Positions 1-64,000 of a DNA stretch of 64,000 nt are shown piece by piece. A program made the position numbers and the translations under genes. The notes beneath the pieces are model-generated. The model was not told where the DNA came from. It was given only the letters and a program-made list of their open reading frames with translations, and did no database searches. Where the stretch lies: positions 444 to 64,443 of the forward strand of contig DDVW01000056.1 of the NCBI GenBank assembly GCA_002345545.1. The letters are read 5' to 3'. This DNA comes from Stenotrophomonas sp. UBA2302 (lineage in GTDB: Bacteria; Pseudomonadota; Gammaproteobacteria; Xanthomonadales; Xanthomonadaceae). Position 1 is the stretch's first letter. Each line of letters opens with the position of its first letter.

Positions 1-21
1 CACTAAATCCTGGGAACTCCA

Positions 22-41
22 CCGGCAATGCCGGGCTTTTT
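22..41 (+). terminator. Intrinsic terminator of a gene left of the window
   Basis: CCGGC (22-26) and GCCGG (30-34) form a short stem around the loop AAT and are followed by GC and a run of five T. It would end a plus-strand transcript coming from outside the window and lies just beyond the 3' end of the convergent yehS gene. Confidence 0.6.
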
Positions 42-80
42 CATGGAGTGCTGCCGACTGCCGGTGGTGGTGCCGTGGGC

Positions 81-554
81 TCAGATGGCGCCGCGTACGC
101 GCTGGGTCAGGCCCTTGAGGAAGTTGCGCAGCAGCTGGTCGCCGCATTCGCGGTAGTTCTTGTGCTCGGGCTGGCGGAACAGCGCCGACAGCTCCGGCTT
201 AGACACCGGGAAACCGGTGCCGGCGAAGATCGCGTGCATGTCCACGTCTTTCAGTTCGAAGGCCACGCGCAGTTTTTTCAGCACGATGTTGTTGGTGATG
301 CGCTTTTCCGGCGGCCGCGCCGGCTGCGAGTCGTCGCGTCCGCGGCGCTGCAGGATCAGGCCATCGAGGAAGCGCGCCAGCACTGTATCGGGGCAGGTTT
401 CAAACAGCGGGTCGTCGTCCTTGTGCAGAAAATCATGCACCTGTGCCGGGTCGATATTGAAACCGGGATCGGCCAGGTGGACGGTATCCACCACCTTGCT
501 GTCGCTCAGGTCGAGCATGTAGCGGATGCTGCGCAGTACGTCGTTGTTGATCAT
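81..554 (-). CDS. yehS: YehS family protein (DUF1456)
   Basis: A 157-residue protein that matches the DUF1456/YehS family in length (about 156 residues) and in its opening MINNDVLRSIRY motif followed by a LDLSD segment. The family consists of two similar DUF1456 repeats; here the second starts near residue 85 with ITNNIVLKKLRVAFEL. No biochemical role is established; it is a small cytosolic protein. The ATG at 554 is preceded by GGGAG five bases upstream, which favours it over the in-frame GTG at 560. It is transcribed alone and divergently from the next gene. Family assignment is firm, function unknown. Confidence 0.85.
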   Translation of the reverse strand: MINNDVLRSIRYMLDLSDSKVVDTVHLADPGFNIDPAQVHDFLHKDDDPLFETCPDTVLARFLDGLILQRRGRDDSQPARPPEKRITNNIVLKKLRVAFELKDVDMHAIFAGTGFPVSKPELSALFRQPEHKNYRECGDQLLRNFLKGLTQRVRGAI

Positions 555-716
555 TGCCACTCCCTAACCTGCGTGGCGGAACTGCCAGCGGCGCCTAGTG
601 TAACGCCGCACCGTGCCGGCGCCGGCCTACAATTGCCGCCGGTCCCGCTGGATTTTCCGTATGTTTCCACCCGCCGCCGCTGCCCCGAGCACCACCTTCC
701 GGATACGGAGAACGCG

Positions 717-1040
717 GTGAGCCTGCGCGCGATCGTGCACCTGTGCCTGCACGCAGCGGTGCCGGCGCTGCTGGCCTGGCTGTTCTGGCGGCCGCAGTTC
801 CGCAACGCGTGGCTGTTGCTGCTGCTGGGCTGGGTGATCGACATCGACCACCTGCTGGCCGATCCCATCTATGCGCCGGACCGCTGCAGTGTCGGCTTCC
901 ATCCGCTGCACACCGCGCCGGCGATCGCCGTATACGCCGGCCTGGTGGTGCCGCAGCGTACGCGCCTGTTCGGCATCGGCCTGCTGCTGCACATCGCGCT
1001 CGACGCCATCGACTGCATGTGGATGCGCTGCAGCAGCTGA
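717..1040 (+). CDS. Small membrane protein, DUF6122-like (metal-dependent-hydrolase-type motif)
   Basis: A 107-residue, strongly hydrophobic protein with about three or four membrane segments. The centre carries a DIDHLLADP motif followed by a conserved-looking FHPLHT segment. This His/Asp pattern is typical of small inner-membrane proteins related to YdjM-type predicted metal-dependent hydrolases and of DUF6122. The GTG start is chosen because GGAG lies six bases upstream; the open frame continues much further 5' only because of GC-rich sequence. It sits alone between a divergent yehS and a convergent secreted-protein gene. Membrane location is clear, enzymatic function is only inferred from the motif. 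Confidence 0.7.
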   Translation: MSLRAIVHLCLHAAVPALLAWLFWRPQFRNAWLLLLLGWVIDIDHLLADPIYAPDRCSVGFHPLHTAPAIAVYAGLVVPQRTRLFGIGLLLHIALDAIDCMWMRCSS

Positions 1041-1056
1041 GCTGCGTGTGTGAGGC

Positions 1057-1491
1057 TTACCAGCCGTACCACGGCCCCGGGCCGTAGCCGTAGGGACCGA
1101 CGCCTTCGCCCTTGCTCATGTGGATGTTCAGATCCACGCGGCGGGTCTTGCCCTCGTCGTTGGTGATGTTCTTGCCCAGGTTCAGGTCCACGGCTTGCCA
1201 GTTGCTGTTGCCGTAGGCCTTGGAATAGCCGATGCCGGCGCTGACCGTGCCATGTACTTGCAGCGTGTCGTCGACGACCGGACTGTTGCCATTGTCCTTG
1301 CGCAGGCCGCGGCCGCTGTGGTCGCCATAGAAGGTGCCCGGCGCATCGGACTGGTAGGCCGGATCGTCCAGATAGCGCATCGGCGCCTGCGGAATGCTCA
1401 GATCCAGCGCACCGGGCGTGACCGCGCCGTTCTGCGCGAGGGCGGCAGCAGGCAACAGCAACAGGGCAACGATGAGGGAAGGTCGGATCAT
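1057..1491 (-). CDS. Small secreted protein of unknown function
   Basis: 144 residues with a clear Sec signal peptide: Arg near the N-terminus, a Leu/Ala core and an ALA-QN cleavage site near residue 20. The mature part is polar and ends in a Gly/Pro/Tyr/Trp-rich tail (YGYGPGPWYGW), suggesting a periplasmic or surface protein. The C-terminal half, with alternating polar and hydrophobic residues (KTRRVDLNIHMSKG), could be beta-rich. The ATG at 1491 has CCGGAG about ten bases upstream. I do not recognise a named family. The open frame extends past this ATG, but no other start gives a signal peptide. It lies downstream of and co-directional with the FAD oxidoreductase gene. Confidence 0.7.
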   Translation of the reverse strand: MIRPSLIVALLLLPAAALAQNGAVTPGALDLSIPQAPMRYLDDPAYQSDAPGTFYGDHSGRGLRKDNGNSPVVDDTLQVHGTVSAGIGYSKAYGNSNWQAVDLNLGKNITNDEGKTRRVDLNIHMSKGEGVGPYGYGPGPWYGW

Positions 1492-1541
1492 GGCGGTAAC
1501 GCTCCGGCGCGCCGTATCGAGGTGGTATGGCTGTCTGGAAA

Positions 1542-2804
1542 CTAGCAGATACGGCTTGAACCATGCCTGTCGTCGCCTTGACCCGGAGCCGCTCCCGCCA
1601 GGCGCTGGAAGGAAAACAGCTTCGCCAGCGGGTGCCCGCGCCGCTCGATGGCCGCACGGATCAGGCCCGCGCCGATCATCGAATAGGTGATGCCATTGCC
1701 GCCATACGCCATCGCGAACTGCACCCGTGGCCCCCACTGCGGGTGCGCGCCGAAGAACGGCAGCCCGTCGCTGGTTTCGGCGAACGTGCCGGCCCAGGCG
1801 AAGGTCGGGACCAGCGGCAGGTGCGGGAACAGGGCGCCGACCTTGTCCGCCAGCTTGCGGGCCTTGCGATCGACGCGGGCGTCCCGCCGGGCCGGGATAT
1901 CCACCGCATCGTCTTCGCCACCGGCCAGCAGGCGATGATCGGCGGTGCTGCGCAGGTACAGGTAGGGCCGCGCGGTTTCCCACAGCATGGTCGCCTGCAA
2001 CTCTCCCAGCCTCGCCGCCGGCAGCGGGTCGGTGACGAAGGCATAGCTGCTGCGGTTGCGTGCCACGCGCTGCCGCAGCCACGCCTGGCTGGCGTAGCCG
2101 GTCGCCATCACCAGATGCTTGCAGGTGATGGTGATGCCGTGCCCGGTACGCGCCCGCACCTGCCGTGCGGAGGGCTCCAGCGAGGTGATGCCGGTACGGT
2201 CGAACACCTGCCCGCCGCGGCGCTCGAGTGCGGCCAGCAACTGGTAAGTCATGCGGTACGGGTCCACGCTCGCGGCCAGGTCACTGAGGATGGCGCCCGG
2301 TGCGGAAAAACCGTACTGCTCCTGGATCCGTCCCGCATCCAGCCAGTGCACCGCCAAGCCATGTCGGCGGCGCAGTTCGAACTCGTCCATCAGCGCTGCC
2401 ATATCGCGACGCCGGCTGGCGTAGTACAGGCTGCGGTGTTTTTCGAAATCGGTGCCACGCAGCCGCGCGGCCACTTTCTGCAGCGCGGGAATGGCATCGG
2501 CGCAGGCCTGGTAGGCCAGTACCGCCTGTTCCTCGCCGTAGCGCCTGGCCAGCTGCTGCAGCGGTGTATCGATCTCGTACTGCAGCAACGCGGTACTGGC
2601 GGCGGTGGAGCCCCAGCCGATATCGCGTTGCTCCACCACCGCCACGTCATGGCCATGCCGGCTCAGCTCGTCGGCGACCAGTGCGCCGCTGATGCCGCCG
2701 CCGACCACCAGCACATCGCAACGCAATGCCTGCCGCACCTGCGGGTAGGCGTGCATCAGGCCATTGCGGATGGCCCAGAACGGGTAGCCGCTTTTAAGAT
2801 CCAT
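1542..2804 (-). CDS. FAD-dependent oxidoreductase (DAO/glycine-oxidase-like fold)
   Basis: 420 residues. The dinucleotide-binding motif VVGGGISG lies at residues 33-40 with the usual downstream acidic residue (VVEQRD, about residue 57), the D-amino-acid-oxidase-like FAD fold. The C-terminal part contains the expected second FAD contact region (DGLPFFGAHP and AYGGNGITYS). It probably oxidises an amine or amino acid in the cytosol, but the substrate cannot be read from sequence. In gene order it lies next to a lipocalin gene in the same orientation, with only 36 bases between its ATG and the lipocalin stop, so the two are probably co-transcribed. Alternative: a Rieske-less relative of PuuB-type oxidases. 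Confidence 0.85.
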   Translation of the reverse strand: MDLKSGYPFWAIRNGLMHAYPQVRQALRCDVLVVGGGISGALVADELSRHGHDVAVVEQRDIGWGSTAASTALLQYEIDTPLQQLARRYGEEQAVLAYQACADAIPALQKVAARLRGTDFEKHRSLYYASRRRDMAALMDEFELRRRHGLAVHWLDAGRIQEQYGFSAPGAILSDLAASVDPYRMTYQLLAALERRGGQVFDRTGITSLEPSARQVRARTGHGITITCKHLVMATGYASQAWLRQRVARNRSSYAFVTDPLPAARLGELQATMLWETARPYLYLRSTADHRLLAGGEDDAVDIPARRDARVDRKARKLADKVGALFPHLPLVPTFAWAGTFAETSDGLPFFGAHPQWGPRVQFAMAYGGNGITYSMIGAGLIRAAIERRGHPLAKLFSFQRLAGAAPGQGDDRHGSSRIC

Positions 2805-2840
2805 CGTCGTATCCGTCCCGATAGGGCCGCACTGCCGGAA

Positions 2841-3335
2841 TCAGGCCGTGGGATGGCCGGTATGCGGGGTATGGATCAGCTGGTCGACATCGAAACCCAG
2901 CTGCCGCGCGCGGGCGATGTAATGGTCGCGGATGGTGGCATCCATCTCTGGCTGCCGGGACAGCAGCCACAGGTACTTGCGGTCCGGGCTGCCGACCATC
3001 GCGGCGCTGTAGTCCGGGTCCAGCGCGATCACCCAGTAGTCGCCCTTGGTGAAGGGAATCCAGCGCAGGCCCTCGGGCAGGAAGCTGACTTCCAGCCGGC
3101 TGTTGGATATGTCCACCGGCGTGGCCCGGCCGATGGCTTCCTGCAGTTCGCCTTTGTGGATGCAGCGGTTGCGCACGCGCACGCTGCCGTCGTCATCGAG
3201 CGAATAGTGCGCGCTGATGTCGGTCGCGTCCTCCGGTTCGTGGCGCATCGGCAGGCGGTCGATTTCGTACCAGGTGCCCAGATAGCGCTGCAGGTCCAGC
3301 GACGCCACCGTGGGCAGCGGGGAATGATCGCTCAT
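2841..3335 (-). CDS. blc: Lipocalin family protein (Blc-like)
   Basis: 164 residues with the lipocalin signature LQRYLGTWYEIDRLP at about residues 14-28, a middle YWVIALDPDYSAAMVG strand and a final YLWLLSRQP strand, as in bacterial Blc and plant temperature-induced lipocalins. Such proteins form an eight-stranded barrel binding fatty acids or lysophospholipids. This copy shows no lipobox or signal peptide from the chosen ATG, unlike E. coli Blc, so it may be cytosolic. An ATG six codons upstream is possible, but the chosen one has AGGA about ten bases upstream. It is the promoter-proximal gene of a pair with the FAD oxidoreductase. Confidence 0.85.
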   Translation of the reverse strand: MSDHSPLPTVASLDLQRYLGTWYEIDRLPMRHEPEDATDISAHYSLDDDGSVRVRNRCIHKGELQEAIGRATPVDISNSRLEVSFLPEGLRWIPFTKGDYWVIALDPDYSAAMVGSPDRKYLWLLSRQPEMDATIRDHYIARARQLGFDVDQLIHTPHTGHPTA

Positions 3336-3475
3336 GGTCGGGAGATCCTTCATGTCATGGATGGCCAGCAACGCTATAGACCGGCGGCGGTGAACGGATT
3401 GTGCGCGGGCGGCTCCCGATGCGGGCGGGTGCAGGCAGGCGTAAGCTGGGTGCGACACCCGACGGGATGACTGCC

Positions 3476-3724
3476 ATGTACGCCGTGATTCTCCTCCAGG
3501 GACAGAGCCGCTATGCGCGCGAGCGCTGGGAGCAGCTGCCGGCACTGGTCGACTACCAGGGACAGAGTCTGTCGCTGCGGGCCGGTCCGCGGCAGCCGCT
3601 GCCCACCGACCATGACTGGGACCCGGTCGCGGTCTATGCGCCCGATGAGCTGACCGAGGAGGAGTTCCAGGAAATCTACGCACTCAACCGCCACAAGATC
3701 ACCGAGCTGGACCTGAAGTACTGA
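3476..3724 (+). CDS. Small hypothetical protein
   Basis: 82 residues starting MYAVILLQGQS; an in-frame ATG three codons earlier (3467) is an equally weak alternative. It is a compact protein with a balanced charge pattern and an acidic, helix-like tail (DELTEEEFQEIYALNRHKITELDLKY). Neither signal peptide nor membrane segment is visible. I do not recognise the family. The frame shows normal codon bias (G/C third positions) and is followed by the MscS-type channel gene about 90 bases downstream in the same direction. Confidence 0.6.
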   Translation: MYAVILLQGQSRYARERWEQLPALVDYQGQSLSLRAGPRQPLPTDHDWDPVAVYAPDELTEEEFQEIYALNRHKITELDLKY

Positions 3725-3811
3725 AAGTCGACGCGGCGTCGCGTGATCCGGCGGGGCGCTGTTTTATAGTCGGTGCAGGTGCGGTGATCCGCGCGACTCC
3801 GGTGTTCGCTC

Positions 3812-6241
3812 TTGCCCGTCAACTCTTTCCTCCCGTCCCTGCGTGCAGTTTTTTTCCGCGTCCTTCTGGTCGCATCGGTGCTGGCTGCCGGCACCGCGAT
3901 GGCCGCACCCGGTGGTGATGGTGACGGGGCCGCCGCGCCAGAGCGCATCGAACAGGCCGCGCAGCTGTTCGCCTCGGTGCAGCAGGCGCTGGCCGACGCC
4001 GATGCGCGGGAAACGCTGAAGACACTGTCCGAACGGGCGCAGCGTGCGCAGCAGTTGGCCGACACCGCCGTGCTGGCGCTGCAGCCGGAGCTGGCCCAGT
4101 TCGACGCCCGTCTCGCCCAGCTGGGACCGGCGGCGGAAACCGGCGAGGATGCGGCCATCATCCAGCTGCGGCAGCGGCTGGAGCGCGAGCGCGGCCAGGT
4201 CGATGCGGAGATCAAGCGCGGCAAGCTGCTGGCCGAGGATGCCCGCCAGCTGGGCGAGAGCATCGAGAAGCGGCGTGCACGGCAGTTCAGCCAGCAACTG
4301 GGGCGAAAGGTCGCCTCGCCGCTGTCGCCGGCACTGTGGCGGCAGTTCGCCACGCATCTGCCCGATGACCTCGCGCGGCTGCGCTCGCTGTACCGGCAGG
4401 CCCGTGCCGGCCTGCTGGGCGCGGTCGAGCGGCATAGGTGGGGCGTCCCGCTGGCCGGCCTGGCGGTAGCACTGCTGCTGGTGCTGCCGCTGCGGCTGTG
4501 GCTGCGGCGTCTGGGGCGGCGTTACGCCGCTTCCCCGCACGCCCCGGCCGGACGCCTGCGGCGCACCGGGCTGGCGGTGTGGCTGTTGCTGGTCGGCACC
4601 TTGTTGCCGGGTATCGCGGCGATGGTGCTGGTAGGCTGTCTGCATGCGGTCGATGCGATTCCGCCGCGGCTGGAAGCGGTGGCCGGGGTGTTCATCCTCG
4701 CCAGTTTCGTGGCCGCCTTCATCGCCGCGGTCGCCTCCAGCCAGCTGTTGCCACGGCGCCCTTCGTGGCGCCTGCTGGACATCGATGACCCGGCCGCGGC
4801 ACGCCTGCAGCAATTCGCCTGGGGGGCCGCGCTGCTGACGTGGACCAGCCTGCTGCTGCGGGACATCAACCGCGCCGCACGGACCTCGGATGTGGTCACG
4901 GTGATGCTCGACGGGCTGATCGCGCTGACCTGCATTGCGCTGATCATGGGCGTGCTGACCACACTGGCCGGCCTGCACCGGCGGCGGGCGGTGGCGGCTG
5001 CCCGCATCGAGCGGCAGGATGGCGCGTCCGGCAAGCCGCCTGGGCGCGCACCGCGCAGCGGCTGGCTGGTGCTGGCCCGGCTGGGCGGCACACTGACGGT
5101 ACTGGCGGCGCTGGTCGCCAGTCTGCTGGGCTACCTCAACTTCGCCATGTTCATCGCGCAGCAGATGCTGTGGGTGACGGTGGTGGTGCTGGCAACCACG
5201 CTGATGCTGAAGTTCGCCGACGATCTGGCGCTGTGGCTGCTGGCGCCGCAGAGCACCTTCGGCCGCCTGCTGCGGCTGTCCACCGGCATGCCGGCGGCGC
5301 GGCTGGAACAGGGTGGCGTGCTGCTGTCGGCCGCGCTGCGGGTGTTGCTGGCGCTGGCCGGGCTCACTGCGCTGGTGGCGCCCTTCGGCAATGCCAGTGC
5401 GCTGTATGGCGGCATGGAAACGCTGCTGTCGGGAGTGACGGTCGGTGGCTACCTGCTGCGACCCTCGACGGTGTTCTGGGCGCTGGTGGTGCTGTTGCTC
5501 GGTCTGGCGGTGATGCGCGTGGTGCAGCGCTGGCTGGTGGACACCTGGCTGCCCAAAACGGGCTTGGACGCCGGTGCGCGCAATTCGATCAGCACCGTCG
5601 CCTATTACCTGGGCATCGTGCTGGCGGTGCTGTGGTCGCTGGCCACGCTGGGCATCGGCTTCGAGAAACTGGCGCTGCTGGCCAGTGCGTTGTCGGTGGG
5701 TATCGGCTTCGGCCTGCAGGCGATCACCCAGAACTTCGTCTCCGGCCTGATCCTGCTGGCCGAGCGCCCGGTGAAGATCGGCGACTGGGTGAAGATCGGT
5801 GACCTCGAGGGCGATATCCGCCGCATCTCGGTACGTTCGACCGAGATCCAGGTGGGCGACCGCTCCACCCTGATCGTGCCCAACTCCGAACTGATCACCA
5901 AGACCATCCGCAACATGACCACGGCCGATGCGCTGGGCCGCATCCAGTTGCAGTTCTCGGTGCCGCTGGGCACGGATGTGGCAATGCTGCGCGGTTTGCT
6001 GCTGGACATCTATGCGGCCAACCCGACCGTGCTGGAGCAGCCGGCGCCGTCGGTCTTCATCGACTCGATCAGTGGCGGTCTGGTGGCGATCAACAGCTTC
6101 GCCTACGTGCCGACCTCGCGGAACGTGTATGGGACGCGCAGCGAGCTGCTGTTCGAACTGTTGCAGCAGGTGGCTGCGCACGATATCCGGCTGGTCACGC
6201 CGACCGAAATCCGCGTGCTGCATGATCCGCAGGACGCCTGA
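3812..6241 (+). CDS. Large mechanosensitive channel, MscS family with DUF3772-type N-terminus
   Basis: 809 residues. A signal peptide (cleavage after AMA, about residue 31) is followed by a long charged periplasmic region of about 180 residues rich in Gln/Arg/Glu helices, then about ten membrane segments, and the MscS pore and beta domain at about residues 600-780. The pore segment ALSVGIGFGLQAITQNFVSGLILL has the Gly/Ala spacing typical of MscS TM3, followed by ERPVKIGDWVKIGDLEGDI and VPNSELI. It should open under membrane tension and release solutes during hypo-osmotic shock. The only in-frame start before the signal peptide is TTG at 3812, with no good Shine-Dalgarno. It converges on opgB. 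Confidence 0.88.
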   Translation: MPVNSFLPSLRAVFFRVLLVASVLAAGTAMAAPGGDGDGAAAPERIEQAAQLFASVQQALADADARETLKTLSERAQRAQQLADTAVLALQPELAQFDARLAQLGPAAETGEDAAIIQLRQRLERERGQVDAEIKRGKLLAEDARQLGESIEKRRARQFSQQLGRKVASPLSPALWRQFATHLPDDLARLRSLYRQARAGLLGAVERHRWGVPLAGLAVALLLVLPLRLWLRRLGRRYAASPHAPAGRLRRTGLAVWLLLVGTLLPGIAAMVLVGCLHAVDAIPPRLEAVAGVFILASFVAAFIAAVASSQLLPRRPSWRLLDIDDPAAARLQQFAWGAALLTWTSLLLRDINRAARTSDVVTVMLDGLIALTCIALIMGVLTTLAGLHRRRAVAAARIERQDGASGKPPGRAPRSGWLVLARLGGTLTVLAALVASLLGYLNFAMFIAQQMLWVTVVVLATTLMLKFADDLALWLLAPQSTFGRLLRLSTGMPAARLEQGGVLLSAALRVLLALAGLTALVAPFGNASALYGGMETLLSGVTVGGYLLRPSTVFWALVVLLLGLAVMRVVQRWLVDTWLPKTGLDAGARNSISTVAYYLGIVLAVLWSLATLGIGFEKLALLASALSVGIGFGLQAITQNFVSGLILLAERPVKIGDWVKIGDLEGDIRRISVRSTEIQVGDRSTLIVPNSELITKTIRNMTTADALGRIQLQFSVPLGTDVAMLRGLLLDIYAANPTVLEQPAPSVFIDSISGGLVAINSFAYVPTSRNVYGTRSELLFELLQQVAAHDIRLVTPTEIRVLHDPQDA

Positions 6242-6266
6242 GCCGGTGTTCCCGACGTGGGGCAGC

Positions 6267-6289
6267 GGGCGCAGGATCGTCCTGCGCCC
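6267..6289. terminator. Hairpin between convergent genes, possible terminator
   Basis: A perfect ten-base-pair stem (GGGCGCAGGA / TCCTGCGCCC) with loop TCG lies between the convergent MscS-type channel and opgB. It has no T-run on either side, so it would be a weak intrinsic terminator or a Rho-associated or RNA-stabilising hairpin. Confidence 0.4.
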
Positions 6290-6325
6290 ATTGCTGGTAT
6301 CAGGTGCCCGGGAATGCGGCAGCGG

Positions 6326-8390
6326 TCACAGCAGGGCGTAGTCGTCGATTGCCAGCGTCTCGGCATGACTGAGCCAGGCGCGGATTTCGAGGTCGTCGAT
6401 GGCATGCTCCACGCCCAGCGGCATGCGGATGCGGCCGTCGTGATCGGCCTGCACCCACTGCTGGGCCACCACCACCTGGCGCTGGGATGACACCGCCTCG
6501 ATCCAGAAGCCACGGGGTGGATGCTGTGCGGCGTGCAGCTCCAGCGTGTATTGGCCGGGGCGGGTGGCGCGGGGCTGGCGGCTGATCATGCGTGACTGGC
6601 GCACGCTCGGGCGTGGTCCGTGGAACGTCTGCAGCGGCGCATCGATGGCGATGCCGCGGCGCAGCTGGCCGTCGCGGTACAGGCGCATGCCCTGGTCGCT
6701 GTCGACCAGCAGCGCGCACCAGTCGCCGGCGGCGGAGCCGTCCTCGAACGCGGTGCAGCGGTCGACATAGGCCAGCCGGTGGGTGGGATCGGCTTCCTCG
6801 AACTTGCGCGAGGTGTTTTCCAGGGAGACCGACTTCAGTTCCCACTTCTGGTCGTACTCCAGCAGCACCGGCGGCTGCACCTGTTGCACGCCGACCCGTA
6901 CATGCCCGTCCTCCAGCCGCAGCATCCGCGTCTGCTCGCCCAGCCACAACGAACGGGCGAAGGCACGGTAGCGGGCATAGCCGCTGCCATCCCCGTGCAG
7001 CGCGGCGACACTGGCACTGGGTGGGCGCTGTGGCGCGACCAGCGAGCGGCCGAAACCGATCGCATCGATGGCCGGATCGATCAGCTGCAGCAGCGTCGCG
7101 CCGGAGTCCAGCGTGGTGCCGGCGTCGGCCTGCAACTGTCGCGCTGCGATGCCGTTGCCGAGGAACAGCAGCAGGTTCTCGCGCTGCTGCTTTTCCAGCA
7201 CATGGCTCAGGTGGTTGGGCATGGCCAGGTGGTCGGAGGCCACCACCACCAGCGTGTTGTCGCCGAACTCGCTGTCGCGGATGCGCTGCACCAGCTGCGC
7301 GATCAGCCGGTCGCTGCACTTGAGCGCCTTCAGCAGGCCGATGTCGCCATAGGGGCTGGGATAGCGGGTGCGTTTGCAGGCCACCGGCAGGGTGGTGGGT
7401 GTCCATCGTCAGCGTGGTCAGCATGAACGGCTGGCCGGCGCGCGACAGCTCGATGAAACGGTCAAACGCGTGGTCCAGCAACACATCGTCGTGCACGCCC
7501 CAGTTGGAGAAATGCTTTCTGGCGATGTCCTGCTGCTGGAACCAGGCCAGATCATGCACCGTGTCGAAGCCGTGCGAGGCGAGGAAATCGGCCTTGGCCG
7601 CGAACTGGCCATTGGCACCGCCCAGGTAGTGGTTGCGGTAGCCCTGCTGCTTCAGGTAATCGCCGAGGCAGAACGCCTCGGGCAGGAAGCGGGCCATGCG
7701 GCCCATGCTGTTCTCATCGCCCTGGGCGGTGGTCAGCGGCACGCCGCACATCGAGGACACCAGTCCGGCGATGGTCCAGCCGCTGCCATCGGCCGAGGCG
7801 AGATTGCGCACGTCCAGGGCTTGCCCGGCAAGCCGCTGCAGATTGGGCATCAGCCCGGGGAACACGCTTTCGTCCAGATAGGTGCGCTCCAGGCTTTCAC
7901 CGTAGATCCAGACGATGTTGGGTTTGCGTGCCAGAGGACGGGTCGGCACCACGTATTCGGGTGCGACTGCGCTGTAGTCCACCGGCTGCAGCTGCTGGTA
8001 GATGCGTCGTGCATCCGCATACAGCGGGCTGCCGGCCAGCGCCGTGACCAGCAGCGCACAGAAACCGGCGAAGACGGCGGTGCCGCCCTTGCCCAGATGG
8101 AAACGCCGGATCCGCATCAGCAGCAGCGGTGACAGTGACAGCAATACCAGCGCGAGGAAGCCGGCGATATAGCTGCCGAAATCGGCGATACCCGCACCTT
8201 CCATATCGCTGCGCAGGTGATAGAGCGTGGCCGAGTTGATGCCGTCGCCGCTGAGCCGGTCGATCAGCCACCAGCTGCTGAGGGCGAGCAGCAGCAGGGA
8301 CAGCAGGGCGGCCTTGAGCCGCAGCAACGTCGGCGAAAGCAGCAGCAACACGGCCAACGCCGCCAGATACAGCCAGATGATCCAATGCAT
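6326..8390 (-). pseudogene. opgB: Phosphoglycerol transferase I (OpgB/MdoB), frameshifted
   Basis: Two overlapping frames together encode an OpgB-like protein of about 690 residues: four N-terminal membrane helices, then a sulfatase-fold periplasmic domain with KPNIVWIYGESLERTY, DGSGWTIAGL, MDTHHP and, in the second frame, NTLVVVASDHLAMPNHL. OpgB transfers phosphoglycerol to periplasmic glucans. The frames meet near 7385: the first reads MDTHHP, the second resumes at LPVACKR. E. coli OpgB has seven residues between HHP and the Cys; restoring that spacing needs about 11 extra bases here. Either a real 11-bp deletion, flanked by CACC-type repeats, or a sequencing error. The 5' frame continues as unrelated Arg/Ala-rich sequence. 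Confidence 0.75.
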
Positions 8391-8534
8391 GCGGTCACTT
8401 GGTAGGGGAAAGGGCAACGGCCGCGGCCGCAGGCTCCCTGACATCACACCGTGTCATGCATGTGACGAAGAGATGTCAGCAGGGTGCCTGCGCAAAGCTG
8501 ACTGGAATGTTTATCCGGACGGCGATCACAGTCT

Positions 8535-10232
8535 TCAGCGGTGGCCTCTTTCCTCGTGCGCGCGGGCGCGGGTGCGCCGGTCGAACAGCAGCGAGCTGAG
8601 GATCAGGCCCAGGCCGATCACCACGCCCACCACGAACAGCAGGATTGCGAAGGTGGGGTAGCCCAGCAGTGTCCAGCGGCTGGGAACGCGCATCAGCAGG
8701 GCCGAGGACAACAGCAGTGCGGCGGTGATCAGCGCCGCGGCGATGCGGTTGGCGACCTTCTGGATGTTCTCCATCAGCCGCGACTCTTCCAGGCCGGTGA
8801 CTTTCATCTGCAGGCGGTTTTCCGCGACCACGCTGAGGAAGTCGGACAGGCGCCGTGGCCCGTTGCGCAGCAACCGTTGCAGCTCCATCGTCTCGCTGGC
8901 GAGGTTGGCGGCCGACAGCGATTTCTTCAGGCGCGCACGCATCACATGCTGCAGCTGTTTCTCCAGCACGCGGCGGGTGTCCAGCGTCGGCGCCAGGGCC
9001 TGACACACACCTTCCAGGTTCAGCAGCGCCTTGCCCAGCAGGCTCAGCTCCGGCGGCGTACGCAGGTTGCTGGCGGTGGCGATGCGCACCACTTCCAGCA
9101 CCACGTGGCCTTCGGACATGGTGCCGCTGGCGGCGTAGCGGGCGATCATCTGCCCGGTCTCGCGCAGGTAGCGCTCCTCGTCGTAGTCCTCCAGCCGGGT
9201 GCTGATGCTGATGATCTCGTCGGCGACTTCCTCGCCACGGCCATCGACCGCGGCGAACAGCAGTTTCAGCAGCCGTTCGCGCAGCCGCGGTGGCACGTGC
9301 GCGATCATGCCCAGGTCGAAGATCGCCAGTTGCCCCTGTGGCGTGACGCGGAGGTTGCCCGGGTGCGGATCGGCATGGATTTCGCCATGCACGAAGATCT
9401 GGTCCAGATAGCCGCGCACCAGCGCCTCGGCCAGCGGCTGCATCGACTGCTCGGTGCGGCGCACCGGCGGAATGGCGTCCACCCGTACGCCGTCCACCAG
9501 TTCCATGGTCAGCACCCGGCGGCCGCACAGATCCCACAGCGGCTGCGGCACAGTCAGCTCGGGATAGGGCGCCAGATGCTGGCCGAAGCGGGCGAGGTTG
9601 CTGGCTTCGGTCTCGAAATCCAGTTCCATGCGCAGGCTTTTGGCGAACTCGCCGAGCCAGTCGGAAAAGCGCACCTTGCGGCCGACCCGGGTGAGGTGGT
9701 CGGCGGCACTGGCGAAGCTGCGCAGCACCGCCAGGTCCGAGCGCAGCTGCGCGGCGACATCGGGTTTCTGCACCTTCACCGCCACCTCGCGGCCATCGTG
9801 CAGGCCGGCACGGTGCACCTGGGCGATCGAGCCGCAGCCCAGCGGTTCGGGGTCGAACCAGGCGAACAGCTTGTTCACCGGAACCCCGAGATCCTCTTCG
9901 ATGACGGCGCGAATCTGCGCCACCGCGATCGGTGCGACGTTCTCCTGCATGCGTTCCAGCGCCGCCACATACTCGGGCGGAATCATGTCCGGCCGCGTGG
10001 ACAGCACTTGGCCAAGCTTGACGAAGGTGATGCCCAGCGCTTCCAGGTCGGCGACGAACTGGGTGGGATCGTCATTGGTGGCGACGCGTTCCAGGCGCGG
10101 CAGCTCGCCGTCGAACTGGATACCCGAGAACACGCCCGAGTTCCGGTAGCGCAGCAGCAGGCGCACGATCTGCTGGCGCCGGTTCATGCCGCCGATGGGG
10201 GTTGCCGGTGGGTCAGTGGCTGGCTCGTGCAA
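8535..10232 (-). CDS. ABC1/UbiB family atypical kinase
   Basis: About 565 residues with all UbiB-family landmarks: KxGQ motif (FVKLGQVLSTRPD), the Ala-rich nucleotide loop (LGCGSIAQVHRAGL), the catalytic lysine segment EVAVKVQKP, the catalytic loop IHADPHPGNL, and the DFG-equivalent FDLGM. Two hydrophobic helices near the C-terminus anchor it in the membrane. Family members support ubiquinone biosynthesis as ATPases or kinases. The TTG at 10232 has a perfect GGAGG seven bases upstream; the ATG at 10187 lacks one, so the N-terminus is uncertain by 15 residues. It is divergent from the DUF808 gene. Whether this is the main UbiB or a paralogue cannot be decided here. Confidence 0.85.
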   Translation of the reverse strand: MHEPATDPPATPIGGMNRRQQIVRLLLRYRNSGVFSGIQFDGELPRLERVATNDDPTQFVADLEALGITFVKLGQVLSTRPDMIPPEYVAALERMQENVAPIAVAQIRAVIEEDLGVPVNKLFAWFDPEPLGCGSIAQVHRAGLHDGREVAVKVQKPDVAAQLRSDLAVLRSFASAADHLTRVGRKVRFSDWLGEFAKSLRMELDFETEASNLARFGQHLAPYPELTVPQPLWDLCGRRVLTMELVDGVRVDAIPPVRRTEQSMQPLAEALVRGYLDQIFVHGEIHADPHPGNLRVTPQGQLAIFDLGMIAHVPPRLRERLLKLLFAAVDGRGEEVADEIISISTRLEDYDEERYLRETGQMIARYAASGTMSEGHVVLEVVRIATASNLRTPPELSLLGKALLNLEGVCQALAPTLDTRRVLEKQLQHVMRARLKKSLSAANLASETMELQRLLRNGPRRLSDFLSVVAENRLQMKVTGLEESRLMENIQKVANRIAAALITAALLLSSALLMRVPSRWTLLGYPTFAILLFVVGVVIGLGLILSSLLFDRRTRARAHEERGHR

Positions 10233-10360
10233 GAAGATGCCTCCGCAATCATGCAGCGCCAGTGTTACCAGCCGCCGGTGGGCGGCAAGTGAATACCGGC
10301 TCACATCGAGCGCGGCCGATGGTGGAAAATTGGCCCCCCTTCCTCGAACCCGGTGTGCCC

Positions 10361-11269
10361 ATGGCTGGAGCCAGCCTGTTTACCCTGCTCGACGACATCG
10401 CCACCCTGCTCGACGATGTTTCCATCCTGACCAAGGTCGCGGCCAAAAAGACCGCCGGCGTGCTTGGAGATGATCTGGCGCTCAACGCGCAGCAGGTGAC
10501 CGGCGTCAGCGCCAGCCGTGAACTGCCGGTGGTGTGGGCGGTCGCCAAGGGCTCGATGGTCAACAAGGCGATCCTGGTGCCGGCGGCACTGGCGATCAGC
10601 GCCTGGCTGCCTTGGCTGGTGACGCCGCTGATGATGCTCGGCGGGGCTTTCCTGTGCTTTGAGGGCGTGGAGAAACTGGCGCACAAGTTCCTGCAGGGCA
10701 AGGATGAAGAGGCCACGCACAAGGCCGAACTGAGCCGCGCGTTGGCCGATGACAGCACCGACGTGGTGGCGTGGGAAAAGACCAAGATCAAGGGCGCGGT
10801 GCGCACCGATTTCATCCTCTCGGCCGAGATCATCGTGCTGTCGCTGGGCGTGGTGTCCAGCGCACCGTTCGGACAACAGGTGGCCACGTTGATCGTGATC
10901 GCCGTGGCGATGACGGTGTTCGTCTACGGGCTGGTGGCCGGCATCGTCAAGCTCGACGACCTCGGGGTCTGGCTGCTGGACAAGGGCCGCGCGCTGGCCG
11001 CCTTCGGTCGCGGCCTGCTGCATGCGACGCCGTGGCTGATGCGTGGCCTGTCCATCGCCGGCACCGCGGCGATGTTCCTGGTCGGCGGTGGCATCCTCAT
11101 CCACGCGATCCCGGCACTGCACCACTTCATCGTGGGCCTGGCCCCGGCCAATCTTGAGTGGCTGGCCAACGCACTGGGCAGCGTGGTGGTGGGCATCGCC
11201 ATCGGCATCACCGTGCTGGTCGGGGTGATGGGGTTCCAGAAATTGCGCGGCAGCAAGCCGGCGCACTGA
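10361..11269 (+). CDS. YedI-type inner membrane protein (DUF808)
   Basis: 302 residues opening with the typical DUF808 start MAGASLFTLLDDIATLLDD, followed by AAKKTAGVLGDDLALNAQQVTG and GGAFLCFEGVEKLAHK. It has about five or six membrane segments, two in the middle and three or four in the C-terminal half. E. coli YedI has the same length and architecture; its function is unknown. The ATG at 10361 gives the conserved N-terminus; the open frame extends further 5' without a plausible start. It is divergent from the UbiB-like gene. Confidence 0.88.
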   Translation: MAGASLFTLLDDIATLLDDVSILTKVAAKKTAGVLGDDLALNAQQVTGVSASRELPVVWAVAKGSMVNKAILVPAALAISAWLPWLVTPLMMLGGAFLCFEGVEKLAHKFLQGKDEEATHKAELSRALADDSTDVVAWEKTKIKGAVRTDFILSAEIIVLSLGVVSSAPFGQQVATLIVIAVAMTVFVYGLVAGIVKLDDLGVWLLDKGRALAAFGRGLLHATPWLMRGLSIAGTAAMFLVGGGILIHAIPALHHFIVGLAPANLEWLANALGSVVVGIAIGITVLVGVMGFQKLRGSKPAH

Positions 11270-11335
11270 GTGTGGAGCTGGCCCGGACGCGTGAGCGGCT
11301 GTCCGGGCGAGACCTGAATCCCTCCGTTGAAGGGT

Positions 11336-11549
11336 CTATTGCGGGGACGAGGCCTGTTCCAGCTCCCGCAACTGCTGCTGTGCACGTACCAGTGATTGGC
11401 CGGACAGGCGGCCCAGCAGGCGCCGCAGCCAATGCGTGCCGTGCAAGCGTTTCAATGCCCATCGTGCTAACGCGATGCCGGGCGAGCAAGTGCGCGAAGC
11501 GTTGCTGCAGTCCGGCAGTGGCATCACGGTTGGTCAAGGGAATGTCCAT
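11336..11549 (-). pseudogene. Small gene apparently split by a frameshift
   Basis: Two overlapping minus-strand frames look like two halves of one roughly 70-residue protein. The first begins MDIPLTNRDATAGLQQRF and reads well to HLLARHR; the second reads ALARWALKRLHGTHWLRRL and ends in LRELEQASSPQ. The protein-like features (amphipathic helices, no low-complexity Arg/Ala runs) switch frame near 11470. One base lost or gained would fuse them. I recognise no family. It lies between the DUF808 gene and the GGDEF gene. It could also be chance open frame; confidence is modest. Confidence 0.4.
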
Positions 11550-11620
11550 GCACAGGTGATTCGCACCAGCGCGGGAAATATCGCAAGACGGCCCAGATGC
11601 CCAAGACATGCCGTTGGCGA

Positions 11621-13168
11621 TCACTCCGCCGGCATCACCGTGTTGCGGCCGGCCTGTTTGGCCGCGTACAGCGCACGATCGGCGCGTTGCAGCAGGGCGT
11701 CGGCGGTTTCTCCCGGCAACGTGGTGGCCACGCCGGCGCTGAAGCGGACCTGCACGCGCTCGCCTTGGTACAGGAATGGCCGCTGCACGAGGCTGGCCTG
11801 CAGCAGGCGCACGTTCTCCAGTGATTCGCCGCGTCCGCAGCCGGGCAGTACCAGCACGAATTCGTCACCGCCGAAGCGGGCCAGATGGTCGCCGCCGCGC
11901 AGCCGCTGCTGGAGCACAGCGACCATGTGGCGCAGCGCCTGGTCGCCACCGGCATGGCCGTGGGCCGCGTTGAGCGTGCCGAAGTGGTCCAGGTCCAGCA
12001 GGGCCACGCTGAGCGGCCCGGTGCCTGCCTGCAGTGCAGCGCCCAGCACATCATCCAGTCCGCGGCGGTTGAGCGCGCCGGTCAATGGATCGCTGCGCAG
12101 CTGGTTGCCGGCCTCCTCCAGCTCGCGTTCCAGTTGCAGCACGCGCTGCTCGGCGGCGCGGGCTTCGGCGCGGGCGTTGGCGAGATGGTCGCGCGCACGC
12201 AGCGCCTGGCCCTGCACGCGCGCGGTGTCCTTCAGCACGTCCTGCAGCAGCTGGTTGAGATCGGCGATGTTGCGGACCTGGCGCACCGAGACCGCATAGC
12301 CGGCCAGGCGGTCGTGGTAGTCGCCGGCATCACTGGCGATGTCGTCCATCTGCTGGATGAAATCGACCATCAGCTCCTTCATCGCGCTTTTGGAGGCGTC
12401 GATGCCTTCCTTCAGCAGGCCCTGCCGGTAGATCACTTCGCGCAGCTCGCTGCGGGTCTGTTCCAGCGAGGTGTGGTCCAGCGGACCGGACAGCAGCTGG
12501 CGTACCGCCTTGATCTGGCCCTGCAGCCAGCTGTCGCCATCGAGCAGCTCGGTGATGTTCTCCAGCAGCAGGTCGAACAGGTTCAGCAGCAGGTTGTGCT
12601 GCTCCTGCAGGCCGTCGTTGCGCACACCGGCCTGATGGCACAGTTCGCGCAACGGCTGCTCCACGGGTGCCAGCGACTGTCCCGGCTGCCAGTTGCGCAG
12701 TTCCAGGCCGACGTGGTCGGCCTGCTGCCGCAGTTCCGGTGCCTGCAGCAGCAGGTTGGCCAGCACCACCTCGAGGGTGTCGCGCAGCAGGTCGCGCAGG
12801 CGCGCGGCATCGCCATCGCCTGTGGCCGGCGTGTCCAGTTCGACGGTGCGGATGTACTTGTCGATCAGCTGCCGCAGCAGCCGCCCGTAGCGTTCCCAGT
12901 CGCGCTCGGCTTGGGCGCTGTGCAGGCGCTGGCCCATGTCGCCCAGCTCGCCGGGCAACGTACACATGCCCTGGGCGAAGGCGTGCAGCAGCGCCTCGGG
13001 TTCGTGCGCGCCGGCGAACAGGCGCTGCAGCAGTGCCATGCCGTTGGAGTGCGATGGTTGCCGGGTGCTGCTGCCGGTTGCGGCGGCATCGGCGTTGCCC
13101 TGCCGGCGTGACAGGATGCGTCCCAGCCCGGCGCTGCGGGAGGGTGAGGGATCGGTGCTGTCAGCCAT
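11621..13168 (-). CDS. Diguanylate cyclase with intact GGDEF and I-site
   Basis: 515 residues. The last 170 or so form a GGDEF domain: RSDPLTGALNRRGLDD, LLDLDHFGTLNAAHGHAGGD and the active-site ARFGGDEFVLVLP. Five residues upstream is RGGD, the allosteric inhibitory I-site, so this looks like an active, product-inhibited cyclic di-GMP synthase. The N-terminal 330 residues are predicted helical and coiled-coil-rich with no recognisable sensory domain and no membrane segment, so the protein is probably cytosolic with a helical regulatory module. The ATG at 13168 was chosen because the upstream extension has unrelated composition. It is divergent from the Rossmann-fold gene at 13282. Confidence 0.88.
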   Translation of the reverse strand: MADSTDPSPSRSAGLGRILSRRQGNADAAATGSSTRQPSHSNGMALLQRLFAGAHEPEALLHAFAQGMCTLPGELGDMGQRLHSAQAERDWERYGRLLRQLIDKYIRTVELDTPATGDGDAARLRDLLRDTLEVVLANLLLQAPELRQQADHVGLELRNWQPGQSLAPVEQPLRELCHQAGVRNDGLQEQHNLLLNLFDLLLENITELLDGDSWLQGQIKAVRQLLSGPLDHTSLEQTRSELREVIYRQGLLKEGIDASKSAMKELMVDFIQQMDDIASDAGDYHDRLAGYAVSVRQVRNIADLNQLLQDVLKDTARVQGQALRARDHLANARAEARAAEQRVLQLERELEEAGNQLRSDPLTGALNRRGLDDVLGAALQAGTGPLSVALLDLDHFGTLNAAHGHAGGDQALRHMVAVLQQRLRGGDHLARFGGDEFVLVLPGCGRGESLENVRLLQASLVQRPFLYQGERVQVRFSAGVATTLPGETADALLQRADRALYAAKQAGRNTVMPAE

Positions 13169-13281
13169 TGCTGGAGTCCGGACGGGAACAGGTGCGCAGG
13201 TGCTGCGGGAGTGGTATCCAGTCCCCATTATCGGCATGGTGGTGGCCGGCTTGAACGGCAGCCGTTCACGGGAGATAGGAA

Positions 13282-13914
13282 ATGCGGGTATTGCTGGCCG
13301 GTGCAAGCGGTCTGGTCGGGGCGCAGGTGTTGCGGCAGCTGCTGGATGATCCGCGCTGCAGCAGCGTAGTCGCGCCTACCCGGCGGCCACTGGCGCAGGT
13401 CGATCCGCGCCTTCTCAATCCCGTGTGGGATTTTTCCGAACTGCCGCTGGAGGCCGACTGGTGGCAGGTGGATGCGGCGATCTGCGCGCTGGGTTCGACG
13501 ATGAAGCAGGCCGGTTCGCGCGAGGTGTTCCGGCAGATCGACCACGGCTATCCGCTGTTGATCGCGCAGACGGTGAAGCGGCACGGCTGCAAGGTGTTTG
13601 CGCTGAACTCGGCGGTGGGCGCCAATCCGCGCTCGCCGGTTTTCTACAACCGCATCAAGGGCGAGCTGGAGTACAACCTGCGCGCGCTGGGCTTCGACGC
13701 GTTGACGCTGGTGCGGCCGGGTCTGATCGGCGGCGAGCGGGCCGAGCGGCGACCGGGTGAACACATTGCCGGCCGCGTGCTCGGCGTGCTGGGGCCGGTC
13801 CTGCCCAGGGCATGGCGGATCAACCCGGCCGATCGTATTGCCCAGGCGCTGGTCGAGGCGGCCTTGGCGCCGCAGCCGGGTGAACGGGTGATCGGTCCGG
13901 CGCAACTGGCCTGA
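13282..13914 (+). CDS. NAD(P)-binding Rossmann-fold protein (atypical SDR, HTATIP2/YbjT-like)
   Basis: 210 residues starting with a Rossmann motif MRVLLAGASGLVGAQVLRQLL; the motif GASGLVG is the NAD(P) loop. Later segments VFALNSAVGANP, FYNRIKGELE (YxxxK in the usual place) and LVRPGLIGGER match atypical short-chain dehydrogenases of the HTATIP2 type. It is probably a cytosolic oxidoreductase or NAD(P)-sensing protein of unknown substrate. A strong ribosome site (GGAGATAGGA) precedes the ATG. It converges on the following SDR gene with about 20 bases between their stops. Confidence 0.8.
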   Translation: MRVLLAGASGLVGAQVLRQLLDDPRCSSVVAPTRRPLAQVDPRLLNPVWDFSELPLEADWWQVDAAICALGSTMKQAGSREVFRQIDHGYPLLIAQTVKRHGCKVFALNSAVGANPRSPVFYNRIKGELEYNLRALGFDALTLVRPGLIGGERAERRPGEHIAGRVLGVLGPVLPRAWRINPADRIAQALVEAALAPQPGERVIGPAQLA

Positions 13915-13936
13915 GTCGCCTCGCTGCACCCGCCGC

Positions 13937-14692
13937 TCAGGCCGGCAGTGACTGCCCGCCGTCCACCGCCAGCACCTGCCCGGTGATCCAGCGCGCGGCC
14001 GGTGAGCACAGGAACAGCGCGGCGCTGGCCACGTCCTCGGCATCGCCGAATCCGCCGAACGGAATCTTCGCGCGGATCTGTTCGTACAGCGCCGGCTCCC
14101 CGCTGCGGCGGCGGTCCCACAGGCCGCCGGGGAACTCGATCGACCCCGGTGCGAGCGCGTTGACGCGGATGCGCTCGCGCGCCAGCTCCGTGGCCAGTGA
14201 CACCGTGTAGTAGTTCAGCGCGGCCTTGGCGGTGGAGTACGCGGCCGCACGCGGGGTCGGCACCGAGGCATTGATCGAGCTGATGTTGAGGATCGCCGGC
14301 TGCGCACTCTGGCGCAGGTACGGCAGCACCAAGCGGTTGGTGCGCACGGCGGCCATCAGGTCGACATCGAAACCGGCCTGCCAGCTGGCGTCGTCATTGC
14401 CGTTGCCATACCCGGAGGCGTTGTTGACGACGATGTCGATGCCGCCCAGCGCTGCCGCCGTCGCGTCCACCCACGCTTCGATCTGTGCCGGATCGGCGAG
14501 GTCGCAGGCTTGCACATGCACCGCTGCGCCCGCGTGCTCCAGCATCTGTCGCGCATGCTGCAGTCCATCGGCACCACGGGCACACAGCGACAGCCGCGCG
14601 CCGGCACGGGCGAACGTGGTGGCGATGGCCAGACCGATGCCACGGCTGCCGCCGGCAATCAGCACCCGTTGGCCGTGCAGGGGAAGGGTCAT
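13937..14692 (-). CDS. Classical short-chain dehydrogenase/reductase
   Basis: 251 residues with the complete classical SDR pattern: cofactor loop GGSRGIG at about residues 14-20, NNAS at about 91, the catalytic Ser in ILNISSINAS, YSTAK (catalytic Tyr and Lys) and the C-terminal GQVLAVDGGQS. The Arg after the cofactor strand (CARG) suggests NADPH preference. Closest in style to FabG-like or 3-oxoacyl/sugar reductases, but the substrate is unknown. The ATG at 14692 gives the usual MTLPLHGQRVLIAGGS opening. Monocistronic as far as can be seen. Confidence 0.85.
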   Translation of the reverse strand: MTLPLHGQRVLIAGGSRGIGLAIATTFARAGARLSLCARGADGLQHARQMLEHAGAAVHVQACDLADPAQIEAWVDATAAALGGIDIVVNNASGYGNGNDDASWQAGFDVDLMAAVRTNRLVLPYLRQSAQPAILNISSINASVPTPRAAAYSTAKAALNYYTVSLATELARERIRVNALAPGSIEFPGGLWDRRRSGEPALYEQIRAKIPFGGFGDAEDVASAALFLCSPAARWITGQVLAVDGGQSLPA

Positions 14693-14864
14693 GACGGTGC
14701 TCGCCTGTGGAAGGACAGGTGATTATCGCTGCGCGGGCGGTAATCCGGGCGCAGCCAGGCCGGCATCCCCCGGACGGTGAACTGCCAGCGGGCGGCCGCC
14801 AGGCCAATCCATATCCGGGGACGCTGCATCGACGGCTCCATGCACGGTATCGACACGGCCAGTA

Positions 14865-15104
14865 TCAGCGCGGGTCCGGCTCCGGTGCAAAGCGTGGTAC
14901 CGGCACACCGTCGACGATGACGGTTTCCACGAACATCGCATACGGCCGCACCCATAGCGCGCCATCGCCATAGAGCTGGCGGTAAAGCACCAGCACTTCC
15001 AGGGTCTCGCTGTGCCGGCACAGGTCCACCAGCTGGTAGAACTGGCCCTTGTAGTGGCGGTAGCGACCGCGTGGCAACTCGGGCAGGGGCGGCAGATCGG
15101 ACAT
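14865..15104 (-). CDS. DUF1653 domain protein
   Basis: 79 residues carrying the DUF1653 motif: GRYRHYKGQFYQLVDLCRHSETLE, VLYRQLYGDGALWVRP and a C-terminal MFVETV. These small proteins have an SH3-like barrel; their role is unknown. The ATG at 15104 has GAGGA about eight bases upstream. It is located downstream of the 2-oxoacid dehydrogenase terminator and is probably transcribed separately. Confidence 0.8.
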   Translation of the reverse strand: MSDLPPLPELPRGRYRHYKGQFYQLVDLCRHSETLEVLVLYRQLYGDGALWVRPYAMFVETVIVDGVPVPRFAPEPDPR

Positions 15105-15194
15105 GGCGGGTTCCTCGGCGGGGAGGGCCATTGTGCGGCATGCGCGATGAGCGGCAGACGCGGGGCGGCAGCGCTGCTGTTATTGCCGCCGCGT

Positions 15195-15223
15195 AAAAAA
15201 ACAGCCCGCATTGCTGCGGGCTG
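15195..15223 (-). terminator. Intrinsic terminator of the 2-oxoacid dehydrogenase operon
   Basis: Nine-base-pair stem CAGCCCGCA / TGCGGGCTG with a four-base loop. Read on the minus strand it is followed by seven T, and it lies 23 bases after the E2 stop codon, so it should end the operon transcript. Confidence 0.85.
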
Positions 15224-15245
15224 AAAGGTTGCTGCGGAAAACGGA

Positions 15246-16607
15246 TCAGTGGGCCAGCGCCAGGTCGTCGATCAGCGCGCGCAGGAAGCGGGCGGCTTCG
15301 CCGCCGGTGCAGGCGCGGTGGTCGAAGGTGACCGACAGCGGGATGACCTTGTGGGTTTCCACGCCACCCATCACCGGGGTCAGCTGGAAGCGGGCGCGAC
15401 CGGCGGCGACGATCGCCACGCACGGCGGCACGACCACCGGGGTGGCGTAGCGGCCAGCGAACATGCCGAAGTTGGACAGCGAGATGGTGTAGCCGCTCAG
15501 CTCCGAGGGGGCGATCGAGCGGTCTTCCACCTGCTGGCGCAGGCGGTTGATGCCCTCGCGCACGCCACGGGCGTCGAGCATGTCGGCATTGCGCAGGGCC
15601 GGCACGAACAGACCGTCGTCGGTGTCCACGGCGATGCCGATGTCGACCTGCGCATGCAGGGTGCGGGTGAGGTTGTCGCCGTCGAACCAGGCATTCATCG
15701 CCGGCACCGTCTGGCAGGCGACCACGATCGCGCGCACCAGCCGCGAGGTCATGTCGTTGCCCGGGGCCCAGGCATGGATGTCGGCGTCATCGCTGAGCGT
15801 GGTCGGCACGACCTTGCTGTGTGCATCGGCCATCACCCGGGCCATGTTGCGGCGCACGCCCTTTAGCGGCTCCGGCTGGCCCTTGGCGACCACGCCCGGC
15901 GGCGCGGTACGCATCGGCTTGCCGGCGGCCGACAGCGGTGTGCGGCTGACTTCGCTGCGTGCGGCCGGTGCGGGTGCTGCAGCGACCTGGACCGCTTGCG
16001 GTGCGGCTGCCGGTGCGCTGCCGACCTTCGCGGTGCCGGCTTCGGCAGCCTGCTTCACGTCATTCATCGTCACCGCGCCATCGGCACCGGTGGCGCGCAC
16101 GCGGGCCAGGTCCACGCCCAGCTTGCGGGCGACCGCGCGCACCGCCGGCATCGCCTTGACGCCGCCCACGGCCACGGCCTGTTCGGCATGTACGGCATTG
16201 GAGCTGACCATCGCGCCGACCACCGTGCCTTCATCGGCACGTTCGGCAGCAGCGCTGGCTGCCGGCGCGGGAGTCGTCGCGGGGGCCGGTGCCTGAGCGG
16301 CCGGCGCAGGTGTGCCATGGTGATGGCCGGTGTCCTGGCCTTCGGCGCGCTGCGGCAGGTCCGGGTCGATCTCGAACTGCGCCAGCATGTGCCCGGTGAT
16401 GACGATGTCACCCGGCGCACCGGCCAGCTGCAGCACCTTGCCGGAGAAGGGCGAGGGCACCTCGACCACGGCCTTGGCGGTCTCCATCGACACCAGCGGC
16501 TCGTCCAGCTTGATCACGTCGCCTTCCTTGACGAACCACTCCACGATGGTCGCGTCCGGCAGGCCTTCGCCTAGGTCGGGCAGGTTGAAGTTCTTGGTCT
16601 GGCTCAT
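15246..16607 (-). CDS. pdhC: Dihydrolipoamide acyltransferase E2 of a 2-oxoacid dehydrogenase complex
   Basis: 453 residues: one N-terminal lipoyl domain with the lipoyl-lysine in ETAKAVVEVPS (about residue 44), an Ala/Pro-rich linker, a peripheral-subunit-binding domain (AMPAVRAVARKLGVDLARV, about 145-180), a second Ala/Pro linker, and the catalytic acyltransferase domain. E2 takes the acyl group from E1 to CoA. The usual catalytic HRxxDG motif reads HRACTG, so the conserved Asp is Thr. The enzyme may be of branched-chain or pyruvate type; the E1 alpha/E1 beta heterodimer context allows both. Last gene of the operon; its ATG is one base after the SH3 gene stop. Confidence 0.85.
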   Translation of the reverse strand: MSQTKNFNLPDLGEGLPDATIVEWFVKEGDVIKLDEPLVSMETAKAVVEVPSPFSGKVLQLAGAPGDIVITGHMLAQFEIDPDLPQRAEGQDTGHHHGTPAPAAQAPAPATTPAPAASAAAERADEGTVVGAMVSSNAVHAEQAVAVGGVKAMPAVRAVARKLGVDLARVRATGADGAVTMNDVKQAAEAGTAKVGSAPAAAPQAVQVAAAPAPAARSEVSRTPLSAAGKPMRTAPPGVVAKGQPEPLKGVRRNMARVMADAHSKVVPTTLSDDADIHAWAPGNDMTSRLVRAIVVACQTVPAMNAWFDGDNLTRTLHAQVDIGIAVDTDDGLFVPALRNADMLDARGVREGINRLRQQVEDRSIAPSELSGYTISLSNFGMFAGRYATPVVVPPCVAIVAAGRARFQLTPVMGGVETHKVIPLSVTFDHRACTGGEAARFLRALIDDLALAH

Positions 16608-16608
16608 T

Positions 16609-16959
16609 TCAGGGATTTTCTTCCAGTAGTTCCAGGTCGCGTGCCGGCAGCCAGCCCCGCGCGCCATTGGCGCGTTCGGCCCACCACCAGCCCCCGTGTT
16701 CGTGATGCAGTTGCACCCTCTCGCCGCTGTCCACGTCCAGCTCCTGCGCGCTGTAGTCGCGCAGCGCCTCGGCGCGGCCGTCGCCCAGCGGTCGCAGCCA
16801 TGCCACCGGTGCCCAGCCGGCACGGCCCTCGCCGGTTTTCACCCAGGCGAAGTCCGGCCATTCCTCGTCGCGTACGCCGAGCTGGACGATCTCACCGGCG
16901 CGGAAGCGCAATGGCACCGGGTACTGGCTGCGATAGGCGTTGAGCAGGCGTGCCTTCAT
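16609..16959 (-). CDS. SH3-domain protein inside the dehydrogenase operon
   Basis: 116 residues with two SH3-like halves: ALRDYSAQELDVDSGERVQLHHEHGGWWWAE in the C-terminal half is an almost textbook SH3 RT-loop and WWW patch ending in GWLPARDLELLEE, and the N-terminal half (LRFRAGEIVQLG...DFAWVKTGEGRAGWAP) looks like a diverged copy. No enzyme motif. It sits with one-base spacing between E1 beta and E2 genes, so it is translated with them and may bind or organise the complex. That role is inference from position only. Confidence 0.75.
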   Translation of the reverse strand: MKARLLNAYRSQYPVPLRFRAGEIVQLGVRDEEWPDFAWVKTGEGRAGWAPVAWLRPLGDGRAEALRDYSAQELDVDSGERVQLHHEHGGWWWAERANGARGWLPARDLELLEENP

Positions 16960-16960
16960 C

Positions 16961-18040
16961 TCAGCCCGCCGCCACCGCACGCCGGGCCGCGGCCACGATC
17001 CGCTCCACGCTCGGCAGGTACTTCATTTCCAGCCGGAACAGCGGGATGTGGGTGTCATAGCCGGTGACGCGCTCCACCGGGGCCAGCAGGTCGTACATCG
17101 ACTCCTCGGCCAGCCGCGCGGCGATCTCGGCACCGAAACCGGCGGTCTTCGGCGCTTCCTGCACGATCACGCAGCGGCCGGTGCGGGCCACCGATTCGGC
17201 GATGGTGGCGAAATCCAGCGGACGCAGCGTGGCCACGTCGATCACTTCGGCGCTGATGCCTTCGCCGGCCAGCGTGTCGGCCGCTTCCAGCGCTTCCTTG
17301 ACCTGTGCGCCCCACGCCACCAGGGTCACGTCGGTGCCGTCGCGCAGCACGAAGCACACGTCCAGCGGCAGCGCCTCGCCGTCATCGACGACCACTTCCT
17401 TGTACTGGCGGTAGATGCGCTTGGGCTCCATGTAGATCACCGGGTCCGGCTCGCGGATCGCCGCCAGCAGCAGCCCGTAGGCACGCTGCGGGCTGGACGG
17501 CAGCACCACGCGCAGGCCCGGCACGTTGGTGAAGATCGCCTCGTTGGCTTCGCTGTGGTGTTCCGGCGCGCGGATGCCGCCGCCCCACGGCACGCGCAGC
17601 ACCATCGGGCAATGCAGGCGGCCACGGGTGCGGTTACGCAGGCGCGCGGCGTGGCAGACGATGTGGTCCACCATCGGGTAGACGAAGCCGTCGAACTGCG
17701 CTTCGGCCACCGGCTTCATGCCCTGCGCGGCCAGGCCGACGGTGAGGCCGGCGATGGTGGTTTCATCCAGCGGGGTGTCGAGCACGCGCTGCGCGCCGAA
17801 GCGCTGCTGCAGGCCGGCGGTGGCGCGGAACACGCCGCCGTTGACGCCCACGTCCTCGCCCAGCACCAGCACCGAGGGGTCGTGCTGCATTTCCCAGGCC
17901 AGTGCTTGGGTGACGGCTTCGATGAGGGTGATCGGGGTGGCGGTCATCGGGACTTCTCCGCTGTTGCTGGCCGCGTTGTAGGCGACACCGTGATCGTGGC
18001 TGGCCGGGGTGACAGTCATGTTGTGCTTGATGTCATCCAT
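16961..18040 (-). CDS. pdhB: 2-oxoacid dehydrogenase E1 component, beta subunit
   Basis: 359 residues, about 30 longer at the N-terminus than typical beta subunits. Conserved blocks: LGEDVGVNGGVFRATAGLQ, DTPLDETTIAGLTVGLA, EAQFDGFVYPMVDHIVCHAA and VPWGGGIRAPEHHSE, with the catalytic His region intact. With the alpha subunit it forms the thiamine-diphosphate enzyme that decarboxylates pyruvate or a branched-chain 2-oxoacid. The ATG at 18040 overlaps the alpha stop in ATGGATGA, which argues for translational coupling; an internal ATG at 17947 would give the more usual length of about 328 residues. Confidence 0.88.
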   Translation of the reverse strand: MDDIKHNMTVTPASHDHGVAYNAASNSGEVPMTATPITLIEAVTQALAWEMQHDPSVLVLGEDVGVNGGVFRATAGLQQRFGAQRVLDTPLDETTIAGLTVGLAAQGMKPVAEAQFDGFVYPMVDHIVCHAARLRNRTRGRLHCPMVLRVPWGGGIRAPEHHSEANEAIFTNVPGLRVVLPSSPQRAYGLLLAAIREPDPVIYMEPKRIYRQYKEVVVDDGEALPLDVCFVLRDGTDVTLVAWGAQVKEALEAADTLAGEGISAEVIDVATLRPLDFATIAESVARTGRCVIVQEAPKTAGFGAEIAARLAEESMYDLLAPVERVTGYDTHIPLFRLEMKYLPSVERIVAAARRAVAAG

Positions 18041-19121
18041 TGCGCTGCTCCAGGGCGATGGCGGCCGCACGCTGGGCCAGCAGGTCCGGCGGCGGGTCGG
18101 CGTACAGGTAGTCGAACATCGCTTCCACCGGCTGCACCGGGCAGTTGAGGTAGGCGTTGACCTCCACGTCCACGCGCGTGCCGCATTCGGCGATCCAGCT
18201 CTTTTCCTCCTCCTCGCTCCACAGGCCCTGTGCGGTGAGGTACTTGCGCAGGCGGATCAGCGGTTCCTTCAGCCATGCCGCCTTCACTTCGGCATCGTCG
18301 CGGTAGCGGCGCGCGTCGTCGGCGGTGGTGTGGTCGGACAGGCGGTAGGTCAGCAGTTCCAGCACCGTGCCGCCCTTGCCGGACAGCGCGCGTGCGCGTG
18401 CCTGTTCCATCGCCGCCAGCACCGCGAGCAGGTCGTTGCCATCCACCTGCAGGCAGAACAGGCCGCCGGCCAGGCCCTTCTGGGCCAGCGTTTCGGCACC
18501 GGTCTGGGCCGAACGCGGCACCGAGATCGCCCAGCCGTTGTTGACCACGCACAGGATCAGCGGCAGCTGGTAGGCGCCGGCCGAGTTCACCGCGGCGTAG
18601 AAGTCGGTCTTGGAGCTGCCGCCGTCACCGCACACGGTCACCGCCACCTGCGGCTTGCGCTGCAGCTTGAAGGAAAGCGCTGAGCCGGCCGCATGCAGGC
18701 ACTGGGTGGAGATCGGCACGCAGATCGGGAAGTCGCGGGCGGCGTCGCTGCTGCGGTCATAGTCGCTGCCGCGCTCGTCGCCACCCCAGTACATCAGCAC
18801 GTCGCGCGGGCGCACGCCGCGCATGAACATCGCGCCGTACTCGCGGTAGCTGGGGGCAAACACGTCGCCGGGCTTCATCGCCGCGCCGATGCCGACGTGT
18901 GCGGCTTCATGGCCGAGGCAGGAGGCGAAGGTGCCGAGCTTGCCGGTGCGCTGCAGCGCCACGGCCTTGGTGTCGAACACCCGCGTGGCCAGCATCTGCT
19001 TGAACAGCGGCAGCAGCGTACGCGGATCGCGCAGCGAGGCGGGCAGGTCGTCGCGGACCAGGTTGCCGTCGGCATCCAGGTACTGCAGGTATTCGATTTG
19101 GAACTGGGCGGAAACCGTCAT
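18033..19121 (-). CDS. pdhA: 2-oxoacid dehydrogenase E1 component, alpha subunit
   Basis: 362 residues. The thiamine-diphosphate motif is visible as [34 protein letters not shown], with [18 protein letters not shown] upstream and the phosphorylation-loop equivalent [17 protein letters not shown] downstream. This organisation (separate alpha and beta subunits) is shared by branched-chain and Gram-positive-type pyruvate dehydrogenases. It is the first gene of the operon E1 alpha, E1 beta, SH3 protein, E2; no E3 gene is nearby. It is divergent from kynA across a 275-base region. The ATG at 19121 follows AAGG ten bases upstream. Confidence 0.88.
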
Positions 19122-19396
19122 CGCATCAACACCTTGAACAGATGGTTTCAAATGATAGGAATTCACATGGTAAGGACTCGGGGCGGAAAAGCCGTCCTGC
19201 GGCGCAACACGAAAGACCGTACAAACCGCCCCGTGCCACGACTGCCATCAGCAAAGCCAACGTATTCAGTCATATTCCCTGCCGCCGGTATTGTCGCGCC
19301 GCAGGCGGGTGCGGGTGTTTCTTTTCCGTTGCCTGGCAACTGCGCAAGGTTGCGGCGCTGCGTTACGCTTGCGCCCCCGCGTACAGGGCAAGGCCG

Positions 19397-20257
19397 ATGA
19401 CCGTAGAAAAGAACCAGCGTGAGCTGGAAGCTGGCATCCACACCGACCTGCAGGGCCGGCTCACCTACGGCGGCTACCTGCGTCTGGACCAGCTGCTGTC
19501 GGCCCAGCAGCCGCTGTCCAACCCGCCACACCACGACGAGATGCTGTTCATCATCCAGCACCAGACCTCGGAGCTGTGGCTGAAGCTGCTGGCGCACGAA
19601 CTGCGCGCGGCGATGGTGCATATGCAGCGCGACGAGGTCTGGCAGTGCCGCAAGGTGCTGGCGCGGGCCAAGCAGGTGCTGCGCCAGCTGACCGAGCAGT
19701 GGTCGGTGCTGGAGACGCTGACCCCGTCCGAGTACATGGGCTTCCGCGATGTGCTGGGGCCGTCCTCCGGCTTCCAGTCGCTGCAGTACCGCTCGATCGA
19801 ATTCCTGCTCGGCAACAAGAACGCCGACATGCTGGCGGTGTTCGCGCATGACCCGGCCGGGCAGGCGCAGCTGCAGCAGGTGCTGGATGCGCCGAGCCTG
19901 TACGAGGAATTCCTGCGCTACCTGGCACGTTTCGGCCATGCCATCCCCGACACTTACCGCGCGCGTGACTGGACCCTGCCGCATGTCAGCGACCCGTCGC
20001 TGCGCGGCGTGTTCGAGCGCATCTACCAGGACACCGACCGTTACTGGCGCGAATATGCGCTGTGCGAGGACCTGGTGGATCTGGAAAGCCAGTTCCAGCT
20101 GTGGCGCTTCCGCCACATGCGCACGGTGATGCGGGTGATCGGCTTCAAGCGCGGCACCGGCGGCTCCAGTGGCGTGGGTTTCCTCAAGCAGGCGCTGGAG
20201 CTGACCTTCTTCCCGGAACTGTTCGAAGTACGCACCAGCATCCGCGCCGATGCCTGA
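19397..20257 (+). CDS. kynA: Tryptophan 2,3-dioxygenase
   Basis: 286 residues, matching the Xanthomonas enzyme. It oxidises L-tryptophan to N-formylkynurenine with a b-type heme. Seen: [19 protein letters not shown] with the distal His, [12 protein letters not shown] substrate-binding segment, [12 protein letters not shown] with the proximal heme His, and the flexible [12 protein letters not shown] loop that closes over the substrate. It is cytosolic and tetrameric in the family. The ATG at 19397 gives the usual MTVEKNQR start. No kynureninase or formamidase gene is adjacent. A strong terminator follows. Confidence 0.96.
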
Positions 20258-20305
20258 GCTGCGGCCGGGGCCGGCTTGCCGGGGCCCGGATAGTCCGTGG
20301 GCGTT

Positions 20306-20356
20306 ACCTGCCGGCCCCAGTGATCCCGTCTCCTTTGGCCCGGCCGGCAGGTTTTT
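20306..20356 (+). terminator. Intrinsic terminator after kynA
   Basis: Eleven-base-pair stem ACCTGCCGGCC (20306-20316) with GGCCGGCAGGT (20342-20352), a 25-base loop and a final run of five T. It separates kynA from the peptide transporter. Confidence 0.7.
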
Positions 20357-20494
20357 CCGCGCAGGCGTCAGCCAATGACCACTGTGCGCCTTCGCCCCCG
20401 CGGATTTGACGTGGTGGCGACGCTTCTGTGATCCTCGCCCGTCGTGCCGGTTCCGGCCGATCTCTTACCCAACGACCTGTTCAGGGGACACCGC

Positions 20495-22006
20495 ATGAGC
20501 GCTGCCGCGCCGAATTCCGCATCAACCCCGGCGCCCGTGCCGGAGTTCAAGACCACCCTCGGCCATCCGCGTCCGCTGTGGATGCTGTTCATGACCGAGT
20601 TCTGGGAACGCTTCGCGTTCTATGGCATGCGCTGGGCGTTGGCGCTGTACATCGTCGCCCAGTTCTTCGATGGTGATGCCTCCGGTGAAGGTGCGGCCAG
20701 CAAGCTGTACGGCGCCTACCTGGCGCTGGTCTATGCGGCGGCGCTGTTCGGCGGCTATGTCGCCGACCGGGTGATCGGCTACCAGCGTTCGATCCTGCTC
20801 GGTGCGGTGGTGATGGCGGCCGGCCTGTTCATGGTCATCGTCCCTAACGAGACGGTGTTCAAGATCGGCCTGGCCACGATCGTGGCTGGCAACGGCCTGT
20901 TCAAGCCGAACATCTCGACCATGGTCGGCCAGCTGTATGCCACCGGTGACGAACGCCGCGATTCCGGCTTCACCCTGTTCTACATGGGCATCAACGCCGG
21001 TGCGCTGATCGCGCCGATCCTGACCGGCTGGCTGGCCGAGAACATGTTCGGCGGCTCCTCGCAGATGCCGGCCTACAAGGCGGTATTCATCGCCTCGGGC
21101 GTGGGCATGCTGATCAGCCTGGTGTGGTTCTGGTTTGGCCGCGCGCAGCTCAAGGGCATCGGCCGTCCCATCGAAGGCGGCGAAGGTTTCGGGCGCTTGC
21201 TGCTGGTGCTGCTGGGCGTGCTGGTGGCGATCCCGGCGATCTACTTCCTGCTTACCATCGATGCCAACACCCTGCAGGTGCTGCTGACCATCCTGTTCGT
21301 GGGCCTGTGCGTGCTGATCCTGCGCGAGGGCTTCGCCAACGGTGCGGTGGCGCGCGACAAGGCGATCGCGATGCTGATCATCTTCGCCTTCAACGTGCTG
21401 TTCTGGGTGTTCTTCGAACAGGCCGGCAGCTCGTTCAACTTCCTGGCGCAGAACATCGTCCAGCGCGATTTCGGCGGCTGGACGTTCCCGGTGGGCTGGT
21501 TCCAGTCGGTCAACTCGCTGGCCATCATCACCCTGGCGCCGGTCATCGCCTGGCTGTGGGTCAAGATGGGCAAGGCCAATCCGTCGATCCCGCGCAAGTT
21601 CGGCCTGGGCATCATCTTCAACGGCCTGGCGTTCCTGCTGCTGATGTTCTCGCTGTCCAGCCTGGTGGACCCGCAGAGCCTGAAGATCCCGTTCTGGACC
21701 CTGTTCATGGTCTACGTGATCCAGTCGGTGGGCGAGCTGTGCCTGTCGCCGATCGGCCTGTCGATGGTGACCAAGCTGGCGCCGGTGCGCCTGATCGGCT
21801 TCGGCATGGGCGGCTGGTTCCTGTCCACCGCGATCGGCAACAACCTGTCGGGCATCTTCGCCAGCAGCGTCAGCGGCGAAGGCGGCATGACCGTGGCCTC
21901 GGCGCAGGCCGGTTACACCTTCGGTTTCTGGGTGCTGATCGGCGCCGGCGTGCTGCTGTTCCTGATCGCGCCGCTGATCCAGAAGCTGATGCACGGCGTG
22001 AAGTAA
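20495..22006 (+). CDS. Proton-dependent oligopeptide transporter (POT/PTR family)
   Basis: 503 residues with about 14 membrane helices. The TM1 signature of the family is present: FMTEFWERFAFYGMRWALAL (ExxERFxYY-type proton-coupling motif), followed by GGYVADRVIGYQRSILLGAVVM and the PTR2 signature FTLFYMGINAGALIAPILTG. It imports di- and tripeptides with protons across the inner membrane. AGGGGA lies about ten bases before the ATG. The next gene, a lipoprotein, starts ten bases after the stop and is probably co-transcribed. Confidence 0.93.
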   Translation: MSAAAPNSASTPAPVPEFKTTLGHPRPLWMLFMTEFWERFAFYGMRWALALYIVAQFFDGDASGEGAASKLYGAYLALVYAAALFGGYVADRVIGYQRSILLGAVVMAAGLFMVIVPNETVFKIGLATIVAGNGLFKPNISTMVGQLYATGDERRDSGFTLFYMGINAGALIAPILTGWLAENMFGGSSQMPAYKAVFIASGVGMLISLVWFWFGRAQLKGIGRPIEGGEGFGRLLLVLLGVLVAIPAIYFLLTIDANTLQVLLTILFVGLCVLILREGFANGAVARDKAIAMLIIFAFNVLFWVFFEQAGSSFNFLAQNIVQRDFGGWTFPVGWFQSVNSLAIITLAPVIAWLWVKMGKANPSIPRKFGLGIIFNGLAFLLLMFSLSSLVDPQSLKIPFWTLFMVYVIQSVGELCLSPIGLSMVTKLAPVRLIGFGMGGWFLSTAIGNNLSGIFASSVSGEGGMTVASAQAGYTFGFWVLIGAGVLLFLIAPLIQKLMHGVK

Positions 22007-22016
22007 GGCGCCGGTG

Positions 22017-22619
22017 ATGATGCGGCTGCCCGCATGGGCTCCCCTGCTGCTGGCCGCGACCCTGGCCGGCTGCAATCCGCCGCCGGCCGCCGCGCCGGTC
22101 GCGGCGCAGCCGCTGGACACCTCCGAGCAGAAGGCACCGGTGGCTGACATCAGCCAGCCCGTTGCCTCGGGTAACACCGCCGCCGCGGCCGATGTCGCCG
22201 CGCTGGCGGCACTCAGTGCACGCTTCGATCCGGCGCGCGATGCGGCCGCCGATCTGGAAATGGCCAAGGTCGAGGCCCAGCGCGGCGGCAAGCGGATCGT
22301 GCTGGAGGTGGGCGGCGCGGACTGCGCGCGCTGCCAGTTGCTGGACCGCTTCATGGAAGGGGATTCGCAACTCCGCCGCTTCCGTGACGCCCATTATGTG
22401 TGGCTGAAAGTCGATGCCGGCAGCGAGGCCGGCAGTGCCGCCCTGCTGTCGCAATTGCCGCCGGTCCAGCAGCATCCGCACTTGTTCGTGCTGGACGCCG
22501 AAGGCCGGCTGCTGCATTCCCGGCCCACCGCCGGGCTGGAGAAGGGGCAGGGCTACGACCACGGCAGGTTTGACGGTTTTCTCAAGCACTGGGTGCCGCC
22601 CGCTGTGCCGGCCGGATGA
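22017..22619 (+). CDS. Thioredoxin-fold lipoprotein with a CxxC motif
   Basis: 200 residues. A lipoprotein signal peptide ends in LAGC (Cys near residue 18), then an Ala/Pro-rich linker, then a thioredoxin-like domain: RIVLEVGGADCARCQLLDRF carries the CARC redox pair and LFVLDAEGRLLHSRPTAGLEKG the cis-Pro-type region. It is probably membrane-anchored in the periplasm and acts in thiol exchange or as a thioredoxin-fold binding protein. Three in-frame starts (GTG, ATG, ATG) are clustered; the ATG at 22017 is best spaced from AAGG. It follows the peptide transporter closely. Confidence 0.75.
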   Translation: MMRLPAWAPLLLAATLAGCNPPPAAAPVAAQPLDTSEQKAPVADISQPVASGNTAAAADVAALAALSARFDPARDAAADLEMAKVEAQRGGKRIVLEVGGADCARCQLLDRFMEGDSQLRRFRDAHYVWLKVDAGSEAGSAALLSQLPPVQQHPHLFVLDAEGRLLHSRPTAGLEKGQGYDHGRFDGFLKHWVPPAVPAG

Positions 22620-22629
22620 AGCAACCGCG

Positions 22630-22657
22630 ACGGCGCCTGGGGGCGCCGTTGTTTTTT
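22630..22657 (+). terminator. Intrinsic terminator after the transporter-lipoprotein pair
   Basis: Stem ACGGCGCC / GGCGCCGT with loop TGGG, followed by TGTTTTTT. It starts 11 bases after the lipoprotein stop codon and should end the transporter transcript. Confidence 0.85.
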
Positions 22658-22817
22658 GTGCGGCAGCCCGGGCAATCCGTCCGGCCAGTTCCGGGGTGTG
22701 CCGGGTGCGCTCTGGCCGGTGCGTCCACGGCGGACCGGTGCCGGCCGGTTTCATTTTTCCGGCACCCGGCCGTTAACGGTTCAATCCCGTCTGCTTCCGG
22801 TATCTGCCGTGCCCGTC

Positions 22818-23933
22818 ATGCAGCCCCTTGCCAACACGTCCTCTTCCGCCGTCGGGGAGCCGCTGCCGGACCCGGCCGGCACCGTGCTGCCCACGGTGGA
22901 GGCGCTGCTGGACGAAAGTCCGCCGATGGAAGAGGTGGTGGCCCCGGCCTCGCGGCTGCCGCTGCTCGCTCCGCCGTCCAACATCATGCTGCAGTCGGCG
23001 GTGGCGCGGCTGGTCGAACAGAAGGACGGCATCGACGCGCTGGTGCGTGACGGGCTGCTGGCCGGGCTGCTGCCGGCGGCCTGGAATGCGGTGCCGGGCA
23101 ACGAGTTGCGGGCGTTCGTCGCCTCGGTGGTGCCGTTCGCCTCCGATGCGGTGCGCGGCGACACGGTGCCGGCGCAGGTGCCGCTGAAGTTCCTGCTCGG
23201 CCAGTCACACCGCTGGGGCAGGAACGAGGTGAACGAGCCGAAATCGCTGGCGGTCTACCTGGCCGCCGATGAGCGGGCCAGTGCCGGCGGCAGCGACCCG
23301 GCCGAGGTGATGCTGCTGGCGCCGCTGGGGCTGGCCTGGGCGCACCAGGGACGTAGCCGGGTGGGTTTCCTGCGGGCGATGGGTGTGGCCACGATGGCGG
23401 CACGGGTGACGACGCTGCCCTATCCGGAGGCCCGCCAGCTGGCGTTGTACCAGGTCACGGTGGACGGGGTCAGCCAGGTCTGGTGCGTACGCGACAACCA
23501 GCGGCTGCGGGTGTTGACCGCCGCTTCGCTGACATTGCCGCTGTTGACCGCTTATGGCGTCGCCGCACCACAGCCATGGCCTGCGCAATGGCCTGATCCG
23601 ATCGAAGTTGGCGCCGAGCTGGCGCAGCTGCGTGGCGGGCGTGACGTGGTCGAGGTCGATCTGGTCAAGCTGGTGGACAAGATCAGGCGTGGCAAGGCCG
23701 GCGAGGCATGGGCCAGCGCCAGTCTGATGCAGCTGCACACCTGGGTACCGCGTTGGCGCTTTTTCCTGGCGTCCTTCATCGGCCTGCCGGCGGCGCTGCT
23801 GCTGATCGCGGCGCTGGCGTTGCCGGGACAGATCGAGGTGGCCGCGGTGGCCGCAGCACTCGGATTCGCCGGCGGGGCCATTGCCGCACTGGCAGCGCCG
23901 TGGATCTACGCCAGGCGCAAGCACCTGAGCTGA
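22818..23933 (+). CDS. Hypothetical protein with C-terminal membrane hairpin
   Basis: 371 residues of unrecognised family. Residues 1-60 are Pro/Ser-rich and probably disordered; residues 60-300 look like a soluble mixed domain (segments LKFLLGQSHRWGRNEVNEPKSLAVYLA, LPYPEARQLALYQVTVDGVSQVWCVRDNQRL); the end has two adjacent hydrophobic helices (WRFFLASFIGLPAALLLIAALAL and a second Ala/Gly-rich one) and a basic tail. It looks like a cytosolic protein tethered to the inner membrane. Start is ATG 22818; GTG 22809 is possible. Nothing around it indicates function: upstream a terminator, downstream a convergent MarR gene. Confidence 0.7.
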   Translation: MQPLANTSSSAVGEPLPDPAGTVLPTVEALLDESPPMEEVVAPASRLPLLAPPSNIMLQSAVARLVEQKDGIDALVRDGLLAGLLPAAWNAVPGNELRAFVASVVPFASDAVRGDTVPAQVPLKFLLGQSHRWGRNEVNEPKSLAVYLAADERASAGGSDPAEVMLLAPLGLAWAHQGRSRVGFLRAMGVATMAARVTTLPYPEARQLALYQVTVDGVSQVWCVRDNQRLRVLTAASLTLPLLTAYGVAAPQPWPAQWPDPIEVGAELAQLRGGRDVVEVDLVKLVDKIRRGKAGEAWASASLMQLHTWVPRWRFFLASFIGLPAALLLIAALALPGQIEVAAVAAALGFAGGAIAALAAPWIYARRKHLS

Positions 23934-23946
23934 TCGCGGCGGGCGA

Positions 23947-24441
23947 TCAACCCTCGTTCATGCGCGGCAGGCCGGCGTCGGCCAGGCGCGTGATCAGGCG
24001 TTCCAGCACCAGTTCTTCTTCTTCGGTGAGCACCGACATCAGGCGCCGGTCCATCTCGATCACCAGCGGCGCGATGCTCTCGTAGACCTCGAAGCCGGCA
24101 GCGGAAAGCGCCAGCACCGAGCGCCGGCGGTCATCGCCATGCGTTTCGCGCTTGATGAAGCCGCGCTCCAGCAGTCGCCCGACGGCGCGGCTGACGGCCA
24201 CCTTGTCCATCGCCGTACGGTCGGACACCTCGGAGGCCGAGCTGCCCGGATACAGCGCCAGGATGGTGATCACCCGCCATTCGGGAATGGCCAGGCCGTA
24301 GCGGTCGCCGTACAGCCGGGCGATGTTGGCGCTGACGCGGTTGGACAAGACGCTGATGCGATAGGGCAGGAACTGCTCAAGGTCCAGCAGGACGTGCGAG
24401 GCCCGGATGCTGGTGGACTTGCTGTAATCGGAAGAGCTCAT
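23947..24441 (-). CDS. MarR family transcriptional regulator, likely controlling hppD
   Basis: 164 residues with a central winged helix: IPEWRVITILALYPGSSASEVSDRTAMDKVAVSRAVGRLLERGFI is the helix-turn-helix and recognition helix, and THGDDRRRSVLALSAAG the DxRxxR wing. Flanking helices give the usual MarR dimer. Related proteins (for example HpaR) respond to aromatic acids. It is transcribed divergently from hppD with 123 bases between starts, and a partial palindrome in that space overlaps the hppD promoter, so it probably represses homogentisate-pathway genes and perhaps itself. Start ATG 24441 rather than GTG 24453, which would overlap its own Shine-Dalgarno. Confidence 0.87.
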   Translation of the reverse strand: MSSSDYSKSTSIRASHVLLDLEQFLPYRISVLSNRVSANIARLYGDRYGLAIPEWRVITILALYPGSSASEVSDRTAMDKVAVSRAVGRLLERGFIKRETHGDDRRRSVLALSAAGFEVYESIAPLVIEMDRRLMSVLTEEEELVLERLITRLADAGLPRMNEG

Positions 24442-24454
24442 GTTGCAGTGCACC

Positions 24455-24483
24455 TTGCTGGTGGTTACATATGAAACTATAAC
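24455..24483 (+). promoter_or_regulatory. hppD promoter with overlapping MarR-type operator
   Basis: A sigma-70 pattern TTGCTG (24455-24460), 17-base spacer and TATAAC (24478-24483) points toward hppD. The partial inverted repeat GTTACA (24464-24469) and TATAAC (24478-24483), separated by eight bases, covers the spacer and -10 region. That placement suits repression by the divergent MarR protein. Both the promoter and the operator are read by eye. Confidence 0.55.
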
Positions 24484-24564
24484 GTGGGATTACAACCCGC
24501 GTCGGGCGCAGGATCCAGTTGCGCCGCCGCTGGTCGACGACCGTTCTGCCTTCCGGAGCTGACC

Positions 24565-25671
24565 ATGAATACCCCCGCCACCCACGCGCCCAATCCGGGC
24601 ATGCAGGTCACCACCTTCGAAAACCCGATGGGCATCGATGGTTTCGAGTTCGTCGAATTCGCCGCCCCGGCCGGACAGGCCGACCGGCTGCACGACTACT
24701 TCAAGAACATGGGATTCACTGCCGTACTCCGCCATCGGCAGCGTGCTATTACCGTCTACCGTCAAGGCGGCGTCAACTTCCTTGTGAACGAGGAGCCGGA
24801 CTCCTTTGCCGCCGACTTCGCCGCCAAGCACGGCCCCTGCGCCTGCGGCTTCGCGATCCGCTTCGGCAAGCCGGCCGCCGAGGTGCTCTCGGCCGCACGC
24901 AGCAACGGTGCCGAAGAGGTGGACCTGCTGCCGGAAACCCGCGCGGTGCCGGCGCCGGTGATCAAGGGTATCGGCGACTGCATGCTGTACCTGGTCGACC
25001 GCTATGGCGAAGCCGGCAGCATCTACGACGCCGACTACGAGCCGATCGAAGGTGCCGTGCAGAACCCAGCCGGCTTCGGCCTGACCTTCATCGACCACCT
25101 GACCCACAACCTGTACCTGGGCAACATGCAGCAGTGGTCGGACTACTACGAGCGGCTGTTCAACTTCCGCGAGATCCGCTACTTCGACATCAAGGGTGCC
25201 AAGACCGGGCTGGTGTCCAAGGCGATGACCGCGCCGGACGGCATCGTGCGTATCCCGCTCAACGAGTCCTCCGACCCGAAGAGCCAGATCAACGAGTACC
25301 TGGACGCCTACAAGGGCGAGGGTATCCAGCACATCGCCTGCTTCACCGACAACATCTATGAGACGGTGGAGGCGATGCGCGCGCACGGCGTCGAGTTCCT
25401 GGATACGCCGGACACCTATTTCGACGTGGTCGACCTGCGCATTCCCGACAACGGCGAGGACGTGGAACGCCTGCGCAGGAACAAGATCCTGATCGACGCC
25501 GACCCTGAGACCAAGCAGCGCAAGCTGCTGCAGATATTCACCCAGAACGCGATCGGTCCGATTTTCTTCGAGATCATCCAGCGCAAGGGTAACGAGGGCT
25601 TCGGCGAAGGCAACTTCCAGGCGCTGTTCGAGAGCATCGAGCGCGACCAGATCAAGCGCGGCGTGCTGTAA
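24565..25671 (+). CDS. hppD: 4-hydroxyphenylpyruvate dioxygenase
   Basis: 368 residues. It converts 4-hydroxyphenylpyruvate to homogentisate with a non-heme Fe(II). Two glyoxalase-like halves are seen; the metal ligands are in the C-terminal half: His in [14 protein letters not shown], His in [10 protein letters not shown] and Glu in [11 protein letters not shown]. The C-terminal [14 protein letters not shown] closes the active site. GGAG precedes the ATG at 24565. It is followed by hmgA after 65 bases containing only an eight-base-pair GC hairpin (25687-25707) without T-run, so the two enzymes are probably one transcript. Confidence 0.96.
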
Positions 25672-25736
25672 GCGCACTACCATCGAGCCCCTCCCGCGCG
25701 GAGGGGCCCGGCACAACGGATACAGGCAGGTCAGTG

Positions 25737-27035
25737 ATGGTCAGCAGTGGTTATCAATCCGGTTTCGGCAACGAGTTCGCCACCGAGGCCGTGCCCGGTA
25801 CCTTGCCGGTGGGACGCAATTCGCCGCAGCAGGTGGCCCATGGCCTGTATGCCGAGCAGCTGACCGGCACCGCCTTCACCGCGCCGCGCGGGGCCAACCG
25901 CCGCAGCTGGCTGTACCGGATCCGCCCGGCGGCGATGCACGGCGAGTTCACCCCGTTCGCGCAGCCGCGCCTGCATGGCGAGTTCAGCCATGCCGCGGTG
26001 TCGCCCAACCAGCTGCGCTGGGACCCGCTGCCGCTGCCGACCACGCCCACCGATTTCATCGAAGGCCTGTACACGATGGGTGGCAACGGCGGCCCTGCTG
26101 CGCACAGTGGCGCCGGCATCCACCTGTATGCGGCCAACGCCGACATGCGCGGGCGCTGGTTCTACAACGCCGATGCCGAACTGCTGATCGTGCCGCAGCT
26201 GGGCCGGCTGCGGCTGCGCACCGAGCTGGGCCTGATCGAGATCGAGCCGCAGCAGATCGCGGTGATCCCGCGCGGCGTGCGCTTTGCCGTCGAGCTGCCG
26301 GACGGGCAGGCGCGCGGCTATGTCTGCGAGAACTTCGGTGCGCTGCTCAAGCTGCCCGATCTGGGCCCGATCGGCAGCAACGGCCTGGCCAACCCGCGCG
26401 ATTTCGAGACCCCGGTCGCCGCCTACGAGAACGTCGAAGGCGACTTCGAACTGGTGGCCAAGTTCCAGGGCCGGCTGTGGCGCGCGGACATCGGCCATTC
26501 GCCGCTGGATGTGGTCGGCTGGCATGGCAACTACGCGCCGTACCGCTACGACCTGCGCCACTTCAACACCATCGGTTCGATCAGCTACGACCACCCGGAC
26601 CCGTCGATCTTCCTGGTGCTGCATTCGGCCAGCGACACCCCGGGCACCAGCAACCTGGATTTCGTAATCTTCCCGCCGCGCTGGCTGGTGGCGCAGGACA
26701 CCTTCCGCCCGCCGTGGTTCCACCGCAACATCGCCAGCGAGTTCATGGGCCTGATCCACGGTGCCTATGACGCCAAGGCCGAGGGCTTCGTGCCCGGCGG
26801 CGCCTCGTTGCACAACTGCATGACCGGCCACGGCCCGGATGCGGCCACCTTCGACAAGGCCTCGCAGGCGGATCTGTCCAAGCCGGACGTGATCACCGAC
26901 ACCATGGCCTTCATGTTCGAGACGCGCGGGGTGATCTGTCCGAGCGAGCAGGCGGTGGCGGCAGCGCATCGCCAGCGTGGCTACCAGGCCTGCTGGAGCG
27001 GCCTGCGCAGCAACTTCATCCCACCGCAGGGGTAA
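25737..27035 (+). CDS. hmgA: Homogentisate 1,2-dioxygenase
   Basis: 432 residues. It opens the homogentisate ring to maleylacetoacetate, the step after HppD. The start [18 protein letters not shown] is the family's N-terminal signature. Iron ligands are visible in [18 protein letters not shown] (His, Glu) and [12 protein letters not shown] (His). Start ATG 25737 or the GTG one codon earlier. No maleylacetoacetate isomerase or fumarylacetoacetase gene follows; instead a minus-strand gene overlaps its 3' end by 20 bases. Confidence 0.96.
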
Positions 27036-27471
27036 TCCGCTCCTGGGCCGGCGGCGTCCGGGTTTCCAGCACTGCCGCCAGGTGGGCGCCGGGCAGTATT
27101 TCCTGCAAGCCTTCGCGTACCCGCCGCGCATAGCCGGCGGAGGTCAGTGCCGGCAGGTGGTCGAGTACCCGCTGCAGCGCTTCCACGGTGTCGTCCTCGC
27201 TGCGTGTCGCCAGCAACCCCCGGTGCAACTGCAGGGCAGTGGGGTGGCGTTGCAGGGCGAGGATGTCCAGCACATACAGGCGTGCGGCGACCAGCGAGCG
27301 GCGCCGTCCGCTGACAGGCAGGGTCGCGGCGGCGGGAGGTGGCGTTGCCGGTACTTCGACGCCACCGTGCAGGTAGCCGTCGCGCTGCAGCTGGGCGATC
27401 AGCATCGGTGTATCGCTGCCCAGCAGCACCGCCAGCGCGGCCCGGGCGCGCTTGGTCTTGCACGGTTGCAT
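27016..27471 (-). CDS. Hypothetical protein, tail-to-tail with hmgA
   Basis: 151 residues, unrecognised. The protein is largely helical and alanine- and leucine-rich, with segments [56 protein letters not shown] and [28 protein letters not shown]. It has no signal peptide or membrane helix. Codon use (third-position GC) matches its neighbours. Its 3' end overlaps hmgA by 20 bases in convergent orientation. Confidence 0.6.
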
Positions 27472-27602
27472 CGGGAGTGGGGCTCGACGCGGAAGGGGAT
27501 GAGCCTGCCAGCGGCCCGTGAAAGCCGCATGACAGCGGCGTGCTCACCTGCACGCGGCAGCGGGCTGGCTAGACTCGGCCTCGACCTGTCCGGAGTCGCC
27601 GC

Positions 27603-28184
27603 ATGAACCGTATCGCCCTGTTGTTGCTGATCCTTGCCGGCCTGCTGGGTGGCTGTGAGCGCCCGCCGGCGCCGGATACTTTGCCGCGTGCGGCCGAACC
27701 CGCGCCTTCCTCCGGGGCGGCGCCCGCGAAGGTGGCGAGCGGCGACGCCAGCTGGCAGGGCTACGGTCCGTTGCAACTGGGCATCGGTGCGGAACAGTTG
27801 CGCACGCTGTGGCCGGGCGAGTTGCAGGGGGATGTGGTTGCCGATGGCGGCTGCTATTACCTCAGTCCCGCGGGAGAGGACGATGCGCGGCCGTTCTTCA
27901 TGATCGAGGGCAACCGTTTCGTGCGCTATGACCTGCGCAGCAGTGCTGCCCCGGCACCGGGCGGCGGCACGGTCGGTATGGACCTGGGGCAGCTGCAGGC
28001 GTTGTACCCGGATGCCGATATTCCGCAGCCCCACAAGTACGTGGCCGGCGGCAAAGTCCTGCGCGTCCCCGCGGCCGAAGGCGGCACCGGCGTGCTGGTG
28101 ATCGAGCTGGGCGCCGACGGCAAGGCCAGCGCGTGGCGGGTGGGTCTGCCGCCGCAGGTGGATTACGTGGAAGGCTGCGGCTGA
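27603..28184 (+). CDS. Lipoprotein of unknown function
   Basis: 193 residues with a lipoprotein signal (LLGGC, lipidated Cys near residue 18), then an Ala/Pro linker. The mature domain begins about residue 50 with SWQGYGPLQLGIGAEQLRTLWPGEL, contains GGCYYLSP and a symmetric second half (GTVGMDLGQLQALYPDADIPQPHKY). The two halves look like a repeated small domain seen in xanthomonad lipoproteins. The protein should sit in the outer membrane or periplasm. Function unknown. The antiporter gene follows after about 75 bases in the same direction. Confidence 0.7.
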   Translation: MNRIALLLLILAGLLGGCERPPAPDTLPRAAEPAPSSGAAPAKVASGDASWQGYGPLQLGIGAEQLRTLWPGELQGDVVADGGCYYLSPAGEDDARPFFMIEGNRFVRYDLRSSAAPAPGGGTVGMDLGQLQALYPDADIPQPHKYVAGGKVLRVPAAEGGTGVLVIELGADGKASAWRVGLPPQVDYVEGCG

Positions 28185-28260
28185 TACCCTGCTGCCGCTT
28201 GCGGTGCGGGTGCTGGCGCGGCCCTGGAACCACCGTCATCACTACCGGGAGAGACGCGCA

Positions 28261-29211
28261 ATGTTTGAAGCCATCGTGTGGTTCGTGCTGGGACTGGTGC
28301 TGCTGGCACTGGGCGGCGACTCCATCGTCAAGGCGGCCTCCGGGCTGGCGCAGCGTTTCGGCGCTTCGCCGTTCGTCGCCGGCCTGCTGCTGGTGGCGTT
28401 CGGCACCTCGCTGCCGGAGCTGGTGGTCAATGCCCGCGCGTTCGTGGTCGGTGCGCAGGACCTCGCACTGGGCAACGCGTTGGGCAGCAACATCGTCAAC
28501 GTCGGCCTGACCATGGGCCTGGCGGCACTGGCGTTCCCGCTGCTGGTGCGCACACGGCTGCTGTCGCCGTTGTTGGTGCTGCTGGCGGTGGCCACGCTGG
28601 CGCTGATCGTGTTCGGTCTGGATGGCGTGATCAGCCGCTTCGAGGGCGTTGTGCTGCTGCTGGGTTTCGTCGCCGTGCTGGCGTTGCTGTTGTCACGCGC
28701 GCGGCGCGAACCGGTCGAGCTGCAGCAGAATATCGCCGACTACGCGACCACCCGCACGATGCTGTGGTTGAACGTGGTCCGCCTGCTGATCGCCGCGGTG
28801 GTGCTGTACTACGGCGCGCGCTGGGTGGTGCAGGCCGCGCCGCTGATCGGGGCCGGCTGGGGCATGTCGCCGTTGCTGGCCGGCCTGTTGCCGGTCGCCA
28901 TCGGTACCGCCTTGCCGGAAGTGGCCGCGGCCATCGCCGCCGCGCGGCGCGGACAGGGCGACATGGTGGTGGGCCACGTCATCGGCTCGAGCCTGTTCAA
29001 CCTGCTGGTGGTGGTCGGCGGCATGGCGGCGCTGCGGCCGATGCCGCTGCCGGCCTCGTTCGTGCGGCTGGAACTGCCGGCGGCGATCGTGTTCGTGCTG
29101 ATGCTGTACCCGATGCTGCGCGGTGACCTGAGGATCAGCCGTGGCGAGGGCGTGGTGCTGTTTGTGGCGTTCCTGGCCTGGGTGGGGCTGGAACTGGCGC
29201 TGCTGTACTGA
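28261..29211 (+). CDS. Calcium/sodium:proton antiporter, CaCA family (YrbG-like)
   Basis: 316 residues and about ten membrane helices in two inverted halves. Both alpha repeats are present: AFGTSLPELVVNARAF..LALGNALGSNIVNVGL in the first half and AIGTALPEVAAAIAAARRGQGDMVVGHVIGSSLFNLLVV in the second, each with the GxxxPE ion-binding motif. It exchanges Ca2+ or Na+ for Na+/H+ across the inner membrane. GGGAGAG lies about eight bases before the ATG at 28261. It precedes a small lipoprotein by 16 bases. Confidence 0.92.
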   Translation: MFEAIVWFVLGLVLLALGGDSIVKAASGLAQRFGASPFVAGLLLVAFGTSLPELVVNARAFVVGAQDLALGNALGSNIVNVGLTMGLAALAFPLLVRTRLLSPLLVLLAVATLALIVFGLDGVISRFEGVVLLLGFVAVLALLLSRARREPVELQQNIADYATTRTMLWLNVVRLLIAAVVLYYGARWVVQAAPLIGAGWGMSPLLAGLLPVAIGTALPEVAAAIAAARRGQGDMVVGHVIGSSLFNLLVVVGGMAALRPMPLPASFVRLELPAAIVFVLMLYPMLRGDLRISRGEGVVLFVAFLAWVGLELALLY

Positions 29212-29227
29212 CTGACAGGGGAAGGGA

Positions 29228-29680
29228 ATGGGGATGCGCAAGTGGGTGGGCGGTGCGGTGCTGGGCGTGGCACTGGCCGGATGCGGGATGCTGCCCAGGC
29301 AGCAGGCGTCCTGGATCGACGCGGCGATGGCGGTGCAGCTGGCGGCCGCCGCCGGCCCCGGCCGCGGTGTGGATGGCGTGTTCGCACTGAACGTGCGCAG
29401 GACCGGTGAGGACAACGGCCGGCTGTTCCTGGGGTCGCAGCCGGACTACCGTGATCCGCGTAACCTCAGCGTCGCGCTGGATCCGCAGGCGCGGCTGGCG
29501 CTGGCCGGGCAGCTGCAGGCCGATCCGAAAACGGTGCTGAAGGACAAGCCGATCCTGGTGCGCGGTACCGCGCGCATGGTGCGCATCGACTTCACCGACG
29601 CCCAGGGCCAGCCCAGTGGCAAGTACTACTACCAGACCCATGTCCGGGTCAGCGACGCGGCACAGATCCAGCTGCGCTGA
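29228..29680 (+). CDS. Small lipoprotein with an OB-like nuclease-adjacent fold unknown
   Basis: 150 residues. The lipoprotein signal ends in LAGC (Cys near 19). The mature part has VFALNVRRTGEDNGRLFLGSQPDYRDPRNLSVALDP and DKPILVRGTARMVRIDFTDAQGQPSGKYYYQTHVRV, a beta-rich pattern resembling small OB-fold proteins, but I recognise no family. It is probably anchored in the outer membrane. It follows the CaCA antiporter by 16 bases and may be co-transcribed. The product name is descriptive only. Confidence 0.6.
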   Translation: MGMRKWVGGAVLGVALAGCGMLPRQQASWIDAAMAVQLAAAAGPGRGVDGVFALNVRRTGEDNGRLFLGSQPDYRDPRNLSVALDPQARLALAGQLQADPKTVLKDKPILVRGTARMVRIDFTDAQGQPSGKYYYQTHVRVSDAAQIQLR

Positions 29681-29716
29681 CAGCGGCCGGGTCCGTACCG
29701 GATAAGCGCCGCCGCC

Positions 29717-30073
29717 TCAGCGCGGCGGCGTGTTGGCGTCGGCCTCGACGTTCCCGCCAGCCGGCGGTTCCGGGCGGCTTTCCATCATCAGCGACAGCGC
29801 CGCCTTGGCCATCAGGTGGGCGCTGATCGGCGCGGTGATGAACAGGAACACGGTGATCAGCAGCTCGCGTGGCTGCGGGTCCTCGCCGAGGAAGATGTGA
29901 TAGGTGACCGAGCATGCCAGCACGCAGCCCACGCCCAGCGTGCTGGCCTTGGTCGGCGCGTGCAGGCGCTTGAAAAAGTCGGAGAAACGCACCAGCCCCA
30001 GTGCCCCGATGAGGATGAAGAAACTGCCGAACAGCAGCAGCGCCGACAGTGCGATCTGCAGGAAGGTGATCAT
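29717..30073 (-). CDS. mrpG: Mrp cation/proton antiporter subunit G
   Basis: 118 residues, three membrane helices. LFGSFFILIGALGLVRFSDFFKRLHAPTKASTLGVGCVL is the MrpG signature. It belongs to the multi-subunit Na+(K+)/H+ antiporter in the inner membrane and overlaps mrpF by four bases (ATGA), so it is the coupled last gene of the operon. The C-terminal 20 residues are a polar tail with no special motif. Confidence 0.93.
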   Translation of the reverse strand: MITFLQIALSALLLFGSFFILIGALGLVRFSDFFKRLHAPTKASTLGVGCVLACSVTYHIFLGEDPQPRELLITVFLFITAPISAHLMAKAALSLMMESRPEPPAGGNVEADANTPPR

Positions 30074-30354
30074 TCGACGATATCCCGGCGCAGCACGAAC
30101 TTGCTCAGCACCACGGTGCTGCAGAAACCGAGCATGGCGATCACCAGCGCGGCCTCGAAGTAGATGGCCGAATCCAGATAGATGCCGAACAGCATCAGCT
30201 CGGCGATGGCGGTGACCGAGAGCGTGTCCAGCGCGAGGATGCGGTCGGGCACGGTCGGGCCACGCAGCAGCCGCCACAGCGCCAGCAGCATCGCCAGCCC
30301 GACCACGTGCATGCACGTCACCAGGGTGAGCTCGAAAATCTGGTAACCGTTCAC
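30070..30354 (-). CDS. mrpF: Mrp cation/proton antiporter subunit F
   Basis: 94 residues with three membrane helices. The family motif LRGPTVPDRILALDTLSVTAIAELML, with the conserved Asp in PDRILALD, is intact. It overlaps mrpG by four bases and mrpE by four bases. Confidence 0.93.
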   Translation of the reverse strand: MNGYQIFELTLVTCMHVVGLAMLLALWRLLRGPTVPDRILALDTLSVTAIAELMLFGIYLDSAIYFEAALVIAMLGFCSTVVLSKFVLRRDIVE

Positions 30355-30857
30355 GGGAAGATCTCCATCAATGGGGCCTCGTAGCGGCTCTTGATCTCGT
30401 GGATCAGGGCCTGCGCATCCTCAAGGTGCAGCACGTGCACCAGCAGGTGGCGGCGGTCGGCGGACAGTGCCGCCGAGACCGTGCCCGGGGTCAGGGTGAT
30501 GAAGCTGGTCAGCGCGGCGATGCCGTGGATGTTGCCGATATCCAGCGGCAGCCAGATGAAGCCGGGCTTCACCTTGTGTTCCGGCCCCAGCACCTGGGCG
30601 GCCACGCGCAGGTTGCAGACCAGGATGTCCCACAGGATCACGCAGGCCAGCCGCGGCACCGGGCGCAGGCTGCCGATACGGGCGAACTCGCGGTCCAGCC
30701 GTGCCGCGAACAGTGGAATCACCAGCCCCAGCAGCATGCCCAGCAGCAACTGGCCGAGATCGAAAGTGAAGGACATCACCATCCAGAAGGCGAGGACGGT
30801 GATCGACAGGACCGGCGCCGGGAACAGCCGGCGCAACAACGGGCGGCGTGGACTCAT
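30351..30857 (-). CDS. mrpE: Mrp cation/proton antiporter subunit E
   Basis: 168 residues with two membrane segments near the N-terminus and a cytosolic C-terminal part. The MrpE landmarks SFITLTPGTVSAALSADRRHLLVHVL and the N-terminal helix pair are visible. MrpE helps assemble the complex. It overlaps mrpD by four bases and mrpF by four. Confidence 0.92.
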   Translation of the reverse strand: MSPRRPLLRRLFPAPVLSITVLAFWMVMSFTFDLGQLLLGMLLGLVIPLFAARLDREFARIGSLRPVPRLACVILWDILVCNLRVAAQVLGPEHKVKPGFIWLPLDIGNIHGIAALTSFITLTPGTVSAALSADRRHLLVHVLHLEDAQALIHEIKSRYEAPLMEIFP

Positions 30858-32398
30858 GGCTGCCTCACCTGCGGCGTGGTGCCGCGTACATCATCTAGGT
30901 ATTGCGCCGGTGCCAGCAGCTGCGCGGCGATGGCATCGGTCTGCCGCATCAGCGGCGCGGCGAAGATGGCCATCGCCACCACATAGGCCAGCAGCAGCGA
31001 GGCGGCGGCGGTTTCGAACGGACGCGGCGGCGCCTCGGATGACTCCGGTTCCGGCACCGCATCATCGTCACCGGGCACGTGCCAGAACAGGCGGATGCCG
31101 GTGCGGGTCAATCCGATGATCACCAGCAGGCTGCTGCCCAGTACCGCCGCCCACACCACGCCGGTATGTGCATCGGGAACCGCCGACAGCAGTGCGGCCT
31201 TGGCCAGGAAACCGGCCAATGGCGGCAGGCCGGCAATGGCGACCGCGGCGACCAGGAACAGCAGGCTGGTGCCGGTCTTGCCCGGCAGCACGGTCTGTTC
31301 GCCATCGTGGTGCTGGCCGCCACGGCGCCGGCGGCGGCGGATCAGGTCGGCCACCAGGAACAGTGCGGCGGCGGTGAAGGTGCTGTGCGGCAGGTAGTAC
31401 AGGCCGGCGGAGATCGTGCCGGCGTTGCCCAGCGCGAAGGCGATGAACAGCGTCGCCGCCGACACCACCACCAGGTAGGCGACCAGCACGCTCAGGCGGG
31501 TCGCCGCCAGCGCACCCAGCGCGGCCACCAGCAAGGTGGCGATGCCCGCCCACAGCAGCCAGTCACTGCCATAGCCGCTCATCGCCCCGGCATCGGCGTC
31601 GAACCACAGGCTGCTGACCCTCAGCACCGCATACAGGCCGACCTTGGTCATGATCACGAACAGTGCCGCCACTGCCGCCGGCGCCCGCGCATAGGCTTCG
31701 GGCAGCCACAGGTACAGCGGCAGCAGCGCCGCCTTGGAGCAGAACACCACCAGCAGCAGGCCCAGCGCGGCCTTGGCCAGCTTCAGGTGCGACGGCGGCA
31801 GTTCGACGATGCGCTGGCTGATCTCGGCCATGTTCAACGATCCCAGCACCGCGTAGAGCATGCCCAGCGCGATCAGGAACAGGGTCGAGGCGGTGACGTT
31901 GAACACCACGTAATGCAAGCCGATGCGCATGCGCAGCCCGCGCCCGCCGGACAGCAGCAGGCCGTAGGAGGCGATCAGCAACACCTCGAAGAACACGAAC
32001 AGGTTGAAGATGTCGCCGGTCAGGAACGCACCATTCAGGCCCATCAGCTGGAACTGGAACAGCGCATGGAAGTGCGGTGCGCGCCGGTCCCAGCCGGTGC
32101 AGGCGTACAGCAGGCAGGCGATGGCCAACAGCAGGGTGGTGAGCAGCATCCAGCCGGCCAGCCCGTCGGCGACCAGCGCGATGCCCAGCCGCGCCGGCCA
32201 GTCGCCCAGCAGGTAGGCCGAAATCCGGCCCTGGCTGGTCTGCGCGAACAGCAGCGCCACCACCACCGCCAGTGCGGCCATGCTCAGCCACGCCACGCTG
32301 CGCTGCACCTTCGGCCCGTAACGGCGGTGCTCGATGAACAATGACAACGAGGCGCCGAGCAGCGGAATCAGCACCGGCAGGACCACCAGATGGTTCAT
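30854..32398 (-). CDS. mrpD: Mrp cation/proton antiporter subunit D
   Basis: 514 residues, about 14 membrane helices, homologous to respiratory complex I subunit ND2/ND4/NuoN. Seen: MGLNGAFLTGDIFNLFVFFEVLLIASYGLL with the proton-path Glu, and the Lys segment ALGLLLVVFCSKAALLPLYLWLPEAYARAP. It carries one of the two antiporter-type proton channels. The C-terminus ends in a polar Thr/Pro tail. ATGA overlap with mrpC and mrpE. Confidence 0.95.
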   Translation of the reverse strand: MNHLVVLPVLIPLLGASLSLFIEHRRYGPKVQRSVAWLSMAALAVVVALLFAQTSQGRISAYLLGDWPARLGIALVADGLAGWMLLTTLLLAIACLLYACTGWDRRAPHFHALFQFQLMGLNGAFLTGDIFNLFVFFEVLLIASYGLLLSGGRGLRMRIGLHYVVFNVTASTLFLIALGMLYAVLGSLNMAEISQRIVELPPSHLKLAKAALGLLLVVFCSKAALLPLYLWLPEAYARAPAAVAALFVIMTKVGLYAVLRVSSLWFDADAGAMSGYGSDWLLWAGIATLLVAALGALAATRLSVLVAYLVVVSAATLFIAFALGNAGTISAGLYYLPHSTFTAAALFLVADLIRRRRRRGGQHHDGEQTVLPGKTGTSLLFLVAAVAIAGLPPLAGFLAKAALLSAVPDAHTGVVWAAVLGSSLLVIIGLTRTGIRLFWHVPGDDDAVPEPESSEAPPRPFETAAASLLLAYVVAMAIFAAPLMRQTDAIAAQLLAPAQYLDDVRGTTPQVRQP

Positions 32399-32775
32399 GC
32401 GCCGCCTCCCGGCTGGTCCAACTGGCCGGCGCCAGGTCCGGTCTCATGCGCATCGACGTGGTCGCTGTGGTTGTCGCTGCGGCTGCGCATGGCCAGCACG
32501 ATGCTCACCGCGGTCATGGCGAAGGCGATGACGATCGCGGTCAGCACCAGGGCCTGCGGCAGGGGATCGGTGTAGTGCGCCAGGCTTGTGGCCACGCCGT
32601 CCTTGAGCACCGGTGCCTTGCCGGTCACCGGCCGTCCGGCGCTGAAGATCAGCAGGTTGGTGGCATAGGACAGGAAGGTCATGCCGAGGATCATGTCGAA
32701 GCTGCGCGCGCGCAGCAGTAGGTAGATGCCGATGCCGGTGAGTACACCGATCGCGCTTGCAAGGGCCAGTTCCAT
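32395..32775 (-). CDS. mrpC: Mrp cation/proton antiporter subunit C
   Basis: 126 residues, three membrane helices, NuoK-like. MILGMTFLSYATNLLIFSAGR and LPQALVLTAIVIAFAMTAVSIVLA are the family's conserved helices. The C-terminus has a longer polar tail (His/Asp/Gly-rich) than usual. Its ATG overlaps the mrpA stop by one base. Confidence 0.93.
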   Translation of the reverse strand: MELALASAIGVLTGIGIYLLLRARSFDMILGMTFLSYATNLLIFSAGRPVTGKAPVLKDGVATSLAHYTDPLPQALVLTAIVIAFAMTAVSIVLAMRSRSDNHSDHVDAHETGPGAGQLDQPGGGA

Positions 32776-35603
32776 CAGTGCATCTCCCCGGTGCGGGCCG
32801 AACGGCGGTGGATGTCGATCTCGCCGTTGCGGGCGTTGCGGGTGCGCGAGGGTTTGATGGTGCCCATCATCGACAGGATCAGCATCACCCCGCCGAACAC
32901 CACCAGGTACACGCCGGTATCAAAACCGATCGCGCTGGCCAGCGGCACTTCGCCGATCAGCGGCAGCTGCCATTCCACGTGGCCACTGGTCAGGAACGGC
33001 ACGCCGAACAGCATCGAGGCCATGCCGCTGAGCACGGCGATCAGCAGGCCCAGGCCGATGCAGCGGATGTAGTCGAAGCCGAAGCGCGATTCCACCGACA
33101 CCGTGCCCTGGATCACGTACTGGATCAGCAACGGCACCGCCAGCACCAGTCCGGCGATGAAGCCGCCGCCCGGCGCGTTGTGGCCGCGCAGGAACAGGAA
33201 GATCGATACCGTCATGGTCAGCGGGAACATGATCTGCGCCAGGTCGGCCGGCACCGGCAGCTTGATCGGCGGGCCGGGCATGATCTGCTCCGGCGCCATC
33301 CGCGAGCGCCGCAGCAGCGCATGCACCACCAGTGCGGCGATGCCGAACACGGTGATCTCGCCGAAGGTGTCGAAACCACGGAAGTCGACCAGGATCACGT
33401 TGACCACGTTGTGGCCGTAGGCTTCCGGCAGCGAGCGCAGCAGCAGTTCGCCGGCCATGGTGTTGGGCGGCAGCGTCATCAGCGAATAGGCCAGCGCGGT
33501 GATGCCGGCACCGGCGACGATGGCGATCAGCGCATCGCGGCGCTTGCGCCAGCGCGAGGGTTCGGGCGGCGAGCGCGCCGGCAGGTAATTCATGGCCAGC
33601 AGCATCAGCGCCAGCGTCACCATCTCCACCATCAGCTGGGTCAGTGCCAGATCCGGTGCCGACAGGAACACGAAGGTCAGCGCCACCATCAACCCGGTGC
33701 CGCCCATCACGATCACCGCCAGCAGGCGCTGCTGGAACAGGAACAGCGCCGCGAACGCGCAGGCCAGCATCACCAGCCACAGTGTCCAGCCCAGCAGCGG
33801 CAGTGGTTGCGGGGCCGGCCACACGGGCATGGCCGGATCGGCGACATAGGGCGCGGCCACCACGAGCATCGCCACCAGCACCAGCGCCAGCAGCATGCGC
33901 TGCAGGCTGCCGTTGGCCAGCGCGGCGGTGAAGCGGTGGGCCAGCCCGAACAGCACTTCCAGATTGCGCTGGAACAGCTGCTTGCCCACCGGCCGGTTGC
34001 GTGCGGCGTACAGATCGGTGAAGCGGCGCAGGCCGACATACAGGGCGATGCCGCCGGCGACGCCGATCGCGCTCATCGCCAGTGGCAGATTGAAGCCGTG
34101 CCACACCGCCAGGCTGTAGTCCGGCAACGCCGGGCCGAGGATCGCCTGTGCGCCGGCCCGCAGCGTCGGGGCTACGGTCAGTGCCGGCACGATGCCCACC
34201 GCTAGGCAGATGACCACCAGCACCGCCACCGGTACTTTCATCCAGCGCGGCGGCTCATGCGGCACCACGTCGATATCCAGCGGGCCCTTGCCGAAGAAGG
34301 TGTCATGGACGAAGCGCAGGCTGTAGGCCACGCCCAGCACACCGGCCAGCAGCGCGGCCAGGCTCACCGCGTTGCGCATCCAGTCCGGGCCTTCGGTGGC
34401 CAGCGCCTCGGCGAACAGCATCTCCTTGGACAGGAAGCCGTTGAGCAGCGGAATGCCGGCCATCGCCAGCGAGGCGACGATCGCCAATGAGCTAGTGACC
34501 GGCATCAACTTGCGCAGGCCGCCGAGGCGGCGCATGTCGCGGGTGCCGGTCTCGTGGTCGATGATGCCCGCGGCCATGAACAGCGAGGCCTTGAAGGTGG
34601 CGTGGTTGAGGATGTGGAACACGCCGGCGACCACCGCCATCGGCGTGGACAGGCCGAACAGCAGGGTGATCAGGCCCAGGTGCGAGATCGTCGAATAGGC
34701 CAGCAGGCCCTTGAGGTCGTGCTGGAAGATCGCGTTCCAGGCGCCGATAAGCAGGGTGATCGCGCCGATGCCGCTGACCACGTAGAAGAACAGCTCGGTG
34801 CCGGCCAGTGCCGGGTGCAGCCGCGCCAGCAGGAACACGCCGGCCTTCACCATCGTCGCCGAGTGCAGATAGGCCGACACCGGCGTCGGTGCCGCCATCG
34901 CATGCGGCAGCCAGAACTGGAACGGGAACTGCGCGCTCTTGGTGAAGATGCCGGCCAGCACCAGCAGCAGCGCCCACGGATACAGCGCGCTGCTGCGGAT
35001 CAGCTCGCCCGAAGCCAGCACCACGTCCAGGTCGAAACTGCCGACAATGCGGCCGATCAGCAGCACGCCGCCGAGCAGCGCCAGGCCGCCGGCACCGGTG
35101 ATGATCAGCGCCATGCGCGCGCCTTCGCGCGCTTCCCTGCGGTGCGACCAGAAGCCGATCAGCAGGAACGAACTGATGCTGGTCAGCTCCCAGAACACCA
35201 TCAGCAGCAGCAGGTTGCCGGACAGCACCATGCCCAGCATCGCGCCCATGAACAGCAGCAGGTAGCTGTAGAAACGCCGCGTGCTGTCCTGCGGTGACAG
35301 GTAGTAATGCGCATACAGCACCACCAGTGCGCCGATGCCCAGCACCAGCCCGGTGAACATCCACGCCAGGCCGTCCAGGCGCAGCGTGATGTCCAGCCCG
35401 ATCTGCGGCAGCCATTGCCAGCTCCTGCGAACCACTTCGCCGTCCAGCACCGCCGGCGTCAGGCTGCCGAGCAGGGCCAGTCCCAGCAGCGGTGCAGCAC
35501 CTGCAAGCCCGGCGGCGGCAACGCGCGACAGACGACCGGACAGGGCGATGACGGCGGCCAGCAGGAAGGGCAACGCAAGGAGCAGCAACAGGACTGGCGG
35601 CAT
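32775..35603 (-). CDS. mrpA: Mrp cation/proton antiporter subunit A fused to subunit B
   Basis: 942 residues. The N-terminal 500 resemble NuoL (LLLLMVFWELTSISSFLLIGFW with the conserved Glu; GIFTKSAQFPFQFWLPHAMAAPTPVSAYLHSATMVKAGVFLLAR), the middle has MrpA-specific helices and a LxLTQLMVEMVTLALMLLAMNYL block, and the C-terminal 130 form an MrpB domain (FPLTMTVSIFLFLRGHNAPGGGFIAGLV). No separate mrpB is present, so this is the fused type common in Gram-negatives. The ATG at 35603 lacks a clear Shine-Dalgarno. First gene of the mrpABCDEFG operon, which confers Na+/alkali tolerance. Confidence 0.94.
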   Translation of the reverse strand: MPPVLLLLLALPFLLAAVIALSGRLSRVAAAGLAGAAPLLGLALLGSLTPAVLDGEVVRRSWQWLPQIGLDITLRLDGLAWMFTGLVLGIGALVVLYAHYYLSPQDSTRRFYSYLLLFMGAMLGMVLSGNLLLLMVFWELTSISSFLLIGFWSHRREAREGARMALIITGAGGLALLGGVLLIGRIVGSFDLDVVLASGELIRSSALYPWALLLVLAGIFTKSAQFPFQFWLPHAMAAPTPVSAYLHSATMVKAGVFLLARLHPALAGTELFFYVVSGIGAITLLIGAWNAIFQHDLKGLLAYSTISHLGLITLLFGLSTPMAVVAGVFHILNHATFKASLFMAAGIIDHETGTRDMRRLGGLRKLMPVTSSLAIVASLAMAGIPLLNGFLSKEMLFAEALATEGPDWMRNAVSLAALLAGVLGVAYSLRFVHDTFFGKGPLDIDVVPHEPPRWMKVPVAVLVVICLAVGIVPALTVAPTLRAGAQAILGPALPDYSLAVWHGFNLPLAMSAIGVAGGIALYVGLRRFTDLYAARNRPVGKQLFQRNLEVLFGLAHRFTAALANGSLQRMLLALVLVAMLVVAAPYVADPAMPVWPAPQPLPLLGWTLWLVMLACAFAALFLFQQRLLAVIVMGGTGLMVALTFVFLSAPDLALTQLMVEMVTLALMLLAMNYLPARSPPEPSRWRKRRDALIAIVAGAGITALAYSLMTLPPNTMAGELLLRSLPEAYGHNVVNVILVDFRGFDTFGEITVFGIAALVVHALLRRSRMAPEQIMPGPPIKLPVPADLAQIMFPLTMTVSIFLFLRGHNAPGGGFIAGLVLAVPLLIQYVIQGTVSVESRFGFDYIRCIGLGLLIAVLSGMASMLFGVPFLTSGHVEWQLPLIGEVPLASAIGFDTGVYLVVFGGVMLILSMMGTIKPSRTRNARNGEIDIHRRSARTGEMH

Positions 35604-35817
35604 GCAGGGGAGGTGGGTGAAGCGGATGGCTTTCAAGTCTAGCAGGCGCGTTTTTACCGCTCGTCGCGTTTTATGAACAAGCCGTTCTATTTCAGCGGGG
35701 CGGCATGCCGGTACACCGCGTTGTGTCTGTGTGGACAGTCGCGGGAAACGCTGGTTCTGCATCTGCGGCGGGAGGGCCCGGTGCGGGAAATCCGTCGCGT
35801 TCGCCTATCCTTGGCAC

Positions 35818-36705
35818 ATGGAAAATGATCTGGACATGTCCGCCGTTTCCCGCAAGGCGCTGGTATTCGGCGCCAGCGGCCAGATCGGCGTGTGCCTGCT
35901 GGCGAACCTGCGCGCCGCTGGCTGGACGGTGACGGCGGTGTCACGCCAGCCGCAACTTCCCGGGCCGGGACTGTGCTGGGTGCAGGGGGATCTTTCCGGT
36001 GCCTGGCAGGGGGCCGATGATTTCGACGCGGTGTTCTGCTGCGGCCCGCTCGATCACTTCGCGCGCTGGTATGCGGCTTCGGCCATGCACGCGCCGCGCG
36101 TGGTCGCTTTCGGTTCCACCAGTGTGGAGGTCAAGCGCGATTCCAGCGACCCGGCCGAGCGCGATGTCGCCCGGCGCCTGCGCGAGGCCGAGCAGCTGCT
36201 GTTCGCCACTGCCGCGGGGCGTGATGTCGCCGCCACCGTGCTGCGGCCCACCCTGGTGTATGGGGCAGGGCGCGACAAGACCCTGAGCGCGATCGCGGCA
36301 CTGGCCGTTCGCACCGGCTTCTTCCTCCTGCCCACCTGCGCCACCGGCCTGCGCCAGCCGGTGCATGTGCAGGATCTGGGCGATGCGGCACTGCGTGTGG
36401 TCGAATTTCCGGAAACCGCCGGGCGCGCCTATGCGCTGGGTGGCGGGGAAATCCTCGGCTACAGCGAAATGGTGCGGCGGGTGCTGGCCTCGCTGACGAC
36501 GCACCCCCGGTTGTGGCGGGTACCGACGCCGCTGTTCATGCTGGTATTGCGCGTGGCACATGCCAGCGGACGGCTGCAGAACATCAACCGGGCCGCACTG
36601 GCGCGCATGCGCGAACCGCTGGTGTTCGACACCGGCCCGGCGCAGCGCGACTTCGGCTATGCGCCGCGGCCGTTCCTGCCGACCCGGGAAATGGTCGGGC
36701 TGTAG
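35818..36705 (+). CDS. NAD-dependent epimerase/dehydratase-like protein
   Basis: 295 residues with an N-terminal Rossmann loop ALVFGASGQIGVCLLANLRAAGW, a VAFGSTSVEVK strand in the place of the catalytic Ser/Thr, and the C-terminal substrate-domain pattern VLRPTLVYGAGRDKTLSAI, QPVHVQDLGDAALRVVEFPE. The usual YxxxK is not obvious: the equivalent region reads ARRLREAEQLL, so catalysis by the classical route is doubtful. Two possible starts (ATG 35818 or 35836) without good ribosome sites. It lies divergently from the Mrp operon. Substrate unknown. Confidence 0.75.
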   Translation: MENDLDMSAVSRKALVFGASGQIGVCLLANLRAAGWTVTAVSRQPQLPGPGLCWVQGDLSGAWQGADDFDAVFCCGPLDHFARWYAASAMHAPRVVAFGSTSVEVKRDSSDPAERDVARRLREAEQLLFATAAGRDVAATVLRPTLVYGAGRDKTLSAIAALAVRTGFFLLPTCATGLRQPVHVQDLGDAALRVVEFPETAGRAYALGGGEILGYSEMVRRVLASLTTHPRLWRVPTPLFMLVLRVAHASGRLQNINRAALARMREPLVFDTGPAQRDFGYAPRPFLPTREMVGL

Positions 36706-36778
36706 CCGGCCGCCGTGCGCGGTGATTGCGGCGGCTCCTTGCCGGCGCAGGTACCGTTCGGTATGCCGCGTACGGGCG

Positions 36779-37258
36779 CTAGTAGCGCCAGCCGAATTGC
36801 CGGAACAGCTTGGCCAGCACCCAGATCGGGCCGATCAGCAGGTAGGTCAGGTCGGTGAAGAAGCTGGGACGGCGACCTTCGATCTTGTGGCCGATGAACT
36901 GCGCGATCCACGCCACCACGAACACGCCGATGGCGATGTACAGCAGCATCGTGATTCCCAGACGGTCTTCCAGCAGCCGGCAGATGCAGCCGAACACGAA
37001 GAAGATGATCAGCATGCCGATGCCCAGCGGGCGTGACAGGCGGTTGTACCAAGCCCAGGTGGCGAACATCGCCAGGGCGGCCCAGACGCCGTGCTGGAAC
37101 CAGGTCAACAGCGGCGGGATGCACCACAGCAGGGCGATCACCGACCACAGGATGGCGGGAACCGCGACCACGTGGATGGCCTGGTTGGTGTGGTTGACGT
37201 GATCGCCGGAATAGCTGGTGAAGTACCGGTCTACCGGGCGTGCGATGCGCGTGTCCAT
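36779..37258 (-). CDS. DUF962/Mpo1-like membrane protein
   Basis: 159 residues with four membrane helices. It matches Mpo1/YGL010W-type proteins: conserved HxxH-type segments YSGDHVNHTNQAIHVVAVP near the N-terminus and WIAQFIGHKIEGRRPSF near the C-terminus. Yeast Mpo1 is an Fe(II) 2-hydroxy fatty acid dioxygenase; bacterial members are presumed related but untested. The ATG at 37258 gives the standard MDTRIARPVDRYFTSY start. It precedes purC in the same direction by 80 bases read 3'-ward. Confidence 0.82.
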   Translation of the reverse strand: MDTRIARPVDRYFTSYSGDHVNHTNQAIHVVAVPAILWSVIALLWCIPPLLTWFQHGVWAALAMFATWAWYNRLSRPLGIGMLIIFFVFGCICRLLEDRLGITMLLYIAIGVFVVAWIAQFIGHKIEGRRPSFFTDLTYLLIGPIWVLAKLFRQFGWRY

Positions 37259-37337
37259 GGTCTCTCCCACCTGTGGTGGGCCGAGCATAGCGCGGCTTCC
37301 CTACGGCTGCGCACGGTGCGCAGCCGCAGGGGCGGGG

Positions 37338-38264
37338 TCAGTCGATGTGGATGCCGGCCAGCCGCTGCAGCGCTTCGGCGTACTTGGCGCGGGTGTGCTC
37401 GATCACCGAGGCTGGCAGCGCCGGGCCCGGGGCGGTCTTGTCCCAGTCCAGCGTCTCCAGGTAGTCGCGCACGAACTGCTTGTCGTAGCTCGGCGGGCTG
37501 ATGCCGACCTGGTACTCGTCGGCCGGCCAGTAGCGCGAGGAATCGGGCGTGAGCATCTCGTCCATGATGTACAGGCGCCCGTCGGCGTCGGTGCCGAACT
37601 CGAACTTGGTGTCCGCCAGCAGGATGCCGCGCTCGGCCGCATAACCGGCGGCGAACTTGTAGATACGCAAGGTGGCATCGCGCACCTTCTCGGCCAGGTC
37701 CGCGCCCACTGCCTTGACCATTGCGTCGAAATCGATGTTCTCGTCATGGTCGCCGACAGCCGCCTTGGTGGACGGGGTGAAGATCGGCTCGGGCAGCTTC
37801 TCGGCCTGCTGCAGGCCGTCGGGCAGGGCGATGCCGCTGACCTTGCCGGTGCGCTGGTAGTCCTTCCAGCCGCTGCCGATCACATAGCCGCGGGCGATCG
37901 CTTCCACCGGCACCGGCTTGAGCTTTTTGGTCACCACCGCACGCTTGGCGTACAGCGCCGGATCGACGCCCTCGGGCAGCACGCTGGCCACATCGATGCC
38001 GGTCAGGTGGTTGGGCATCAGGTGTTCGGTCTGCTTGAACCAGAAATTGGACACCTGGCACAGCATCTCGCCCTTGCCCGGGATCGGGTCGGGCAGCACC
38101 ACGTCGAATGCCGACAGGCGATCGGTGGCCACGATCAGCAGGTACTCGCCCGCAGGCGTATCGGCAGGCAGGCGTTCGCGCGGGATATCGAATACATCAC
38201 GCACCTTGCCGCGATGGCGCAAGGGCAGGCCGGGAAGATCGGATTGCAGCAGCGTGGTCGGCAC
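37338..38264 (-). CDS. purC: Phosphoribosylaminoimidazole-succinocarboxamide synthase
   Basis: 308 residues, the long form found in Xanthomonadaceae. It joins CAIR and aspartate with ATP in purine synthesis. Motifs: [14 protein letters not shown] (ATP loop), [27 protein letters not shown] and [25 protein letters not shown]. The start is GTG at 38264, because AGGAG lies five bases upstream; the in-frame GTG two codons earlier overlaps that site. It is divergent from the DnaJ-domain gene. Confidence 0.95.
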
Positions 38265-38428
38265 GGGCACTCCTGGGGCTTGGCAATGATGCCGCCGGCG
38301 TGGAGGACCCGGATCTGGAGGACCCGCTGGGCCCGCGGCTGGACGGCGGGCGGCCTAGTGTAAAGCCGGATTGGCCCGCTGTGGCATAAAATGCGGCTCC
38401 AATCCATCCACAGGCCATACCCTCGTCC

Positions 38429-38758
38429 ATGCGCTGGTACGGAAAACTGCTCGGTTTCATCGCCGGGGCCCTGCTGTTCAGGCCCAACCCCCTGTTTGGC
38501 GCGGTCATCGGCCTGCTGCTGGGGCACGCCTTCGACAGCGACTGGTTCCGGCTGGGCAGGGACCTGCCGTACCGCGAGCTGGGCGTCACCCGCGAGGCCA
38601 CCGACGCCGAGATCGACCTGGCCTACCGCCGGCTGATGTCCCAGTACCACCCCGACAAGGTGGCCGGCGCCGCGCCCGAGCTGCGCGAACAGGCCGAAAA
38701 AAAGGCCCGGCAGATCAATGCCGCCTACGACCGCATCAAAGCCCTGCGCAAGCGCTGA
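38429..38758 (+). CDS. Membrane-anchored J-domain protein (DjlA C-terminal-like)
   Basis: 109 residues. An N-terminal hydrophobic Gly-rich segment ([26 protein letters not shown], like DjlA/TerB-type proteins) is followed by a short J domain: [31 protein letters not shown] contains the HPD tripeptide, and [17 protein letters not shown] is helix IV. It should recruit and stimulate a DnaK-type Hsp70 at the membrane. The TerB domain of full DjlA is absent, so it is a short variant. Confidence 0.8.
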
Positions 38759-38800
38759 GAGCGTGCCCACCTTCCTGCTGCGCTCGCCCCACGCCCCGCG

Positions 38801-38852
38801 TGCGTTGCTCGCAATGCTCACGTATTCCACATACGCTGCGCTTGCTCCGCTA
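38801..38852. repeat. Imperfect inverted repeat between the J-protein gene and rpe
   Basis: The core GTATTCCACATAC is nearly palindromic, and the flanks (TTGCTCGCAATGCTCAC on the left, GCTGCGCTTGCTCCG on the right) are roughly complementary after inversion. The sequence has the look of an interspersed intergenic palindromic element in the group, but only one copy lies in this window, so dispersal cannot be shown here. Confidence 0.35.
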
Positions 38853-38916
38853 CGCCACGGCGCGCAGACCGTCGCTCGCGACGGAACGTGAACCCGTTCT
38901 ACAAGGCTCTTCCACC

Positions 38917-39591
38917 ATGTCCAACTGCATCATCGCCCCCTCCATCCTGTCGGCCAATTTCGCCAAGCTCGGCGAGGAGGTCGACAACGTGCTGGCCGCT
39001 GGCGCCGACTGGGTCCATTTCGACGTGATGGACAACCATTACGTGCCCAACCTCACCATTGGCCCGATGGTCTGCCAGGCGCTGCGCAAGCACGGCGTGA
39101 CCGCGCCGATCGACGTGCACCTGATGGTCGAGCCGGTAGACCGTATCGTCCCGGACTTCGCCGAGGCCGGCGCCAGCATCATCAGCTTCCACCCGGAAGC
39201 CAGCCGCCACGTGCATCGCACCATCCAGCTGATCAAGTCGCACGGCTGCAAGGCCGGACTGGTACTGAATCCGGGTACGTCGGTGGAAGTGCTGGACTGG
39301 GTGCTGGAGGACCTGGACCTGGTGCTGCTGATGTCGGTCAACCCCGGCTTCGGCGGCCAGGCGTTCATCCCGTCCACGCTGGACAAGCTGCGCGCGGTGC
39401 GGGCGATGATCGACAAGCTCGGCAAGCCGATCACCCTGGAAGTGGATGGTGGCGTCAAGGCCGACAACATCGGTGCGATCGCCGCTGCTGGCGCCGACGC
39501 GTTTGTCGCCGGCTCGGCCATCTTCAATGCGCCGGACTATGCCGACGTGATTGCCAAAATGCGTACGAACGTCGCCACGGCGCGAAGCTGA
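38917..39591 (+). CDS. rpe: Ribulose-phosphate 3-epimerase
   Basis: 224 residues, TIM barrel. It interconverts ribulose-5-phosphate and xylulose-5-phosphate. Motifs: [34 protein letters not shown] (Asp acid/base and His metal ligand), [26 protein letters not shown] and [11 protein letters not shown] (second catalytic Asp). The ATG gives the family start. AAGG lies about ten bases upstream. A GNAT gene follows after three bases, so they are co-translated. Confidence 0.96.
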
Positions 39592-39594
39592 GCT

Positions 39595-40080
39595 ATGGCC
39601 GACGTCCACATCCGTCCCGCAACGGCCGAGGATGCGGGGCTGATCCTGCATTTCATCCGCGAACTGGCGATCTACGAGAAGGCCGAATCCTCGGTGCAGA
39701 CCGATGAGGCCGGCATCCGTGCCAGCCTGTTCGGTGCCGATGCCAAGGCGCAGGCGCTGGTGTGCGAACGCGACGGGCAGGCGATCGGCTACGCGGTGTA
39801 CTTCTACAACTACTCCACGTGGCTGGGCCGCAACGGCATCTATCTGGAAGACCTGTACATCAGCCCCGAGCAGCGCGGCAGCGGTGCCGGCAAGGCGCTG
39901 CTGCAGCACATCGCCAGGCTGGCGGTGGCGCAGGGCTGCGGGCGATTCGAGTGGTCGGTGCTGGACTGGAATACGCCGGCCATCGAGTTCTACAAGGCGG
40001 CCGGCGCCGTGGCGCAGGACGAGTGGACGGTGTACCGGCTGCAGGGCGATGCTCTGCGCAAGTTTGCTGAAGGCCGCTAG
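39595..40080 (+). CDS. GNAT family N-acetyltransferase
   Basis: 161 residues with the full GNAT fold: VHIRPATAEDAGLILHFIRELAIYEK start, motif A LEDLYISPEQRGSGAGKALL (acetyl-CoA pyrophosphate loop QRGSGAG) and FEWSVLDWNTPAIEFYKAAGA. It most resembles diamine acetyltransferase (SSAT-like) enzymes, where the C-terminal WNxxAIxFY motif is typical. It overlaps no neighbour and lies three bases after rpe. The substrate is not certain. Confidence 0.85.
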   Translation: MADVHIRPATAEDAGLILHFIRELAIYEKAESSVQTDEAGIRASLFGADAKAQALVCERDGQAIGYAVYFYNYSTWLGRNGIYLEDLYISPEQRGSGAGKALLQHIARLAVAQGCGRFEWSVLDWNTPAIEFYKAAGAVAQDEWTVYRLQGDALRKFAEGR

Positions 40081-40191
40081 CGTAGTGCCGAGCCATGCCC
40101 GGCAGAGGCGTTTGTGGTGCCACGATTTCGCAGGAGCGGTGTAAGCCGCGAAGCTCATATCAATGAGGCTGCGGCACATGCGCAAGAAGAC

Positions 40192-40219
40192 AAAAAAGCC
40201 GCAGTGTCGCCACTGCGGC
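40192..40219 (-). terminator. Intrinsic terminator on the minus strand without an obvious gene
   Basis: A perfect nine-base-pair stem (GCCGCAGTG 40198-40206 and CACTGCGGC 40211-40219) with loop TCGC. On the minus strand it ends in six T (A-run 40192-40197). No minus-strand protein gene lies upstream of it, so it ends an untranslated transcript. It does not suit the plus-strand GNAT gene, which has no T-run after the stem. Confidence 0.8.
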
Positions 40220-40330
40220 CGGGGAATCCATCGGAGGCTGATCCTGCCTCCATCCATCGTCCCTGCTATGGACTTCCATTCTCCGGATCGACAATGACAG
40301 CGGCGTGACAATCACCGGTATGCGCTGACG
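40192..40330 (-). ncRNA. Candidate small RNA, GGA-rich, opposite the trpE upstream region
   Basis: On the minus strand the terminator is preceded by a hairpin GGAGGC / GCCTCC (40246-40251 with 40233-40238) whose seven-base loop is AGGATCA. Read from about 40330 the strand carries GGA motifs in CCGGAGAATGGAAG, ATGGATGGAGG, AGGATC and GATGGATTCC: six within about 80 bases, one of them in a hairpin loop. GGA in loops is the binding site of CsrA/RsmA, and RNAs with several of them titrate that protein. The 5' end is not defined; I found no convincing promoter. Candidate only. Confidence 0.4.
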
Positions 40331-40522
40331 CAACGGGCCGCGTTATCTGCTTGAGAAGGACATGAGGCCGGTACTCCGGTTCCTCACTCTCAAGGGCAGG
40401 CCGGTTGTATGCGCAGGTGCCTGCCGGAACCCCGTTGTTTGATGGCTGGATCGTTGCCACTGCAAGCATTTGCGCCTGTTGCAGATGCACACCGCGGCAC
40501 GATCTTGCGGTAGAGTTGCGCG

Positions 40523-40672
40523 GTGCCCATTCTGACGACCAAGCGTTACCTTTCTTCCGCTCGCCGCTGGTGGCGATGGTGGCCCGTTGCCGTCGTCCGT
40601 ACCGCCACCGTCGATTCCCGGAAGGAAAGCCGTCTTGATCACGCAAGAGCAGTTCCAGCAGCTGGCCACTGA
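40523..40672 (+). CDS. trpL: Putative trp leader peptide (four Trp codons in five)
   Basis: A 49-codon frame starting with GTG at 40523 and ending with TGA at 40670-40672, 38 bases inside trpE in another frame. Codons 16, 17, 19 and 20 are TGG (positions 40568-40582) around one Arg codon. Tryptophan is rare and this cluster lies just ahead of trpE, so the frame looks like a regulatory leader peptide. Only a weak GAG lies upstream of the GTG, and the first in-frame stop upstream is at 40511, so no earlier start exists. The peptide itself need not have a function. Confidence 0.6.
   Translation: MPILTTKRYLSSARRWWRWWPVAVVRTATVDSRKESRLDHARAVPAAGH
40549..40637 (+). promoter_or_regulatory. Candidate translational attenuator of trpE
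   Basis: The trpE ribosome site (CGGAAGGAAAG, 40619-40629) can pair with CTTTCTTCCG at 40550-40559: ten base pairs with one bulged G. Inside, GGTGGCG (40569-40575, within the Trp codons) pairs with CGCCACC (40603-40609). The hairpin would hide the trpE start. A ribosome stalled on the Trp codons would cover both left arms and free the ribosome site when tryptophan is scarce. No T-run terminator lies between leader and trpE, so regulation would be of translation rather than of transcription termination. Confidence 0.5.
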
Positions 40673-42125
40673 AGGCCATAGCGCACCCCCGCACAATTTC
40701 GTCCCCGTCGTCCGTGAAGTGCTGTCCGACCTGGACACGCCGCTTTCGGTCTACCTGAAGCTCGCCGACGGTCCGTATACCTATCTGTTCGAATCGGTCG
40801 AGGGCGGTGAGCGCTTCGGTCGTTATTCGATCATCGGCATGCCCGCACGCCGCATCTACAGCTTCCGCGGCCATACGCTGGAAGTGAGCGAACTGGGCGA
40901 AGTGGTGGAGCGCCGCGAGGTTGCCGATCCGCTGGCCGAAGTGGAAGTGCTGCGCAAGCAGTATTCGGTGCCGCAGCTGGACGGCCTGCCGGGTTTCACC
41001 GGCGGCCTGGTCGGCTGGTTCGGCTTCGAGTGCATCCAGTACATCGAACCGCATCTGGGTGCGGGCGACAAGCCTGATGAACTCGGTACGCCGGACATCC
41101 TGCTGATGCTGTCCGAAGAGCTGGCGGTGTTCGACAACCTCAAGGGTCGCCTGTACCTGATCGTGCACGCCGACCCGTCACAGCCGCAGGCCTGGGCGCG
41201 GGCAAACCGTCGTCTTGATGAGCTGGCCCATCGCCTGCGCCAGGGCGGTGCCGGTTACCCGCAGCCGCAGGTGTCCGATGCCATCGACGAGCAGGATTTC
41301 CAGTCCTCCTTCACCCGCGAGGAATATCACGCGGTGGTGCGCAAGGCCCAGGAATACGTGCTTGCCGGCGACATCTTCCAGGTGGTGCCGAGCCAGCGCT
41401 TGCGCGTGCCGTTCCGCGCGCGGCCGATCGACGTCTACCGCGCGCTGCGTGCGTTGAATCCGTCGCCATACATGTATTTCATCGACGTGGGTGGCACTCA
41501 GGTGGTGGGTTCGTCGCCGGAGATCCTCGCGCGGCTGCGCGATGGCGTGGTCACTGTGCGGCCGATCGCCGGTACCCGCCCACGCGGCGCCACGCCGGAG
41601 CTGGACAAGGCGTTGGAAGCCGAGCTGCTGGCCGATCCGAAGGAACGTGCCGAGCACGTGATGCTGATCGATCTGGGCCGCAACGACGTCGGCCGCATTG
41701 CCGAGCCGGGCACCGTGCAGGTGGGCGAGCAGTTCGTGATCGAACGCTACAGCCACGTCATGCATATCGTCAGCGAAGTGACCGGCACGCTGAAGGCGGG
41801 CCTGAGCTACAGCGACGTGCTGCGGGCGACCTTTCCGGCCGGCACGGTCAGCGGTTCACCGAAGATCCGTGCATTGGAAATCATCCGCGAGCTGGAGCCG
41901 GTCAAGCGCAACGTGTACTCCGGTGCGGTCGGCTACATCGGCTGGCACGGCGATGCCGATACCGCCATCGCCATCCGCACCGCGGTGATCCAGGACGGCC
42001 ACCTGTACGTGCAGGCCGGCGGCGGCGTGGTCCATGACTCCGATCCGGACGCCGAGTGGCAGGAAACCATGAACAAGGGCCGCGCGCTGTTCCGCGCGGT
42101 GGCGCAGGCGGCGAAGGGGCTTTGA
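40635..42125 (+). CDS. trpE: Anthranilate synthase component I
   Basis: 496 residues. It makes anthranilate from chorismate with ammonia from TrpG. The feedback-site segment [19 protein letters not shown] (LFES is the Trp-binding element) is near residue 50. Catalytic-domain blocks: [62 protein letters not shown] and [14 protein letters not shown]. The start is a TTG at 40635 with GGAAGGAAAG upstream; an ATG giving the conserved N-terminus does not exist. TTG may lower expression and depend on the leader hairpin. First gene of the trpEGDC cluster; trpB, trpA and trpF are elsewhere. Confidence 0.95.
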
Positions 42126-42162
42126 TCCCGCGTCCGTTACCGACCTACAGGCAGGAATTCCC

Positions 42163-42747
42163 ATGCTGTTGATGATCGACAACTACGACAGCTTCACCTT
42201 CAACCTTGTGCAATACCTGCAGATGCTGGGTGCCGAGGTGAAGGTGGTGCGCAATGACGCGATCAGCGTCGAGCAGATCGCCGCGTTGCAACCCTCGCAC
42301 ATCGTGGTTTCTCCCGGACCGAAGACGCCCAACGAAGCCGGTGTATCGCTGGAGGTGATCCGCCAGTTGGGGCCGAGCATTCCCCTGTTCGGCGTGTGTC
42401 TGGGCCACCAGAGCATCGGCCAGGTGTATGGCGGGAACGTGATCCGCGCCGGCAACATCATGCACGGCAAGACTTCGGCCATCCGGCATGAAGGCAAGGG
42501 CGTGTTCGCCGGTCTGCCGGACGGCTATGAGGCCACCCGTTACCACTCGCTGGTGGTGGACAAGGACAGCTTGCCGGCCGAACTGGAGATCACCGCCTGG
42601 ACCGAGAATCCGGATGGTTCGATGGAGGAGATCATGGGCCTGCGGCACCGTGAATATCCGGTGGAAGGCGTGCAGTTCCATCCCGAGTCGATCCTCACCC
42701 AGCACGGTCACGCATTGTTGAAGAACTTCCTGGATCGTACGTGCTGA
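42163..42747 (+). CDS. trpG: Anthranilate synthase component II (glutamine amidotransferase)
   Basis: 194 residues. It releases ammonia from glutamine for TrpE. The start [19 protein letters not shown] is typical. The catalytic Cys is in [12 protein letters not shown] and the His/Glu in [10 protein letters not shown]. Starts 37 bases after trpE with AGGCAGG upstream. Not fused to TrpD. Confidence 0.96.
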
Positions 42748-42811
42748 TCGCCTTGCGTCATCTCCAGCAGTCCAGTCGCTGTTGCCTGACGGTAGCCGTG
42801 GGGCCGGCATC

Positions 42812-43324
42812 GTGAGTGATGCGGACCTGCGGCTGTTCGTGGTGATGCTCGGTGGCCGTCATGCGCGTGCCAATACCGAAGTGCATGACGTGGTGTTCGC
42901 GGTCGCGCCGGAGATCGGGCAGACCTACGCGCAGCTGCGCCAGCAATGGTTCGGCGAGCCGGGCGGGTTGCACCTGGATTCGTGGATGACGGTCGACGGC
43001 GTCGAGGACTGGCAGGTACGCCTGTCGCAGGATGCGCCCGCTGCCGATGCGCCGACGCTGTTCTTCGTCAACCTCGGTGGTTACGTGGACGGCGAGTTCG
43101 GTGAAGCGCACCGCTATCTGCTGGTGATCGCCGCCGACGCGGTGGAAGCCAAACACAAGGCACTGGCGCAGGCCGAAGCGCAGTGGGTCAAGCCGCACCG
43201 TGACGCCTTGCTGGACGTGGACAGCTGCCTGCCTGTCGGCCCGATCGGTGGCCTGCATGTGCAGCTGATCCCCGGCCCCCACACCGGCATCCGCTGCCAC
43301 AGCGACTACATCGTTATTTCCTGA
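42812..43324 (+). CDS. DUF1543 protein within the trp cluster
   Basis: 170 residues from GTG at 42812 (an upstream TTG at 42782 is possible). [43 protein letters not shown] is the DUF1543 signature, repeated in weaker form in the second half with [22 protein letters not shown]. No catalytic motif is evident and the function is unknown. It lies between trpG and trpD in the same direction, with 64 and 13 bases of spacing, so it is co-transcribed with tryptophan synthesis genes; a role there is unproven. Confidence 0.82.
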
Positions 43325-43337
43325 CACTGGAGTTTTC

Positions 43338-44375
43338 ATGACCATCACCGCGCAGGAAGCCCTGCAACGCACCATCGAGCATCGGGAAATCTTCTTCGAC
43401 GAAATGGTCGAGCTGATGCGGCAGATCATGCGCGGGGAAATCTCGCCGACCATGACCGCGGCGATCCTCACCGGCCTGCGCGTCAAGAAGGAAACCGTGG
43501 GCGAGATCGCCGGCGCGGCCACGGTGATGCGCGAGTTCGCGTTGCCGGTACAGGTGTCCGACAAGACCCATCTGGTCGATATCGTCGGGACCGGTGGCGA
43601 TGGCTCGCATACCTTCAACATCTCTACCTGCTCGATGTTCGTGGTGGCCGCGGCCGGCGCCAAGGTGGCCAAGCATGGCAACCGCAGCGTGTCGTCCAAA
43701 TCCGGCAGCGCCGATGCGGTGGAGGCGCTGGGGGCGGTGATCGAGCTCACCCCGGAGCAGGTGGCTGTTGCGATCGAGCAGACCGGCATCGGCTTCATGT
43801 TCGCGCCGATGCACCACCCGGCGATGAAGGTCGTGGCGCCGGTACGCCGGGAGATGGGCGTGCGCACCATTTTCAACATCCTCGGTCCGCTGACCAACCC
43901 GGTCGGTGCCACCAATATCCTGATGGGCGTGTTCCATCCGGATCTGGTCGGCATCCAGGCGCGTGTGCTCGGCGAGCTGGGCGCAGAACGGGCGCTGGTG
44001 GTGTGGGGTCGCGACAACATGGACGAGATCTCGCTGGGCGCCGGCACGCTGGTTGGCGAGCTGCGTGACGGCAAGGTGCGCGAGTATGAAATCCATCCGG
44101 AAGACTTCGGCATCGCCATGTCCGCCAGCCGCAATCTCAAGGTCGCCAATCCGGAAGAGTCCATCGCCATGCTGCGTGGCGTGCTGGACAACGTGCCCGG
44201 CCCGGCCAACGACATCGTCGCGCTCAATGCCGGCGCCGCGCTGTATGTGGCCGGCGTGGCCGACAGCATCGCCGATGGCCTGGCGCGCGCACGCGCGGTG
44301 ATCGCCGATGGCAGTGCCCGTGCGCGCATGCAGCAGTACGTCGCCGCCAGCCGTATGCTGGCCGGCAAGTCCTGA
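43338..44375 (+). CDS. trpD: Anthranilate phosphoribosyltransferase
   Basis: 345 residues. It adds phosphoribose from PRPP to anthranilate. Motifs: [21 protein letters not shown] (the GTGGD PRPP loop), [21 protein letters not shown] and [12 protein letters not shown]. The GTGGDG loop and the SSKSGSAD helix give confidence. ATG at 43338 with GGAG upstream. trpC follows after about 50 bases. Confidence 0.96.
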
Positions 44376-44425
44376 GTTTTCCGATTTTCCGTATCCGCAA
44401 CACCCGTCTTCCAGGAAGCCGATCC

Positions 44426-45220
44426 ATGAGTGACATCCTCAACACCATCCTCGCCCGCAAATCGCAGGAGGTGGCCGAGCGCAGTGCCCGCATGCCGTTG
44501 GCCGAGTTGAAAGCGCGCGTGGCCGATGCGCCGCCGGTGCGCGGCTTTGCCAATGCGCTGCAGGCGGCCATCGCCAATGGCGACCCTGCGGTGATCGCCG
44601 AGATCAAGAAGGCCAGTCCGTCCAAGGGCGTGATCCGCGCCGAGTTCCATCCGGCCGACATCGCCGTGAGTTACGAGTTTGGCGGTGCCAGCTGCCTGTC
44701 GGTGCTGACCGACGTGGATTTCTTCCAGGGTGCCGACGCCTACCTGCAGCAGGCACGCGAGGCCTGCACGTTGCCGGTGCTGCGCAAGGACTTCGTGATC
44801 GATCCATACCAGGTGGTCGAGGCCCGCGTGCTGGGTGCCGATTGCGTCCTGCTGATCGTCGCCGCGCTGGATGATCGCCAGCTGGCCGAGCTGTCCGATC
44901 TGGCGATGCAGCTGGGCATGGACGTGCTGGTGGAAGTGCACGACATCGACGAGCTCGAGCGCGCGCTGCAGGTGCCGGTGCCGCTGGTGGGCATCAACAA
45001 CCGCAACCTGCGCACGTTCGAGGTTTCGCTGGACACCACCTTGTCGATGAAGGACGCGGTGCCGCGCGACCGCCTGCTGGTCACCGAAAGCGGCATCCTC
45101 GGTCCGGCCGACGTGACGACCATGCGCGACGCCGGCATCAATGCGTTCCTCGTCGGTGAGGCTTTCATGCGCGTGGACGAGCCGGGTGAGGGCCTGCGTC
45201 AGCTATTCTTTCCGGCATGA
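44426..45220 (+). CDS. trpC: Indole-3-glycerol-phosphate synthase
   Basis: 264 residues, TIM barrel, monofunctional (no TrpF domain). It closes CdRP to indole-3-glycerol phosphate. Motifs: [25 protein letters not shown] (catalytic Glu and Lys), [29 protein letters not shown] and [13 protein letters not shown]. The final codon is TGA at 45218-45220. A group II intron starts at the next base. In the uninterrupted arrangement, this stop overlapped the ATG of the phosphatase gene (ATGA). Confidence 0.96.
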
Positions 45221-45735
45221 GTGCGACACGTACGTTCGTGCCGCTCTGGCACCGGGGCCAACCCGAACACACGTAGTGAAAACCCCTCGGGGTTAATTAG
45301 ACATTGCTGGTGAAGCTGAGGTCGTACATTTCAGCTTCGCCGCAAGGGCGATGTTGGGTGTACATGGAATACCTCCATGGCCCTGCCATGCCCTGCAAAT
45401 CAAGGCTCTTTCTGCAATAGAGAGCGGCCAACTACACGACACGAACGGTGTCTTGTTGATCATTGTCCTGCCTGTCTGGAAGACAGGAAGTAGGACCCGG
45501 CGTGTGACCGCCGGTAGCCTTAGATGGCGTGCGTCTCTGGCAACGGAGGGGTGCGAAGCCCATCAAACAAGTCCCCCGCAAGGGGCGCAACAACCGCGAG
45601 GTTTTGCGCAGATTCTGGTAGCAGCAGACCGGATGAGGGGCGAGGCTGGCTGAAATGGGTAACTTTTGTGAACTGTTGATAAACGTCGTAAGAAGAGAAG
45701 TGCTCAAGCTGCTAGCGGGCATTTTCGTGGCCGGT

Positions 45736-45758
45736 CATTCCGCTTCATGTACGGAATG
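45736..45758 (+). other. EBS1 hairpin of the group II intron (candidate)
   Basis: CATTCCG (45736-45742) and CGGAATG (45752-45758) form a seven-base-pair stem with a loop CTTCATGTA. The loop bases TCATG (45745-45749) are complementary to CATGA (45216-45220), the last five bases before the insertion site. Five base pairs in a domain I terminal loop is the expected EBS1-IBS1 contact that selects the 5' splice site. Confidence 0.6.
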
Positions 45759-46094
45759 CGTCACCAGACAAGCCACCGGCGAACAGACAGACCCTGCCTC
45801 AGTCGTGTGATCTCCAAGGAACGTGGTAAGCCCGTCTTCCTGCCCTCCGGGCAGGCCGACCGCAAGGAAGGCTGTAGGGGATACGGGTATGGGATACCAG
45901 AGAAAGCAAATGCCGGTCTGTAACGGATCGGATAGGCCCACTTCTGGTTGGTCTGTACTCGCGTAACTCCTGATTGACCTCATCAGTCGTAGGCAGAAAT
46001 TCCGCCTACTTATTCATCTAACCCGACCGGGCGCATGCCGCCCTCTCGGGCGCTCCATGTCTTCGGCCGCGGTTATCACTGGAAGGAACGAAGC

Positions 46095-47798
46095 ATGAGA
46101 GTGACTCCTTTGGAGCCTGCACGTTCCCGCATTCCTGACACCTGGCACCAGATCGACTGGTCCCGGGTGGAACGAAATGTGCGGGGAATACAGGTTCGTA
46201 TCGCGAAGGCAACACAGGAAGGCCAGTGGCGCAAGGTGAAAGCCCTGCAACGCTGGCTGACCCGCTCGTACTGCGGCAAGGCAATGGCCGTGAGGCGAGT
46301 GACAGAAAACCGAGGTGCCAGAACCCCGGGAATCGACAACGAAACCTGGAAGGAACCGGAAGCCCGCGTGGAAGCGATAGGCCGGATGCGGCGGCGAGGG
46401 TACAAACCCAAGCCGTTGCGCCGTGTCTACATCCCCAAGGCCAACGGCAAGGAACGTCCGCTGGGTATCCCGACGATGTTGGATCGGGCCATGCAGGCGC
46501 TGTACTTGCTGGCACTGGAACCGGTGAGTGAGTCAAGCAGCGATCCGAACAGCTACGGCTTCAGGATCAACCGCTCGACGCACGACGCCATGGGCCAGTT
46601 GTTTGTGTCCCTATCCCAGAAGGCTTCTGCCGAATGGGTATTGGAGGCCGACATCAAGGGGTGCTTCGACTGGATCAATCACGACTGGCTGCTGCGTAAC
46701 GTCCTGATGGACAAGGCAGTGCTCGGGAAGTGGTTGAAGGCCGGAGTCATCCACAAGGGCCTGCTTCAGAAGACCGAAGCAGGAACGCCACAGGGCGGCA
46801 TCATCAGCCCGACATTGGCGAACGTGACACTGAACGGGCTGGAGTCCGGCTTGCAGGCGCATCTCATCGCGCAGGTAGGCAAGACAAAGGCCAGGAATCT
46901 CAAGGTACATGTGGTGCGGTACGCAGACGACTTCGTGATTACCGGCAGCTCGAAAGAACTGCTGGAACAGGAAGTGAAGCCGTGGCTGGAACGGTTCCTC
47001 AAGGAGCGAGGGCTGGAACTGTCCACGGAGAAAACGCACATCGTGCACATCGACGACGGGTTCGATTTCCTGGGGTGGAATTTCCGCAAGTACGCGGGAA
47101 AACTGCTCATCACGCCGAGCAAGAAGAACGTGCAAGCGTTCTACCGCAAGGCCAAGGAAATCATCAGTGGACACAAGACGGCAAGGCAGGGCCAATTGAT
47201 CGACCTGCTGAACCCGATGTTGCGGGGCTGGGCGAATTACCACAGCCCCGTAGTGGCCAAGAAGGCGTTCAGTCGTATGGATCACCTGTTGTTCCGTGCG
47301 ATCTGGCGTTGGTGTAAACGGCGGCACTCCAAGAAGAAGGTGGACTGGGTACGGAAGAAGTATTTCCACTCGGTCGAACTTCGGAACTGGGTGTTTGCCG
47401 GGCGAACGGTAGGCAGCAATGGGAAGTGGCGGACAGCAACGTTGTTGACGCTGGCCGACACCCCCATCCGCAGGCACACGAAGGTGAAGGGGAGCTACAA
47501 CCCCTTTGACCCGGCCGATGAGAAGTACGGGGAAACCCTGCGCCAACAGCGAATGCTGCACAGCAGACGCCACCGGTTGCAGTGGACGTCCCTGTTCCAA
47601 TCACAAGCCGGATGCTGTGCCTTGTGCGGTGGGGCGATAACGCGGGAGACCGGATGGCACGACCACCACATCGTCTATAGGGCGATGGGCGGGTCGGATA
47701 CACTGGGCAACCGCGTTCTTCTGCACCCTGTATGTCATACCCGAGTCCATCAGCTTGGTTTGAATGTTGTAAAGCCGGCCTCCTCACGGAGGCTTTAA
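46095..47798 (+). CDS. ltrA: Group II intron reverse transcriptase/maturase with HNH endonuclease
   Basis: 567 residues. RT blocks: GKERPLGIPTMLDRAMQAL, SYGFRINRSTHDAMGQLF, WVLEADIKGCFDWINHDWLL, GTPQGGIISPTLANVTLNGLE and VVRYADDFVITG with the catalytic YADD (about residue 280). The maturase X domain follows (FLGWNFRKYAGKLLITPSKKNV, LLNPMLRGWANYH), then a Cys-pair HNH domain (CALCGGAI, GWHDHHIVYRAMGGSDTLGN, HPVCHTRVHQLG). All catalytic residues appear present, so the intron may be active. GGAAGGAACG precedes the ATG. Lower GC third positions than its neighbours and a different gene style indicate transfer. Confidence 0.95.
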   Translation: MRVTPLEPARSRIPDTWHQIDWSRVERNVRGIQVRIAKATQEGQWRKVKALQRWLTRSYCGKAMAVRRVTENRGARTPGIDNETWKEPEARVEAIGRMRRRGYKPKPLRRVYIPKANGKERPLGIPTMLDRAMQALYLLALEPVSESSSDPNSYGFRINRSTHDAMGQLFVSLSQKASAEWVLEADIKGCFDWINHDWLLRNVLMDKAVLGKWLKAGVIHKGLLQKTEAGTPQGGIISPTLANVTLNGLESGLQAHLIAQVGKTKARNLKVHVVRYADDFVITGSSKELLEQEVKPWLERFLKERGLELSTEKTHIVHIDDGFDFLGWNFRKYAGKLLITPSKKNVQAFYRKAKEIISGHKTARQGQLIDLLNPMLRGWANYHSPVVAKKAFSRMDHLLFRAIWRWCKRRHSKKKVDWVRKKYFHSVELRNWVFAGRTVGSNGKWRTATLLTLADTPIRRHTKVKGSYNPFDPADEKYGETLRQQRMLHSRRHRLQWTSLFQSQAGCCALCGGAITRETGWHDHHIVYRAMGGSDTLGNRVLLHPVCHTRVHQLGLNVVKPASSRRL

Positions 47799-47806
47799 TC
47801 AGGCTT

Positions 47807-47881
47807 GAGCCGTATGCGGGGAAACTCGCACGTACGGTTCTTAGGGGGGAGGGTTCATGCAAATGAGCCCTCCCACCCGAC
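47807..47881 (+). other. Group II intron domains V and VI
   Basis: Domain V is a 34-base hairpin (47807-47840) opening with GAGC (the catalytic AGC triad), capped by a GAAA-like loop (GGGGAAACUC) and closing in GTACGGTTC. Domain VI is a GC hairpin, GGGAGGG..CCCTCCC with loop around TTCATGCAAATGAG, with the unpaired A of the branch region near the 3' strand and a final CGAC at the splice site. The domain VI loop also encodes ATG codons used by the downstream gene. Confidence 0.85.
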
Positions 47882-48597
47882 GCGACTCCTATCCTGTTCC
47901 CTATGACGACGCGCAGCTGGTCGTCTTCGACTTCGATCACACCCTGTACGACGGCGATTCGGGCAGCCACCTGTTCGCCTGGCTGATCAAGCGCAATCCG
48001 TTGCGGCTGCTGGCCGCATTGCTCATCACCCCGGTTTTCGGACCGTTGGTGGCGATGTTGCCGACCCGGCGCTTCGGGATTTCCGGTTATGTGTGGATCG
48101 CCACGTTCGGCCTGCACCGGGCGCGTGAGTTCAACCGCATCATCGACCAGTACGTGCTCCGGCATGAGGCGGAAATCCGCCAGAAGCTGCTGCCGCATGC
48201 GCTGGACGTGTTCGCCGCGCACCGCAGGGCCGGTGACCGGGTGGTGGTCGCCACCGGCGCACCGCCGGAGCTGGCCCGCGCCATCCTCACGTTCGTCGCC
48301 CATCAGGGCGTGCCGGTGATCGGCAGCGAGGTAGGCCCGCGACTGGGGGCGATGGGCGCCACCCGGCACTGCCACAACGAGGAAAAAATGCGCATGCTGC
48401 GCGAACGCGGCTACGGCGACATCGCCATCGCCTATTCGGACAGCACCGCCGACCTGCCGCTGCTCAAGGCGGCCAGGGCGCCGGTGGTGGTCAATCCGAA
48501 GCATTCGCGCGTGGCGTATTTCGGCAAGGTATTGCCGGCCGGTACACCGATCCTGAACTGGGGTTGCCCGGGCCGTGGTGGTGATCCACTGCCCTGA
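47857..48597 (+). CDS. HAD superfamily phosphatase (HAD-IB, SerB-like), 5' end interrupted by the intron
   Basis: 246 residues as now encoded. HAD motif I is VVFDFDHTLYDGDSG, motif II VVVATGAPPEL, and motif III with IAIAYSDSTADLPLL; a hydrophobic C1 cap has two membrane-like helices, as in PlsC-linked phosphatases. The substrate is a phosphomonoester of unknown kind. The native start was ATG overlapping trpC TGA (MSDSYPVPYDDAQ...); the intron cuts it after four bases. The present ATG (47857, or 47863) lies in intron domain VI behind GGGGGGAGGG and gives about eight foreign N-terminal residues. After splicing the native start would return. Confidence 0.85.
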   Translation: MQMSPPTRRDSYPVPYDDAQLVVFDFDHTLYDGDSGSHLFAWLIKRNPLRLLAALLITPVFGPLVAMLPTRRFGISGYVWIATFGLHRAREFNRIIDQYVLRHEAEIRQKLLPHALDVFAAHRRAGDRVVVATGAPPELARAILTFVAHQGVPVIGSEVGPRLGAMGATRHCHNEEKMRMLRERGYGDIAIAYSDSTADLPLLKAARAPVVVNPKHSRVAYFGKVLPAGTPILNWGCPGRGGDPLP

Positions 48598-48631
48598 CCG
48601 GGACGCAATCCGGACAGTCACAAGGTGATGC

Positions 48632-48658
48632 GGGCGGCCATCAGAAGCCGCCCCTCTT
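48632..48658 (+). terminator. Possible terminator after the phosphatase gene
   Basis: Stem GGGCGGC / GCCGCCC with an eight-base loop, followed by CTCTT. The T-run is short, so termination would be weak. It follows the phosphatase stop by 35 bases. Confidence 0.45.
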
Positions 48659-48670
48659 GGCCGTGACCGG

Positions 48671-48704
48671 AAAAGAGCCTGTCATACACGGATGTGGCAG
48701 GCTC
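48671..48704 (-). terminator. Intrinsic terminator of clp
   Basis: On the minus strand a stem GAGCCTGCCA / TGACAGGCTC (ten pairs, one G-U) is followed by TTTT. It lies 59 bases after the clp stop codon. Confidence 0.75.
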
Positions 48705-48763
48705 CCGCTTATGCGTTGATGCTCTTCCGACAATGCCGGGCGGAGCGTCTGCCTGAAGCCGGT

Positions 48764-49453
48764 TCAGCGGGTTCCGTACAGCACCACGGTCTTGCCGCGC
48801 GCATGCAGCAGGCCGTCGACCTGCAGCTTCTTCAGTACCCGGCCGGCCATTTCACGCGAACAGCCGACCAGCCGGGCGATTTCCTGGCGCGAAATCCGCA
48901 GCTGCGTGCCTTGCGGATGGCTCATCGACTCCGGCTCCTTGGCCAGGTCGTGCAGGGTGCGGATGATGCGGTCGGTCACGTCTAGGAACGCCAGCCGGCT
49001 GGCCTTGCGGCTGGTGTGCAGCAGACGTCGCGAGATCTGTGAGCCGATCGCATACAGCAGCTTGGGCGCATCCGCGGACAGCGGCCCGAGGAACAGCTGA
49101 TGCAGACGCTCGTAGCTGATTTCGGCCAGTTCACACGGGGTGCGGGTACGCAGGATGACCTCGCGCTTGTCCGACTCGATGAACAGGCCCATCTCGCCGA
49201 CGAACTCGCCGGCGCCGAAATAGCCCAGCACCAGTTCGCGGTCGTCCTCTTCCTCGGCAATGATGCTGACCGAGCCGCTGATGACGTAATACATGGTGCC
49301 GGCGGCGTCGCCGGGGCGGAAAACATCGGTCCGGGTGGGATAGCGGCGGCGGTGGCTGTGGGCCAGGAAACGATCGATGGTGGCTATGTCCAGAGCCAGT
49401 GGGCTGGAGGCGAGACGCGCAGTAGACACGGTTTTGACGTTCCCTTGGCTCAT
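48764..49453 (-). CDS. clp: CRP-like protein Clp, cyclic di-GMP-responsive regulator
   Basis: 229 residues. The cyclic-nucleotide-binding beta roll has VFRPGDAAGTMYYVISGSVSIIAEEEDDRELVLGYFGAGEFVGEMGLF, a long dimer helix and a C-terminal HTH (QLRISRQEIARLVGCSREMAGRVLKKLQVDGLL). The Glu-rich EEEDDRELVL stretch and reduced cAMP-pocket match fit Clp of xanthomonads, which binds DNA without cAMP and is inhibited by cyclic di-GMP. It controls virulence and extracellular enzymes as a global regulator. It is divergent from speD across about 150 bases, a conserved arrangement in the group. Confidence 0.93.
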   Translation of the reverse strand: MSQGNVKTVSTARLASSPLALDIATIDRFLAHSHRRRYPTRTDVFRPGDAAGTMYYVISGSVSIIAEEEDDRELVLGYFGAGEFVGEMGLFIESDKREVILRTRTPCELAEISYERLHQLFLGPLSADAPKLLYAIGSQISRRLLHTSRKASRLAFLDVTDRIIRTLHDLAKEPESMSHPQGTQLRISRQEIARLVGCSREMAGRVLKKLQVDGLLHARGKTVVLYGTR

Positions 49454-49606
49454 GATGACATTCGTGGGGCGGTGAACCCGCCGATCCGGGCAAGCTTAGC
49501 GACGCGCATGATGGCGGGCAAACCTATATGACCGGATGCACGTATCACAGGGGGGAACTTTGCCCCATAATCGACCCCTTTCCCACCATTCACAGGATCG
49601 ACCGCC

Positions 49607-50401
49607 GTGGTCAAGCCGTTGCCTCGCCTGAGGTTGCAAGGGTTCAACAACCTCACCAAGGCCTTGAGCTTCAACATTTATGACGTCTGCTACGCGCGCA
49701 GCGAAGAGGAACGCCAGCGCTACATCGAGTACATCGACGAGGAATACAACGCCGATCGTCTCACGCAGATCCTCACGGACGTTGCCGAAATCATTGGTGC
49801 GAACATCCTCAATATCGCACGCCAGGACTACGACCCGCAGGGCGCGTCGGTGACCATCCTCATCTCCGAGGAGCCGGTGATCGACAAGCAGGCGGCCGGC
49901 AAGGAGCTGATCTCCGATGCGGTGGTCGCGCACATGGACAAGTCGCACATCACCGTGCACACCTACCCGGAAACGCATCCGCAGGAAGGTATCGCCACGT
50001 TCCGTGCCGACATCGATGTGGCCACCTGCGGTGTGATCTCGCCGCTGAAGGCGCTGAACTACCTGATCGAGAGTCTGGAATCGGACATCGTGATCATGGA
50101 TTACCGCGTGCGTGGCTTCACCCGTGACGTGAAGGGCAAGAAGCACTACATCGATCACAAGATCAATTCGATCCAGAATTTCCTGGCCAAGAACATCAAG
50201 TCGCGTTACCAGACCTTCGATGTCAACGTTTACCAGGAAAACATCTTCCACACGAAGATGCACCTGAAGGACTTCGACCTGGACCAGTACCTGTTCGAGG
50301 AGAAGGCCAGGAACCTGTCCTTCAAGGAACGCATGAAGATCGAAACGCTGCTCAAGCGCGAGATCGAGGAGCTGTTCCACGGCCGCAACCTGGCCGAGTA
50401 A
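49607..50401 (+). CDS. speD: S-adenosylmethionine decarboxylase proenzyme
   Basis: 264 residues, E. coli type. It supplies decarboxylated SAM for spermidine synthesis. The self-cleavage site is in [15 protein letters not shown]: the Ser after Lys becomes the pyruvoyl group. Other conserved segments are [21 protein letters not shown] and [28 protein letters not shown]. The start is GTG 49607 with AGGAT about ten bases upstream; no ATG gives a family-like N-terminus. It is divergent from clp. Confidence 0.95.
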
Positions 50402-50441
50402 GCGCTCACTGCGTTGGCCGGCGTTGCCGGTGCGCGTGACA

Positions 50442-50522
50442 GGCGGGACGGCCCGCCCCCCGGATGATCCGGGGACCACAGCCGACGGCGGCCCGGAGCT
50501 CACGCACCGGGCCGTTTTTTTT
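50442..50522 (+). promoter_or_regulatory. Guanidine-II (mini-ykkC type) riboswitch with overlapping terminator
   Basis: Two stem-loops share the tetraloop ACGG: GGCGGG-ACGG-CCCGCC (50442-50457) and GCCG-ACGG-CGGC (50481-50492). Paired hairpins with ACGR loops define mini-ykkC RNA, whose ligand is guanidinium. An intrinsic terminator CGGCCCGG / CCGGGCCG (50489-50496 with 50507-50514) followed by eight T overlaps the 3' arm of the second hairpin. Guanidine binding should hold that arm and prevent termination, turning on the exporter gene downstream. A third hairpin (CCCCGGA-TGA-TCCGGGG) fills the linker. Position ahead of sugE supports the call. Confidence 0.8.
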
Positions 50523-50547
50523 GGCATGAAATCAGGGAGAAAACACG

Positions 50548-50862
50548 ATGGCCTGGATCTATCTGCTGGTGGCCGGTCTGTTCGAAGTGGTCTGGGCCAT
50601 CGGCCTGAAGTACACCGAAGGCTGGACGCGCCTGTGGCCCAGCGTGGGCACGCTGGTGGCGATGGGGGTGAGCTTCTGGTGCCTGTCGCAGTCGTTGCGG
50701 TCGATTCCGATCGGCACCGGCTATGCGATATGGACCGGGATCGGGGCGGTGGGCGCTGCGGCGCTGGGCATCGTGCTGTTCGGCGACAGTGCTTCCTGGC
50801 CGCGTCTGCTGTGCATCGGCCTGATCGTTTCGGGTGTGATCGGCCTGAAGCTGTTCGGCTGA
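50548..50862 (+). CDS. sugE: SugE/Gdx-type guanidinium exporter (SMR family)
   Basis: 104 residues, four membrane helices, small multidrug resistance family. The conserved Glu is in [27 protein letters not shown] and the SugE-type GLKYTEG loop and [24 protein letters not shown] are intact. Members with this signature export guanidinium by proton exchange. The ATG is preceded by GGGAGAA. The guanidine-II riboswitch in its leader strongly supports the substrate. Confidence 0.93.
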
Positions 50863-50945
50863 CAGCGGCTCGAGGCGTCGGGTGATGCCGTGAAGGGGGC
50901 GCCGCTGGCAATGTCCGGCGCCACCCCTGTCCTGCCGGTTTCGGT

Positions 50946-51593
50946 TCAGATCCGGTAGGCCACGGTCTTCATGACTTTGGAGGCCAGTGCCATCACCGAG
51001 GGGATCGGGAAGGGCAGTTTGCGGGCGCCGGCATGTTCGGCATGCTCGGCGTGGCGGGCCTCATCGTCCTTCATCACCTTGAGGATCTCGCGGCTGCGCT
51101 GGTCGGCTGCCGGCAGGGTTTCCAGATGCTCGTCGAGGTGGGCTTCGACCTGGCGCTCGGTCTCCACCACGAAGCCCAGGTTCCAGCCGTCGCCACGCAG
51201 GCCCGCCAGTGTGCCGATGGTATAGCTGCCGGCATACCACAGCGGGTTGAACAGGCTGGGGCGGCTGCCCAGTTCGCGCAGGCGGTCGGCGCACCAGCTC
51301 AGGTGGTCGGTTTCTTCCTGCGCCGCGGCAAGCAGGTGCTTACGGGTGGCGGGATCGCGGGCAACCGCGGCTTGTCCGAAATACAGCCCCTGGGCGCAGA
51401 CTTCGCCAACATGGTTGATGCGCATCAGGCCGGCGGCATGGCGCGTCTCCGCCGGCTCCAGGACCACCTCGGGGGTATCCCCGGCAGGGTTGGCGCGGGC
51501 CGCCGCCGGGTTGCCGAACACCGTGTCCAGTGCGCGTTGTGCTTCGGTGAGCAGGTGGTCCAGCGGGGTCTGTACGCGGGCGATGGTGGTCAT
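50946..51593 (-). CDS. coq7: 3-demethoxyubiquinol 3-hydroxylase
   Basis: 215 residues of the Coq7/UbiF-alternative di-iron family. Metal ligand segments: [62 protein letters not shown] and [16 protein letters not shown] (ExxH pairs). It carries out a late hydroxylation in ubiquinone synthesis at the membrane. The ATG at 51593 is chosen; the open frame upstream has no plausible start. Divergent from rplM. Confidence 0.93.
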
Positions 51594-51679
51594 GGCGGTC
51601 TGGAGCGGGCGGGGTGTCGGGATTCTCGCCGCTGCTCCCGAGCCTGCCAAGGCCGCCTGTTGCCACAAGGTCCGGGAGC

Positions 51680-51708
51680 TTGCGCCCGCTCCACTCGGCG
51701 GGTATGAT
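51680..51708 (+). promoter_or_regulatory. rplM-rpsI promoter
   Basis: TTGCGC (51680-51685), 17-base spacer and TATGAT (51703-51708). The 5' leader that follows carries a six-base-pair hairpin CGGCGG / CCGCCG just before the rplM start region. It might serve L13-dependent autoregulation, but that is only a guess. Confidence 0.6.
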
Positions 51709-51794
51709 TCGGCGCTTGTGTTTCATCTTCACAACGCGTGGCAGAGTTCCGGCGGGTCTTCCGCCGCAATGAGCCCGACCTAACAGAGTTCTTT

Positions 51795-52223
<429 letters not shown>

Positions 52224-52225
52224 TC

Positions 52226-52618
52226 ATGGCTATCACGCAAAACTACGGCACTGGCCGCCGCAAGTCCTCCACCGCCCGTGTGTTCCTGCGCAAGGGTGCC
52301 GGCAACATCACCGTCAATGGCCGTCCGCTGGACGAGTTCTTTGGCCGTGAAACCGCGCGCATGATCGTGCGTCAGCCGCTGGAACTGACCAACAACACCG
52401 AGAGCTTCGACATCCTGGTCACCGCCTCCGGTGGCGGCACCACCGGTCAGGCCGGTGCGATCCGCCTGGGCATCGCCCGTGCGCTGGTCGAATACGACGA
52501 AACCCTGAAGACCGAGCTGCGCAAGGCCGGCTTCATGACCCGTGACGCCCGTGAAGTCGAGCGTAAGAAGGTCGGTCTGCACAAGGCCCGTCGCGCCACC
52601 CAGTTCTCCAAGCGCTGA
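52226..52618 (+). CDS. rpsI: Ribosomal protein S9
   Basis: 130 residues. [34 protein letters not shown] segment and the basic tail [18 protein letters not shown] match S9, whose C-terminal Lys-Arg reaches the ribosomal P-site tRNA. It starts two bases after rplM. Confidence 0.98.
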
Positions 52619-52667
52619 TTTCCAGCGTGCTGGATCGGGCAACTCCGGTTGCCCGGCTGGTTGCGAA

Positions 52668-52696
52668 GCAAAAGCCCGGCCTGGCCGGGCTTTTGC
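52668..52696 (+). terminator. Intrinsic terminator after rpsI
   Basis: Long palindrome GCAAAAGCCCGGCC / GGCCGGGCTTTTGC with a central T. Both strands have T-rich ends. Preceded at 52636-52655 by a separate hairpin CGGGCAAC-TCCG-GTTGCCCG without T-run. Confidence 0.8.
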
Positions 52697-52753
52697 TGTT
52701 CTGGTGGCAGGTGTTTTGCCGGTCCGCGCAGTCTCGGCGGATTCCGGGCAAAG

Positions 52754-52784
52754 AAAAAGGCCAGATCATTTGATCTGGCCTTTT
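52754..52784 (-). terminator. Terminator downstream of the distal tRNA-Gln
   Basis: Ten-base-pair stem GGCCAGATCA / TGATCTGGCC with loop TT, flanked by A5 on one side and T4 on the other, so it can end transcription in both directions. On the minus strand it ends the tRNA transcript seven bases after the CCA. Confidence 0.85.
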
Positions 52785-52790
52785 GGTATC

Positions 52791-52865
52791 TGGCAGCCCC
52801 GGAAGGATTCGAACCTCCGAATGCCTGAGTCAGAGTCAGGTGCCTTACCGCTTGGCGACGGGGCT
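52791..52865 (-). tRNA. tRNA-Gln(CUG), copy 1
   Basis: 75 bases with encoded CCA. Acceptor AGCCCCG / CGGGGCT, anticodon stem CCTGA / TCAGG with loop CTCTGAC giving anticodon CTG (codon CAG), T arm GGAGG-TTCGAAT-CCTTC. Identical in sequence to copy 2. It has its own promoter upstream. Confidence 0.95.
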
Positions 52866-52877
52866 GTGGAATGCGGG

Positions 52878-52906
52878 ATTATCGCATGTCGCACATCGAA
52901 GGCCAA
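52878..52906 (-). promoter_or_regulatory. Promoter of tRNA-Gln copy 1
   Basis: On the minus strand TTGGCC (52906-52901), 17 bases, GATAAT (52883-52878), placing the start close to the mature 5' end of the tRNA. It makes copy 1 independent of the terminator that follows copy 2. Confidence 0.6.
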
Positions 52907-52940
52907 GGTGCGGGCGATCGTGCGGGCTGCGATGCGATGA

Positions 52941-52969
52941 AAAAAAAGCCAGATCGGAGATCTGGCTTT
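52941..52969 (-). terminator. Terminator after tRNA-Gln copy 2
   Basis: Stem AAAGCCAGATC / GATCTGGCTTT with loop GGA; on the minus strand it ends in a T-run (A7 at 52941-52947). Its stem shares GCCAGATC with the terminator after copy 1, so the tRNA and its terminator appear duplicated together. Confidence 0.8.
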
Positions 52970-52977
52970 CTGGAATT

Positions 52978-53052
52978 TGGCAGCCCCGGAAGGATTCGAA
53001 CCTCCGAATGCCTGAGTCAGAGTCAGGTGCCTTACCGCTTGGCGACGGGGCT
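52978..53052 (-). tRNA. tRNA-Gln(CUG), copy 2
   Basis: 75 bases, identical to copy 1 (anticodon CTG, encoded CCA). It lies 32 bases after tRNA-Met in the transcript and is followed by its own terminator. Confidence 0.95.
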
Positions 53053-53084
53053 GCAGGTTGAGGGCTTTCCAGCTCTCGCTCCCT

Positions 53085-53161
53085 TGGTGGCTATGGGTGG
53101 ACTCGAACCACCGACCCCAGCATTATGAGTGCTGTGCTCTAACCGGCTGAGCTACATAGCC
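53085..53161 (-). tRNA. tRNA-Met(CAU), elongator
   Basis: 77 bases. Acceptor GGCTATG / CATAGCC, discriminator A and encoded CCA, anticodon stem CAGCA / TGCTG with loop CTCATAA, anticodon CAT. The Watson-Crick first pair (G-C) and T arm GGTGG-TTCGAGT-CCACC mark it as elongator rather than initiator. First gene of the tRNA-Met-Gln transcript. Confidence 0.94.
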
Positions 53162-53175
53162 TCAGGGAGCCCGCA

Positions 53176-53204
53176 ATTATTCTCGGGTAGCCGGTTCATG
53201 TCAA
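53176..53204 (-). promoter_or_regulatory. Strong promoter of the tRNA-Met-Gln transcript
   Basis: Minus strand TTGACA (53204-53199), 17-base spacer, AATAAT (53181-53176). Five of six bases match the consensus at -10 and all six at -35. Confidence 0.75.
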
Positions 53205-53280
53205 TAGATTTTTTCCGCGCTTGTGGCCCGGCGGTCACCATGGCAGAGTCACTGCAGTAGATTTTTCAGGAGTCCGCATC

Positions 53281-53892
53281 GTGATCGATCCGGACGGCTA
53301 TCGACCGAACGTCGGCATTGTGCTGATGCGTGAGGATGGACAGGTGTTCTGGGCGCGTCGTGTGCGTCGGGACGGCTGGCAGTTCCCGCAGGGTGGAATG
53401 AATACCGACGAAACGCCGGTCGAGGCCATGTATCGCGAGTTGCAGGAAGAAACCGGTCTGTTGCCCGAGCACGTCGAAGTGCTGGGAGCGACGCCCGGCT
53501 GGTTGCGTTACCGGCTGCCCTCCCGGGCGATCCGTCACAACGAACGGCAGATCTGCGTCGGCCAGAAACAGGTCTGGTTCCTGTTGCGGCTGACCGGTGA
53601 CGAGGCGCATGTGCGGCTGGACATGACCGACAGTCCCGAGTTCGACCACTGGCGCTGGGTGGATTTCTGGTATCCGGTCGAGCATGTGGTGATGTTCAAG
53701 CGGGGCGTGTACGCGCGCGCCTTGCGGCACCTGGCGCCACTGGCGCAAGGAGTGGCCGGGGGTGGCATACAGGCGATGCCGCGTGCGGCGCAGGAGGCCT
53801 GGCTGCCGGGAAGCAATGCCGGCCATGACCGCCCGCGCAAGCGGAACGGACGCAATGGCGCGTGGCTGCGACGACGCGCGCAGGAAGATTAG
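53281..53892 (+). CDS. rppH: RNA pyrophosphohydrolase (Nudix)
   Basis: 203 residues, start GTG 53281 with GGAG upstream. It removes pyrophosphate from mRNA 5' ends to trigger decay. [20 protein letters not shown] is the typical start, the Nudix box is [23 protein letters not shown], and [18 protein letters not shown] and [26 protein letters not shown] follow. The C-terminus has about 40 basic, probably disordered residues beyond the E. coli length. Confidence 0.93.
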
Positions 53893-53909
53893 GGAAGGTT
53901 CACTTTCTC

Positions 53910-53940
53910 AATTGACAACCATTCGCGTTTGCGGTTGAAT
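53910..53940 (+). promoter_or_regulatory. bfd promoter with Fur-like box
   Basis: TTGACA (53912-53917), 17-base spacer, TTGAAT (53935-53940). The sequence AATTGACAACCATTCGC (53910-53926) over the -35 region matches the classic Fur box core at about 13 of 16 positions if one T is skipped. This suits iron-repressed transcription of bfd. The 10-mer ATTCGCGTTT within it recurs before bfr. Confidence 0.55.
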
Positions 53941-53978
53941 CTCGATCAGCCAATCCGGCTGCTCGAGGTCAACGCAGC

Positions 53979-54188
53979 ATGTACGTCTGCATCTGTATCG
54001 GTGTGACCGATCACCAGATCCGCGAAGCCGCACTCGCCGGCTGTGAAACCGTTGCGGAACTGACCATGCGTACCGGCTGCGGCTCCAATTGCGGGTCATG
54101 CCTGGGAATGGCGGCCGACCTGCTGGAACAGGCACGAAACACGCGGTCGTTGCCGTTGCCGATGCTGGGGCTCGCGCAGGCGGCCTGA
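53979..54188 (+). CDS. bfd: Bacterioferritin-associated ferredoxin
   Basis: 69 residues. MYVCICIGVTDHQIREAALAGCETVAELTMRTGCGSNCGSCLGMAADLL contains the four cluster cysteines (CxC near the N-terminus and CGSNCGSC). It carries a [2Fe-2S] cluster, binds bacterioferritin and passes electrons to release stored iron. It is 108 bases upstream of bfr. Usually induced in iron starvation, consistent with the Fur-like box upstream. Confidence 0.93.
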   Translation: MYVCICIGVTDHQIREAALAGCETVAELTMRTGCGSNCGSCLGMAADLLEQARNTRSLPLPMLGLAQAA

Positions 54189-54218
54189 TCTTCCGGCCTC
54201 CGGCGTGGGGGCGTGGTC

Positions 54219-54238
54219 AATGATCACGATTCGCGTTT
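54219..54238 (+). promoter_or_regulatory. Fur-like element upstream of bfr
   Basis: AATGATCACGATTCGC (54219-54234) matches a Fur box at about 11 of 16 positions and runs into ATTCGCGTTT (54229-54238), the 10-mer shared with the bfd upstream element. It lies 58 bases before the bfr ATG. Confidence 0.4.
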
Positions 54239-54296
54239 CTTCGCTATTTCCAGGTAAGCGCTACAGTGTCCGCGATCAACTGCAGGAGCTAGCGCA

Positions 54297-54767
54297 ATGA
54301 AGGGCGACGCCAAAGTCATCGGATTCCTCAACAAGGTCCTCTACAACGAGTTGACCGCCATCAACCAGTACTTCCTGCACGCCAAGATGCTGAAAAACTG
54401 GGGGTTGAAGGAACTGGCCGAGCACGAATACAAAGAGTCGATCGAGGAAATGAAGCATGCGGACGCCTTGTCCGACCGCATCCTGTTCCTTGAAGGCCTG
54501 CCCAATTTCCAGGCGCTGGGGAAGCTGCGTATCGGCGAGAACCCGGTCGAGATCCTCAAGTGCGATCTGGCGCTGGAAAACGAGGCGGTGGTCGTACTGC
54601 GCGAGGCCGTGGCCTATGCCGAGAGCATTGCTGATTACGTCAGTCGCGAGCTGTTCGTGAAGATCCTCGATTCCGAAGAGGAGCACATCGACTGGCTGGA
54701 GACCCAGCTGGACCTGATCCAGCGTATCGGCGAACCGAACTACCTGCTGACCAAGCTGGACGACTGA
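54297..54767 (+). CDS. bfr: Bacterioferritin
   Basis: 156 residues, standard length. [37 protein letters not shown] has the first Glu ligands of the di-iron site; [20 protein letters not shown] contains the heme Met near residue 52 and ferroxidase ligands; [16 protein letters not shown] the last pair. Twenty-four subunits store iron as a mineral with heme. AGGAG-type ribosome site (CAGGAGC) upstream. Confidence 0.96.
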
Positions 54768-54774
54768 GCGCGGC

Positions 54775-57099
<2,325 letters not shown>

Positions 57100-57101
57100 G
57101 C

Positions 57102-58937
57102 TCAAAGCACCGCGTTCTGGAAGTCGAAATCCAGCTCGGTTCCCACCGACTGCACCACGTTGCCCTGGATGAAGTCCACGCCACTCATCCACATCGCCGC
57201 AGCCGCCTGTGGGTCTTCGATCTGCTGGCCGATGATCTGCAGCCCCGCCTGGCGGGCGCTGTCGATGGCCAGGCGCAGCTCGTCGCGCAGCTTCTGGTCG
57301 CCGGCGCTGCGGGCAAAGCGGCCGGCCATGCGCACATAGCTGAGCGGCAGCTGGGTGAGCAGGGCATTGGCTTCATCACCGGGCTCGAACCGGCTCAGGC
57401 AGAACTGCACGCCGGCGGGCATCAGCTTGCGGCAGAACTGCTGCAGGGTGGCCGCATGTACCAGCGCATCGTCCAGACGCACATCCACGATCAGGCCGTT
57501 GCCGGGGATCTGGCGCTCGCGCAGGGCCTTCAGCAGCCACTCGGCAAAGCTGTCACGTGCCAGTGTGCGCAAGGATTGCGATACGAACAGCCGCATCGGC
57601 GGGGTTGCGTGCTGGTACAGGTGCAGCATACCGAGGGCGTGGTCGAGCACCTGCTGGTCGAGGTCGGCGATGCGTCCGGCGGCTTCGGCGGCGGGAATCA
57701 CCTGTCCGGCTGAGAGCAGGGTGCCGTCGCTCTTGCGCAGGCGCAGCAGCACCTGGTACTGGGCGGTGTCACCGCCGGCCACGGCGACGATGGGCTGGTA
57801 GGCCAGCTCGATCTGGCCATCAAGCAGGGCCAGGTGCTCATGCGCGGTGGCATCTTCCGTGGGCTGGTAGGCGGCCACCCCGTCGGTCAACAGGCGCGCC
57901 TGCAAGGCGGCGCGTTCCACCGCTTCCAGCGCGCTGCCGGCGTCTCTGAAACCGTGTGACAGGCTGGCATGGCCGATGGCGCAGCGCAGGTGGATCGGCT
58001 CGTCCTCGCGGGCCAGCAGCGTATGTGCCGACAGTGACCCACGCACCGAGTGCGCCAGCGCATCCAGCGCGGCTGCGTCCAGGTCACGGGCCAGCAGCAG
58101 GAAGCTGTTGTCATTCAGGCGTGCCAGCAGATGTGGCCGGGCGGCTTCGGCCAGGCGGCGGCCGGCCTGCACCATCAGCCGCTCGAAGGCGGCGTAGCCA
58201 TAGCGCTCGCGCAATCCCAGCGCGCTGGCGACCTCGATGAACATCACCCCGCCCGCGTGGTTTCCCTCCAGTGCCGCGGTCAGCTGCAGCATCAGGTTGT
58301 GGCGGGTGGGAAGTCCGGTTTCCGGATTGACCAGTGCCGGTGCATCGCCGCCGGCGCCCTGTGCCTGCTGGCGTGCACGGCGGATACGGTTGGAGACCGC
58401 CGCCACCAGGTGGCGCGGGCGGATGGGCTTGGTCAAAAAGTCATCGGCGCCGCTGTCGAGCACCTCGAACTGGCGCTCGGGGTCCATGTCGCCGGTCAGG
58501 AACACGATCGGCAGCAGCTGCTGCTGCGGATTCTGGCGGATCAGTGTGGTCAGGCGCATGCCATCCAGGCCGGGCATGTGCAGGTCCATCAGCACCAGGT
58601 CGGGCCGGTGTTCACTGATCGCCTGTTGCACGCCTTCCACGTCCATCTGCACGATCGCCTGCATGCCGGCACCGTGCAGCACGCTCTGCGCGAACAGCGC
58701 CTGCGGGCGGTCGTCCTCGACGATCAGTACTCGGTACGGGGCCTCCGGCGCAGCTCCCGGCACAGCATTTGCCGCTGCGGCCGGAGCCGGCGTCTGCGCA
58801 GGCGCGGAGGTGCTTGCGAGGGCCGCAAGGCCAGCCGGGGCGGCATTGCCCACACTCCAGCGCTGCCAGTAATTGGCCGGCGGGGTCTCGGCGCGAAGCG
58901 GCCGCGTGGACGAGGTCACGGTGTCGTTGGTTGCCAT
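57102..58937 (-). CDS. REC-GGDEF-EAL protein with degenerate catalytic motifs
   Basis: 611 residues. A Pro/Ala-rich N-terminus, a receiver ([15 protein letters not shown], phospho-Asp in [13 protein letters not shown], Lys in DDFLTKPI), a GGDEF-like domain whose active motif reads [13 protein letters not shown] instead of GGDEF, and an EAL-like domain beginning LAYQPIVAV with QVLLRL in place of EALLRL. Both enzymatic sites are therefore probably inactive. FimX-like proteins of this group bind cyclic di-GMP through a degenerate EAL domain; the same role is plausible here. The partner hybrid kinase gene follows directly. Confidence 0.87.
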
Positions 58938-58968
58938 TGATACTCCCTCTCGACCGTGAATTATGCGG

Positions 58969-59616
58969 TCAAGGTGGCGGCAGCAGCGAATGGTCGCCGG
59001 CTGCCGGTGGCGGCACAGGGCCGGATGAGGGGGATGGAGCGGCGAACAGGCGGCGCAATCCGCGCCAGAGCATGCGCCACACCAGCCATACCAGCAGCGC
59101 GCCGATCAGGCTGGCGCCGATCACGAAAACCAGCGCCAGCAATGGATTGGCCATCGCCAATGCCAGTCCGCCAATGACCACGCCGTCCTCGGCGGTGGAG
59201 GCGACCCAGTTGCTGGCCGGCTCCGGCGAGGTGTTGAGCAGGGCGCGGGTGCCGCTTTTCAGGCCGTGGCTGGCCAATGCGACACCGGCGCCGGCGGCGA
59301 GCAGGCCGGTGCTCAGCTCGCCGTCGGGTGACAGCGTGGCGGCGGCCAGGAAGGCGCCGGCCGGAACCCGCGCCAGGGTCTGCAACAGATCCCAGATGGA
59401 GTCCACGCCGGGGATCTTGTCGGCGAAAAATTCGACGATGGCCAGCGCGCCGGACGTTCCCAGCACCCACCAGGATTCGGTGGCCTGCAGGGCCGGGGGC
59501 AGGTCCACCCAGCCCAGCAGCCCGGCCAGGCCGACACCGAACACGGTCAGGTAGACACGGATGCCGGCCAACCATGCCAGCAGGATGCCGATGACGAATA
59601 TATGGGCGTCGGTCAC
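58969..59616 (-). CDS. DUF4126 membrane protein
   Basis: 215 residues with about five membrane segments. MTDAHIFVIGILLAWLAGIRVYLTVFGVGLAGLLGWVDLPPALQ and FFADKIPGVDSIWDLLQTLARVPAGAFLAA are the DUF4126 hallmarks (the conserved ADKIPxxDxxWD motif). A final Pro/Ser-rich tail is variable. Function unknown. The ATG is 31 bases upstream of the REC-GGDEF-EAL start read across the shared region; the two genes are in the same direction. Confidence 0.85.
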   Translation of the reverse strand: MTDAHIFVIGILLAWLAGIRVYLTVFGVGLAGLLGWVDLPPALQATESWWVLGTSGALAIVEFFADKIPGVDSIWDLLQTLARVPAGAFLAAATLSPDGELSTGLLAAGAGVALASHGLKSGTRALLNTSPEPASNWVASTAEDGVVIGGLALAMANPLLALVFVIGASLIGALLVWLVWRMLWRGLRRLFAAPSPSSGPVPPPAAGDHSLLPPP

Positions 59617-59771
59617 GGTCGTCGGTTCCGGGGGAACTGTGAGCAGGATCGCAACTATCGGGCATGCCCGCGGTGATTGCCAGAACGGCGCGGGCGACGG
59701 TCGTTTACACTGCCGCGTCGTTTCAAACGGAGCACGCGCATCTTCCCGTGGGACAGGTGCCGGGTACTGCC

Positions 59772-60512
59772 ATGAACAACCGACCCACCTCGCGCTTCCA
59801 GATCACACCGCGCACGCCACAGCATCCGCGCCAGCGCCGGGTACAGCTGGCGGTGCTCGCCGTGGCCTGGGGGCTGTCATTGCTGCTGGTCGGCTGGCTG
59901 GCGGCCCGCTACGCCTCGCCCGAGGCCGGTGGCCTGCGTGAACGCCTGCGTCAGAGCAACCAGCAGCTGGAGCAGCAACGCGCGCAGGTCGAGGAGTTGC
60001 GCCAGCGCCAGGCCACGCTGGAGGCCTCCGACAGGATCAGCCGCGCGGCCAATGCCGAAGTGCAGGCCTCGCTGTCCGAGCGCGACGAGGAAATCGCGGG
60101 GCTGCGCGCGGATGTGGCCTTCTACGAACGGCTGGTAGGCGCCACCAGCCAGCGCAAGGGCCTGAATGCGCACTCGGTGGAGTTCTCACCCGAGGCCGCC
60201 GGCAGCTGGCATTACAGCGTGGTACTGACCCAGAACCTGAATCGCGGCGCGATCAGCCAGGGCCAGATGCGCTTTACCGTGGAAGGGGTGAAGGACGGCA
60301 AGCTGACCACGCTCGGCTGGGACGAGCTGCACCAGCGCAAGGGCGTGCCGGGGCAGGAGTATTCGTTCCGCTATTTCCAGCAACTGGACGGGAGCGTGAT
60401 GCTGCCCCGGGATTTCACCCCGCAACGTGTGCGAGTCTCCCTGTCCGGGCCGGGGGGCGGCGCGACGCAGACTTTTGACTGGAAACTCGCCGGTAGCGGC
60501 AGAGGGGAGTAA
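59772..60512 (+). CDS. DUF6776 family protein, membrane-anchored coiled coil
   Basis: 246 residues. One membrane helix (VQLAVLAVAWGLSLLLVGWLAARY, about 25-48), a long coiled coil (LRERLRQSNQQLEQQRAQVEELRQRQATLEA, to about residue 110), and a beta-rich C-terminal domain with SAISQGQMRFTVEGVKDGKLTTLGWDEL-type strands and a final RVRVSLSGPGG. It looks like a bitopic periplasmic protein. It precedes the bactofilin gene by two bases, and this DUF6776-bactofilin-erpA order appears in related genomes, so it may work with the bactofilin scaffold. The open frame upstream has no start with a ribosome site. Confidence 0.75.
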   Translation: MNNRPTSRFQITPRTPQHPRQRRVQLAVLAVAWGLSLLLVGWLAARYASPEAGGLRERLRQSNQQLEQQRAQVEELRQRQATLEASDRISRAANAEVQASLSERDEEIAGLRADVAFYERLVGATSQRKGLNAHSVEFSPEAAGSWHYSVVLTQNLNRGAISQGQMRFTVEGVKDGKLTTLGWDELHQRKGVPGQEYSFRYFQQLDGSVMLPRDFTPQRVRVSLSGPGGGATQTFDWKLAGSGRGE

Positions 60513-60514
60513 GC

Positions 60515-60952
60515 ATGTTCGGCAACAAATCCAACCGTGACAGCCACCTGGTGGTGGATGCCCTGATCGGGCCGCAGGTGGTGATCCGTGGTGATGTGGT
60601 GTTCAGTGGCGGGCTGTATGTGGAAGGCCGCATCGTGGGCAAGGTGGTTGCCGAGGAAGGCAGCAACGCGGTGCTGACGCTGGCCGAACAGGGCCATATC
60701 GAAGGCGAGATCCGCGCCTCGGTGGTGGTGCTCAGTGGCCGGCTGGATGGCGATGCGCACGCCAGTGAGCGCATCGAGCTGACCGCCAGCGCGCGCGTGA
60801 CCGGCGATGTTCACTACCAGGTGGTGGAGATGAGTGCCGGTGCACAGTTGAACGGCAGGCTTCTGCACACCCCGCCGGCGGTGGCCGCGCTGCCGGCACC
60901 GGAAGCCGGGAAGGCCGCGAAAACCCGCAAAGCTGAAGCCGCCGAGGCTTGA
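60515..60952 (+). CDS. Bactofilin
   Basis: 145 residues. A core of beta-helix repeats, [49 protein letters not shown] and [26 protein letters not shown], is typical of polymer-forming bactofilins that form membrane-associated filaments shaping the cell. The tails are Ala/Lys-rich. It starts two bases after the DUF6776 gene, probably co-translated. Confidence 0.92.
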
Positions 60953-60983
60953 ATCGTCCGCGCCCCGTCCCCATGCTGTGGGC

Positions 60984-61370
60984 ATGAGCACGCTTGTTTC
61001 CCTGCCCGGTGCGCAGCCGGCACCTGATTACCAGTCCCTGGACCGTCCGCTGAACTTCACCGTCGCAGCGGCGGCGAAGGTGCGCGAGCTGATCCAGGAC
61101 GAGGGCAACGCCGCACTCGCGCTGAGGGTCTACATCCAGGGCGGGGGCTGCTCCGGTTTCCAGTACGGCTTCGAATTCGACGAGAACCGGGCCGAGGATG
61201 ATCTGGCGGTGGTGACCGAAGATGTCACCCTGCTGGTCGACCCGCTGAGCCTGCAGTACCTGATGGGGGCGGAAGTGGATTACAGCGAAAGCCTGACCGG
61301 CGCGCAGTTCGTGATCCGCAATCCCAACGCGCGCACCACCTGCGGTTGCGGCAGCAGCTTCACTGTCTGA
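60984..61370 (+). CDS. erpA: Iron-sulfur cluster insertion protein
   Basis: 128 residues of the A-type carrier family. The three ligand cysteines are in [19 protein letters not shown] and [11 protein letters not shown]. It receives clusters and inserts them into apo-enzymes such as those of isoprenoid synthesis. Start ATG 60984 (a GTG at 60978 is in frame). The ORF is 31 bases after bactofilin and may share the transcript. Confidence 0.95.
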
Positions 61371-61429
61371 TTCCCCAAGGTCGCAGGTGCTGCTTGCGAT
61401 AGTGGCGCTTTGCCGGCAGGCTCTGGCCG

Positions 61430-62338
61430 ATGTCCATCCACCCGACTGCTGATTTTTCCGGTTATGCCTTCGCCACGGCGGCGCTGGACCGTGCCGATGC
61501 GCTGCGCGATGACCCCGCTGCGCTGGCCGCACACTGGCCAAGCGCGCGCGTGCTGGTGCTGGATGCTGACGGAACCGCGTTCGCCGATGGGGCGGGACAG
61601 CCGTTCGCGTTGACCGGTGGTGAACTGGGCGGTGGTCCGGGCACGGCGATCTTCCTCGGCCTGGATGCCGGGCAGGCGGTGTTCGTCCTCGAGGCCGGCG
61701 CACTGACGGTGCGGGCGCCGCAACGGGTGGATCTGCGCCAGGCGGCGCTGAGCTGGCCGGCGGCCGATGCGGCGGTGTTCTGCTATGCGCGCGGCATGTC
61801 GTACTGGCATTCGCGCAACCGCTATTGCGGTGTTTGCGGCGGCGCGGTGGCGTTCCGCCGGGGCGGTTTCATCGGGCAGTGCGGGCAATGCGCCACCGAA
61901 CATTACCCGCGGGTCGATCCGGCGGTCATCGTCGCCGTCGAGAACCGCGGGCGACTGTTGCTGGGCCGCCAGCCCAACTGGGCACCGCGGCGCTATTCGG
62001 TGCTGGCCGGCTTCGTCGAACCCGGCGAAACCTTCGAGCAGACCGTGGCACGCGAGGTGTTTGAAGAAAGCCGGGTACGGGTGCGGCAGGCGCATTACCT
62101 GGGCACCCAGCCGTGGCCTTTCCCCGGTGCGCTGATGGTGGGCTTCCGCGCCACCGCCGAGGATGACGTGCCGGTGGTGGATGGCGAGCTGGAAGACGCG
62201 CGCTGGTTCAGCGCCGGGGACGTGGAGGCGGCGTTGCGGCGTGAACACGAGGATGATGGCGAGGGCATCCTGATGCCGCCGCGGATATCGATCGCGCGCA
62301 GCCTGATCATCGACTGGCTGCGGCGCCAGCGCGGTTGA
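61430..62338 (+). CDS. nudC: NAD(+) diphosphatase (NudC-like, also decaps NAD-RNA)
   Basis: 302 residues. A zinc-ribbon NRYCGVCGGAVAFRRGGFIGQCGQC (four Cys) separates the N-terminal domain from the Nudix domain. The Nudix box is GFVEPGETFEQTVAREVFEESRV and the NudC signature is TQPWPFPGALM (SQPWPFPxS in the family). The Nudix GU end (EESGI in E. coli) reads EESRV here; the first T and A replace Ser in the signature. It hydrolyses NADH and NAD caps on RNA. Start ATG 61430. Confidence 0.92.
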   Translation: MSIHPTADFSGYAFATAALDRADALRDDPAALAAHWPSARVLVLDADGTAFADGAGQPFALTGGELGGGPGTAIFLGLDAGQAVFVLEAGALTVRAPQRVDLRQAALSWPAADAAVFCYARGMSYWHSRNRYCGVCGGAVAFRRGGFIGQCGQCATEHYPRVDPAVIVAVENRGRLLLGRQPNWAPRRYSVLAGFVEPGETFEQTVAREVFEESRVRVRQAHYLGTQPWPFPGALMVGFRATAEDDVPVVDGELEDARWFSAGDVEAALRREHEDDGEGILMPPRISIARSLIIDWLRRQRG

Positions 62339-62396
62339 GTTCCAGCAGCTTCACCGGGGATGGGATGATGCCCGCGGGTGGGACGGGAGGACACAC

Positions 62397-63281
62397 ATGT
62401 TCACGACATTGTTGGCGGTGATCGCGGCACTGGTGCTGGGGCATCTGGCTCCTTCACTGGTGGCCGGCGCGCGTGACTGGCGCTGGTTCGAACGCTGGCT
62501 GGCCTGGGTGCAGGCAAGAAGCGGTGGCGAGGACAGCCGACATGGACTGTGGCTGGCCGTGCTGCCGTGCGTGCTGCTGGTGGCGCTGCTGCAATGGATG
62601 TTGTCCGGGCGCCTGTTCGGCCTGCCGGCGCTGTGTTTCGGCATCGCCATCCTGGTGGTGTGCTGGGGGCCGCGGGATCTGGATCGCGACGTGGAAGCGG
62701 TGATCGATGCCGATGACCCGATGGCCGCCACGGCGGCAGCAGCCCACCTGCAGCGTGCTGGCGGCAGCCTGGCGGAGGAGGTGCCCTCGCTGGTGGATGC
62801 CGTCGCCATCAACGCCCTGCGGCGCTGGTTTGCGCCGCTGTTCTGGTTCCTGCTGCTGGGGCCGCTCGGCGCGGTGCTGTACCGGCTGCTGGCGCAGGTC
62901 ACGCAGGGTGCCACGCGCGAGGTGCTGGCGGGCGCGGCGCGTGACGGCGGCGATATCGCGTTGAAACTGCTGGAATGGCCGGTCGCGCAGCTGATGACCC
63001 TGGCGATGGCGCTGGCGGGAAATTTCGATACGGTGCTCTCGGCCTGGCGCCGGGCCGGTGGCAACCGCGCGTCGCTGTCCAGTGGTTTTCTCGCCGAGGC
63101 GGCACGTGCAAGCGTGGGCGCCGAGCTGGTGGAGGAGGCCGAGCGGGTGAGTCTGGAGGGACTGCTGCCGCCGGACGAGCGTTTTCCCGAACTACGCGAT
63201 GCGATGAGCCTGATCTGGCGCATGCTGCTGCTGTGGCTGATGGTGCTGGCGCTGCTGATCATCACCGGCTGGGTGGGGTGA
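62397..63281 (+). CDS. ampE: AmpE-like membrane protein (regulatory signalling modulator)
   Basis: 294 residues, about four membrane helices. MFTTLLAVIAALVLGHLAPSLV, QRAGGSLAEEVPSLVDAVAINALRRWFAPLFWFLLLGPLGAVLYRLL and a final helix LWRMLLLWLMVLALLIITGW match AmpE/CobD-like proteins. In enterobacteria ampE sits with ampD in the beta-lactamase induction circuit; here ampD is not adjacent. Its role in beta-lactamase regulation is inferred from family only. Confidence 0.85.
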   Translation: MFTTLLAVIAALVLGHLAPSLVAGARDWRWFERWLAWVQARSGGEDSRHGLWLAVLPCVLLVALLQWMLSGRLFGLPALCFGIAILVVCWGPRDLDRDVEAVIDADDPMAATAAAAHLQRAGGSLAEEVPSLVDAVAINALRRWFAPLFWFLLLGPLGAVLYRLLAQVTQGATREVLAGAARDGGDIALKLLEWPVAQLMTLAMALAGNFDTVLSAWRRAGGNRASLSSGFLAEAARASVGAELVEEAERVSLEGLLPPDERFPELRDAMSLIWRMLLLWLMVLALLIITGWVG

Positions 63282-63387
63282 GGGCGGCACCCGCGCTTTC
63301 CGGCCGGCCAAGCCGGTTCTTCGCACTGCCGCCAGTGGCTGGCAGGTAGGCTCCCTTGCTGTCGAAGATTGCCAGCGGAGCACGCGG

Positions 63388-64000
63388 ATGTTGAAGATCT
63401 GGGGACGGCACAATTCCAGCAACGTGCGCAAGGTGCTGTGGTGCGCCGAGGAGATCGGCCTGCCATACCAGTCGATCGAGGTCGGGGGTGCGTTTGGCGG
63501 CACGCAGAGTGCCGAATATCGCGCGCTCAACCCCAATGGGCTGGTGCCGGTGATCGAGGACCACGGCCTGCCGCTGTGGGAATCCAATGCCATCGTGCGG
63601 TATCTGGCCGCGCGCTATGCGCTGGGCACGCTGTACCCGGTGGACGTGGCCGAACGCGCGCGCAGCGAGCAGTGGATGGACTGGACCAGTGCGAGCTTCG
63701 CGGTCGCGTTCCGCGACCTGTTCTGGGGCGTGGTGCGTACCGCGCCGGCCGATCGTGACGAGGCGCGTATCGCTGCCGCGCTGGTGCGCTGTGGTGACCT
63801 GCTGGCGGTGGCCGATGCGGCGCTGGCGCAGCAGCCGTGGTTGTCAGGGGAGCAATTCGCCATGGGTGATATCCCGCTCGGCGCTTTCGCGTACGCATGG
63901 TTTGAGATGCCGATCCAGCGCCCGGAGCTGCCCCATCTGGCCGACTGGTATGCGCGGCTGCAGCAGCGCCCTGCCTACCGCAAAGGGGTGATGACGCCGC
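63388..64000 (+). CDS. Glutathione S-transferase, 3' end cut by the window
   Basis: At least 204 residues, open at the window end. MLKIWGRHNSSNVRKVLWCAEEIGLPYQSIEVG is the thioredoxin-like N-domain (Ser/Asn in the position of the catalytic residue, SSNVRKVLW), NPNGLVPVIEDHGLPLWESNAIVRYLA is the glutathione-binding loop with the cis-Pro and ES motif, and the C-domain helices follow (WMDWTSASFAVAFRDLFWG). Cytosolic conjugation or reduction enzyme of unspecified class. The start ATG is at 63388 with GGAG-type site upstream. The last residues visible are RPAYRKGVMTP. Confidence 0.9.
   Translation, partial: MLKIWGRHNSSNVRKVLWCAEEIGLPYQSIEVGGAFGGTQSAEYRALNPNGLVPVIEDHGLPLWESNAIVRYLAARYALGTLYPVDVAERARSEQWMDWTSASFAVAFRDLFWGVVRTAPADRDEARIAAALVRCGDLLAVADAALAQQPWLSGEQFAMGDIPLGAFAYAWFEMPIQRPELPHLADWYARLQQRPAYRKGVMTP

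Follow-up and report, generated by a model that had tools for sequence, protein, structure and literature searches.

What controls the first gene of the tryptophan operon in Stenotrophomonas sp. UBA2302, and does the short reading frame in front of it act on transcription or on translation? The window, i.e., the whole 64,000-nucleotide stretch of DNA analyzed here, carries trpE behind a frame with four tryptophan codons. The locus is made up of the following features.

40511 to 40516, plus strand: TAGAGT, a candidate -10 box ending 6 nt upstream of the leader GTG, proposed from the TANNNT spacing in relatives
40523 to 40672, plus strand: leader ORF1, 49 codons by frame reading, with a GTG start and a TGA stop (40670 to 40672) inside trpE
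40550 to 40559, plus strand: anti-Shine-Dalgarno stretch CTTTCTTCCG, proposed from the fold and from co-variation with the Shine-Dalgarno (SD) region
40568 to 40582, plus strand: Trp-Trp-Arg-Trp-Trp codons TGGTGGCGATGGTGG, the presumed stall site, matching TGGCGATGG of 110/150 loci
40576 to 40578, plus strand: AUG made by the CGA codon (CGA in 110/111 hits), which would open ORF2 (40576 to 40638)
40592 to 40610, plus strand: downstream arm, the partner of the Trp codons in the MFE fold (40603 to 40610 and 40592 to 40600)
40619 to 40629, plus strand: SD region of trpE, CGGAAGGAAAG, sequestered in the predicted fold
40635 to 42122, plus strand: trpE, anthranilate synthase component I, TTG start (Pfam Chorismate_bind and Anth_synt_I_N)
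40636 to 40638, plus strand: TGA stop of ORF2, overlapping the trpE start TTG 40635 in the window sequence
42163 to 42744, plus strand: trpG, downstream of trpE on the same strand
42824 to 43321, plus strand: DUF1543 ORF between trpG and trpD, presumed part of the trp operon from its strand and order
43338 to 44372, plus strand: trpD, 3' of the DUF1543 ORF
44426 to 45217, plus strand: trpC, 3' of trpD

Leader ORF1 opens with the GTG at 40523 and has TGG at codons 16, 17, 19, and 20 (spanning 40568-40582), as first described. It reads across the trpE ribosome site and TTG 40635 and terminates within trpE in a different frame. The genes trpE, trpG, the DUF1543 ORF, trpD, and trpC likely form one operon under the Trp leader. 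Upstream of trpE, at about 40258-40292 of the window, is a stretch of the ATGGnnTTCnATTCTCC or ATGGACTCCCATTCTCC type. Such stretches are also found in L130, L146, L151, L155, L162, and L176, and these include leader-less loci.

The proposed structure is partly recovered from the window sequence itself. CTTTCTTCCG is complementary to CGGAAGGAAAG with one bulge, as claimed for 40550-40559 and the ribosome site of trpE at 40619-40629. The MFE fold from 40523 joins 40569-40575 to 40603-40609, the partner originally assigned to the Trp codons. A further claim, that the hairpin hides the TTG, holds in the fold from 40523, where 40635-40637 pairs with 40540-40542, but not in the fold from 40510, where the TTG is in a separate small hairpin. 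Masking of the start codon is therefore dependent on the assumed 5' end. The total folding energy of 40510-40650 is no better than that of shuffled sequences (z 0.45; 133/200 shuffles equally good), so the single sequence proves little. An Rfam scan of 40000-41000 returned one match, far below the cut-off and on the opposite strand, and no known leader family was matched. The comparative evidence does more than the single sequence. It is composed of the motif in 110/150 loci, the SD:anti-SD co-variation, and the folding of the family (mean z -2.07, 95 sequences). The Trp-codon hairpin has a mean folding z of -1.35 (95 sequences), and its motif is invariant.

The comparative set is made up of 150 trpE upstream regions, i.e., the window and 149 Xanthomonadaceae loci. 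Of 185 genomes in which trpE was found, 148 are represented, plus one from a separate search; G147 is omitted though it has a match. TGGCGATGG is present in the leader frame in 110/150 loci, 15-140 nt upstream of the start of the TrpE match, and conservation of the Trp codons in relatives, named at the outset as a check, is thereby borne out. In all 110 loci, an ATG or GTG in frame, preceded by a box, lies 10-20 codons ahead of TGGCGATGG. Leaders with 2, 3, or 4 Trp codons number 21, 58, and 31, respectively. The leader stop codon is inside trpE in 104 loci and 38-55 nt before the trpE start in the other 6. Loci in which the leader was read include those of Stenotrophomonas mori, S. koreensis, Xanthomonas sp. 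GPE 39, Pseudoxanthomonas spadix, and Lysobacter lacus.

The strict motif is missing from 40/150 loci. Sorted by eye, these are 16 degenerate loci and 24 without a leader; no leader was seen by eye in the loci of Rhodanobacter, Dyella, Oleiagrimonas, and Frateuria. Some degenerate loci have a single Trp codon, and CGATGG is kept in 11/16, so Trp does not account for all of the conservation. Seven leader-less loci (L181, L190, L192, L204, L214, L222, and L224) have a CATACT box close before the trpE start. From their sequence, they look like loci that lack the leader, with trpE driven by a close promoter. Two loci from Gammaproteobacteria outside the family (L014 and L016) contain, in front of trpE, short R/W-rich ORFs that include CGATGG, and the motif may thus predate the family.

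A sequence-only model matched 122/198 family genomes at E 1e-7 or better; these 122 are model matches, with the position relative to trpE checked for only part of the first matches. An order-wide search of 151 genomes gave 20 genomes with a match under 1e-9. Eighteen coincide with known trpE starts, the match in G310 precedes trpE, and the remaining one is in G014. One further strong match is the trpG copy in G056. Nine of the matched loci were read; eight are weak matches, and by eye no leader is present there.

Pairing between the leader and the trpE ribosome site is the second line of evidence. RNAalifold on a 102-row family alignment gave no anti-SD stem; five pairs were predicted elsewhere, none of them compensatory. 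Counts in fixed-register columns are mixed, with 17-46 of 49 rows per pair in one group. RNAalifold misses the stem because the pairing register slides between groups, and one fixed register does not suit them all. Pairing was therefore scored per sequence with swapped partners: the score is the best uninterrupted helix between the part of the leader ahead of the Trp codons and the 21 nt that precede the start of trpE, and partners were exchanged between genomes. The SD and start were not matched by pattern in 4/110 loci, and the start of the TrpE match was substituted. Own partners score 17.57, versus 15.07 for permuted partners (sd 0.24, z 10.5, 0/5,000 permutations, 110 sequences). Relatedness inflates this z, and the comparison was thus repeated on representatives. 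The own-pairing z is 8.76 for 63 sequences under 85% identity, 7.05 for 33 under 75% (0/20,000 permutations), 4.62 for 19 under 70% (1/20,000), and 2.96 for 7 under 65% (71/20,000).

Examples of anti-SD/SD pairs are GCATTTCC/GGAAATGC, GATTCCTG/CAGGAATC, GCATTCCTTC/GAAGGAATGC, GGCGTCTTTCG/TGAAGGACGCC, GCTTCCTTC/GAAGGAAGC, and CGTCTTTCGAG/TTCGAAGGACG. Five loci without a GGA core were excluded from the count of helices over the SD core. Among the other 105, helices of at least 7 bp that include the SD GGA are observed in 67, against 37.3 expected (maximum 50). A helix of at least 6 bp covers the GGA in 90/105 loci; the other 15 have less than 6 bp over the SD core, and 2 of them have none. In some loci, the best helix from the swap test is not over the SD. 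The pairing of 40550-40559 with 40619-40629, whose conservation had been put forward as a check, is thus retained in relatives through compensating changes while its position slides.

The effect of a halted ribosome was modelled on 105 distinct leaders by constrained folding, in which bases beneath a ribosome footprint, shifted one codon at a time, may not pair. The median unpaired probability of the SD is 0.046 in the free RNA and 0.358 when the TGG of TGGCGATGG occupies the A site. It falls to 0.242 and 0.151 two and three codons later, and to 0.05 five codons later. With the footprint advanced by two and three codons, to the later Trp codons, the mean modelled exposure is 0.24 and 0.19, versus 0.36. 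Three footprint sizes keep the same order of exposure (52 sequences, every second of the 105). From this profile, the Trp codons close the run of codons at which a halted ribosome would free the SD. The claim that stalling at the Trp codons opens the hairpin is thus supported in the model, where the SD is exposed there and not five codons later. Two observations count against translational attenuation by this hairpin: the modelled exposure is lower at the later Trp codons, and the leader crosses the SD in 104/110 loci, where translating leader ribosomes would melt the stem in passing.

The leader start is accompanied by a promoter-like element. A TANNNT box lies 6-10 nt before the leader start in 110/110 loci (6 or 7 nt in 101 and 8-10 nt in 9), under a start rule that selects an in-frame start already having a box. 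With a stricter box and all frames tested, the start shares the frame of the Trp codons in 109/110 (one also has another frame), and one locus is without such a start. The consensus is TANAGT, with a G two bases upstream in 106/110; no -35 consensus was seen upstream of the box. A -10 box at such a distance sets the transcript start on or beside the start codon. Transcription would therefore begin at or beside the leader start codon, and by this spacing the leader mRNA is probably leaderless.

In some genomes, the leader occurs twice. The sequence-only model gives two matches at E 1e-7 or better in 21/198 genomes, and trpG follows the second copy in 20/21; for L263, the 900 bases end before any trpG. 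Twenty of the second copies keep the box, the in-frame start, and TGGCGATGGTGG; the copy in L242 has RWWW instead of WRWW. In the 20 copies in front of trpG, a set that includes L242 and excludes L263, the start codon that the second leader would control opens a connecting ORF of 44-136 codons, counted to trpG. The connecting ORF is open up to trpG in 19/20, whereas the other two frames are open in 7 and 0 of 20 (Fisher p 5e-9, uncorrected for relatedness). Its sequence is without visible constraint by codon position (GC 0.73, 0.76, and 0.72). In 17/20, its TGA overlaps an internal Met codon of trpG, 4 or 5 codons past the presumed start. The other three differ: L259 is in frame with trpG, L260 ends just before it, and L268 ends further inside. 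An open connecting ORF favors translational control, since control of initiation needs such a link and transcriptional control would not. Own pairing of the second copies scores 15.8, versus 13.96 when swapped (20 copies, 0/5,000 permutations), and several of their best helices lie outside the SD.

In 12/20 loci (L252-L254, L256-L258, L261, L264-L267, and L269), GATAAT occurs between the second leader and trpG, often in GGGATAATCGCG-like sequence and 56-200 nt ahead of the DNYD codons of trpG. From its sequence, this may perhaps be a second promoter.

The arginine codon between the Trp codons is nearly invariant. The 110 loci were selected by TGGCGATGG, which makes a CGA count among them circular, and an open search for TGG-Arg-TGG was therefore run on the 150 loci. 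Arg is CGA in 110/111 hits, the exception being a CGC in leader-less L181, and CGA makes up only 1/270 Arg codons of early trpE. The Trp codons also stay in one frame relative to the trpE start, in 109/110 loci, although the AUG lies anywhere from 51 to 86 nt ahead of it. In this frame, leader ribosomes would neither run on into a fusion with trpE nor terminate at its start codon. ORF2 ends on the trpE start in 86/110, a count that may be 88, since the start is off by 6 nt in L083 and by 3 nt in L209. Beyond the original prediction, the analysis adds the probable leaderless start, the leader's overlap with trpE, its copy before trpG, and the invariant CGA.

ORF2 was also considered as a constrained peptide and rejected; the stretch from the Trp codons to the SD shows no codon-position bias, whichever frame is counted (29/35/28).

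The CGA codon and the kept frame could be read to mean that ORF2 matters in its own right. The AUG from the CGA codon would start a short ORF whose stop lies on the trpE start and which supplies ribosomes to it, and the Trp codons in ORF1 would govern access to that AUG. The near-exclusive use of CGA against its rarity in early trpE, the kept frame, and the ends on the trpE start argue for this reading, which is compatible with translational attenuation. In the degenerate loci, an ORF2 with ATG ends on the trpE start in 7/16, and in six of these ORF1 stops early. However, ORF2 is truncated before trpE in 9/110, its stretch is without codon-position bias, and no SD is evident by eye ahead of the AUG. 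In 8/20 second copies, the start codon is followed by a base other than A, and ORF2 cannot stop there. Frame keeping is equally explained by ORF1 needing to avoid the trpE frame. A role for ORF2 is unlikely. The conserved CGA codon and CGATGG, kept as nucleotides even where Trp codons are lost, could instead point to a role as RNA only, i.e., a constitutive SD-masking hairpin or the target of an sRNA or protein. Against this are the promoter-like box and in-frame start ahead of the Trp codons in 109/110 loci, the 2, 3, or 4 Trp codons of individual leaders (21, 58, and 31 of 110), and the position of the checkable second copies before another gene of the same pathway. Conservation of the Trp codons merely as RNA sequence is very unlikely.

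Control at the level of transcription is the other set of alternatives. Tandem Trp codons in a leader upstream of trpE are what an attenuator of the E. coli type has, and betaproteobacterial leaders with a hairpin and U-tract were seen by eye (L025, L045, L049, L060, and L062). A terminator overlooked by the scan is nevertheless barely credible. From the Trp codons to 60 nt into trpE, the longest T run is 2, 3, or 4 in 69, 39, and 2 of the 110 loci, and a terminator scan of window 40400-40720 gave 0 sites. The original prediction, which saw no U-tract terminator and set this leader apart from the E. coli type, agrees with these results: the leader ORF and adjacent Trp codons are present, and the intrinsic terminator is not. 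Without one, any transcriptional control would need Rho, and Rho sites tend to be C-rich and G-poor. The stretch from the Trp codons to the SD averages 50% C and 23% G (110 loci), and could be a Rho loading site gated by leader translation. The leader is, however, read through the whole C-rich stretch in 104/110 loci. Rho would therefore act during stalling, i.e., in starvation, which is the wrong sign. It also fails to explain the anti-SD:SD co-variation and the open connecting ORFs before trpG. Rho-dependent attenuation is thus quite unlikely.

Tryptophan-sensing translational attenuation by ribosome stalling in front of trpE is the reading that we hold to be highly probable, judging from sequence comparison. 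The original prediction had called it likely; its tests of conservation and pairing were run and did not refute it. RNA polymerase would start at or beside the leader start codon, and the leader would be translated as a leaderless mRNA, as the box spacing suggests. When no ribosome is stalled, the stretch 5' of the Trp codons is predicted to pair with the trpE SD, a pairing that co-variation supports, and translation of trpE would be low. When charged Trp-tRNA is short, a ribosome would halt at the Trp codons, cover the anti-SD stretch, and break both stems. The SD would then be freed and trpE translated, as constrained folding predicts for a ribosome presumed to stall there. When Trp is plentiful, the ribosome would move on and the anti-SD stretch would re-pair. 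The leader frame passes the trpE start out of frame, presumably so that leader ribosomes neither produce a fusion nor end on the start. At the second copy, the open connecting ORF could relay control to trpG by translational coupling. A broader version is speculative and rather improbable. In it, two overlapping frames share the Trp codons, with the CGA-derived AUG of ORF2 placed within the stall site of ORF1, and starvation would both free the SD and alter the frame that is read towards trpE. The whole would be a self-contained, copyable, leaderless switch, whose trpG copy relays control through a connecting ORF indifferent to sequence.

Several known systems share parts of this anatomy. The trpL of E. 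coli and Salmonella is a transcription attenuator, whose leader has adjacent Trp codons and whose sensor is a stalling ribosome. The short leader ORF, the adjacent Trp codons before trpE, and the stalling sensor would be common to both. Here, in contrast, a U-tract terminator was not found, masking of the SD is predicted, the leader overlaps trpE, and it is probably leaderless. Translational attenuation of the erm/cat type has an upstream uORF, an SD paired with the uORF region, and a stalled ribosome that frees the SD. Sequestration by the uORF region is predicted here too, backed by co-variation, and by constrained folding the stall codons are positioned to free the SD. Unlike erm/cat, the signal would be an amino acid and not an antibiotic or arrest peptide, biosynthesis would be controlled, and the leader is probably leaderless. 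In rtpLP of Bacillus subtilis, Trp codons in the leader determine whether the following gene begins to be translated, as they would here. In that system, it is the leader ribosome, close to its stop codon, that blocks the SD, and the stop lies just before the target SD. In Xanthomonadaceae, the anti-SD stretch would block the SD, the target is trpE, and the leader stop lies inside trpE or, in six loci, 38-55 nt before its start.

The uORF:SD pairing has been described in general terms (PMC13236596), and tRNA-dependent ribosome stalling regulates translation of anti-TRAP (AT) in B. subtilis rtpLP-rtpA (PMC11255114). Mycobacteria possess polycysteine leaderless uORFs (Canestrari et al. 2020, as cited in PMC9031893 and PMC13236596). 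These share with the present leader a run of codons for the sensed amino acid and would share a leaderless uORF and an effect on translation of downstream genes; they sense Cys and not Trp and belong to a different phylum. In Sinorhizobium meliloti, the trpE(G) leader RNA (trpL/rnTrpL) begins at the trpL ATG and is thus leaderless (PMC7298713). The passages on it describe transcription attenuation with a terminator and mention no SD masking. In Pseudomonas putida, both trpE and trpGDC are reported to be under attenuation (Olekhnovich and Gussin 2001, cited in PMC8297930). Within the same family, the met operon of Xanthomonas campestris is an amino-acid operon whose SAM-I riboswitch acts mainly on translation (PMC7270179). 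It differs in sensing SAM and uncharged initiator tRNA, and the relevant passages mention no leader peptide. By analogy, the mycobacterial leaderless Cys uORFs, B. subtilis rtpLP, and S. meliloti trpL would be the nearest known systems. No description of the leader was found in literature searched for Xanthomonas, Xanthomonadales, and Stenotrophomonas leaders or attenuation. According to PMC2965389, an earlier scan by Merino and Yanofsky had turned up translational attenuators, and the leader may already be in print in older comparative work (Merino and Yanofsky; Vitreschak 2004; Merino 2008).

Betaproteobacterial trpE leaders are of at least two kinds. Those of L025, L045, L049, L060, and L062 have several Trp codons (e.g., WRWW or WWRWW) followed by the hairpin and U-tract. 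Others (L029, L042, L047, L051, L055, L063, L065-L069, and similar loci) carry RGAWPWR or RGAWLWR, end roughly 90-150 nt before trpE, and show no clear U-tract by eye. Several of these have TACACT or TAAACT about 7 nt before the ATG, and by that sequence they are perhaps leaderless too. Since trpE leaders occur with and without the U-tract hairpin, one sensor may have taken different outputs. The leaders with hairpin and U-tract, which came from the same locus search, allow sensor and output to be compared between groups.

Proteobacterial leader peptides of amino acid biosynthesis are usually described as transcription attenuators (general knowledge; PMC7298713). The Xanthomonas family appears to use the same sensor, Trp codons and a stalling ribosome, with a different output, masking of the SD. 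The copy before trpG is a natural test of whether this control acts on translation.
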